The translations under genes and the position numbers were made by a program. Positions 1 through 41,035 of a stretch of 41,035 bases of DNA are shown one piece after another; the stretch's first letter is position 1, and each line of letters opens with the position of its first letter. The DNA comes from Verrucomicrobiota bacterium (GTDB lineage Bacteria > Verrucomicrobiota > Verrucomicrobiia > JAWXBN01), in contig JAWXBN010000097.1 of NCBI GenBank assembly GCA_034440155.1, forward strand, positions 1 to 41,035. The letters are read 5' to 3'. The notes below the pieces were generated by a model that worked only from the letters and a program-made list of their open reading frames with translations, was not told the origin of the DNA and made no database searches.

Positions 1-335
1 ATACAGGCTCTGATTTTGCCAGCTTAGCCCAAGCTTATTCAGAAGATTCAAAAAAAGACCAAGGGGGAGATTGGGGCTGGGTGGACAGGAATACCCTCCG
101 GAAAGAAATCTCTGATGTAGCTTTCCGCCTCCGCCCCGGCGAGATTAGCCACGTGATTATACTCGATGAAGGATATTACATCATCCAGATCGAAGGTTTC
201 AAAAAAGGCGGTACCCAATCCCTCGAAGAAGTGCGTGCTCAGATCGAAGGACAAATTCTCCAAGAACAACGTCTCGAACAACAAAGAAAATGGATCGACC
301 GCCTGAAACAAAAAGCATTTATCAAGATGTTTTAA
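1..335 (+). CDS. PpiC/SurA-type peptidyl-prolyl isomerase, C-terminal part (5' end outside window)
   Basis: The reading frame is open from base 3 to the stop at 335, so the gene begins before the window. The visible 110 residues start within a parvulin domain: the FASLAQAYSED segment followed by GGDWGWV is the classic motif of this family, and LRPGEISHVI and GYYIIQIEGF are its next two conserved blocks. After it comes a charged helical tail (residues about 75-105 of the fragment) as in periplasmic SurA/PrsA-like chaperones. Such proteins catalyse cis-trans isomerisation of prolyl bonds and help fold exported proteins. Signal peptide and N-terminal chaperone domain cannot be seen. A prepilin-like gene follows about 85 bases downstream on the same strand, so an exported substrate set is possible but inferred. 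Confidence 0.88.
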   Translation, partial: TGSDFASLAQAYSEDSKKDQGGDWGWVDRNTLRKEISDVAFRLRPGEISHVIILDEGYYIIQIEGFKKGGTQSLEEVRAQIEGQILQEQRLEQQRKWIDRLKQKAFIKMF

Positions 336-420
336 GGAGATAATCCATCCCCTAAACACGAGTAAATATTTTTAAAAAGTATTTCTTGACTTTTGTATGA
401 AAATTATAGAGGGTATATAC

Positions 421-999
421 ATGAAGGCCTCAAAGAAAAATTTAGACAAGGTTTTTGATACCTTACCACTTAGTGATCATTCAGGCTTTACCCTAATCGA
501 AGTAGTCATCTCGATTACTATTATGGCTATTGCTGCCATAAGTGTGACTGCAGGATTTATTTACACTCAAAAATCAGCGGTAAATGATGCCTACAATACG
601 GGTGCTGTAAGAGTTCTTCAAATGCACGTAGAAAGAATCATGGCTATGTCTGTAGCAGATCTTGTAGCGCAAGAAATTATTACTTATAACTATAGCGGTC
701 TGAGGGTTACGTCACTTTCCTCCACTGATGCCCAAAATCAACTCACAAATGCGACATTAAAGCCATTTATAATCTATTCAGGTTCACCCGCGGTAGCTTC
801 TACCCTTTATGCTACAGAAGATGCGGTAATTGCTTATTCGACCCTGATAACCGTGGCTGTTGTGCCTGTTACCGGTACTTTTAATGGGGCTAGTTATACA
901 AAAAACTTCAAAAAGGCTACTGTTACTACTTATTGGCAAAATATGCGCGGACAAACCATGTCAAGTTCAAATGTTATCATGAGGTCGGATGGAAAATAA
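421..999 (+). CDS. Prepilin-like protein with N-terminal cleavage/methylation motif
   Basis: The protein carries the type IV prepilin signature GFTLIEVVISITIMAIAA: a Gly before the prepilin peptidase cut, Phe at +1, Glu at +5, then about 20 hydrophobic residues that serve as membrane anchor and polymerisation helix. The leader before the Gly is about 22 residues from the ATG at 421. I prefer 421 over the ATG at 397 because AGAGGG (408-413) sits 7 bases before it, whereas 397 has no ribosome binding site. The remaining 150 residues are a Thr/Ser-rich globular region without a recognised domain. The stop overlaps the possible start of the next prepilin gene, so these form an operon. It could be a minor pseudopilin of a type II secretion or type IV pilus system; the assembly ATPase and secretin are not in the window. 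Confidence 0.8.
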   Translation: MKASKKNLDKVFDTLPLSDHSGFTLIEVVISITIMAIAAISVTAGFIYTQKSAVNDAYNTGAVRVLQMHVERIMAMSVADLVAQEIITYNYSGLRVTSLSSTDAQNQLTNATLKPFIIYSGSPAVASTLYATEDAVIAYSTLITVAVVPVTGTFNGASYTKNFKKATVTTYWQNMRGQTMSSSNVIMRSDGK

Positions 1000-1003
1000 T
1001 ATT

Positions 1004-2025
1004 ATGAAACAATCATCATCCAAAGCCTTTACCTTGATTGAGGTGATTACCTCTCTGAGTATTTTCTCGATCTGTATGGCTATGGCAATGAGTGCATTTT
1101 TCGCCACTTCTAAAATATTCTATTTTACGCGGGTTCTGGATCTGGCCCATAACCAAGTACGAGGTGCAGCAGATAAAATATCGACATTAAACCGTCAATC
1201 AGTTTATTACCCCACTATTTACTCGAATACATCATCCTCCTACAATCCTGGTCTTGCTATTTCTAGTAATATAATAAATGAGATACATACTTCAGGAGGT
1301 CTACAAATCACAAATGTGCTCCGTTTCGGTAATGAAGTGCGCATCATGTATGAGGGGTATGGGTTGACTCTTTCCGGAGATGTCGCCATCGGGGCAACCC
1401 AAATCACCATTTCAAATACCGGCACCTTGGTATCTGTAGCCTCGGTTCCCACTGTGTTTTCTACAATAACAGCTTCTAATTCCGTGAGTAATCCAGATAA
1501 TAATCTACGTCTCACACCTTCAACCATCAACAATGCCGGGTATGATTCGTGTTATATTGTCATGAATAACTCCCTTGCAAATGCTGCTATTACGAACGTT
1601 ATCTCGACTAACCCAAATGTAACGATTTTTCAATTAGGTGCTCCTTTTACAAACTCCGCAAATGCTCCTGCACCATCGGGTGCCCAAATTTACGTTGGGA
1701 AAACTGGCCGGTTTATTGTATTAAATCAAGAACTCCGTTTTTACCCTGCTTTAAACAGTTCTCAATATGACACTCTCATGGTAAATGTGACCAGTGGAAG
1801 ACCATTTACGTCACTCAAGGATCTGATACGACTTCTGCTACGACTCTCAATAGAGGACCTCTCCTGACCATTGATTTGGCTTATTCATCACCGGGGGATA
1901 TTACCGGAAAAGGCGTTTACCGTATTGTTACTCGTTCATGCATGAGGACTGATCCTTCATCAAAAAACAGTAATACGATCGCAGCAGGTGGAATAAATTC
2001 TGAAGCGGATAACAATGACAATTAA
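1004..2025 (+). pseudogene. Second prepilin-like protein, frameshifted near 1815
   Basis: The N-terminus has a prepilin motif, KAFTLIEVITSLSIFSICMA, so this is another pilin-like protein with a cleaved, methylated N-terminus. The frame beginning at 989 or 1004 closes at 1867. The -1 frame from about 1815 stays open for some 70 codons to a stop at 2025, just ahead of the ribosome binding site of the next gene. It encodes plausible continuation such as RGPLLTIDLAYSSPGD and GVYRIVTRS. Adding one base near 1812-1818 joins the two parts into about 340 residues. I see no heptamer typical of programmed -1 slippage there. Thus a real inactivating deletion or a sequence error is more likely. Start 1004 gives the shorter leader; 989 overlaps the upstream stop. 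The specific pilus or secretion system is unknown. Confidence 0.7.
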
Positions 2026-2034
2026 GGAGGCGTT

Positions 2035-4179
2035 ATGAAACAAATAAACTCGAATAATACTCATGGCTCAACACTAATCATTGTAATGGGAGCAGTCGTG
2101 TTACTCGCTGCGTTATTAGGAACTGCGGCTTCCCTGAACCAAAATTCAAAACTATTGGCAAGTCGTTCTACAGAAGTGATTGATACCACACTGGCTGCCG
2201 ATACAGGAATGCAACGCATGTTTGGCGAAATGGATGCGCTATTATCAATTCCTGGTAGCTTACCTGATAATGTGACATTCACGACATTATACAATAAATT
2301 CAGCGCAACTAATGTTCCCCTCGATATCTTTCCTGTATCACAATATAGAGTACTTAATTATAATGTTATTCCATTAACAACTAATGGAATTCCAGCAAAC
2401 ATCCCTGATAGTAATATTGTTGATGGCAAGTCGTACCGGTTTTTAGGTGTTGTCTGGGTACAAAGTATAAAAAATCCCGCAGTTATATCTAAAATCCAGC
2501 AAGAAATGCAATTTATCTTCCGTCCACTGTACCAATATGCCATCTTTTATAATCCTGATTTAGAAATGTTTAACGGCCCAGCCATGGTCATAAGTGGAAA
2601 AGTACATGCAAACGGTGGAATCAATCAATTTAACTCTGGACAACTCACATTTAATGGAGGCGTTACCTCCGTGAATAGTGTAACGAATAGAGGACTTCCC
2701 TCTACGAGAGGTGCATCTAGAACGACCGCGGCCACTACTCGGACATATAATAGCGGTCCTCCAAGTTTAACAACAAATAAAAAGCTACCAGGAACAGATG
2801 TACCGACAAATAGTGCATTTATGGGAGTGAACCCAAATATGAGCACAAATGGGGCAATAGAGTTGATCCAAAGACCGATATTAGGAAGTGTTAACGGCAC
2901 AAACTTTACTCGTTATGGGGCATTAACAAATGCTGCTGAAGCGACTGATGACCCGTATGCTCCTATACTTGGGGTGCCGTTAACCGATGAATCCCAAGTA
3001 AATACAAGGTTATTTTATAAAGCTGATCTCAGGATACTTGTGGATAATGCGAGAATCCCTCAGTTTTATACGGGTGAGGTTACTGAAAGTAATCCTAATG
3101 GCTCGCAAATCCCTATGCTCCTGACAAATACAGTCGTCTCGACTAATGGCGTCACTAATTTGGTTGTTCTCACAAATCAAACCTATTTGACACTCCTAAA
3201 CTCTGTCACTACCACCAATAGAATCAGTGATTTCCGTTGGGCTGGAGGTATGACTTCAAACACGGGCTCTGCTGGGATTACAAATATTCGAACAACTGAG
3301 TTTGATATTTCACGGATAGTACATACAAATAATGGAAGTGTTCACTCAAATCTCACGAGTTATAATACAACGAACATATTAGGTACGACTATTGTTACGA
3401 ATACCACTCCCATCCCAGAATTTAACGGCCTAGTATATATATCTAATACAGAAGGGAGTTCAACAAATAAACAGGGTGTCGTACTGAGGAATGGTACTTA
3501 TCTACCAGATAAAGTGATTAATAACGGGGTTACAAATATTAACAGGATTAATCTTGGACTTTCTGTCGTAACTGATAATCCCTTATATATTATTGGTGAT
3601 TATAATACCGGAAGGACTGGGACTCTTGTTGGATCAAACAATAATCCTAATAATAAGGACACCACATTTAATCTGACTAATTCCACATCTGTTGGTTATA
3701 CGAGACGTCCGGCATCTGTCATGGCCGATGCGGTCACTATTCTCTCCCAGAACTACATATCAAAAATGACTAATGCAAATTATAATACAAGAACAACTCC
3801 CGTAACTACTGTAAACACTGCCATTTTAGCCGGGTTTGTTCCCTCAACAATTAGCTCAAATAGTGTTGCCGATGGATTTCTCTCTGGAGGTGTCCATAAT
3901 TTCCCAAGATTCCTAGAGAACTGGAATAATGTTAAATTAGTAATTAACGGCTCGCTTGTGAATATATATAATAGCGAACAGGGTACCTCCCCATTCTATT
4001 GTAATCCAGGTAGTAGTGAAACACCAACTAATATATCTGCATCTTCATTTGCACAATATTATAGTGCTCCCACACGCGTTTGGAATTTTGATGTTAACTA
4101 TCTGGATCCCACTAAGCTCCCTCCAGGTACTCCTATGGTTCGGGATTTTACCTTAGGCCAATGGGCTAAGCTTCCGTAG
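2035..4179 (+). CDS. Large Asn/Thr-rich protein with prepilin/PilX-like N-terminal anchor
   Basis: This 714-residue protein begins with a short polar stretch and a hydrophobic segment (STLIIVMGAVVLLAALLGTA, residues about 12-31) resembling the N-terminus of PilX-like pilus proteins, but it lacks the full FTLIE motif. The rest is exceptionally rich in Asn, Thr, Ser and Gly with many TN and TTN pairs, and has few Lys or Cys. It looks like an extended beta-rich extracellular domain. A strong ribosome binding site (AAGGAGG, 2024-2030) lies 4 bases before the ATG. It follows two prepilin-like genes directly and so probably belongs to the same surface structure or secretion machine. The low GC of 0.4-4.2 kb compared with the rest of the window suggests a distinct origin or strong compositional bias. 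Function unknown. Confidence 0.75.
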   Translation: MKQINSNNTHGSTLIIVMGAVVLLAALLGTAASLNQNSKLLASRSTEVIDTTLAADTGMQRMFGEMDALLSIPGSLPDNVTFTTLYNKFSATNVPLDIFPVSQYRVLNYNVIPLTTNGIPANIPDSNIVDGKSYRFLGVVWVQSIKNPAVISKIQQEMQFIFRPLYQYAIFYNPDLEMFNGPAMVISGKVHANGGINQFNSGQLTFNGGVTSVNSVTNRGLPSTRGASRTTAATTRTYNSGPPSLTTNKKLPGTDVPTNSAFMGVNPNMSTNGAIELIQRPILGSVNGTNFTRYGALTNAAEATDDPYAPILGVPLTDESQVNTRLFYKADLRILVDNARIPQFYTGEVTESNPNGSQIPMLLTNTVVSTNGVTNLVVLTNQTYLTLLNSVTTTNRISDFRWAGGMTSNTGSAGITNIRTTEFDISRIVHTNNGSVHSNLTSYNTTNILGTTIVTNTTPIPEFNGLVYISNTEGSSTNKQGVVLRNGTYLPDKVINNGVTNINRINLGLSVVTDNPLYIIGDYNTGRTGTLVGSNNNPNNKDTTFNLTNSTSVGYTRRPASVMADAVTILSQNYISKMTNANYNTRTTPVTTVNTAILAGFVPSTISSNSVADGFLSGGVHNFPRFLENWNNVKLVINGSLVNIYNSEQGTSPFYCNPGSSETPTNISASSFAQYYSAPTRVWNFDVNYLDPTKLPPGTPMVRDFTLGQWAKLP

Positions 4180-4209
4180 CAGTAGTACTTTTCAAAAAAA
4201 GAAATTCTA

Positions 4210-6042
4210 CTATTCTTGAGCTCTCACCCAACGTGAGAGCTCAGCTGTCATCTCATAACGCAAGAGAGGGGTGATCAGGTAGATTCCTTTGAAATAACTT
4301 AATATCTCAGAGGCGATCTCTGTGCAAAGTGCATGGCTCACAGGGAGGGCGGCATCACCTTCCTTCCCTTTCATCTGCTCACGTATCCCCTCTGGGATAC
4401 TGATGCCGGGTACTTCATTATGGAGGAACTCAGCATTCCGGTATCCGATCAGGGGCATGACCCCGACGAGAATGGGTATGCCTAAGTGTTTTGTCTTTTC
4501 ATAAGTAATTTTAACCAGTGCCGGATCAAAAACCGGTTGGGTCATAGCAAATTGCGCACCGGCCGCGATCTTTTGTTCGAGTTTACGGACCTGGGAGTCG
4601 ATATTTTTGGCATTAGGATTAAAGGCACAGCCGATGGTAAACCGTGTCGGTTTCTTAATATCTTTTCCCGCGTGGTTAAAGCCTTCATTAAGCCTTTTAA
4701 TCATCTGGATAAGGGCCACCGAGGCCACATCATAAACCGATGTCGCGCTGGGATGATCCCCGACTTTTGCTGGATCCCCTGTCAGGGCGAGGACATGGTG
4801 TATCCCGAGTGCAGACATCCCCATCAGCTCGGACTGGATCCCGAGGATATTCCTGTCACGACAAGCCAAGTGCAGCATAGGCATCACCCCTGCTTGCTGG
4901 GTCAGGACCCCCATGGCCAGATTACTAATCCTGAGGATCGCCAGGGAATTATCCGCCAATGTCACCGCATCGGTCCCTGCCTCTTTTAAAGCCTTTGCCC
5001 CATCGATAAACTTGCCTGTATTCATCGTCTTTGGAGGATCAAGCTCGGTGACGATCAATGTCCTTTTCTTGATAATGTCCAGGATCGTCTCATCCTCTTC
5101 CTGTACGCTTGCGGAAAGAGGCTCAATAATTGATTTCTTTTCCGTGAAAACCTTTTCGTGCACCGGCTCTTGTTTACCGATACCCGCGCGTAATGCCCTT
5201 ATATGAGCTGGGGTCGTCCCACAACATCCACCGACGATCGACACTCCCTCCTCCAAAAAACGTTTGGCAATCGCTGCAAAATACTCCGGTGGGGTCTCAT
5301 AATGGAACCGCCCATCATGGAATTCCGGTCGCCCTGCATTTGGATATACTGCTAATTTCCTCCCCGCATGGAGGGGCACTTGTTTTAGGATATTCGCCGC
5401 AGCCCGGGGTCCGGTCACACAGTTAAACCCGACGACATTTGCCCCCATTTTCTCGAGTTCGTCAAATAAACCGATTACAGGTTCCCCCGATGAAAAGCGC
5501 ATGGACTCACCACAGGTGATCATACAAATGGACGGGATCACCGCACTCAGGCGGCGTAATGCCTCCAAGGCAATTTTGATCTCAGCAGGGTGAATAAATG
5601 TTTCGAGGATAATCACATCGACGCCACCATCAATAAGCGCGGCAATTTGCTCGGTAAATGTGGAACGCACCTCATCCACCTTGTCCTTGATAAAGACCTC
5701 CGTCATCCCCGTCGGGCCGACCGAGCCTGCGACAAAACCCTGCCCTGCAGCAATCACCGCCTGGCGCGCAATTTGCACCCCCGCTAGATTGATCGCCCTC
5801 ACCTGCTCGTGGAGCCCATGTTTATAAAGACGAAAATAATTTGCACCAAAGGTATTCGTCTCAATCAACTGGGACCCTGCCTCCAAATACTCACCGTGAA
5901 TACCCGTAATCAATTCATGTTTCGTCAGGTTTAACTCTTCCAAACAAGACTCATAGGATATCCCTTTTTCAAAAAGGTAAGTTCCCATCGCCCCGTCCCC
6001 GACCAATACATTTTGATTAATAAATTCTAAAAAATTACTCAT
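4210..6042 (-). CDS. Bifunctional homocysteine S-methyltransferase / methylenetetrahydrofolate reductase
   Basis: Two domains lie in one 610-residue chain. Residues 1-290 are a homocysteine methyltransferase barrel: GDGAMGTYL near the start, ETNTFGAN, and the zinc ligands Cys208 (GFNCVTG) and Cys273/Cys274 (VGGCCGTTPAHIRAL). Residues about 325-605 are a MetF-type 5,10-methylenetetrahydrofolate reductase with ELDPP, LALTGDPA and FAMTQPVFD. The same fusion is known in Bacillus YitJ. It would make methyl-THF and transfer a methyl group to homocysteine, supporting methionine synthesis and one-carbon flow in the cytoplasm. No SAM-type riboswitch is visible in the 86 bases upstream, which hold the clpC terminator instead. 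There is no clear Shine-Dalgarno sequence, but the start fits the family's N-terminus. It carries three copies of the GCAAWTTGC word. Confidence 0.92.
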   Translation of the reverse strand: MSNFLEFINQNVLVGDGAMGTYLFEKGISYESCLEELNLTKHELITGIHGEYLEAGSQLIETNTFGANYFRLYKHGLHEQVRAINLAGVQIARQAVIAAGQGFVAGSVGPTGMTEVFIKDKVDEVRSTFTEQIAALIDGGVDVIILETFIHPAEIKIALEALRRLSAVIPSICMITCGESMRFSSGEPVIGLFDELEKMGANVVGFNCVTGPRAAANILKQVPLHAGRKLAVYPNAGRPEFHDGRFHYETPPEYFAAIAKRFLEEGVSIVGGCCGTTPAHIRALRAGIGKQEPVHEKVFTEKKSIIEPLSASVQEEDETILDIIKKRTLIVTELDPPKTMNTGKFIDGAKALKEAGTDAVTLADNSLAILRISNLAMGVLTQQAGVMPMLHLACRDRNILGIQSELMGMSALGIHHVLALTGDPAKVGDHPSATSVYDVASVALIQMIKRLNEGFNHAGKDIKKPTRFTIGCAFNPNAKNIDSQVRKLEQKIAAGAQFAMTQPVFDPALVKITYEKTKHLGIPILVGVMPLIGYRNAEFLHNEVPGISIPEGIREQMKGKEGDAALPVSHALCTEIASEILSYFKGIYLITPLLRYEMTAELSRWVRAQE

Positions 6043-6052
6043 AGCACATTAC

Positions 6053-6082
6053 AAAAAAAATGTTCCGTGTTTCCACGGAACA
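6053..6082 (-). terminator. Rho-independent terminator after clpC
   Basis: Positions 6061-6069 and 6074-6082 form a perfect 9-bp stem (TGTTCCGTG pairs with CACGGAACA) with a 4-base loop. Read on the minus strand it is followed by eight T (the A run at 6053-6060). It lies 47 bases after the clpC stop, in the right orientation to end the mcsB-clpC transcript, and only about 10 bases before the start codon of the downstream methyltransferase/reductase gene. That gene must use read-through, or a promoter overlapping this hairpin. Confidence 0.85.
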
Positions 6083-6128
6083 ATGATTGATCGTTATATA
6101 AATTTTCATTCCTCCAAGCAAGCTCGCC

Positions 6129-8630
6129 CTAGGAAGCCGCGATTTCGAGTTGGGTAAAGGTGAATTTACCGTCTTTGACACCCACTTCTATCGGCTCATG
6201 AAGGCGCAATTGCTCCTTTAATATTTCTTCAGCCAATGGATCCTTGAGTAACGTCTCGATAGTCCGGCGAATCGGTCTGGCTCCGTATTGGGGATCAAAC
6301 CCCTTTTCGAGAACTAGATTTTTGGCCTCATCATTGACATTGAGCACATACCCTTTGGAAGTGATCCGCTCGGTCACCTTTTTGATTTCAATACTGATAA
6401 TCTTAATCAGGTTCTCTTTATTTAATGAGTGGAAAACGATAATATCATCCATACGGTTAATAAACTCTGGGCGGAATGCCTTTTTAGCTTCCTCCATGAT
6501 TTTACCCTTCATATTTTCATAATCGGCACTTTCTGTGGACACACCAAATCCCATGGATGTCTGTTTCCTGAGCATATCAGCTCCGACATTTGATGTCATA
6601 ATGATAATCGTATTGCGGAAGTCCACCTTGCGCCCGAGTCCATCAGTGAGCACTCCATCTTCAAGGACTTGGAGCATGATATTTAACACATCAGGATGCG
6701 CTTTTTCGACCTCGTCAAAAAGCACGACAGAATACGGGCGACGACGCACTTTTTCGGTCAGCTGGCCGCCTTCTTCATATCCCACATATCCGGGAGGTGA
6801 GCCGACCATACGCGATACGTTGAATTTCTCCATGTATTCGGACATATCCACTTGGATCAATGCATCCTTATCCCCAAACATGAACTCCGCAATCTCGCGG
6901 GCCATAAGTGTCTTACCCACCCCTGTCGGCCCGAGGAATACAAATGTACCGATCGGGCGTTTGGGATCCTTTAAATCGGCACGGGAACGGCGTAAAGCTT
7001 TTGATATCGCCGAAGCGGCCTCTGGTTGCCCAATGACTTTGTCTTTGAGGAAATCCTCCATCTGGAGCAGTCGTAATTTATCCTCGGCACTCATCCTGTT
7101 CAGGGGTACCCCTGTCCATTTTGAAATGACATGCATGATATCTTCTTCACCAATAATCGTGCGTGACTGGTCACGCTTGGTTTTCCATTCTTCAATAAAT
7201 TTATCGAGGTCTTCTTTTGTTTTCTTTTCCCTGTCCCTTAATGAAGCCGCCTTTTCAAAATCCTGGGATTTGATCGCATCTTCTTTCTCGACTTTGACTT
7301 TTTCGATCTCCGTCTCCATGATTTTTAACTCCGGGGGGCGGTTCATACTCGCGATACGGGCGCGGGCCCCTGCTTCATCCATGATATCAATCGCCTTATC
7401 CGGCAAAAACCTCCCCGTCAAATAACGGTCGGAAAGTTTTGCTGAAGCTTCTAATGCCCCATCAGTGTAATGGGCTTTATGGTGATCCTCATATTTTGGA
7501 CGTAATCCTTTTAAAATTTCAATGGTTTGATCCACACTCGGTGCTTCGACGATGACTGTCTGGAAACGCCTTTCTAAGGCTGAGTCTTTTTCAATAAATT
7601 TACGGTACTCATTTAATGTCGTGGCTCCGATACATTGCAATTCAGCGCGGGAAAGCGCAGGCTTAATGATATTCGATGCATCCATGGCTCCTTCGGCAGA
7701 TCCCGCCCCGACGATGGTATGGAGTTCATCAATGAACAAGATGACGTTTTTGACACGGCGTATCTCATCCATGACGGCTTTGATCCGTTCCTCAAATTGG
7801 CCACGGTATTTTGTTCCTGCTACCATGAGGGCTAAATCCAAGGTAATAACTTTTTTATCAGCCAGAATGTCTGGCACCTCACCGGAGGATATCCGCTGGG
7901 CGAGGCCCTCCGCAATCGCAGTCTTTCCCACACCGGCTTCCCCGAGAAGCACAGGATTATTCTTGGTACGGCGGCAAAGGATCTGGATGACCCTCTCGAT
8001 TTCATTAGCCCGTCCGATGACGGGATCGAGCTCTCCTTTTCTAGCCATCTCTGTCAGGTCACGCCCAAAAGCTTTTAAGGCCGGTGTCTTTAAATCCTTT
8101 TTGTCCCCTGATCCAGCAGGTGGTATATTCCCAGCGGAAGCGACTCCCGGGGTTTCCCCATCGAAATTACCCGACTCACCACCTTGGGCAAAGTTAGGAT
8201 CCAGTTCCTTAAGGATTTCATTTCGGGCCCTATCGATATCCACATCCAGATTTTTTAAGACTCGGGCAGCCACACCATCACCCTCACGCAAAAGGCCGAG
8301 AAGAATGTGTTCTGTCCCGATATAAGAATGGTTCAGTGCCTTAGCTTCTTTACCCGCCAGAGCCAAAACCTTCTTTACACGCGGGGTATACGGGATATTC
8401 CCTGAAATCTTTGTCTCCGGGCCGGTGCCGACCTGTTTCTCGACTTCCATACGGACTGTCTCAAGATCCAAACCCATTTTTTGAAGGACATTCACAGCCA
8501 CACCCTGACCGAGCTTTATCAACCCGAGCAAAAGGTGTTCAGTCCCGACATAATTATGATTAAAACGTTCGGCCTCCTTGCGGGCGAGTGCTAGAACCTG
8601 TTGTGCACGTGGAGTAAAATTATTCATCAT
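6129..8630 (-). CDS. clpC: ClpC-type AAA+ protease ATPase
   Basis: This 833-residue protein has the full ClpC architecture. Two Clp N-repeats lie at residues 1-145. The first AAA+ module has Walker A GEAGVGKT at 230-237 and Walker B ILFIDE near 297-302. A UVR-like middle segment spans about 446-475. The second AAA+ module has GPTGVGKT at 567-574 and ends in a ClpB/C C-terminal domain. It unfolds substrates and feeds them to ClpP. The UVR-type middle domain separates it from ClpA and ClpB. Its start overlaps the mcsB stop by 4 bases (ATGA), so the two are translated together. McsB marks proteins with phosphoarginine for ClpCP in Bacillus, and the same coupling is probable here. A terminator follows at 6053-6082. 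It contains no copy of the GCAAWTTGC word, despite its length. Confidence 0.97.
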
Positions 8631-9736
8631 TCCCCCTCCTGGATTGTCTCTTGTTTACTGGTTATGTGAACCTTTGGGCTCGGTGTAGAAAGTAGTTTGC
8701 CCCTGATGATTCCAGCACGTAATACATCCCTTTCCTCGGCGGAAAGTTTACGTGATTCACTTTTCTGCAAATGGGCTGGCTGGGTCGCGATGAATAAATC
8801 ATCAATCAGGGGCCTTAAGCTTTCTGCGAACATCTCCATGTCCACTCCCATTTTCATAATTGAAAGCAAATTTGTCGCTTCTTTGGAAGTCATCGTATAG
8901 GCATTTGTCAGGACACCATAAGCTCGTCCCACTTGATCATTCACCGTGGCGACTTTACTTTCAATGAGTGTACCCCGGGCATTGTCTTCGTGCTCGATTA
9001 TCTGGGCGACGACTTTTGTCAACCGGTCGATTATTTCCTGCTCCGACTCACCCAGGGTCGTCTGATTGGAAATCTGGAAAAGATTACCACTGGCTTCGGT
9101 CCCCTCCCCGTATAATCCGCGGACAGCCAGTCCGAGTTTATTCACAGCCTGTATGATCTGGTTAATCTGCTCGGAAAGCACTAACCCTGGCAAATGTAAC
9201 ATCACGGAAGCCCTCATTCCAGTCCCGACATTTGTCGGGCATGCCGTGAGGAACCCTATCTTCGTGGAAAAGGCGAAATCCAAGGCCTCATTGAGCTCGT
9301 CATCGACTTTATCGATCGTATTCCATGTTTTTAGGAGGTTAAATCCGGTATGGATCGACTGCATCCGTAGGTGATCCTCCTCATTAATCATGATACTCAA
9401 GGTCTCGTCTTTATTGATCACCAGCCCGCTTCCCATGTTCTTGGCAGCGTGTTCACGGCTTACGAGGTGTTTTTCGACTAAAATCTGTTTTTCCAGAGCT
9501 GTGTATTGATCCATGGAGCTACTGACTTTCGCTCCTTTCATCTCAGGTAATGCTTTCACGCTGGGTTGGATTGTTTCAAGAACCTTGATCCTATCCGCCT
9601 TTTTAGCCCACCCTGGAAAAGCCACCCCGCGGAGATTACGGGCCAAGCGGATACGGCTGCTCATCACGATTCTCTGAGCTGATTGCTTGAAAGCAGGATC
9701 ATCGAGCTGACTTTTAGATGTTTTGGTCTGTTTCAT
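8627..9736 (-). CDS. mcsB: Protein-arginine kinase McsB
   Basis: The 369 residues show the ATP:guanido phosphotransferase fold in its bacterial protein-kinase form. SSRIRLARNLRG (26-37) binds nucleotide, NEEDHLR (118-124) supplies the guanidino-side glutamate, and CPTNVGTGMR (166-175) supplies the active-site cysteine region. RDVLRA (336-341) matches the RDxxRA allosteric phosphoarginine site known in Bacillus and Geobacillus McsB. It phosphorylates arginines on damaged proteins as a degradation tag for ClpCP. The gene lies directly upstream of clpC with a 4-base overlap. The partners of the Firmicute operon, ctsR and mcsA, are not beside it; the next gene upstream is an aminotransferase. The activator and repressor may be elsewhere or missing. 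Confidence 0.95.
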   Translation of the reverse strand: MKQTKTSKSQLDDPAFKQSAQRIVMSSRIRLARNLRGVAFPGWAKKADRIKVLETIQPSVKALPEMKGAKVSSSMDQYTALEKQILVEKHLVSREHAAKNMGSGLVINKDETLSIMINEEDHLRMQSIHTGFNLLKTWNTIDKVDDELNEALDFAFSTKIGFLTACPTNVGTGMRASVMLHLPGLVLSEQINQIIQAVNKLGLAVRGLYGEGTEASGNLFQISNQTTLGESEQEIIDRLTKVVAQIIEHEDNARGTLIESKVATVNDQVGRAYGVLTNAYTMTSKEATNLLSIMKMGVDMEMFAESLRPLIDDLFIATQPAHLQKSESRKLSAEERDVLRAGIIRGKLLSTPSPKVHITSKQETIQEGE

Positions 9737-9864
9737 GGATGCCGATTAATCAAGAGCATTTAATTTGCCATAAATGCCGCTTAATACATTAATTTTGTCT
9801 GTCATAGAGAAAAGCGCAAATGCTTTCTTTATAAATATTTGAATCAAAAGAACTAAACCATACC

Positions 9865-10734
9865 CTAAACGATAGGTTCACCCTCAACTTTCGTCAGCTC
9901 TTTGAATGCAGCGATCATTTTTTTTGTCACTGTCCCCGGTTTTCCTGAGCCGATTTGTCTCATATCCACCTTTGTGACAGGGACAATTTCTGCCGCTGTG
10001 CCCGTGATAAACATCTCATCGGCATTATAGACATCATACCGGGTCAACTGGCTTTCGACCATTTCAATATTAAAATGAACAGCTAAATCAAAAATGACGT
10101 CACGAGTAATTCCTTTTAATGCGCCTGCACTGCTCAACGGGGTGAATATTTTACCTTTATTCACCAAGAAAATATTATCCCCGGTGCATTCAGCCACATA
10201 ACCTTCATTATTCAGCATGATCGCCTCTTCACAACCACACTGGCGGGCTTCGATCTTCGCAAGAATGTTATTCAGATAATTCAAGGATTTGATGGATGGA
10301 TTTAATGCGGCGTGCGACATACGGCGCGTGGCCACAGTGGCGATCGTTAATCCCTTATCGTAATATTCCTTTGGATAGAGTTGGATTTTATCGGCGATAA
10401 TGAATACGCTGGGCTTCACACAATTCCATGGACTTAAGCCTAAGTTCCCCACTCCTCGGGTGACCACCAAGCGGATGTACCCGTCATAAACTTTATTCAT
10501 CTTACAGGCCTTAACCGTCGCCTCACAAATTTCCTTATGACTCATGGGAATCGTCAGCAAGATCGCTTTGGCAGAATAGAATAAACGCTCGATATGTTCT
10601 TTCAGTTTAAAGACCCGTCCATGGTAAGCCCGAATGCCTTCAAACACTCCGTCCCCATAAAGTAATCCATGGTCAAAAACGGATATTTTCGCATTCTTCT
10701 GATCAACAAATTTTCCATCCAAATATATCTTCAT
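9865..10734 (-). CDS. ilvE: Branched-chain amino acid aminotransferase, class IV
   Basis: Fold-type IV PLP aminotransferase of 289 residues. It opens with MKIYLDGKFV and has GLLYGDGVFEGIRAYHG, the PLP-binding lysine in IKSLNYLNN (Lys149), and the AECTGDNIF block. It would transaminate leucine, isoleucine and valine with 2-oxoglutarate in the cytoplasm. The frame is open to 10860, but the start at 10734 is chosen because AGGAGG stands about 5 bases before it and the family N-terminus begins there. The longer version would also overlap the divergent lipoprotein gene's leader. A D-amino acid aminotransferase or aminodeoxychorismate lyase has the same fold, but the length and the motifs favour IlvE. 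No other ilv or leu gene is nearby. Confidence 0.9.
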   Translation of the reverse strand: MKIYLDGKFVDQKNAKISVFDHGLLYGDGVFEGIRAYHGRVFKLKEHIERLFYSAKAILLTIPMSHKEICEATVKACKMNKVYDGYIRLVVTRGVGNLGLSPWNCVKPSVFIIADKIQLYPKEYYDKGLTIATVATRRMSHAALNPSIKSLNYLNNILAKIEARQCGCEEAIMLNNEGYVAECTGDNIFLVNKGKIFTPLSSAGALKGITRDVIFDLAVHFNIEMVESQLTRYDVYNADEMFITGTAAEIVPVTKVDMRQIGSGKPGTVTKKMIAAFKELTKVEGEPIV

Positions 10735-10863
10735 TTCGCCTCCTGTAATACAGCTTATTTGAACCGAAAAACATGATGACCCGCAAGGGAAATTCCGCAA
10801 GCATTCGCACCCTATGATTGACAGCTTGAGATTTTGGAATTTTCCGTTATAGATAATCAAACC

Positions 10864-11109
10864 ATGACCTTCCCCTCATTACCCCGACTCATCCTGCTCG
10901 CTGTCCTTATGCTCCATATTTCTGGGTGCGCTGGCCCGACCACGGTGGTAGAAGGTAATGGGTATGGCGATTATAATGTCATGAATGTCCCTGGTGGACC
11001 TGCGGGCGAAAGATACATGGAAAATCTCCCCCAAAATAATCCTGCTAACTGGAATGACGGCATCATGCCGTATAATCCCGACCCGGATCCGGGTGAATCA
11101 ATGGATTAG
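10864..11109 (+). CDS. Small predicted lipoprotein
   Basis: An 81-residue protein with a lipoprotein signal: MTFPSLPRL, a hydrophobic core, then the lipobox ISGC at about residues 17-20 that would be lipidated at Cys20. The mature part is short, Pro/Asn/Gly-rich and probably unstructured (PGGPAGERYMENLPQNNPANW). The ATG at 10864 is preferred over an upstream TTG at 10834 because it puts the signal peptide at the N-terminus, but no clear ribosome binding site precedes it. It is divergent from ilvE and overlaps the end of the convergent ABC ATPase gene by four bases. Function not recognised. The neighbouring LolD-like ATPase belongs to a family that can export lipoproteins, but a link is only suggestive. 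Confidence 0.6.
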   Translation: MTFPSLPRLILLAVLMLHISGCAGPTTVVEGNGYGDYNVMNVPGGPAGERYMENLPQNNPANWNDGIMPYNPDPDPGESMD

Positions 11110-11759
11110 ACGAATTTACCGTCCCTCATCTGGAGCTGGATATCACCCTTCTCGGCTAATTCTTTTTCATGGGTCACTAATAGGAGTGTTTTTTTCTCCC
11201 TCCTGACTAACCCGATCAATAACGAGGCAATTTGCTCTGCATTACCGCTATCCAGATTTCCGGTGGGCTCATCGGCGAAAATAATATCAGGGTCATTGAT
11301 CAGGCACCGCGCAATAGCGACCCGCTGCTGTTCGCCTCCCGAGAGCTCCAGCGGTTTATGGTTCTTTCTCGACCCTAATCCGACCTCCTCCAATAATCGA
11401 GCGGCACGATCGAGATCATGTTTTCCTCGGATCATAGCGGGAAGATGGACATTTTCGAGTGCATCAAGCTCGGGCAAAAGCTGGAAAGCCTGGAAAATAA
11501 ACCCAAACCGGTTATTCCTCAAAAAACTCAATTCCCCGGATGTCATCGTCCCCAAGCTACGTCCTTCTAAAAGAATTTCGCCACTGGTCGGTTTATCCAG
11601 AGCTCCGAAAAGCTGGAGAAGCGTGCTTTTTCCCGCCCCGGAGGCCCCTCTGATCGTGGTGACTTTACCCTGAGTGATTTTCACATCCACCCCCTTGAGC
11701 GCATCGACTTGCACCTTACCGAGGAAATATGTCTTAAAAACATTTCGAGACTCTAACAT
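11106..11759 (-). CDS. lolD: ABC transporter ATP-binding protein, LolD/MacB type
   Basis: A 217-residue stand-alone ATPase with Walker A GASGAGKS (38-45), Q-loop region FIFQAFQLLPELDALENV, signature LSGGEQQRVAIARCL, and Walker B IIFADEPTGNLD. The IFQ.F.LLPELDALENV and TGNLDS features are those of the LolD/FtsE/MacB subgroup, which drives lipoprotein release from the inner membrane or mechanotransmission-type export. No LolC/E-like permease is beside it; pdxA lies 9 bases upstream. Hence the symbol is by sequence type only, and it could serve another MacB-like complex. A GCAAWTTGC copy (11227) falls in AEQIASL near the C-terminus. Confidence 0.82.
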   Translation of the reverse strand: MLESRNVFKTYFLGKVQVDALKGVDVKITQGKVTTIRGASGAGKSTLLQLFGALDKPTSGEILLEGRSLGTMTSGELSFLRNNRFGFIFQAFQLLPELDALENVHLPAMIRGKHDLDRAARLLEEVGLGSRKNHKPLELSGGEQQRVAIARCLINDPDIIFADEPTGNLDSGNAEQIASLLIGLVRREKKTLLLVTHEKELAEKGDIQLQMRDGKFV

Positions 11760-11768
11760 AGAAACCCT

Positions 11769-12671
11769 TTATTTCTTCTTCATCCTGCCAGTGGCGAGAG
11801 CCGCGGCGAGATTAATCGCCGAAATCATGCTCTCGGGACTGGCTTTACCTTTGCCCGCAATATCAAATGCCGTGCCATGATCCGGGGAGGTCCTCACGAC
11901 CGGCAGTCCTAGGGTGACATTGACCCCTGTATCAAATGATAACATCTTCAAGGGGATCAGGCCCTGATCATGATACATGCATACCACTGCATCATAAACA
12001 CCCCGTAACGCATAATAAAAGGCTGTATCCGGGCTCAAGGGACCAGATAAATGAATATTACGCCCGAGCAATTTGCGCGCCTGTGAAATAGCCGGGGCGA
12101 TGATCTTCGCCTCTTCATCCCCGATTTCCCCGGCATGGGGGTTCAGCCCCAAAACCCCGATTTTAGGTTTTTGAATTCCCGTAAACCGGCAGAACTCTGT
12201 TGTCAGTAAAATGATATCCTTGATTCTTGAGGGGGTCAGTGCCTTGCTGACATCTTTGACGGGCAGATGCGTCGTCACGAGGCTCACCCGGAGTTTATCA
12301 CTACAGAGCATCATCGCAAATTTCTCAGTCCCACAGGCATCGGCGAGGAATTCAGTCTGCCCGGGAAACTTGAACCCCACCGACTTTAAAGCCGTCTTAT
12401 TCACCGGAGCGGTCACCAGTGCAGCAATTTGCCCGTTCAAAGCCTGACGCACACCTTCCCCGAGGCTTTCTAGTGCAAATTGCGCGGACATACGGGAATA
12501 TTTTCCCGGAGCAATCTGCGCGGGGATCTCGTCATGCAGGATCACTCGATAAAGGAAACCTTTATCCAGACGCCCGCTAGACAGGGACTTTTCTACGATC
12601 TCAGGACCGATCCCGGCAAGATCACCTAATGTAATCCCTATCACAGGTTTTGCGGCCATCACCTTTTTCAT
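11769..12671 (-). CDS. pdxA: 4-hydroxythreonine-4-phosphate dehydrogenase
   Basis: PdxA family oxidoreductase of vitamin B6 synthesis; it oxidises 4-phosphohydroxy-L-threonine with NAD in the cytoplasm. Visible blocks are IGITLGDLAGIGPEI at the start, APVNK, TTHLPVKDV (first metal His), LGLNPHAGE (second) and CMYHDQGLIPLK (third), plus the C-terminal RTSPDHGTAFDIAGKG. Metal-binding histidines are intact. The start at 12671 is chosen because its ATG overlaps the TGA of the PAP2 gene (ATGA) and GGAG lies about 8 bases upstream. The frame continues to 12749, but that segment has no family similarity. Three copies of GCAAWTTGC lie in it, encoding KLL, GQIA and AQFA. pdxJ, the next pathway gene, is not in the window. 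Confidence 0.93.
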   Translation of the reverse strand: MKKVMAAKPVIGITLGDLAGIGPEIVEKSLSSGRLDKGFLYRVILHDEIPAQIAPGKYSRMSAQFALESLGEGVRQALNGQIAALVTAPVNKTALKSVGFKFPGQTEFLADACGTEKFAMMLCSDKLRVSLVTTHLPVKDVSKALTPSRIKDIILLTTEFCRFTGIQKPKIGVLGLNPHAGEIGDEEAKIIAPAISQARKLLGRNIHLSGPLSPDTAFYYALRGVYDAVVCMYHDQGLIPLKMLSFDTGVNVTLGLPVVRTSPDHGTAFDIAGKGKASPESMISAINLAAALATGRMKKK

Positions 12672-13447
12672 TTCACGATCTCCGGCTCGATCACATCGGG
12701 TTTTTTCAGGCGCGAAACCAAGCTCCGCCGTCCAGCCAGTCCAAAACATATCCCTGCCACAATCCCCATCATACTCCCCACAAGTATATCGCTAGGGTAA
12801 TGCCTCTCCAGGGCCATTCGTGACCAACAAACAAATCCAGCTCCGATACAAAGGGGAATGCCCACCGGAGGGCTGATCACGAGGATTGCAACCGCTGTCC
12901 CTACAGATGTACTCGCATGCCCGCTGGGGAAACTCTGGTAACGATTCGCTTTTCCAGAATAATGAATCACCGAATTTAAAAATCCTTGATCGTCTGTTTT
13001 CTCAAACTTCAAGACGGCACCCGGCCCGTAAAACCCGTCCTCGACCTGTACAAACGGACGGGGGCGACCTACGGTCATGCGCATGCAATTTGTTCCAATC
13101 CCGGCAAATACCGATGCCAGAAGGCAGGCCAAAGCCATCATTTGCAATTTGCGTGAACGCCTCACATATCCCCAGACAAGAAGAACCAAGATTAAAAGGA
13201 GGCTGCCGGTAGGCCAATCCCCCCAATAACTGAACTCCCCAGCCATCCGTCGGAGAAAGGACCCTTCTGGGACAACAAGAAAACGGGACACTTGACGGTC
13301 AATACCCGTATCTTTGAGAAGTAACATCAGTAAAATACCGTCACCAAGCAAAAGGGCGAACCATATCCACCAATTCTTGAATACCTGCCAAGCCCCGGAC
13401 AGGAGCAAAAGTAGATCCCTGATAATTTGATTGATGATCGCTGACAT
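12668..13447 (-). CDS. PAP2-family membrane phosphatase
   Basis: A 259-residue membrane protein with about six hydrophobic segments and the three phosphatase motifs in order: VGRPRPF (motif 1), SFPSGHAS (motif 2, catalytic-region His) and RHYPSDILVG (motif 3, catalytic His and Asp). Members remove phosphate from membrane lipids such as undecaprenyl diphosphate, phosphatidic acid or lipid A. Which of these it acts on cannot be told from sequence. The stop overlaps the start of pdxA by four bases, so they share a transcript, although no functional link is known. A GCAAWTTGC copy (13144) falls within RKLQ. Confidence 0.88.
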   Translation of the reverse strand: MSAIINQIIRDLLLLLSGAWQVFKNWWIWFALLLGDGILLMLLLKDTGIDRQVSRFLVVPEGSFLRRMAGEFSYWGDWPTGSLLLILVLLVWGYVRRSRKLQMMALACLLASVFAGIGTNCMRMTVGRPRPFVQVEDGFYGPGAVLKFEKTDDQGFLNSVIHYSGKANRYQSFPSGHASTSVGTAVAILVISPPVGIPLCIGAGFVCWSRMALERHYPSDILVGSMMGIVAGICFGLAGRRSLVSRLKKPDVIEPEIVK

Positions 13448-13548
13448 AATCTCGCATGAAAGTGACTTTCTCCCCTCAGACTGTCAAGGATCGATAATCC
13501 TCGTGTTGCCTCGAAAGTAAATGACACCGAAGGGGGGGAGAGGATTAA

Positions 13549-13608
13549 AGTGGCACGGGCGGCTCGCCCGTGGGATCGGAAAAACACGGCCAAGATGGCC
13601 GTGCCACT
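13549..13608. repeat. REP-like extragenic palindrome with two nested hairpins
   Basis: This lies in the 391-base gap 13448-13838, which otherwise holds no gene I can support. Two adjacent perfect 8-bp hairpins are CACGGGCG/CGCCCGTG (13554-13561 with 13565-13572) and CACGGCCA/TGGCCGTG (13585-13592 with 13596-13603), each with a 3-base loop. The flanks AGTGGCACGG (13549-13558) and CCGTGCCACT (13599-13608) pair with each other, giving an alternative long hairpin. Elements starting with GTGGCACGG and containing paired hairpins are common between genes in Verrucomicrobia and Planctomycetes by my recollection, often mis-called as small ORFs. Only one copy is present in this window. It may be a transposable REP or a transcript-end structure. 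Confidence 0.75.
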
Positions 13609-13838
13609 CTCCGCGACCATCAGGATCCGCTCGGTTATGCCCGCTGACAATCATCCCCTCCGACTATCCTCCGTCCGGAGCAATTTGCACCACGAAGATC
13701 ACAAAAGGCAGATTCTTTTCTATATATCCTCCGCAGTGTCATAATTTATGAGGCAATTCGATTCGGTCCCTTCCCCATTGATCCCTATTTTCTTGCCAGC
13801 AGATGGGATGTTCCCTTTTCTAGGCAATACATATTGTC

Positions 13839-14531
13839 ATGAGCGAAAAAATCACCACACCCGATGCCCGGTTTTCAGTCCGTAAATACGCCCCGGAAGA
13901 CAGGTCTATCGTCAGGAAAATTTGTGCGGATACCGGATTCCTCGGGAACCCGATCGACCCTCTTTTTGAAGACCGGGAACTCTTCGCCGATTACCTGACC
14001 GATTATTACCTCTCGGAAGAGCCTGAATCATCATTCATCCTGGAAGTCGAAGGCGTCATCCGCGGTTATTTACTCGGAAGCAGGAAAGCCATTGCCCAGA
14101 AAAAATACGATCAACTCCATATTCCCCTCCTCGCGGTCAAAGGCCTCTGGCGCTATTTCACCCGCCCCTATCATCCTGCCACAAAAAAATATGTCCAATG
14201 GATCCTGAAGAATTCCCGGAAGGAACAACCGCTCACTCCGGAGAATACCCCCCATTTCCATATCAATCTCCTCGCTGATGCCCGTAAAGTCGGCACGACC
14301 CGGGCCTTAATTGACGCCTATCTCCAATACCTCGCACAATGCGGGGAAAAGGCTGTTTTCGGCCAAATGATCACCTACGAGAGTCGCCGGGGCGAAAGAA
14401 TGTTCGAGCGTTACGGGTTCAAGCTCATTGATAAAAAGAAAGTGTCGAAATTTGACGGGCTTTCAGGGGAACAGGTTTATCTGTGTACCGTCCTAAAAAA
14501 TCTCGACCAAGGTGTGAAACTCTATGACTAG
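13839..14531 (+). CDS. GNAT-family N-acetyltransferase
   Basis: A 230-residue protein beginning MSEKITTPDARFSVRKYAPEDRS, where the RKYAPEDRSIVRKIC strand-helix is the usual GNAT start. A middle part (LEVEGVIRGYLLG) matches GNAT beta strands. Later LLADARKVGTTRALIDAYLQYLAQCG resembles the acetyl-CoA pyrophosphate loop and following helix, although the classical Q/RxxGxG/A is only loosely present (RKVGTT). FERYGFKLID is the usual C-terminal strand. The acceptor is unknown. The start has no strong ribosome binding site. It overlaps the next gene by 8 bases, so the pair is probably translated together. Confidence 0.75.
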   Translation: MSEKITTPDARFSVRKYAPEDRSIVRKICADTGFLGNPIDPLFEDRELFADYLTDYYLSEEPESSFILEVEGVIRGYLLGSRKAIAQKKYDQLHIPLLAVKGLWRYFTRPYHPATKKYVQWILKNSRKEQPLTPENTPHFHINLLADARKVGTTRALIDAYLQYLAQCGEKAVFGQMITYESRRGERMFERYGFKLIDKKKVSKFDGLSGEQVYLCTVLKNLDQGVKLYD

Positions 14532-15282
14532 GGCGGAGGGGACTCCCGTTTCAAAAAAACTCGTCGTCTCCATCCACGACGTTTCCCCGCTCACTCTAGA
14601 GCCCGTGCGCAAAATGCGTGAGGAATTAAGAATCTGGGGTGTCGATAAGTGCAGCCTTCTGGTCATCCCTGACCACCACAAAAAAGGCCGGACGATAGAT
14701 TCCCCCGAAACCCTTTTCTGGCTCCATGAAGCTGCTACCCGAGGCGACGAGATCGTCCTTCATGGCTACAATCACCTAAAATCATCCGCTCAATCCTCCC
14801 GCCCGTGGGACTTCCTGATCGCAAATTATTATACTGCCGGTGAGGGGGAATTCCAATTACTCGATTATGAAACAGCCCTGAGCACTTTAGAAAAAGGGGC
14901 CAGTGAATTGCGGAGTGCGGGATTCGATCCTCAAGGATTTATCGCGCCCGCCTGGCTCTGTGGACGAGAGGCCCGTAAGGCAGTGGGTGATTGCGGCTTT
15001 TCTTACACGACTTATCTGGGGGAGATTTACGACTACCCACACAACAAAAGTATCCCCACCCAGTCCCTCGTCTGGAGCGTCCGAGCCGGTTGGCGCCGCC
15101 AAATGTCCCTCGTCTGGAACCGATCCTTATTCTCACGGAATATCTCCCAAACCATCCTCCGCATCAGCCTCCATCCCCCCGACATGATCTACCCCCAAAT
15201 CTGGACCCAAGTGGAGTCCCTGATCAAAAAGTCTCTGGTGACACGTATTCCTGACACATATTTGAATTGTATAAAATCCTAA
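14524..15282 (+). CDS. DUF2334 / polysaccharide deacetylase-like protein
   Basis: A 252-residue protein with the divergent NodB-like barrel of DUF2334: VVSIHDVSP (residues 12-20, with the metal-binding His-Asp pair), LLVIPDHHKKG, EIVLHGYNH (metal histidines) and FIAPAW (a conserved C-terminal strand). These enzymes are believed to deacetylate or hydrolyse surface polysaccharides, but the natural substrate is unknown for this group. The ATG at 14524 overlaps the GNAT stop by 8 bases. An acetyltransferase next to a deacetylase-like protein might act on the same surface sugar; that is inference from position. Confidence 0.82.
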   Translation: MTRAEGTPVSKKLVVSIHDVSPLTLEPVRKMREELRIWGVDKCSLLVIPDHHKKGRTIDSPETLFWLHEAATRGDEIVLHGYNHLKSSAQSSRPWDFLIANYYTAGEGEFQLLDYETALSTLEKGASELRSAGFDPQGFIAPAWLCGREARKAVGDCGFSYTTYLGEIYDYPHNKSIPTQSLVWSVRAGWRRQMSLVWNRSLFSRNISQTILRISLHPPDMIYPQIWTQVESLIKKSLVTRIPDTYLNCIKS

Positions 15283-15346
15283 TATTTTTTCCACTGTGTT
15301 TAATAGTGCTGAAACCTATTCTACGCACGGCACCAAGTCCCGGATT

Positions 15347-15763
15347 TCAAGCCAAGCCGAGCTTTACTAATAACTCCGACTCCATTTTGCGCATCTGTGT
15401 AATCTGTTTTTTCGTACGGTCATCGTAACCGGCGAGGTGGAGGATGCCGTGAACCATATAAAGGATGAGTTCCTTGTCAAAAGTATTGCCAAATTCAAGA
15501 GCCTGTCTTTTGCACGTGTCCACGGAGATGATCAACTGGGCGTACTCTTCCCCGAGAGGAAAGGTAATCACATCCGTAGGGGTCGGATCATCCATGTATT
15601 CTCCATGGATTTGCGCAATTTGCGCGTCATCAACGAAGGTAATCTCCAATTCCTGGTGGGGAATCGGCTGTAGGTCCACAGCTTTCAAAGCCGCCCGTTT
15701 AAGTTTGGGCAGATTTAAATAGAGCGACTTTACCCTCTTCGAGAGGCTTATCTTTGTCTTCAT
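15347..15763 (-). CDS. ybeY: Endoribonuclease YbeY
   Basis: UPF0054/YbeY family, a small metal-dependent RNase in rRNA maturation and ribosome quality control. The 138 residues include VDDAQIAQIHGEYMDDPTPTDVITFPL and the metal site HGILHLAGYDD (105-115). The usual third metal ligand in the HxxxHxxxxxH site is a His; here it is Asp115. His105 and His109 are present. The gene overlaps the 3' end of the HDIG gene by 65 bases, which is long; no good start exists after that overlap, so the ATG at 15763 is kept. HDIG-ybeY order is common in bacteria, usually with phoH, which is absent here. A GCAAWTTGC 13-mer version (15613-15625) encodes AQIAQ. Confidence 0.9.
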   Translation of the reverse strand: MKTKISLSKRVKSLYLNLPKLKRAALKAVDLQPIPHQELEITFVDDAQIAQIHGEYMDDPTPTDVITFPLGEEYAQLIISVDTCKRQALEFGNTFDKELILYMVHGILHLAGYDDRTKKQITQMRKMESELLVKLGLA

Positions 15764-17339
15764 CAGGTTTGGGGTAGTTTATACGCGCATGAAGCATATT
15801 TGTCAGCATGAATACGAGCTTACCGCGGATGATATTCAGTTCACCTAAAGTCAGGTCGGCCTGATCAAATTGGCCATCATGGATTTTGTGTTCGATAATC
15901 CCGTTAATCAAATCCTCGATCCGTTGGGGCGTAGGCTTTTGGAGGCAGCGGGAAGCAGCCTCCACCGCGTCACAAATCGAGATAATGGCTGATTCCTTCG
16001 AGTGCGGTTTTGGACCAGGATAACGGTAAGTATTCTCATCAACATCAGGCACATCATCACAATTCATATCGAGGATTTTGCTGCCCAGAGTGGCATCTTC
16101 GGAAAGCCTTTTTGCCCGGTGGTAAAAATAAGTGATCAGGCTCGTCCCGTGATGTTCACGGATGACATCGATAATCTCCTTGTTCAGCTTGTACTTCATG
16201 GCTAGGTCCACCCCTTCCTTTACATGGGCTGAGATAATCAAGGCACTCATTTGGGGATTGAGTTTATTATGGGGATTACGTTCAACATTCGAGTTCTCGA
16301 TGAAATATTCAGGTTTCACCATCTTCCCAATATCATGGAAATAGGAACAGACACGGCACTCCAAGGCATTGGCCTTCACCGCTTCAGCCACTGACTCCGA
16401 TAAATTGGCGACATTAAGGCTGTGGTGGTATGTGCCGGGGGCGCTGATCGACATTTCTTTGAGTAATGGATGATTAAAATCACAGAGTTCCAACCATGAA
16501 ATATTCGTCGTGATTTTAAAAATATTCTCCAAGAGGGGCAGGATACCACCGGCTAACAAAGCGGTCATGAACCCGATAATAACCCCCCACAAAGCCTGCC
16601 GCACCGCCATACGCAGCTCGGGGGACTCCGTAATCCCATGCCCCCATAATGTCGAAATATGGATACCGTGGATCAAACCAAAAGCACAAGCGCACAAGAG
16701 AGAGGTCAATCCCACCCAGATACCTGCACGGATAAGATCGGACCTTTTCCTGACATTACGGGTATAATAAACACCAATAAAACCGGTCAACAAACCTATG
16801 ATCAACATCTGGAAGCTATTATCAAAAATAATCGCTGTGAGTACACTCAAGAAAATCACAATAAATGTCCCCGCCCCTACCCCCATCAGTGTGGTAATCA
16901 GAAGTGGAGCCAAAGCTGTCGGCACCAAAAAGACCGCCATCGGAAGCGGCTGCTGAAATGTCGGCAGGTCATCGACCATATAAGGGCCTACATATAAAAA
17001 GAGGAATTTTGCCAATAATAAATTCCCCAACCCTGTCACAGTGACTAAGAGCACCTTGGAATTCCGGTCAATGACATCCTTCAACTGGAAATTCATGTAA
17101 GCAATCGCCACAATCATCACCATCAGAGAAAGAAAAAGCCGTTCCTTGATCTGATAAATATCACCATCATGCACTAAAATCATCGCAGTGGAAATAAAGG
17201 CTAATGCGCCAATACAATACTTGATAATTATGCTCCTCTCAAAAAAGGCACTAAAACGACCCTCCTCATAAACTCGCCTCATTTCCGGTGCTTCAAATTT
17301 TTTATGTAGCCCCAGTAGACCCAATAGTTTCCTGACCAT
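15699..17339 (-). CDS. HDIG-domain multi-transmembrane protein, 7TMR-HD type (PgpH-like), lacking the sensor domain
   Basis: A 546-residue protein. Residues 35-60 and about 65-275 hold roughly eight hydrophobic helices. They are followed by a cytoplasmic HD phosphohydrolase domain: ISAPGTYHHSLNVANL (298-313), YFHDIGKM (333-340, the HDIG metal site) and a further REHHGTSLITYFY metal block near 394-406. Relatives such as Listeria PgpH degrade cyclic di-AMP and carry an extracellular 7TMR-HDED sensor of about 250 residues at the N-terminus. None is present here, so the protein is short. Substrate is therefore inferred, and a diadenylate cyclase is not in the window. It overlaps ybeY by 65 bases. 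Confidence 0.88.
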   Translation of the reverse strand: MVRKLLGLLGLHKKFEAPEMRRVYEEGRFSAFFERSIIIKYCIGALAFISTAMILVHDGDIYQIKERLFLSLMVMIVAIAYMNFQLKDVIDRNSKVLLVTVTGLGNLLLAKFLFLYVGPYMVDDLPTFQQPLPMAVFLVPTALAPLLITTLMGVGAGTFIVIFLSVLTAIIFDNSFQMLIIGLLTGFIGVYYTRNVRKRSDLIRAGIWVGLTSLLCACAFGLIHGIHISTLWGHGITESPELRMAVRQALWGVIIGFMTALLAGGILPLLENIFKITTNISWLELCDFNHPLLKEMSISAPGTYHHSLNVANLSESVAEAVKANALECRVCSYFHDIGKMVKPEYFIENSNVERNPHNKLNPQMSALIISAHVKEGVDLAMKYKLNKEIIDVIREHHGTSLITYFYHRAKRLSEDATLGSKILDMNCDDVPDVDENTYRYPGPKPHSKESAIISICDAVEAASRCLQKPTPQRIEDLINGIIEHKIHDGQFDQADLTLGELNIIRGKLVFMLTNMLHARINYPKPDEDKDKPLEEGKVALFKSAQT

Positions 17340-17405
17340 AATGAATAATTTAACCTAATTTAGATGAATTTACTACAGGTGAATACGTATAAAGGTTTTG
17401 GCAGC

Positions 17406-18176
17406 CTAGTCAAAATTTATATAATTTAATTGACTTTCAACATTGATTTTTTTGTCTTCCATTAAAAACTTCTGGAATTGATGGAGCCCCTCTTTTTCCT
17501 CTTCATTCAAATCATAATAGATATTCTTCGTCAGGTAATTCATGGCCAACCGGGTGGATGAGAATACATGTTTCCCCGCACAAATGGCATCGAGATGAGC
17601 CAACCCCTCTTCCTTTGCCCTCTTCAAAGTATCAAAAACCTCCCAATTACAGGTATTTTTCCGCGCCGCCCACACCGCATATACAAATGGCAACCCCGTA
17701 AACTCCTTCCAGACCGCCCCTAAGTCCGTAATTTGCCAATCGTCCCCTTTTAACGAATCAATAAATTTTAATGCCTGGTCGCCAATCAGCATCACAGCAT
17801 CACCTGCGTCAGTGGCTCCATCGCTGTCGAAGGGAATATACTCGGGCTTAATCCCGAAAAAGCGTTCACAGACAATCTTGACCAATGTCGCCGAGGTTTT
17901 CGAGTGGATATCCACATTCACCGCGCGTATTTCTTGGACCGGTATGCGATGCGCTAATACGACACTTTGAACCGGTCCCCGGCTGGAAATCGAAAAACCG
18001 TCGAGGATATCGTAAAGCCCGGGCTCCTCCAAGACCTCCATGACCGGCACGAGCCCGATATCGATTGCACCCTCGCGTAATTTGCACGCCAGATCCGCCG
18101 GATGCAAGAGCAGGACATCATTGAGCCCGTGGATCAAAGGTTTTGCATTAAAGTAAGGAACACTCGCGATTTTCAT
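17406..18176 (-). CDS. mqnA: Chorismate dehydratase, futalosine menaquinone pathway
   Basis: MqnA family, related to periplasmic-binding-protein folds. It dehydrates chorismate to 3-enolpyruvylbenzoate, the first step of the futalosine route to menaquinone. The N-terminus MKIASVPYFNAKPLIHGL fits the family start, and later PADLACKLREGAIDIGLVPV, SFSISSRGPVQSVVL-like and LIGDQALKF blocks match. The frame runs back to 18239, but I choose the ATG at 18176, because the extra 21 residues have no family match; 256 residues result. The Shine-Dalgarno is weak. It follows mqnE with a 96-base gap on the same strand. Together with the prenyltransferase this forms a menaquinone cluster. Confidence 0.92.
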   Translation of the reverse strand: MKIASVPYFNAKPLIHGLNDVLLLHPADLACKLREGAIDIGLVPVMEVLEEPGLYDILDGFSISSRGPVQSVVLAHRIPVQEIRAVNVDIHSKTSATLVKIVCERFFGIKPEYIPFDSDGATDAGDAVMLIGDQALKFIDSLKGDDWQITDLGAVWKEFTGLPFVYAVWAARKNTCNWEVFDTLKRAKEEGLAHLDAICAGKHVFSSTRLAMNYLTKNIYYDLNEEEKEGLHQFQKFLMEDKKINVESQLNYINFD

Positions 18177-18272
18177 ATCAATATTTCTCGGGCAACAGGT
18201 TATCACCCTCCTGCGACCCCCTAATCCCTCACCAAACAAATAAAATCAGGATAATGCGGTGAATGGGAAGGT

Positions 18273-19379
18273 TCAAACCATGGCCGGAACCGTTGCAGAG
18301 TTTTTCACCTTGTTATAATGGCTATCCCGTTGCCAAGGAATGCGCCCAGCTTCTTCAATGGCCTTGATCAAGGTGTATTGGGTCTGTTCTTGAGGGGTGC
18401 GTGAACCCGCCATGTGGAAGATTTTCTCCTCCACAATCGTCCCGTGTAAATCATCTACCCCGTAACTCAGTGAAATTTGTGCGAGACTCAGGCCTAGCCC
18501 GATCCAGTAACCGGTAATATGGTCGAAATTATCCAGATAAAGCCGGCTCACCGCCAGTGTGCGCAGGTCATCCCATCCCGTTGACGGTTTGATATGCGAA
18601 AGTTTATTCCCCTCGGGATGGAATGCCAGCGGGACAAAACCGGTGAATCCTTTTGTCTCATCCTGGATCTCCCGTAACCGGCGCATGTGGTCGATCCTAT
18701 CTTCCAAAGTCTCGATATGCCCGTAAAGCATTGTGCATGTGCTCCGTCCACCCATCCTGTGCCAAGTCTTATGAATATCCGCCCACTCATCGGCAGTTTC
18801 TTTTCCACGGCAGATTTGCTCACGGACTTTTGGATTAAATATCTCCGCGCCACCCCCTGTGAGCGAGCCCAGCCCCGCCTCGCGCAATTTGCGTAGGGTA
18901 TCTTCCACAGTGAGTTTTGCTTTCCATGAAAGATGCCGGATTTCCACGGCCGTAAAACATTTCAGGTGCAAATGACTATCGAGGGCCTTGAGCGAACTCA
19001 GCATATCCAGATAGTACTCAAATGGCAGGGAGGGATGTAGCCCCCCGACAATGTGCAGCTCGGTAATCCCCAAGACCAATGACTCCCTGGCCATTTGAAC
19101 CACCTCAGGAACTGTATATTCAAACGCCTCCGGATCATTCTTGCGTTTTGCAAAGGCACAGAACTGGCAATTCAGGATACAGACATTTGAATAATTGATG
19201 TAACGATTCAGGATAAATGTCGCATCATTGCCGTTCTTTTGTTCCCGGACAAAATTCGCCATGGCCCCGAGGGCATTAATATCAGGGTTACTGAAGAGAC
19301 GAAGTGCGTCATGGTCGCTGATACGCTGTCCCTGGGAGACTTTCTCCCAGATATCCCCCAGCCCTGCTTTTTGAATCAT
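18273..19379 (-). CDS. mqnE: Aminofutalosine synthase (radical SAM)
   Basis: Radical SAM enzyme joining 3-enolpyruvylbenzoate with the adenosyl group in the futalosine pathway. From the chosen start the iron-sulfur site is CILNCQFC (Cys67, Cys71, Cys74), followed by ITELHIVGGLHPSLPFEYY. A GGGAEIF motif follows, and TMLYGHIET favours MqnE over its paralogue MqnC. The ATG at 19379 overlaps the TGA of the prenyltransferase gene and GGAG lies 4 bases upstream; ATGs at 19388 and 19403 and the longer frame to 19436 are alternatives. A GCAAWTTGC copy (18884) encodes RKLRE. Length is about 368 residues, normal for the family. MqnB, C and D are not nearby. Confidence 0.92.
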   Translation of the reverse strand: MIQKAGLGDIWEKVSQGQRISDHDALRLFSNPDINALGAMANFVREQKNGNDATFILNRYINYSNVCILNCQFCAFAKRKNDPEAFEYTVPEVVQMARESLVLGITELHIVGGLHPSLPFEYYLDMLSSLKALDSHLHLKCFTAVEIRHLSWKAKLTVEDTLRKLREAGLGSLTGGGAEIFNPKVREQICRGKETADEWADIHKTWHRMGGRSTCTMLYGHIETLEDRIDHMRRLREIQDETKGFTGFVPLAFHPEGNKLSHIKPSTGWDDLRTLAVSRLYLDNFDHITGYWIGLGLSLAQISLSYGVDDLHGTIVEEKIFHMAGSRTPQEQTQYTLIKAIEEAGRIPWQRDSHYNKVKNSATVPAMV

Positions 19380-20281
19380 TTTCTCCATACAATCACATCC
19401 CATAATATCGTTATGAACACGATGACACTGATCCATCCATTAGCCTTAAGGAAGGCATCATTGATCGCCCGTGTATCAAGCTTGCGTGCCCGTGCGTGTT
19501 GGTAAACTAATAAAACGGCAATCACAGCCAGTCCTATCCAATATGGCATATGAAGCCCTGAAATCAAACCGAACAATAAAAGAAATACCCACATAATAAA
19601 ATGTAACCACCGAGATATCGACAACGCCTTCGGGATTCCCCATTTGACCACGAGGGAATTTAACCCCGTCTTCCGGTCAAAATCGTAATCCTGTGTCGCA
19701 TAAATCATATCAAATCCCGCCACCCAGAAAAGCACCGCCAGCGCCAAGATAAAAGGCTGCCAAGCAAACAAATCACCCGTGACGGCCACCCATGCCCCCA
19801 CCGGAGCCACCGCCAAGGCCAGCCCGAGAAAAAAGTGGGAGTAACTCGTAAACCTCTTTGTCAGGGAATAAAAAAAGACAATGCCCAAGGCCACCGGAGA
19901 TAAAATCAAGCAAAGCACATTCAATATCCCGCTACTGGCGACAAATAATACCGCCGAAACCAATACCAAGGTAATCCCTTGCTTTTTGGTCACCAAGGTA
20001 TGCCGCCTCTCTGTCCGGGGATTTTTCCGGTCGATCGACCAGTCCGCCACTCGGTTGAACCCCATCGCAGCCGTTCGAGCAAAAACCATACAAAGCAGTA
20101 TTCCGACGAATTTCACCCCTAGCCAACTCCAAAATCCCCACGGCCCCGTAAAAGGGTTTTGCCCCACAAAATACGATACGGCTAGCGCCCCGCTGGCAAA
20201 TGCAAATGGTAACGCAAAAACCGTATGTGAGAACTTCACAAACTCAAGGAGACGAATAAAAAGTGAACTTTTTTTATCCAT
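19376..20281 (-). CDS. mqnP: UbiA-family prenyltransferase, probably MqnP
   Basis: A 301-residue membrane protein with about eight hydrophobic helices and the two aspartate motifs of the family: NRVADWSIDRKNPRTERR (residues 76-93) and YATQDYDFDRKTGLNSL (194-210). These bind prenyl diphosphate and magnesium. In the futalosine route a UbiA homologue, MqnP, attaches the prenyl tail to 1,4-dihydroxy-6-naphthoate. The genes downstream on the same strand are mqnE (4-base overlap) and mqnA, so assignment to MqnP rather than UbiA rests on context. 4-Hydroxybenzoate octaprenyltransferase is the alternative. No ubiquinone gene is in the window. Confidence 0.88.
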   Translation of the reverse strand: MDKKSSLFIRLLEFVKFSHTVFALPFAFASGALAVSYFVGQNPFTGPWGFWSWLGVKFVGILLCMVFARTAAMGFNRVADWSIDRKNPRTERRHTLVTKKQGITLVLVSAVLFVASSGILNVLCLILSPVALGIVFFYSLTKRFTSYSHFFLGLALAVAPVGAWVAVTGDLFAWQPFILALAVLFWVAGFDMIYATQDYDFDRKTGLNSLVVKWGIPKALSISRWLHFIMWVFLLLFGLISGLHMPYWIGLAVIAVLLVYQHARARKLDTRAINDAFLKANGWISVIVFITILWDVIVWRK

Positions 20282-20453
20282 ACGTTTTATCGACTAAAAC
20301 TCCTAACTCGATCATATTAAGGCCCCTCAATATCAAGAAAAATTCTTTTTAAAGTTATTCGTCAGGATTCCCTAGAATAAACAGGGCAATCTCTATAACG
20401 GTATGTCATTTTCATAAAATAAAATATAATGTCATTAAAAACGAATAATCAAA

Positions 20454-21047
20454 CTATATCTGATTGTCTCTGATTTTAAGAAGCCTTGTCAATACCGACT
20501 CGATCGGTAGCCCGATAATATTCGATTCGGGGCCGTCAAATGAAGAAACAATCATCTCCCCATATTCCTGAAAACCGTAGGCCCCGGCTTTATCGAGGGG
20601 ATTCACCAGTCCGAAATACCGCGCAATTTGCGCACGCGTGAGAGGCTTGAATGTCACGGCTGTACGAACCGCATAATCTTCCTCATACCCTTTTGATTTC
20701 TGCCCCAGATACACCCCTGTCCAGACCTCATGGGTGCGCCCGGCCAGCTGCTCAAGCATACGCACGGCATCGGACATATCCGAGGGTTTATTCAGTACGT
20801 GCTCATCGAGAAATACACTCGTATCCGCCGCCAAAACAAGCCGAGCCGGATAGATCTCTGAAACCACCCGCCCTTTCCGGCAAGCATTATCCTGGACAAT
20901 TTGCTCGGGGGTCAGGTGTTCAAGCTTCAAGGGTTCATACTCCTCCACATCGATTTTAATCATCTCGAAATCAATGCCCACCTGCCTGAGCAAGTCAGCC
21001 CGCCTTGGGGAACTCGACGCTAAAATAATTTTCTCTTGTATCAACAC
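20454..21047 (-). CDS. maf: Maf-family nucleotide pyrophosphatase
   Basis: Maf/YceF-type protein of 197 residues that hydrolyses nucleoside triphosphates such as dTTP/UTP, removing modified or misplaced nucleotides. Motifs are LASSSPRRADLLRQVGI (9-25), then LAADTSVFLDEHVLNKPSD, with the catalytic Asp in AADT, then TGVYL. The C-terminal block has DKAGAYGFQEYG and IIGLPIESV. The start at 21047 is a GTG (a TTG at 21044 with GGGAG about 4 bases before it is also possible). Which nucleotides it prefers cannot be told. A GCAAWTTGC copy (20623) encodes AQIAR. A 172-base gap (20282-20453) to the next gene holds nothing I can name. Confidence 0.9.
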   Translation of the reverse strand: MLIQEKIILASSSPRRADLLRQVGIDFEMIKIDVEEYEPLKLEHLTPEQIVQDNACRKGRVVSEIYPARLVLAADTSVFLDEHVLNKPSDMSDAVRMLEQLAGRTHEVWTGVYLGQKSKGYEEDYAVRTAVTFKPLTRAQIARYFGLVNPLDKAGAYGFQEYGEMIVSSFDGPESNIIGLPIESVLTRLLKIRDNQI

Positions 21048-21219
21048 GCTCCCGTTTCTACCACCTCAGCTTTCCCGTGCCGAGCGAAAAAAAAGGTGGC
21101 TGATGCCCAGAAGAATGATCGGGGGGAGCCTTTGCAGCTTCCCCCAGTGTAAACCCCAGTCCAAGAAAACGGGATGAGGACTTTTTTTGGGGGGGGAGGG
21201 AAAAAGAGTCTCTTTTTTC

Positions 21220-21666
21220 TTAGGAAAGATTTTTCCCGACAATGGTGCTGACCATCTTTCCATCAGCGCGTCCGGCGACTTTAGCCTGGACAGCTTTCAT
21301 GGCTTCACCCATTTGTTTTTTGGTCGTCGCCCCGATCTCTGCGAGGGTTGCTTTCACGATTTGCTCGAGCTCCGCCTCGGACATTTGCGCAGGGAGGAAT
21401 TTCTCCAAGACACCCATCTCCTCTTTTTCCTTGTCGACGGCACGTCCGGCCGTTTCATAACTAGCTATCGTATCCTGACGCATTTTGATCTGCTTACGGA
21501 CGGCTGCCATCACGATCTCATCGGTGACTTCGCCACCCGCCCCACCGAGTTCGATCGCAGCATATTTAGCGGCGCTTTTGAGCATCCTGAGAGTATCCAA
21601 GACCACCGTTTGCCTGGCGATCATCGCTTTTTTGATCTCCGCATCCACTTGTTGACTCAATGACAT
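21220..21666 (-). CDS. yqeY: YqeY/GatB-like tRNA amidotransferase domain protein
   Basis: A 148-residue YqeY protein: MSLSQQVDAEIKKAM, RMLKSAAKYAAIE, then EVTDEIVMAAVRKQIKMRQD, and later LEKFLPAQMSEAELEQIV with a C-terminal GEAMKAVQAKVAGRADGKMV. The fold resembles the GatB C-terminal domain that contacts tRNA, but stand-alone YqeY has no established function. AAGGAAAA about 5 bases upstream supports the ATG at 21666. It follows a secreted protein gene by 54 bases, on the same strand as the sigma/anti-sigma pair. The 172 bases that follow (21048-21219) have homopolymer G and T runs but no gene. Confidence 0.88.
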   Translation of the reverse strand: MSLSQQVDAEIKKAMIARQTVVLDTLRMLKSAAKYAAIELGGAGGEVTDEIVMAAVRKQIKMRQDTIASYETAGRAVDKEKEEMGVLEKFLPAQMSEAELEQIVKATLAEIGATTKKQMGEAMKAVQAKVAGRADGKMVSTIVGKNLS

Positions 21667-21720
21667 AAATTTTCCTTTTTGTATGAAGAGAAAGTGCCTT
21701 TTTCACCCTACGCCGTCAAG

Positions 21721-22170
21721 CTATTCACTCTTCTGGTCATCCACTTGGATGACCAAAAGCAAGAGGCCCTTATCGTAAAGGGGGCCTTTGATGTAGAGGG
21801 GGGTGCCGCGCTCGAAATTTACCACGGTTTCCACAATACTCTTATCTTTATGCCAGAAATTAACGCGGAGCTTGTAGATGTCACCTTTATGTTCGAGCTG
21901 CTCGATTTTTAATGAGAAATCCTTGCCCAAGGGGGGAAAGTCACTTTTGGTCTTTTGCAAGGGTGAGGTCGCCTGTTGGGCCACCCGTGCGTAACGGTAA
22001 CCGAATGTCTTGTCGATAGTCGCCATCACAGCTTTCGATATCCGGGAATCTTCCTTTTGGGCGGGCGGTTCATTAAAACAATAAACGAGTTGCGCGACAA
22101 AATCCCCCGCATGCACCATGTGCATACTCATCAGGCCCACCAGTGATATCAAAAAAAACTTCTTCAGCAT
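21721..22170 (-). CDS. Secreted protein of unknown function
   Basis: A 149-residue protein with an N-terminal signal peptide MLKKFFLISLVGLMSMHMVHAG, probably cut after HAG. The mature domain shows no family I recognise: it has a Cys within the segment GDFVAQLVYCFNEPPAQ and a C-terminal beta-rich half (LRVNFWHKDKSIVETVVNF, GLLLLVIQVDDQ). Start 22170 is preferred to 22233 because the signal then sits at the N-terminus and a G-rich stretch (GGGGGCG) precedes it. It lies 16 bases downstream of the anti-sigma-like gene, so it may be a periplasmic part or target of that ECF system. Confidence 0.65.
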   Translation of the reverse strand: MLKKFFLISLVGLMSMHMVHAGDFVAQLVYCFNEPPAQKEDSRISKAVMATIDKTFGYRYARVAQQATSPLQKTKSDFPPLGKDFSLKIEQLEHKGDIYKLRVNFWHKDKSIVETVVNFERGTPLYIKGPLYDKGLLLLVIQVDDQKSE

Positions 22171-22186
22171 AAAGCGCCCCCTTTTT

Positions 22187-22693
22187 TTACGATGCGTCCT
22201 TGAGAATATCAGGATTCGCAGGCAAATAATCAAGACCTTCTATCCAGATCACCGTCACACCCGATTTCTTTGATTGGATCGGGGTCACGGACACTTTATC
22301 GAGTGAGGTACGTGCGTCCAGCACCTTAGCATACCTCTGAGAATGGTTAAACTCAGGAAGTAACATCACACTACAAACAACCAAAAGAATGGCAAATGCA
22401 GGTGCCCAATAAAGGCCTAATACTCTCAAGATGGATTCTTTGCTGAAACGATTCCTTTTACGGGCTTCTTCCCCCGCAATTTGTTTCTGAACCTGGGACC
22501 AGAAGAATTCCGGTGTGGCATCCGTCTGATGCCGTTTTCCGCTTGAACGGAGCAATTTGCTCATGTCTTCTTGTATTTTGATCTCACTGGCTAGCTCCGG
22601 ATCATTTTCGGAGACACGTTTAATAAATTTATGGTCGACACTCCCGGTCTGTTGATCGACATAAGCCGCTGTTTTTAGAATTTCTTTATTCAT
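22187..22693 (-). CDS. Putative anti-sigma factor with one transmembrane segment
   Basis: A 168-residue protein: N-terminal acidic/helical part (residues 1-85), one transmembrane segment (LGLYWAPAFAILLVVCSVMLLP, residues 91-112), and a short C-terminal region. It starts within the stop of the ECF sigma factor gene (ATGA overlap). That position and topology are typical of anti-sigma factors that hold an ECF sigma at the membrane until a signal arrives. No zinc-binding His-Cys-Cys anti-sigma motif is visible, so assignment rests on context. A GCAAWTTGC copy (22552) encodes SKLLR. The start at 22693 is preferred to 22771 for this overlap. Confidence 0.75.
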   Translation of the reverse strand: MNKEILKTAAYVDQQTGSVDHKFIKRVSENDPELASEIKIQEDMSKLLRSSGKRHQTDATPEFFWSQVQKQIAGEEARKRNRFSKESILRVLGLYWAPAFAILLVVCSVMLLPEFNHSQRYAKVLDARTSLDKVSVTPIQSKKSGVTVIWIEGLDYLPANPDILKDAS

Positions 22694-23295
22694 GATACCA
22701 CCCCCTTTAATAATTTTTTCAGGTGTTTTCTCGCATAATAAATGCGCGACATGACCGTCCCTGTCGAACATTCCATTATCTTTGCGATCTCTTGGTAATC
22801 CAACTCGTCGAATTCCCTCAAGACCAAGACCGTGCGGTGCTCGGGACTGAGCTTTGCCATCGCCTCATCGATCCTGTTACGGAGTTCCTCCTTTTCTAGG
22901 GACTCCGTTTGTTTAGCCTGTACGACTAACTGGCTTTCCACCGGTGCATCCGATTCCTCCGAGGGGATTATCTCGTCAAAATCCACCATTGCATACCGGT
23001 TATGCTTTCTGAGGTGGTCGATCCCGAGATTATGCGTAATCCGATACAGCCACGTGAAAAACGCCGATTTACCCTCAAATTTCGCTAGATTTAACCAAGC
23101 CTTCACAAAGACCTCCTGTGCGAGGTCTAACGCATCCGTCTCATTCCTCACGATCGTCATGGCCAGATGGAAAACCCTCTGGTAATACTGCGTCACGAGC
23201 CGCCCGAATGCCGCCTGATCACCCGCCTTCGCCTTCGCGATCAACTGCGCATCAGTCTCATCCGGTTGCATCTCTTTGTATGACGGGTCAGGCAT
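22690..23295 (-). CDS. ECF RNA polymerase sigma factor (RpoE-like)
   Basis: A 201-residue sigma-70 family ECF factor. Region 2 has FGRLVTQYYQRVFHLAMTIV, EVFVKAWLNLAKFEGKSAFFTWLYRITHN and the DNA-melting stretch LGIDHLRK. Region 4 has LSPEHRTVLVLREFDELDYQEIAKIME then TVMSRIYYARKHLKKLL. It directs RNA polymerase to stress or envelope promoters. The stop overlaps the start of the anti-sigma gene. The 103 bases upstream have no promoter I would defend, although such operons are often autoregulated. Group assignment within ECFs is not possible by eye. Confidence 0.93.
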   Translation of the reverse strand: MPDPSYKEMQPDETDAQLIAKAKAGDQAAFGRLVTQYYQRVFHLAMTIVRNETDALDLAQEVFVKAWLNLAKFEGKSAFFTWLYRITHNLGIDHLRKHNRYAMVDFDEIIPSEESDAPVESQLVVQAKQTESLEKEELRNRIDEAMAKLSPEHRTVLVLREFDELDYQEIAKIMECSTGTVMSRIYYARKHLKKLLKGVVS

Positions 23296-23398
23296 GGTAT
23301 CTATTCATTGATAAACAATAATTTATTCATCCACAATAGTTAAAACTCCATCTTGATCAGGATAGTCGAGGGCAAGAAGTATCTTAATGAACCCATTT

Positions 23399-25168
23399 TC
23401 ACCATTCCGGTGAGAATATATTCTGATTTTCGTATAAATCCCCATTCTGTGTGGATTTACGAATGTTTTCGTTAATTTTTTTCGTCATTCCTTCGGCCTT
23501 TGTCCGTACAGACGCTTGTTCTTCACCAGATAGAGAGGCGAGTAATTCTTTTTGTTTAACCGGAGCCTCTATATTTCCGGCTTTTGATGCCACCTCTAAC
23601 CATACAAAAGCTTCATTTATATCTTTAATCACTCCCTCACCCTTAAGATAACAGTCCGCTAAATGCATCTGAGACTTTTCATGGCCCAGATCAGCTGCTT
23701 CCCGATACCAAATCACCGCCTTATGCTGGTCAATAGACACGCCGTAACCATGGTAATAAATATCTCCCAATGTGTATTTCGCCTCCAGACTTCCCGCAGT
23801 GCCAGCTTCTTGTAAGAGTCTTACTCCTTTTGGAATATCCACTGGCACGCCTTCTCCATTTATGTAAACCTGGCCTAGCAACATTTTAGCTGTAACACTC
23901 CCTTTTTCATCGGCCTTTGTAATCCATTCAAAAGCTTTCTGATAATCCCGATCTCCACTTATTCCCTCGTAATAGTTCTTGGCCAGTTCCATCATGGCAA
24001 TCTCATCCCCATCCGTTGCCAGCTCCTCAAGTATCTTTAAACCTTTTTTCGTATCAGTAATTTCACTCTCTTTTGTTAATAATAATCTCCCAAGCTCTCG
24101 TTTAGCCAAGACATCCCCCGTTTCAGCGGCTTTTTCATAATACTGATAACTCTTCTCAAAATTCTCATGATCTTTATGCAGTTTACCCAAAAGGAGATAA
24201 ACTTTGACTGTAGACTGATCTTTCACCAGCTCGTCAGCATATTGAAATGCTTTCTTTTCATCGTAATACTTTGAGGTTTTTTCACCATGAATGCGGACCA
24301 ACTCGTAGAGAGCTGCTGACTCTCCTTTTTTCGCAGACTTTGCAAATAGCTTAAGGGCTTTCGCTTCATCTTTTGCCACATACTTCCCCTCCATCAAATA
24401 ACATCCCGTCTTATATTGTGAATATGGATGTCCTTTTTCTGCTGCCGACTGATAATATAAATAGGCGGTTTTATCTTGTTTCATCACCGTCTCATAAATA
24501 TACGCCGCCCTGAAAATCGATTTTAGATCACCGACTTCCGCCAAATGAAGGTAACATGACAACGCTCGGTTATTGTCTACCTCCACTCCATTACCATCCT
24601 CATAAAACAGTCCTAAATTATAAATCGCTACATCATTATTCTTTTCAGCTGCTTCATTCATCCAATAAAATGCGAGGGCTTTATTTTGAGTTGTCCCTTC
24701 TCCATTGAGATAGGCCAGTCCTACGCCGACCATGGCCGACGTATCTCCCTTCTTGGCTGACATCAGGTTGTAATAAAATGCCATCGAAAGGTCCTTTTTA
24801 ATCCCTTTCCCAGATTGATACATACTCCCGAGCATTGCCAGTGCATATGCATTTCCCCTGTCTGCAGCTAGCTGATACCACTTGAATGCCTCATCATTAT
24901 CCGTTTTGACATGGTCACCAAAAAAATATGCTGATCCCAAACGTATATATGATCTCAGGTTACCCTTGGCCGCAGCCTTCTTATAATCTTCGATTGCCTC
25001 AGGATACTTGCCTTTTTTCCATAACAGTTCCCCCCTGATCACATCATAAACCCCACATCTCGACAAAAAGACACCGAAAGAGACGAACAATACAAAATTG
25101 ATTATTAAAAAAATCTTTACTGTGGTCGCCGTACGGAACCGGATTTTTTTAACTCTTCCAAAAGGCAT
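23399..25168 (-). CDS. Membrane-anchored Sel1-repeat (SLR/TPR-like) protein
   Basis: The 589-residue protein begins with a membrane anchor (residues 18-40, IFLIINFVLFVSFGVFLS) and then many Sel1-like repeats: A-xxx-LG-xx-Y-xx-G-xGV-xx-D units such as LGSMYQSGKGIKKDLSMAFYY, GVGLAYLNGEGTTQNKALAFY, and LGQVYINGEGVPVDIPKGV. These alpha-solenoids mediate protein-protein contacts. The ATG overlaps the end of rlmN by one base gap, so it is in the same transcript. Composition is more AT-rich than the genes around it and it carries no GCAAWTTGC word, unlike its neighbours. Partner unknown. Confidence 0.88.
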   Translation of the reverse strand: MPFGRVKKIRFRTATTVKIFLIINFVLFVSFGVFLSRCGVYDVIRGELLWKKGKYPEAIEDYKKAAAKGNLRSYIRLGSAYFFGDHVKTDNDEAFKWYQLAADRGNAYALAMLGSMYQSGKGIKKDLSMAFYYNLMSAKKGDTSAMVGVGLAYLNGEGTTQNKALAFYWMNEAAEKNNDVAIYNLGLFYEDGNGVEVDNNRALSCYLHLAEVGDLKSIFRAAYIYETVMKQDKTAYLYYQSAAEKGHPYSQYKTGCYLMEGKYVAKDEAKALKLFAKSAKKGESAALYELVRIHGEKTSKYYDEKKAFQYADELVKDQSTVKVYLLLGKLHKDHENFEKSYQYYEKAAETGDVLAKRELGRLLLTKESEITDTKKGLKILEELATDGDEIAMMELAKNYYEGISGDRDYQKAFEWITKADEKGSVTAKMLLGQVYINGEGVPVDIPKGVRLLQEAGTAGSLEAKYTLGDIYYHGYGVSIDQHKAVIWYREAADLGHEKSQMHLADCYLKGEGVIKDINEAFVWLEVASKAGNIEAPVKQKELLASLSGEEQASVRTKAEGMTKKINENIRKSTQNGDLYENQNIFSPEW

Positions 25169-25169
25169 A

Positions 25170-26222
25170 CTACGCCGATTTCATTTCCTGGAGGCGGAGC
25201 TGGCCGCAGGCGGCGTCGATGTCGTGGCCTTTTTCAAGGCGGAGCGTCGCGGTGACATCGTAGGAACGGACCTTTTCGGCAAAGGCAATTTGTCGCGCCT
25301 CGGTGGGCCGGGTCCATTCCAGCCCGTCGACTTTATTGTAGGGAATCAGGTTCACCTTGACCTTGAGGTTACGACAGATTTTTCCGAGGGCATCGGCGTC
25401 CGCTGGGGAGTCATTGACCCCGGCTATCAGGATATATTCAAAGGTAATCATCTGACTGCGGAATTTCAGGTATTCACGGCAAGCACCCAAAAGCTCTTCC
25501 AACGGGTATTTTTTATTCACCGGCATGATTTTATCCCGAGTCTCATCTGTGGCCCCGTGGAGAGAGATGGCCAGACGGATCTGCTGGGGTTCCTGCGCCA
25601 AGCGTTTGATTTCAGGAACCAGTCCGCTGGTGGAAAGGGTCATCTTGCGGGCGCCTATCCCCACACCCCATTCGGCATTCAGAATCCGGATCGCCTTGAG
25701 CAAATTGTTGTAATTTGACAGCGGCTCACCCATTCCCATAAAAACGATATTATTGACTTTATGCCCGCCATGCTCTTCAGCGGCCATGACCTGCCCGACG
25801 ATTTCGTCGGGGAGCAAATTGCGTTTCCACCCGTCGAGCCCACTGGCACAGAATTTACACCCATAAGCACACCCGACTTGCGAGGACACACAAAGCGTGT
25901 GGCGGTCGGATGTCTCGCCGTACAGGGCGGGATTTGCCGGGATCAATACACTCTCGATCATCTGGCCATCGGCGAGTTTCCAGAGGAATTTCTGGGTGGT
26001 GTCTGCCGAACCCTGCTTGCGGACGAGCTCCAGATTACCCAGCACAAAGTGCTCGGAAATCTTTTTCCTCATCTCGACAGGCAAATTGCTCATGGCATCA
26101 ATGCTTTTTACCCGTTTCTTATAAATCCAATCCAGAATCTGCCCGGCCCGGTATTGAGGTTCAAATTGTTCCCCTACCCAACCCTTTAATTCCGTGTCCA
26201 AAAGTGATTTTAAATCCGTCAT
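25170..26222 (-). CDS. rlmN: 23S rRNA (adenine-C2)/tRNA methyltransferase RlmN
   Basis: Radical SAM methyltransferase acting on A2503 of 23S rRNA and A37 of some tRNAs. The iron-sulfur site CAYGCKFC has Cys118, Cys122 and Cys125; then LLPDEIVGQV, NIVFMGMGEPLSNYNNLL, STSGLVPEI, ISLHG and PYNKVDG. The C-terminal ATLRLEKGHDIDAACGQL carries the Cys that forms the transient methyl bridge. The 350 residues fit the family. The start has no strong Shine-Dalgarno. The Sel1-repeat gene begins one base downstream, which is unusual company for a translation gene. Two GCAAWTTGC copies lie here (25814, 26081), encoding RNLL and SNL. Confidence 0.95.
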   Translation of the reverse strand: MTDLKSLLDTELKGWVGEQFEPQYRAGQILDWIYKKRVKSIDAMSNLPVEMRKKISEHFVLGNLELVRKQGSADTTQKFLWKLADGQMIESVLIPANPALYGETSDRHTLCVSSQVGCAYGCKFCASGLDGWKRNLLPDEIVGQVMAAEEHGGHKVNNIVFMGMGEPLSNYNNLLKAIRILNAEWGVGIGARKMTLSTSGLVPEIKRLAQEPQQIRLAISLHGATDETRDKIMPVNKKYPLEELLGACREYLKFRSQMITFEYILIAGVNDSPADADALGKICRNLKVKVNLIPYNKVDGLEWTRPTEARQIAFAEKVRSYDVTATLRLEKGHDIDAACGQLRLQEMKSA

Positions 26223-26271
26223 GTGGCGTTTAACCTAAACGACTCTTCGCCAAGTGGAAAGAGCGATTTTT

Positions 26272-26985
26272 TTAAATGATCATCCGCGCAAATCGCTCGA
26301 TGATCCGGTTACTCTCTGGTGTCGGGACCACTGAGGCAAGGGCGGCATCGACATTCACCCCCTCTTCTTTCAGGGCCGCCGCATCCTCCTCGATATAAAG
26401 GCGCATGATGTCTTCGGTAAATTCTGGGTGGAACTGTACCCCCCAGACACGCGGGGCAAATTGCACGATATGATGGGGTTCAAATCCATTTGCCCCGAGC
26501 ACTTTTGCCCCGTCCGGTAAACGGAGGGCGGTTTGTGAATGGCTCGCATGGACTTTTATCTGGCGCGGAAACTGGCCAAAAAGCGGGTCTCCAGAAGCTT
26601 CAGGGGTGAACTCCACTGAGAAAGTACCCTCTTCCGTCCCACGGGGATGATACCCGACCTGTCCCCCGAGGGCATGGGTCAGTAACTGATGCCCGTAACA
26701 CACCCCGAGCACGGGCACGCCCCGGGCGATGACTCCCGGCAGCCACGACGCCATTTGCTCACTCCACGGCTCTTTGTCCGTGACCATACAATGGGCCCCG
26801 CTGATAATCACCGCACTGATACTCTCCGCTGGCGGGAGAGGATCCCCTTCATAGGCGGCACAAACCCGGGCGTGCCCGGCCAATGGACCTAAAGCATCCA
26901 GATACCATTTCTCCACGTCCCCGCAATTTGCTCGAATCCGTGGGAAAGTCGTCCCGGCCTTAATCATTAAAATCGGTTTCATCAT
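26272..26985 (-). CDS. Class I glutamine amidotransferase (GMP synthase-like)
   Basis: A 237-residue stand-alone GATase1 domain: catalytic Cys96 in LGVCYGHQLL, His186 and Glu188 in WGVQFHPEF. GAHCMVTDKEPW and GTEEGTFSVEF resemble GuaA-like amidotransferases that act without a fused synthetase. It would release ammonia from glutamine for an unknown partner, or hydrolyse gamma-glutamyl compounds as some of this group do. The start is MMKP with AAGGGGGTGA just before it. Two GCAAWTTGC copies (26456 encoding VQFA, and 26923 encoding ANC) lie in it; the latter is the only copy read in the third codon phase. Confidence 0.85.
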   Translation of the reverse strand: MMKPILMIKAGTTFPRIRANCGDVEKWYLDALGPLAGHARVCAAYEGDPLPPAESISAVIISGAHCMVTDKEPWSEQMASWLPGVIARGVPVLGVCYGHQLLTHALGGQVGYHPRGTEEGTFSVEFTPEASGDPLFGQFPRQIKVHASHSQTALRLPDGAKVLGANGFEPHHIVQFAPRVWGVQFHPEFTEDIMRLYIEEDAAALKEEGVNVDAALASVVPTPESNRIIERFARMII

Positions 26986-27239
26986 TCACCCCCTTGCAGC
27001 AGTCCAAATGCCAGAATCCCGTATAATTCAAAAGTATTAACCACTGTGATGGGCGAGCTTACAAGAGGATCAAAAATGAACATTCTCAAGGAAACACAAG
27101 GGAGAAAAATCACTCCCGCCCCGACACAATCATTATGACCACGCTCATGACCATCACTAACACAATCAACCTGATCCATTTTTGGTCAAGCGTTCTCTCC
27201 GTCGAACGTCAAAGTGAGGTGGAACGTTAGTCGTTATCA
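26986..27239. other. Gap without a supported gene
   Basis: A 254-base stretch between the amidotransferase and the DUF2283 gene. A 65-codon minus-strand frame (26982-27179) has two hydrophobic stretches but no recognised domain, no ribosome binding site that I can point to, and is not proposed. No hairpin or tRNA was found. Confidence 0.4.
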
Positions 27240-27473
27240 CTATCGCGTTGTTGGCTTTTTGACCGCTATTTCTTGAGAATTATCAATTTCTATAAAAGAT
27301 AACTCCTTGATCTTTGCTTGTGACTTCGCATGCTCAATTGTCATACTGACTAAATTTCCTTCAGCATCTAAATCTATATAAATATTGTCATTTACTTCTT
27401 TAGTTTCTGAAATCTGAAAATCGCTAAACTCAACAAGTGCTGTATCCGTGTCTGAAAAGGATTTTATTTTCAT
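27240..27473 (-). CDS. DUF2283 family protein
   Basis: A 77-residue protein matching the DUF2283 pattern: MKIKSFSDTDTALVEFSD, ETKEVNDNIYIDLDAEGNLVSMTIEHA. Members are small beta-rich proteins of unknown function, frequently encoded beside a DUF4258 partner in toxin-antitoxin-like pairs. No full DUF4258 gene precedes it here. A 16-codon frame (27470-27517, minus) ends on this gene's ATG with an overlapping stop, and may be the remains of a preceding coding sequence or just a leader. The 260 bases upstream to 27733 hold nothing else. Confidence 0.72.
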   Translation of the reverse strand: MKIKSFSDTDTALVEFSDFQISETKEVNDNIYIDLDAEGNLVSMTIEHAKSQAKIKELSFIEIDNSQEIAVKKPTTR

Positions 27474-27733
27474 TTTTTAGGCTCTTCGGGATTTTGAGTG
27501 GGTGAATTAAGGGTCATGAAGGATTTTTGCTCGGTGGATATCCTGCCATTTTGTGGATATTTCCACATGAGAAAAATTCCTTTACGACTTTTTAACTGCT
27601 GATATCAGCACTCCGTCCCCGCCAGATCGGGGGATGGCAGAGATAAGAAAAGATTACGACAAGATCATTACCGCCCCCTACACAAAAAAATCTGTGTGAA
27701 TCGGTGAAATCTGTGGATCATCGTGGCTCGGAC

Positions 27734-30439
27734 TCACGCCTTGGCGACGAGCTGGCGCAGGACGTAGGGGAGGATACCGCCGTGGCGGTAATACTCGACC
27801 TCGATGGGGGTGTCGATCCGGCATTTGACCGTGACATCCTCGCTCTTCCCGTCCTTGCGGATGATCCGGAGAATGAGTTCACTTTGTGGTTTGACATCAT
27901 TGGTCAGGCCGACGATGTCGAATTTCTCCGTACCATCGAGCCCGAGAGTCTGTGCAGAGACCCCGTCATGGAATTGCAAGGGGAGAACCCCCATCCCGAC
28001 GAGATTCGAGCGGTGGATACGTTCAAAGCTCTCTGCGACGACGGCTTTAACCCCGAGGAGGGCTGTGCCTTTGGCCGCCCAGTCGCGGGAGGAGCCGGTT
28101 CCGTACTCGTGCCCGGCAAAAATAATGAGTGGGGTTGTTTTCGATTGATAATGTTCCGCCGCATCATGGATAAAGACTTGTTCCCCTTCACCGTAGAGCT
28201 TCGTCACGCCACCTTCGATACCGGGAACCATGAGGTTTTTGATACGGACATTAGCAAAGGTGCCACGGGTCATGATCCGGTCATTACCCCGGCGTGAACC
28301 GTAGCTATTAAAGTCTTCGAAGGTGACCCCCTTTTCGATCAAGTGTTTACCAGCTGGGGAATTCTGCTTGATCGCACCAGCGGGTGAAATGTGGTCGGTC
28401 GTGACACTATCCCCGAAAATGCCGAGGGCGTGGGCCCCTTCGATCGGCGCAATTTGCCCGGGCTGGGTCTGGAACCCGATGAAAAAGGGAGGTTCCTGAA
28501 TGTAGGTACTCTTCTCGTCCCACTCAAAGACGTCTCCTACCGAGGACGGGATTTCGTTCCATTTCGGATTCTGGCTGACGAAATCGCTGTAAAGTTTACG
28601 GAAGACTTCCGGTTTCATGGCTGAATGCATGAGGTCGGCGACCTCCTTGATCGTGGGCCAGATATCTTTCAAATAAACGTCCTGTCCATTATTACCTTTC
28701 CCGATGGGGTCTTTGGACATGTCGATATCCACACGTCCGGCGAGGGCAAATGCCACCACCAAAGGAGGACTCATGAGGAAGTTTGATTTGATATTCTGGT
28801 GGACACGGGCCTCAAAATTACGGTTACCACTGAGGACCGAGGCCGCGACGAGGTCATTATCCACGACCACCTTTTCGATCGATGGGTCGAGGGGGCCGGA
28901 ATTCCCGATGCAGGTCGTGCAGCCGTAACCGACGAGGTTAAACCCAAGCTGGTCAAAGTAGGGCTGGAGCCCGGTCTGGGTCAGGTAATCGGTGACTACA
29001 CGTGACCCCGGTCCGAGGGAGGATTTGACTGCGGGATGGGGTTTTAACCCGGCCTCGACAGCTTTTTTCGCGACGAGACCGGCGGCGAGCATGACACTGG
29101 GATTTGAGGTATTTGTACAGCTCGTGATCGCGGCGATCAAGACACTGCCGTGCCCGATTTTGCCTTTACCGTGGCCATAACCATTCACTTCAGCGGATAC
29201 TGATTTGAAATTTTCCGCTTTGTGTCCGAATCCTCCATCAGCCACGGGCTTTGAGAATGCACTGACAAACTCTTCTTTGAGTCTGGGCAGCTCGATACGG
29301 TCTTGGGGACGTTTTGGTCCGGCGACAGAAGGCACGACTGTATCGAGATCGATTTCGATGACCTGACTGTAATCCACCTCGCCCTTTTCTGGGATACCAA
29401 AGAGTCCTTGGGCCTTATAATAATTTGTATAATCGGTCAGGTGCATTTCCTCGCGTCCGGTGGCGCGGAGGTAATTCACACATTCCTCATCAACGGGGAA
29501 GAATCCCATGGTCGCCCCGTATTCAGGAGCCATATTCGCAATCGTCGCACGATCCACGACGGGTAAGGCCTTCGCACCGGGCCCGAAAAACTCCACAAAT
29601 TTGCCGACGACTTTTGTCTTCCGTAAAAGCTGGGTGACGGTCAGGGCTAGATCAGTAGCTGTGACACCCTCGCGCAATTTGCCCGTGAGATGGACACCGA
29701 CCACGTCAGGGGTCAGGAAATAAACCGGTTGCCCGAGCATTCCCGCCTCAGCCTCGATCCCGCCCACGCCCCAGCCGACAATGCCCAGACCATTAATCAT
29801 GGTCGTGTGTGAATCGGTCCCGACGAGGGTGTCCGGATAAAAGACCCCGTCTTTTTCGAGGATGCCTTTGGCGAGGTATTCGAGATTTACCTGATGCACG
29901 ATCCCGATACCGGGGGGCACGACCTTAAAGGTTTCAAAAGCTTGCATGCCCCACTTGAGGAATTCATAACGTTCGCGGTTACGTTTAAATTCCAGGTCGA
30001 GATTCTTTTCGTATGAATCCTTGTCCCCGGCGAAATCCACCTGCACCGAGTGGTCCACGACCAGATCGACAGGAACGAGGGGCTCGACCACCTTTGCATT
30101 CTTTCCCATGCGAGAAATGGCCGAACGCATCGCTGCTAGATCGACCAAGAGTGGCACCCCGGTAAAATCCTGGAGGACGATCCTTGCCACGACAAAAGGA
30201 ATTTCATTCACGCGGGATTCGATAGGTTTCCATGCGGCGAGATTTTTGACATCCTGCTCGGAGATTTTTAGCCCGTCACAATTCCGGAGCACGGACTCCA
30301 AGACGATCCGGATGGATACAGGCAAACGGGAGATTTTACCGAATCCTTTGGATTCGAGTTCTGCCAGCGAATAAAAGTTCCCCTTTTTGCCGTTGCTGAG
30401 GTCAAAGGTTTTCCGAGAGAAATCAAGTGGGTTAGCCAT
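27734..30439 (-). CDS. acnA: Aconitate hydratase A
   Basis: Monomeric aconitase of the AcnA type, 901 residues from the ATG at 30439. It interconverts citrate and isocitrate in the TCA cycle with a 4Fe-4S cluster. [27 protein letters not shown] (first cluster Cys) and [12 protein letters not shown] (other two cysteines) are present. The C-terminal swivel domain has [28 protein letters not shown] and [14 protein letters not shown]. The frame is open to 30499, but [14 protein letters not shown] is the family-like start. An iron-binding RNA-regulatory role, as in other AcnA, is possible and unproven here. Two GCAAWTTGC copies lie in it (28449 encoding GQIAP, 29674 encoding GKLRE). No other TCA gene is adjacent. 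Confidence 0.97.
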
Positions 30440-30564
30440 AGGTTTTATCAAGTTAATATGTGAGTGTGACAAAATGGCTAAAAATACCCGTCTCTTCAAA
30501 TAAAAAAACGGGGTTCAGCTAAAAAAACAGGAAGTATCTACCTGAAAATCTCTTTTAAAGCCGC

Positions 30565-31695
30565 TTAATCGGTCTTTCCATCAGCCCAGGCACGGACAAA
30601 TCCGACTAATTCCGCGCAACTTGCACTGCGGGCTTGGCGCACAAAAAATCCGGAGGTGGCATTCCCCATGGTCAGACGGGATACAGGATCGAGCCCGAGG
30701 AGCTGGGCGCAGCAGTAACCGGCATTAAAGCGATCCCCTGCCCCCGTACTTTTCTTTGGATTCGCACAATACGGACCGTCAGCAGAATACTGGCCTGTAT
30801 TATCCGCCATCGCCGCAAATTTCACACAATGGGTGACCACCTCAGATATACCGAGACTCTCCCGGATCTGCGCGGCTTGGGCGGCGACAGCCTCGGGGTT
30901 ATTTTCGGCGCTGGGCAGGCCAAGCAAGCCGGCGACAATATTTCCTTCATTCCCATTCACTCCGAGGATCGTGCGTCCATATTTCTCAAAATCCTTCAGG
31001 GCCACTAACATCTCGGCGATATCCTCTTTGGCGCGGCTACTGGGATCGACTAAGTCGAGGAATATCCACGGGCGTTGGGTTAACTTACGATAAACCTCCT
31101 GCTGCAATTTACGCCAGACAGCCGTCATGTGAGGATAAAGTGTCCAGTTCGTCATCGCGATCAAACCCGCTTTTTTACATTCCGCCTCGAAAACACCGTC
31201 TGCAAGCACCTGATCGATCAATGCCCCGTCGAGCTCGGCGAGCTGGGTGACGGCACTGAGCATGACTTTGCCGTCTTGGAATTCAAAGGCCAGAGTGCGC
31301 CCATAAGATTTCCCCCATGACACACACATTTTGCAGCGGGCGGCAAAGTCATCAAAAGCCGGATGCCGGGGATTCCCCAGTGTCGCAAAGTTATGCAGAG
31401 GTACTCCTAAGCTGATCAGCCCGTCCCCGAGATTAACCGAACATCCGCCCGGGTCATTACGGTGGATCACGATCTCACGCAGACTCGAACGCCCCGCAGC
31501 GGCTTTGATCATGGAGCCAAACGTATCGATGTCCTTAACATGGGTCCAGTCGGCATGACCTTTGCGTTCATGCACCACATTGATCATTTCATCGACGAAC
31601 CCGTCAAAACCGCTGACCACATGGAAGTTTTTGATTTTTTCCGCATTTTGTCCAAGAGTGGCGGCGAGGGAGTAGAGGATATCTTTCTGGCTCAT
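30565..31695 (-). CDS. PfkB-family carbohydrate kinase
   Basis: A 376-residue ribokinase/PfkB-fold protein. SGFDGFVDEM (28-37) and NDPGGCSVNLGDGLISLGV (80-98) match the substrate-side strands. STGAGDRFNAGY (316-327) contains the catalytic Asp321 in the GAGDxFxAGY signature. It would phosphorylate a sugar or nucleoside, but the substrate cannot be named from the sequence; the family spans ribose, fructose, adenosine and 2-keto-3-deoxygluconate kinases. It is longer than usual (300-330), with extra sequence near residues 45-75. No sugar-uptake or aldolase gene lies nearby. A GCAACTTGC variant of the repeated word lies near its 3' end (30616). Confidence 0.8.
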   Translation of the reverse strand: MSQKDILYSLAATLGQNAEKIKNFHVVSGFDGFVDEMINVVHERKGHADWTHVKDIDTFGSMIKAAAGRSSLREIVIHRNDPGGCSVNLGDGLISLGVPLHNFATLGNPRHPAFDDFAARCKMCVSWGKSYGRTLAFEFQDGKVMLSAVTQLAELDGALIDQVLADGVFEAECKKAGLIAMTNWTLYPHMTAVWRKLQQEVYRKLTQRPWIFLDLVDPSSRAKEDIAEMLVALKDFEKYGRTILGVNGNEGNIVAGLLGLPSAENNPEAVAAQAAQIRESLGISEVVTHCVKFAAMADNTGQYSADGPYCANPKKSTGAGDRFNAGYCCAQLLGLDPVSRLTMGNATSGFFVRQARSASCAELVGFVRAWADGKTD

Positions 31696-31779
31696 ATAAA
31701 TAAGTGGTTAGTGCTTCTTTTCCTTTCAAGAAACACCCAGAATAAACACCCTTAGAGTCCTGTCACGGAAAAAACGCTC

Positions 31780-32283
31780 CTATGAAGGATGAAACCGGAG
31801 GGTGCTCCCGTGAATCACCATATTATCCATCTTGTGGTAACACGAAAGCTCGAGTTCTTTGATTTCTCTGAGTCGAGTCGCTATACTAAGGGCTTTTTCA
31901 AATCCCATTTTCCTTACTGAAAAACATTTGGAAATATATTTTCCCGATATATCACGCCAGCGCGCGATTACCCCGGTTATTTCGACACTGTCATCATGCA
32001 CTCTTTTGACAAAACCCACACCGACCTTGCCGGTTTTATTCCGCTTATTTTTGCTGAGGCTATACGGGCGGGGGGAAGGAGGCCCCGCTTTCTCTAATAG
32101 ATAGTCACGCCAAATCGTCGCTGCCTTCAGTGACAAAGCCTCACCTCCAAATGTACGGTGTGAAAAGCTTTTGCGGTAAATAATTTCTGATCTTTGGATC
32201 CTGACTTCAAACCTGCTGTGACGGTCGCAAATGAATTTTGTTTCGCTGTTTCTTGTGAATTCTAGATGAATTGGTTGAACCAT
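31780..32283 (-). CDS. Putative AP2-like DNA-binding domain protein, two tandem units
   Basis: A 167-residue protein with two similar stretches. The first is SRFEVRIQRSEIIYRKSFSHRTFGG followed by ALSLKAATIWRDYL (residues 23-62). The second is VGVGFVKRVHDDSVEI, then KCFSVRKMGFEKALSIATRLREIKEL (about 88-143). Both have the basic-aromatic strand, the FS turn and the A..A..R helix of AP2-type domains, which occur in plants and in bacterial homing-endonuclease-like proteins. DNA binding is therefore a reasonable guess, but I cannot confirm the fold. GGAGGAAAT just before the ATG is a strong ribosome binding site. It stands alone, with a large decayed region upstream. Confidence 0.55.
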   Translation of the reverse strand: MVQPIHLEFTRNSETKFICDRHSRFEVRIQRSEIIYRKSFSHRTFGGEALSLKAATIWRDYLLEKAGPPSPRPYSLSKNKRNKTGKVGVGFVKRVHDDSVEITGVIARWRDISGKYISKCFSVRKMGFEKALSIATRLREIKELELSCYHKMDNMVIHGSTLRFHPS

Positions 32284-32458
32284 ATTTCCTCCGTTAGAAA
32301 CACGCTAACTTAAAAAATATATTGACGAAAGAAGTCTTCTACAAACGGTAGTAAATATTCTTTAAACGGTGTTCTTAGCAATTATTACCTATTTCAAAAG
32401 AAGAACTTATGATCGTAAATAGACTAAATAAGCAGGGGAAAACCTGATTAATAGATAA
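32284..32458. other. Non-coding gap
   Basis: 175 AT-rich bases between the AP2-like gene and the decayed sigma locus. No gene, hairpin or repeat that I can support. Confidence 0.4.
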
Positions 32459-32704
32459 TTAATTGACACCGACTTCCCAAACGAGGTCACCGTCCATTTG
32501 ATCTTTGTCCTGTCCCCTCACTCCCCCGTCATCTTTCAGGTTTAGGCTGACGGAATAAAGGCGGTATGATAGGGCACTGATCCGCTCGTAACGCCGGGGG
32601 TTCCCGTCGATTCTATCCGTAGGCACATTGAGCGCATACTCTGGGACAAGTTGCTCTAACTCCTCGGGGTAAGTTTTATTTTTCAGGTAATAGCGGTATT
32701 GCCC
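32459..32704 (-). pseudogene. Tail of an unrelated protein joined to the sigma remnant
   Basis: An open minus-strand frame of about 81 codons ends at a TAA (32459-32461) but has no start. It reads QYRYYLKNKTYPEELEQL, VPEYALNVPTDRIDGNPRRY, then YRLYSVSLNLKDDGG and DLVWEV. I recognise this layout (YP..L..LVPEYL..VP.D...G.P.RY, ..YSVG.N..DDGG) from the C-termini of hypothetical proteins common in Verrucomicrobia and Planctomycetes. Its upstream end abuts, in another frame, the sigma region 4 remnant. It is either the product of a fusion by deletion or an old C-terminal part of a different gene. Confidence 0.6.
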
Positions 32705-33131
32705 GAGATTCCTAAAACCACCGCAATCTGCGCGAAAGTCATTTCCTGCCAGAGCTACAGCTCCACCACGGCCCTCTGGTCTTCGGGGTGATGTCGTCCA
32801 AAGGCCCCGGAGAGTACATGGCGCAGCAGATCGGTATCGGCCTGTCCGGATTCCTCAAAATAAGAAGGCCTCCCAAGCCTCATGTCGTGCCGTGCGCGAA
32901 CCCCGACGCCGGCACAGGTCCATGGCTTTATTATGCGCGAGCCGGAGGAGAAAAAAAAGCCGCTTCGTCATCCGCACCGTCGAGCAAATCGCCTTTGCGT
33001 GCGAGCTTAAGGAAAACCTGCGGGAGGACATCCTTTGTATCGCCCTCATTCCGTAGAAAACCCGTCAGGAAGGAATAAAGCCTCTGGCTATGCCTCTCGT
33101 AAAGCGCTTCAAGTGTCCGGATTTCCGCCAT
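32701..33131 (-). pseudogene. Decayed ECF sigma factor gene
   Basis: From the ATG at 33131 the protein starts MAEIRTLEALYERHSQRL, then FLTGFLRNEGDTKDVLPQVFLKLA, clearly ECF sigma region 2. The frame is lost at a T8 run (minus strand, 32951-32958). The next frame gives FFLLRLAHNKAMDLCRRRGSR, the expected continuation. A second shift near TTATTTTGAGG restores EESGQADTDLLRHVLSGAFG, then PEDQRAVVEL, an in-frame TAG, then LWQEMTFAQIAVVLGIS, which is region 4. The gene stops short of the final helix and runs into another protein's tail. Two shifts plus a stop plus truncation make this a genuine pseudogene, not an assembly error. Confidence 0.85.
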
Positions 33132-33442
33132 CTTCGACCAAAGGACGTTCTACCCCTTCCTCTTTGTCTAAGCAATTTGCTTTTTTCTCTCGAAAAATCC
33201 CCCCCTGAATTCCTTATACTGCGAAGCATTTGATAAAAACGGATGAATTCCTCCCGTCTTACCGTGTCCTTTAAAGACCTAAAAATAAACAATTTGCATC
33301 ATATTTACCTATTTTTAATGAATAAGTCTGAAGGGATTTTATGTGGTATTTTACCCCTCATATTGCGTCAGAATGGAAGAATACCACTATTAGTTGTGTA
33401 TTTTTCTTGAAATCCTTATTCGGAGCACTAGGCTTCGCACCC
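33132..33442. other. Intergenic region before smc
   Basis: 311 bases without a supported gene. A GCAAWTTGC copy sits at 33172-33180 within AGCAATTTGCT, followed by a T run. The frame to smc is open from 33341 but the first 34 codons do not match SMC. No promoter can be defended. Confidence 0.45.
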
Positions 33443-36400
33443 ATGTATCTCAAGACCCTTTCGATTCAAGGATTTAAAAGTTTTGCCGACAAAACCGATT
33501 TGCATTTCCCCTCGGGAGTCACCGCGATCGTAGGACCAAATGGTTGCGGAAAAAGTAACGTTCTCGACTCGCTCCGTTGGGTTTTGGGTGAACAATCCGC
33601 CAAGGCCCTGCGCGGTTCATCTATGCAAGATGTCATTTTTAATGGAACAGACACCCGTAAACCCCTCGGGATGGCCGAGGTCGCGCTCACCTTTTCGGAT
33701 TGTGGGGATGAACTCGGTCTCGAGTATAACGAGGTCACCATCTGCCGCCGCGTGTACCGTGACGGTGCCAGCGAATACGAGATTAATAAAGTCCCTTCCC
33801 GGCTCAAAGATATCCAGCAGCTCTTTATGGATACGGGTGTCGGCCGCAGTGCTTACTCGATCATGGAGCAAGGAAAGATCGATAAAATCCTCTCCGCCAA
33901 ACCCGAGGACCGCCGCGAGGTCTTTGAAGAAGCCGCCGGGATCACCCGTTACAAATCCCAGAAAAAAGAAGCCCTGCGTAGGCTCGAGTACACCGAGGCC
34001 AATCTCCTGCGCCTCACCGATATCGTGAAGGAAGTCCGCCGCCAGATCGGCTCCCTCCAACGCCAAGCCGGTAAAGCCCGCCGTTATAAAGAAATCATCG
34101 AGAAACTCCGCGTGGCCGAGACACGCCTCGCCCGCCTGCGTTATGAGAAACTCTCCCTCGAGATTAATGAATTTGAAAGCAGCGCCCAATCAATCAAATC
34201 CGATTTCGAACAGCTCTCGCTCACCTTAGAAACTCAGGAAACCCAAGTCTCCGACCACCGATCAGAGCTCGACCTCATCGAGCAACGTGCCACCGAGGCC
34301 CGCCAACAACACTCCGACCTCCGCCACCAGATCGACCAGGCCCGTTCCATCGTCCGGGTCAATGCAGAACGTATCTCCGAGGCCGAGAGTTTAATCGAGC
34401 AATACCGCATCGACATATCTGGTAATGAAGAAAAAATCAACATTCAGGAGTCTTCCCTGATTGAAATCCAAGGCCAGCTCGGTGAATGCCTCAGCCAGCT
34501 GACCCATGCCACTGAAACCCTCCGCGCTCAGGAATCCCGCGTCGAGGAAATCGCCCGTGGTGTCCGGAGTAAAATCGCCGAACAAGACACCCTCCGCCGC
34601 GAAATCCAGGAAATCGAAAAGACCACGGCGAATCTCCAAGCCCAAGCCACAGCCCTCGATAACCAATTCCACGCCCTAGAAGTCCGCCGTGACAGTCTCA
34701 CCAGTGAAAGTGCGCGCCTCGAGGAGGCCAAAGCCTCTTCTGAAATCCGTTTATCCGAGCAACAGGCCTCACGCGCTTCTTCCCAACAAAATGTCGAAAC
34801 TCTCGCCGCGCTCATTTCCGAAACCGAAGCCGAGATGGCCTCGAAACAAAGTGCCTGGCAGGACACCACCCAAAAGCTCAATGACGCCCGCAAATTGCTC
34901 GCCGATTATCAGGGCCGCATGGACATGCTCGCGCAACTTGCGCAGGAGCTCGAAGGGTACTCCACCGGCACCCAAAGTGTCCTGAAAGGCACCGCCCTCC
35001 AGGAAGCCACTAGCTCTCTGTGTGGCACCGTCGCCGATCATATCAAGGTCGCCCCGGATTTCATCAAAGCCGTGGAATCCAGCCTCGACACCCATCTCCA
35101 AACGATCCTCGTCCGGGGAGCCGCGATTTCCGGACGGATCATCGAGGCCCTCAAAAATCAAAAGCTCGGCCTTGCCACTCTCAAAGTCCTCGACTTGCCT
35201 GATTCCGTTATTTCTACCTGCGCCCTGCCCGAAGGCGGCATTTGTTGGCTCAATGATAAAATCCAGATGGATGACGAGGTCACCCCGTTCCTGCGCTCGC
35301 TCCTCGGCCACACGGTGCTGGTCGCTGACATCGACTCAGCCTTGCGCTTACGCGCGGCTCATGCCGCACTCGACTTTGTCACACTCAGTGGTGAAACCGT
35401 CAGCCGTCTCGGAGTCATTCGTGGGGGTGAGACCGGTGAGGTCGCCAGCACGATCCTCACCCGCAAAGCCTTGCAGGAAGAGCTCAATACCAAAATCCTC
35501 GAGGTCGATTCCCGTGCCGCGCAATTTGCGCTGGAGTCCGAGTCCCTCGCTGAACAACGCAAAACCCTAGGTGAGGAGGTCTCCGGCTTGCGAGGTGAGC
35601 TCCGTACAGCCGAAAACGATCTCCTGACCAAAACCAACGATATCCGTCATAACACCCGTGAAATCGAGGAACACGGCCGCCGCCTCGAGCAAATGGCGGC
35701 AGAAGTCCAGAGTTGCTCAGAGAAAACCGCCCAACTCGCCGCGCGCAAAGAGCAAATCTCCCACGATGTCGAGGCAGCCAGGGTGCGTGAATCTGAAAAG
35801 AAAAATGAATTTGAACGTGCCCAGGCCGAGCTCTCCGCCCTCAGCGAGGAAGAGTCCACCGCACGGGCAGAGCTGATGGAAAACAAAGTCACCCACGCGA
35901 CCATCCAGCAAAGAAAACAATCCTTAGAAACCCAAGAAGCCCCGATTCGCGCCCGTGTCATCGAGCTGAATGAAGCCATCACCAACCGCCAGAGTGATAT
36001 CGGAAAATTTAATGACCGCGTCACCTCCCTGCGCCTCCAAAGTGATGAGGCCGAAAACGGCCTCGGTGCCGCTGATGAGGAAATCCGCGCGATCCAGTCC
36101 CGGATCGATGAGCTCGGCACACACAAACTCGCTGTCCTCCAAAAAATCGAGGCTGCGGATAATGAACTCAAGGGAAAACGCCGCCTGCAATACGAACTCC
36201 AGACCAAACGCGGGAGCATGGACGTGCAAATCGCTCAGAAACGCATGATACTGAATACCCTGAGCGAATCGATCACCAAAAAATACCAAGTCAAAATCGA
36301 GGAAATCCAGCTCGAGATGCAGATTATCGGGGAAGAAATTCCTTCATCCATGGATGATCTCCAACCTTTTGTCGATGATCTCCAAGCCAAGATCGACGAT

Positions 36401-37132
36401 ATGGGCCCTGTGAATATCGAGGCGATCGCCGAGTATGACGACCTCGAGAAACGTCATGATTTCCTCACAAAGGAATTTAACGACCTCGAAGCGGCGAAGG
36501 CTAACCTGTGCGAGGCCATTGCTCAGATCAATAAGACGACAGAAAAAATGTTTACCGACACTTTCCACGCCATTAAGGCAAATTTCCAAACCCTCTTTGT
36601 CGAGCTCTTTGGCGGTGGTAAGGCAAACCTCATTCTGGCCGATGAAAATGATCCGCTGGAGTGCGGCATCGATATCGTCGCCAAGCCCCCGGGCAAACAG
36701 CTCCAGAGCATTTCCCTCCTCTCCGGTGGTGAACGCACCATGACCGCGGTCGCCCTACTTTTCTCCATGTACATGGTCAAACCCAGTCCCTTTTGTGTCC
36801 TCGACGAAATGGACGCTCCCTTGGATGAATCTAATATCAACCGTTTTATAAAAATCCTGAAACGTTTTGTCGGGCAGTCTCAATTCCTCCTGATTACCCA
36901 TAATAAACGGACCATCTCGATTGCCGATGTGCTTTACGGGGTCACCATGCAGGAAAGTGGTGTCTCACGCCTCGTCTCCGTGAAATTTAATAAATCGGAA
37001 GTCCCCGTCCACGGGCACACCCTCGAGGGCGAAATCCCCACGATCTCCGAAAGCATGGGTAAACCCCTCGACACCCCGCAACTCGCCGCGGCCACAGCAG
37101 CGGCAGAAGCGACCGAAACTGCCACAGCATAA
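33443..37132 (+). CDS. smc: Chromosome segregation protein SMC
   Basis: Full-length bacterial SMC condensin subunit, 1229 residues from the ATG at 33443. MYLKTLSIQGFKSFADKT begins the N-terminal ATPase half. GPNGCGKSNVLDS (31-43) is Walker A; long coiled-coil arms follow, with a hinge at about 505-665 (STGTQSVLKG, TLQTILVRG-type). The C-terminal half returns with LLSGGERTMTAVALLF (signature, about 1092) and CVLDEMDAPLDESN (Walker B). It compacts and segregates sister chromosomes. The frame is open to 33341, but the 34 extra residues have no family match. ScpA and ScpB are not here. Two exact GCAAWTTGC copies (34890 encoding RKLL, 35521 encoding AQFA) and a GCAACTTGC variant (34933) lie in the arm coding region. 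Confidence 0.97.
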   Translation: MYLKTLSIQGFKSFADKTDLHFPSGVTAIVGPNGCGKSNVLDSLRWVLGEQSAKALRGSSMQDVIFNGTDTRKPLGMAEVALTFSDCGDELGLEYNEVTICRRVYRDGASEYEINKVPSRLKDIQQLFMDTGVGRSAYSIMEQGKIDKILSAKPEDRREVFEEAAGITRYKSQKKEALRRLEYTEANLLRLTDIVKEVRRQIGSLQRQAGKARRYKEIIEKLRVAETRLARLRYEKLSLEINEFESSAQSIKSDFEQLSLTLETQETQVSDHRSELDLIEQRATEARQQHSDLRHQIDQARSIVRVNAERISEAESLIEQYRIDISGNEEKINIQESSLIEIQGQLGECLSQLTHATETLRAQESRVEEIARGVRSKIAEQDTLRREIQEIEKTTANLQAQATALDNQFHALEVRRDSLTSESARLEEAKASSEIRLSEQQASRASSQQNVETLAALISETEAEMASKQSAWQDTTQKLNDARKLLADYQGRMDMLAQLAQELEGYSTGTQSVLKGTALQEATSSLCGTVADHIKVAPDFIKAVESSLDTHLQTILVRGAAISGRIIEALKNQKLGLATLKVLDLPDSVISTCALPEGGICWLNDKIQMDDEVTPFLRSLLGHTVLVADIDSALRLRAAHAALDFVTLSGETVSRLGVIRGGETGEVASTILTRKALQEELNTKILEVDSRAAQFALESESLAEQRKTLGEEVSGLRGELRTAENDLLTKTNDIRHNTREIEEHGRRLEQMAAEVQSCSEKTAQLAARKEQISHDVEAARVRESEKKNEFERAQAELSALSEEESTARAELMENKVTHATIQQRKQSLETQEAPIRARVIELNEAITNRQSDIGKFNDRVTSLRLQSDEAENGLGAADEEIRAIQSRIDELGTHKLAVLQKIEAADNELKGKRRLQYELQTKRGSMDVQIAQKRMILNTLSESITKKYQVKIEEIQLEMQIIGEEIPSSMDDLQPFVDDLQAKIDDMGPVNIEAIAEYDDLEKRHDFLTKEFNDLEAAKANLCEAIAQINKTTEKMFTDTFHAIKANFQTLFVELFGGGKANLILADENDPLECGIDIVAKPPGKQLQSISLLSGGERTMTAVALLFSMYMVKPSPFCVLDEMDAPLDESNINRFIKILKRFVGQSQFLLITHNKRTISIADVLYGVTMQESGVSRLVSVKFNKSEVPVHGHTLEGEIPTISESMGKPLDTPQLAAATAAAEATETATA

Positions 37133-37344
37133 GGATACGGTAGGAACAGGTATTTACGGGGGGGGGAGCAGGAGTCTATCTATCGATAATAAGTGCTCTG
37201 GTACCTTTAGATTCATCGCGGCTATAAAACTCTATACCATGCATAATCCTGCTATTAGAATTTAAAGCAAACAGAACGGTATTTGTCCTGATTCATCTGA
37301 GTATAATCATATCCTGTCATCCGCGAGGCTGATAGATTGTCTTC

Positions 37345-38421
37345 ATGAAAAAGATCCCATTTCAACAACGCTTAGATGATTTGAATGCCTTTTGGTCTGG
37401 CAATAAACCCTCTAGCATCCCCTATACCTTTTATGGGTGGTTCCATAAAGATGAGATCTACACTGATCCGTCAAGCAGATTGAGTCATGTATGTGAACAC
37501 GGATTCATACCTGTTCGTCATATTATCCCGTACAAAACCGTTCGGAAAAATCTCACGGAAAGAATCGAGAAATACGAGGAAAACGGCACTCAGATCACGC
37601 GGATTAACTGGGAAACGCCTGTGGGAAATGTCTGGTGCACTTGTGCTGAAGGATGGAATAAGGATTTCTGGCTGAAGACCCCGGAAGATTACAAGGTCAT
37701 GACTTATATCATGGAGAATACTGTCGTGGAGCCTGATCCTGAAAGTTATTATCAAATCAAGAAAACGGCCCTTTCCATCCAAATGGCTCCCATGTTATTT
37801 ATTGAGAGGACCCCTTACCAACATATCATCGTCGATTATGCGGGACTCGAGATGTACGCGCTCCAGGTCGCTGATATGGAAGAAGAAATGATTGATCTTT
37901 ATCATGCCATTGAGAGAAACTTTGCTCAGAGGATAGAAATCGCCGCAGAAATCGATCCTGATGTCCAGTATGTCACCGTTCTGGAAAATTACACAGCCGA
38001 TCAAAGCGGGCCTAAACGATTCGATAAATTCCTCAAGCCAATCTACGAAAAATATTTCCCCACCCTCCAAAAGGCCGGGAAAGTCGTCGGCACCCATTAT
38101 GACGGCAAAACCAAAGGCTGCCGCGATCTCATCGCGAAATCTCCCATGGACCTGATAGAGTCCCTGACCTGTCAGCCTGAAGGGGATCAATCACTCGCTG
38201 AAGCCCGCGCCATTTGGCCCGACAAACTTTTCTGGGTGAATATTAACCTCGAAAATTATGGTCTGCCGGATCAACAGCTCAGCCAACGGGTGCATGAAAT
38301 GATCGATGAGGCTTCCGTCAAAGGCAAACAACTCGCCTTCGAGATTTCCGAGGATTGGCCAGCTAATGCCTTCGATAAAATCCCCGTCGTCTTGGACGCC
38401 ATTCAAGAACATACATTCTAA
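37345..38421 (+). CDS. Uroporphyrinogen decarboxylase-like (URO-D superfamily) protein
   Basis: A 358-residue TIM-barrel protein of the URO-D/MtaA/CmuA superfamily. MKKIPFQQRLDDLNAFWSG is typical of its start. The central VTVLENYTADQSGPKRFDKF and IYEKYFPTLQKAGKVVGTHYDG match the family's barrel core around the substrate pocket, where the aspartate and histidine sit. It is not the haem enzyme, since the signature N-terminal arginine motif is absent. Relatives transfer methyl groups to corrinoid proteins or act on unknown substrates. There is no corrinoid protein next to it. The 212-base gap before it (37133-37344) has a G run (nine G near 37160) but no gene. Confidence 0.78.
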   Translation: MKKIPFQQRLDDLNAFWSGNKPSSIPYTFYGWFHKDEIYTDPSSRLSHVCEHGFIPVRHIIPYKTVRKNLTERIEKYEENGTQITRINWETPVGNVWCTCAEGWNKDFWLKTPEDYKVMTYIMENTVVEPDPESYYQIKKTALSIQMAPMLFIERTPYQHIIVDYAGLEMYALQVADMEEEMIDLYHAIERNFAQRIEIAAEIDPDVQYVTVLENYTADQSGPKRFDKFLKPIYEKYFPTLQKAGKVVGTHYDGKTKGCRDLIAKSPMDLIESLTCQPEGDQSLAEARAIWPDKLFWVNINLENYGLPDQQLSQRVHEMIDEASVKGKQLAFEISEDWPANAFDKIPVVLDAIQEHTF

Positions 38422-38473
38422 AGATCATGGTTTAAAATTGACAGAACCGCGCAAATTGCGGAACTTGGCTCGC

Positions 38474-39220
38474 ATGTTTCTTTCTACAGCGATCACGGCA
38501 GCACAGGAAGCGGGAAAATTGCTCCGCGCGAATTTCGGCACAGAACTCGTGGTTAATGAAAACCATGCCCACGACATAAAGCTCGAGCTCGATATCCAAA
38601 GCCAGAAATTAATTGAATCCATCCTCCTTAAAAACCATTCCGATCATGCGATCTTTGGTGAGGAAGGAATCCTCGGGAATCAATCAAGCGAATACCGCTG
38701 GATTATCGACCCCATCGACGGCACGGTGAATTTCTCTTACGGTATCCCACACTTTGCCATTTCCATCGGGCTCGAGAGGAACGGAGAAATCATCCTAGGG
38801 GTCATCTATGACCCGATCCTCGATGAAATGTTCACCGCTGAAAAAGGCAAAGGTGCCTCGCTTAACGGAAAACCGATCAAAGTCAGTAACCGCGACCAAC
38901 TCAAAGACTCCATCCTCGTCGTGGGTATGAGTAAATATAATGACAGTATCGAAGCGGGGCTGAAATTAATCGGTTACTATTCCTTGAATTCGAAAAAACT
39001 CCGCAATATGGGTTCCGCCGCCCTCGCCATGGCATGGATCTCCTGTGGACGTTTGGACGGTTACATCGAAAAGAATATCGGCCTCTGGGATGTCGCCGCC
39101 GGGAAAGTCCTCATCGAAGAAGCCGGAGGCTCCGTTGACCTCTCCGACAATGCCCCCGATAAAAACCTCAAAATCATCTGCGGCAACGGCAAACTCCCCC
39201 TGAGTTTCACCGCTGCTTGA
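38474..39220 (+). CDS. Inositol monophosphatase family protein
   Basis: A 248-residue magnesium-dependent phosphatase: FGEEG near residue 60, then WIIDPIDGTVNFSYGIPHFAISIGL, the metal and phosphate site, and near the end LWDVAAGKVLIEEAGG. It may act on inositol phosphate, fructose 1,6-bisphosphate, or 3'-phosphoadenosine 5'-phosphate. SuhB-type is closest, but I cannot decide. ATG at 38474 is chosen; upstream TTG codons give a slightly longer N-terminus reading LTEPRKLRNLAR. A GCAAWTTGC copy (38451) lies just before the start. It follows the URO-D-like gene by 52 bases. Confidence 0.9.
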   Translation: MFLSTAITAAQEAGKLLRANFGTELVVNENHAHDIKLELDIQSQKLIESILLKNHSDHAIFGEEGILGNQSSEYRWIIDPIDGTVNFSYGIPHFAISIGLERNGEIILGVIYDPILDEMFTAEKGKGASLNGKPIKVSNRDQLKDSILVVGMSKYNDSIEAGLKLIGYYSLNSKKLRNMGSAALAMAWISCGRLDGYIEKNIGLWDVAAGKVLIEEAGGSVDLSDNAPDKNLKIICGNGKLPLSFTAA

Positions 39221-39228
39221 TCTTTGGT

Positions 39229-39250
39229 CCTGAAAATTTTCAGGCCTTTT
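39229..39250 (+). terminator. Possible terminator after inositol monophosphatase
   Basis: CCTGAAAATTTTCAGG (39229-39244) can fold as a 6-bp stem (CCTGAA/TTCAGG) with an AATT loop and is followed by CCTTTT. The stem is short and the T run only four bases, so this is tentative. Confidence 0.4.
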
Positions 39251-39305
39251 AAAATGCTTCGTGGTGGAATTTGCTTAATGATTTTCCAAAAGTGGATTGG
39301 ACTGA

Positions 39306-39587
39306 TTAATCCCCAGATCGAGCCTTTTTCGCTCTGTTTTCCTTAATGAGTTTAACCAGCTCCTGGCTCCGTTTCTGGGCGAGAGATATCTTTTCGGGTG
39401 ATAACTTCTTTTCAAGACGATTACAGTCATTTACTGCATTTGCATTACCCGATTGAGCCGCCAAACTCATCCAAACCAGAGCTTCAACATCATCCTTATC
39501 AACACCTACGCCCTTCTCATATAACCATCCAAGATTATCTGCGTCTTTCCTGATGTACATCACTCCGAGAGATAAGGAAAAATACAC
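39306..39587 (-). pseudogene. C-terminal fragment of a Sel1-repeat protein
   Basis: A 93-residue frame starting at a GTG. It holds one complete Sel1 unit (NLGWLYEKGVGVDKDDVEAL, then VWMSLAAQSGNANAVND) and the usual charged tail of Sel1 proteins (LEKKLSPEKISLAQKRSQE). Full proteins have several repeats and a signal peptide or anchor; none is found upstream, where the vapB gene lies. It therefore looks like a 5'-truncated remnant. Alternatively it is a very small Sel1 protein expressed from the GTG, which I rate as less likely. Confidence 0.6.
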
Positions 39588-39656
39588 CCTATCGTGAGTA
39601 ATCAGAATTCATGAGTATTGATTACTTTCGCATGATTGAGACGGCATTCTCTATCC

Positions 39657-39890
39657 ATGTCAAATCTACAGGTGAAAGGCATCGACCCGGGGCTTTACCG
39701 TCAGCTGGGTAAACGTGCCAAAGATGAGAATCGTTCCATCAGCCAAGAGGTCATTCACATCCTCAAAACTCACCTTTCCCACCCCCATAAACTTAATCTG
39801 AAAGCAACAGAGGCATTCCTCTCCCTAACCGGGGCATGGAAAAAGTCATTTCAAACATGCGTTCTTCAAGGAAAAACAGAAAGCCCTTAA
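39657..39890 (+). CDS. Antitoxin of a VapBC-type pair (FitA/Arc ribbon-helix-helix)
   Basis: A 77-residue protein with an N-terminal ribbon-helix-helix domain: MSNLQVKGIDPGLYRQLGKR, then AKDENRSISQEVIHILKTHL (residues 1-40). This is the DNA-binding, autorepressing part; the C-terminal half (LSLTGAWKKSFQTCVLQG) would wrap the toxin. The ATG at 39657 is the natural start, though the frame is open further upstream. It ends 3 bases before the start of the PIN-domain toxin gene, as expected for a translationally coupled pair. Confidence 0.8.
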   Translation: MSNLQVKGIDPGLYRQLGKRAKDENRSISQEVIHILKTHLSHPHKLNLKATEAFLSLTGAWKKSFQTCVLQGKTESP

Positions 39891-39893
39891 AAA

Positions 39894-40299
39894 ATGTATT
39901 TGATTGATTCAGACACACTCATTTTTGCATTTAAAGGGAATCCGACCGTTATCTCCCACTTCCAATCTGAAAAAAAATGACCCAAAGGGTATCTCTGTCG
40001 CGAGTTACGGGGAACTCCTTTGCGGGGCGCGGACATCATCTAACACCCTGAAAAACATCTCTCTTGTCAGGCAATTATCAGAAATTTATCCTATAGAACC
40101 TGTCGCTCCCGCGATTATGGAGACATTTGCTGAACTCAAGTCATGCCTTGAAAAGGCTGGGGAGAGACTTGATGATTTTGATCTTTTGATCGCTGCCACA
40201 GCGCTCAATCATAACTTGATTTTAGTGAGCAATAATACCCGTTACTTTACACGAATAAAAAATCTCCCCTTAGAAAACTGGACCATTCCTGTGATCTAA
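39894..40299 (+). pseudogene. VapC-type PIN-domain toxin, frameshifted in an A8 run
   Basis: From the ATG at 39894 the protein starts MYLIDSDTLIFAFKGNPTVI, then closes at a TGA (39978-39980) right after a run of eight A (39970-39977). With seven A the frame would read on as KKNDPKGISVASYGELLCGAR and run to 40299, about 134 residues. All acidic positions of the PIN nuclease are then present: Asp in LIDSD, Glu in SYGELL and Asp in DDFDLLIAATAL, followed by LILVSNNTRYF. The toxin cleaves RNA, usually initiator tRNA. The break may be a true loss, a slippage-dependent switch, or an assembly error in the homopolymer. The antitoxin remains intact. Confidence 0.8.
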
Positions 40300-40401
40300 A
40301 TAATTTCTCCCTTTTTTGTTTTTCAGTGAGAGAAATATCCCCTAGCTTCATGAGGTATCAGAATTCCAATCCCCGAATCATTTGGAGCCCTTTAAAAACC
40401 T

Positions 40402-41035
40402 ATGAAAAAGCCGTCGAACGTCGTTGCACTCCTCCAAGATCTCGTTTCCATCTGTAGTGTTAATCCCGATGGGGATCCCGGGGTCCCCAGAGAAAAAGCT
40501 AACGAAGCGCAAATTGCGGAGTATTTGTCCGGTTATTTCAAATCCATCGGACTGGACACTAAACTCCAGACCGTTTATCCAAACCGCCCCAATGTGATCG
40601 GATCGACCAAAAGTACCAAGGGCAAACTGCCCCGGATCATCCTCTGCCCTCATATCGACACCGTCAGCGTCGGCGGCATGACTATCGACCCTTTTGATCC
40701 AAAAATCAAAGCTGGAAAACTCTACGGTCGCGGTTCATCCGACACCAAAGGCCCCTTGGCCTCCATGCTCTGGGCCTTGACCGAGGTCCTAAAGAAAAAC
40801 CCGCAAGACTTAAAATACGAGGTAGTCTTTGCCGCTGTCATGGGTGAAGAGGCTGGTAATGACGGGATCAGGCACCTGATGAAATCCGGGATCAAAGCCG
40901 ATTTCGCCATCGCGGGTGAGCCCACCAGTATGAACCCGGTTTACACCCACAAAGGGGCCCTCTGGGCGAAGCTCACTGCGCAGGGTAAAGCCGTCCATAG
41001 TTCCCAGCCCCAGAACGGGAAAAATGCCATTTACC
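40402..41035 (+). CDS. M20-family metallopeptidase (ArgE/DapE/CPG2 type), N-terminal part
   Basis: The gene begins at the ATG at 40402 and runs off the window end after 211 residues. The metal-site motifs appear in order: LCPHIDTVSVGG (His and Asp ligands), GRGSSDTKGPLASM (bridging Asp), VMGEEAGNDG (general-base Glu and neighbouring Glu ligand) and IAGEPTS (next acidic position). The dimerisation domain has begun with VHSSQP. The family removes acyl or peptide groups: acetylornithine, succinyl-diaminopimelate, or dipeptides. The substrate cannot be fixed without the C-terminus. A GCAAWTTGC copy (40509) encodes EAQIAEY near the start. The 102 bases before it carry no clear promoter. Confidence 0.9.
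   Translation, partial: MKKPSNVVALLQDLVSICSVNPDGDPGVPREKANEAQIAEYLSGYFKSIGLDTKLQTVYPNRPNVIGSTKSTKGKLPRIILCPHIDTVSVGGMTIDPFDPKIKAGKLYGRGSSDTKGPLASMLWALTEVLKKNPQDLKYEVVFAAVMGEEAGNDGIRHLMKSGIKADFAIAGEPTSMNPVYTHKGALWAKLTAQGKAVHSSQPQNGKNAIY

Follow-up and report, generated by a model that had tools for sequence, protein, structure and literature searches.

The stretch at 421–4179 is a real, conserved minor-pilin cassette, in which two small prepilins precede a large PilX/GspK-like protein (Table 1). We consider it likely that the three proteins make up a priming complex at the tip of a type IV filament, of the GspI-J-K/PilV-W-X kind, in which the large subunit would be a modular tip pilin with a ligand-binding solenoid. 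The cassette lies near the start of the window, i.e. the whole stretch of 41,035 nucleotides analysed here, which comes from a Verrucomicrobiota bacterium with a genome of 2.76 Mb in 132 contigs. The initial annotation had described two short prepilin-like reading frames followed by a large protein with a PilX-like anchor and a body dominated by Asn, Thr and Ser, all within an AT-rich stretch, and had proposed that the large protein may sit at a tip or be exposed on the surface. This description stood: the three reading frames are in place, the N_methyl signal is present on the first two, the large protein has the composition described, and both its PilX-like anchor and the proposed tip or surface location are supported.

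Table 1. Features of the minor-pilin cassette and of a small protein found in related loci. Positions are those of the window, except in the last row, where they are those of the named loci.
Feature	Position	Strand	Basis
PilV/GspI-like minor prepilin P0001, 192 aa	421..999	+	N_methyl PF07963, E 2.2e-7
PilW/GspJ-like minor prepilin P0002, 288 aa as read	1004..1867	+	N_methyl PF07963, E 2.2e-6
Likely lost C-terminus of P0002, 84-codon open stretch in another frame	1771..2025	+	Frame, spacing, truncation
Large PilX/GspK-like modular pilin P0003, 714 aa, with predicted beta-solenoid insert	2035..4179	+	Family alignments A1 and A2; HpsA profile; AlphaFold
Predicted leader peptide of P0003, ending at Gly11	2035..2067	+	Residues −1 and +5 of relatives
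Predicted long N-terminal pilin helix, residues 11–70	2065..2244	+	AlphaFold model m9b878a49fc9b, block pLDDT 81–95
Three predicted pilin-type beta strands, residues 104–164 (104–114, 131–142, 150–164)	2344..2526	+	AlphaFold
Predicted beta-solenoid module with loops, residues ~170–695	2542..4119	+	Alignments, AlphaFold, HpsA profile
Predicted closing beta strand, residues 701–713, expected to rejoin the pilin sheet	4135..4173	+	AlphaFold
Small signal-peptide-like protein in related loci	L043 5711–6361; L049 5847–6488; L034 6259–6951; L035 1782–2474; L045 2456–3076		

Gene content, conservation and a probable frameshift

Both small proteins scored above the Pfam cut-off for N_methyl (PF07963) and above the NCBIfam cut-off for TIGR02532, and are class III prepilins with the type IV pilin signal and Glu5 (cleavage-site motifs, with the cut marked by a slash, G/FTLIEV in P0001 and A/FTLIEV in P0002). 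P0001, upstream of whose start a further in-frame ATG is found at 397, was matched over its full length by a profile of first-position prepilins from 66 related loci. The large protein P0003 contains 11.8% Asn, 12.3% Thr and 8.5% Ser (33% in sum) and is among the most extreme members of its family in this respect; the richness in these residues is a family trait, as the family median is 27%. The GC content is 38–41% in the first 4 kb, compared with 41–57% (mostly at least 44%) over the remaining window.

Upstream of the trio lies a PpiC-type peptidyl-prolyl isomerase that is cut by the start of the window, at base 1 of contig C97, and downstream, on the opposite strand, a homocysteine methyltransferase/MTHFR fusion. 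In agreement with the initial annotation, no genes for an assembly ATPase, a secretin or a prepilin peptidase were found adjacent to the trio on this contig, the end of which limits the view upstream. Further along the window (6129–9736), a ClpC-like ATPase is encoded next to a McsB-type ATP:guanido phosphotransferase, a pairing familiar from arginine-phosphorylation-dependent proteolysis in Bacillota.

The trio is not an orphan, and in most of the relatives examined one or two prepilin genes immediately precede the large gene. A scan of public genomes, with one genome per species, returned approximately 280 loci, the best 79 of which belong mainly to Verrucomicrobiota and in some cases to Zixiibacteriota. 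Within the class, relatives of the large protein were detected in 16 of 56 other genomes (22–33% identity in the alignment), and a 92-member profile found matches in 33 of 113 genomes (approximately 29% of those sampled). Across 91 related loci, prepilins accounted for 129 of the 251 ORFs located just upstream on the same strand, compared with none of the 186 upstream ORFs on the opposite strand, which served as a control, 11 of the 496 ORFs downstream of the large gene and 17 of the 1078 ORFs more than 3 kb away; the adjacency of prepilins and large gene thus exceeds chance. Where enough upstream sequence was available (76 loci), at least two prepilins preceded the large gene in 45 loci and one in 24.

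The same genome carries a second copy on contig C24, likewise behind two prepilins. A quick tree placed P0003 on a long branch among the Verrucomicrobiota sequences (modest support, 80), and the C24 copy, which is intact and also long-branched, clustered apart from it with weak support; because of this separate placement, the two do not resemble a recent duplication. Contig C24 also encodes the third prepilin trio of the genome (locus L004, 12142–14902), composed of a PilV-like protein, a PilW-like protein and a 495-aa PilX-like protein with a DUF7305 domain. The interval separating the two C24 trios (10209–12145) encodes, on the opposite strand, a sensor histidine kinase of the PAS type and a LuxR-type response regulator, both recognized by sequence; this pair may control both trios. 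In several relatives, a small protein (206–230 aa) with a signal-peptide-like N-terminus is encoded 3′ of the large gene (Table 1); in the window it does not follow the large gene.

The gene encoding P0002 is probably frameshifted, with its C-terminus cut short. As read, P0002 stops 167 bases before the large gene, whereas the second prepilins of 63 related loci terminate at −47 to +32 bases relative to the large gene, never more than 60 bases away from it, and the open stretch in another frame (Table 1) leaves 9 bases between its end and the start codon (ATG) of the large gene. When P0002 was compared with a profile of second-position prepilins, only positions 1–136 of 204, the first two thirds, were matched. 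Because the 84-residue tail itself shows only weak direct similarity (z > 3 in only 4 of 63 comparisons), the case for a frameshift draws on frame, spacing and truncation. Its source could be a mutation or an assembly error.

Predicted architecture of the large protein

P0003 is predicted to adopt a pilin fold with an inserted beta-solenoid. Position −1 of the large protein is Gly or Ala in 91 of 92 relatives, and mature position 5 is Glu in none of the 92; first subunits of the GspK/PilX type, which start filaments, share both traits. Two AlphaFold models of P0003 were obtained, one from a shallower alignment of 20 rows and one from a deeper alignment of 92 rows, the latter with an overall pLDDT of 74 and a pTM of 0.79. 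Structure prediction returned the helix, the strands, the solenoid and the closing strand listed in Table 1, but the variable middle of the solenoid (residues ~240–460) was predicted largely at low confidence. In the 92-row model, the solenoid region is made up of many short strands with regular spacing, and its conserved motifs include FYNPDLE..GPAMVISGKVHANG, DAVTILS and SGGVHNFPRFLENW. Three relatives (L153, 647–2323; L157, 5596–7320; and L161, 5563–7410) open with a secretion-signal-like stretch and not with the PilX-like anchor, and perhaps represent the solenoid module outside a pilin setting.

The predicted strand order is compatible, in both models, with that of ComZ, the DNA-binding tip pilin of Thermus. 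In ComZ, a beta-solenoid interrupts a GspK-like pilin domain between its last two strands, and the protein pairs with the neighbouring pilin PilA2 (PMC6561018). Searched with Foldseek, the 20-row model gave ComZ (6qvi) as its sole significant PDB hit (E 2.3e-5, probability 0.99, with low TM-scores of 0.22/0.30), and the 92-row model gave zero significant matches in the PDB, ComZ included. The family profiles A1, A2 and A3, run against all PDB chains, retrieved neither ComZ nor any credible sequence match; matches to gp120 (E 0.05–0.2) have the look of composition noise and were rejected. We therefore treat the ComZ-like architecture as a supported prediction and not as demonstrated homology.

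A receptor for DNA uptake, with the trio as functional equivalent of Thermus PilA2/ComZ binding extracellular DNA for transformation, would fit this architecture and the one Foldseek hit, as well as the ComEC encoded in the same genome and the relatives in Thermus and Deinococcus, genera known for natural transformation. We nonetheless find this role somewhat doubtful: ComEC is also encoded in most control genomes, P0003 has no sequence similarity to ComZ, it contains few lysines (2.4%) and its net charge is near neutral. Against the last point, ComZ too has no obvious basic patch (PMC6561018).

HpsA and kinship beyond the phylum

Judged from profile matches, P0003 is a distant relative of HpsA, a cyanobacterial protein required for slime secretion. 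The initial annotation had recognized no known domain in the large protein. This held for Pfam, in which P0003 had no hit (N_methyl included) and the search with P0003 and 19 relatives gave nothing credible, but not for NCBIfam, where P0003 matched the HpsA profile (NF038301; E 2.5e-23, 81.8 bits) far under the curated equivalog cut-off of 400; the predicted ComZ-like layout also counts against a wholly unfamiliar protein. The refuting condition named in the initial annotation applies only in part: HpsA is a described protein, though without a described role, and no clear match to GspK or to an adhesin family was found. The HpsA match comprises two collinear stretches (residues 163–196 and ~579–690, against model positions 287–320 and 1326–1443), which lie at the two ends of the predicted solenoid. 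All 20 family members scanned matched the same profile, always under the curated cut-off. A composition artefact was rejected as the cause, since the DUF7305 PilX-like protein of the third trio and the true GspK of the same genome do not match HpsA.

A six-frame search of plasmids detected homologues in Thermus, Deinococcus and Picosynechococcus. Three prepilin-type genes were found directly upstream in four of the plasmid loci examined; in another, three unnamed small genes take the place of the prepilins, and in one that is cut by the end of the record a single prepilin was seen upstream. The five large proteins scanned from plasmid loci all matched HpsA, again under the curated cut-off (the best HpsA score seen was approximately 87 of 400 bits), and the pseudopilins upstream in two plasmid loci matched HpsC. 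In the hps locus, HpsA, which has no described function, is paired with the pseudopilins HpsB-D (PMC4284469; PMC6495340).

These matches, in every relative and plasmid-locus protein scanned and in the neighbouring pseudopilins, together with the pairing in the hps locus, would suit a tip related to polysaccharide secretion or slime, as in cyanobacterial HpsA with its pseudopilins. Such a role is rather unlikely, however, given that the HpsA scores all remain far from the equivalog cut-off, that no glycosyltransferase cluster lies beside the trio in the window (where the upstream side is cut by the contig end) and that HpsA itself has no described role. A broader proposal, to which we would give slightly less than even chances, is that HpsA, the PilX-like proteins of Deinococcota plasmids and hundreds of large proteins of Verrucomicrobiota belong to a single trans-phylum superfamily of tip pilins with a beta-solenoid, every one of which comes with two or three adaptor pilins of its own; under this proposal, HpsA would handle polysaccharide at the tip of a filament. 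The shared profile offers a testable idea on the part of HpsA in slime secretion. The novelty lies in connecting the Verrucomicrobiota cassettes with HpsA and with the proteins of Deinococcota, as modular tip pilins are already a known kind (PMC8179133).

Assembly machinery and comparison with known systems

At loci apart from the trio, the genome encodes several GspE/PilB/PilT-type ATPases, three GspF/PilC-type proteins, secretins and one prepilin peptidase. Contig C93 carries a T2SS-like run (L167, 422–13473) with GspE, GspF, GspD, GspG and GspK and with more prepilins between G and K; the presence of its own GspG, GspD and GspK (304 aa) was established by domain search. The separate, uncharacterised pilus or secretion system suggested by the initial annotation is not borne out, and because other loci encode PilB/PilT/PilC-type proteins and this T2SS, which has a GspG-K region of its own, the trio can use existing machinery. 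Co-occurrence with such genes is seen at the level of the genome, but without linkage to the trio. Among the 113 genomes, the prepilin peptidase is present in all 33 that have the large protein, and none of the 13 peptidase-less genomes has it (p 0.008, kinship ignored), a co-occurrence that is weak because 11 of these 13 come from one family. PilY1 was not found in 112 of the 113 genomes searched, this one included. Membership of the Verru_Chthon cassette was rejected: the small pilins gave weak N-terminal hits to TIGR02599 (protein C) far under the cut-off, and the NCBIfam models of this cassette had no hit to P0003 at E 1.

The order small-small-large equals that of GspI-J-K, and with a T2SS in the genome the trio could be a specialized pseudopilus tip that serves as an alternative to GspI-J-K in recruiting or expelling particular exoproteins. 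We regard this as unlikely, since the T2SS on C93 is already equipped with prepilins up to GspK, and the Pfam search found no T2SSK domain (PF03934, PF21687) in P0003, whereas the C93 GspK does match, so that membership of P0003 in GspK was rejected. A degenerating, non-functional copy, AT-rich, fast-evolving and with a broken second gene, would agree with the probable frameshift in P0002 and the long branch of P0003, but is improbable, as the large ORF is uninterrupted and retains almost all of the residues conserved in the family alignments, the frameshift could be an assembly error and the C24 copy is intact yet long-branched too.

For the tip complex, our preferred reading, we infer the location at the tip, the order of assembly and the binding of a ligand as follows. 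The single prepilin peptidase of the genome would cleave all three proteins, which would then come together in the inner membrane and initiate a filament powered by pilus or T2SS motors whose genes lie at other loci. The two small pilins would act as adaptors like GspI/GspJ or PilV/PilW, and the large protein, in the manner of GspK, PilX or ComZ, as a pilin head bearing the inserted beta-solenoid, which would be displayed at the filament tip and bind an extracellular ligand (DNA, polysaccharide or a surface). Tip subunits determine what a type IV filament binds, and to our knowledge few of them are known outside model organisms. The presence of the family in approximately 29% of the sampled genomes of the class, its bulky predicted solenoid and the missing PilY1 suggest that in this phylum solenoid tip pilins take the place that PilY1 has in others.

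The parallel with GspI-J-K and PilV-W-X is close because two Glu5-bearing partners precede a large protein that has no Glu5. In GspI-GspJ-GspK, the tip of the T2SS pseudopilus, two small pilins are likewise followed by a larger one without Glu5 and with an inserted domain, but the insert of GspK is an alpha-domain and that of P0003 a predicted beta-solenoid. PilV-PilW-PilX of type IVa pili share with the trio the gene order, the class III signals and the PilX-like anchor, although PilX is small, unlike P0003, and the PilY1 of type IVa pili was not found in this genome. HpsA and HpsB-D, from the hormogonium polysaccharide locus of filamentous cyanobacteria, are similar to the trio in the profile match and in the accompanying pseudopilins; the HpsA profile is, however, 1503 positions long compared with the 714 aa of P0003 (which scores 82 of 400 bits), and the hps locus has glycosyltransferase genes whereas the neighbours downstream of the trio are metabolic genes (upstream being cut by the contig end). 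ComZ/PilA2 at the tip of the Thermus thermophilus competence pilus (PDB 6QVI) shows the order predicted for P0003, i.e. helix, three strands, solenoid and last strand, and the pilin genes are adjacent in both.
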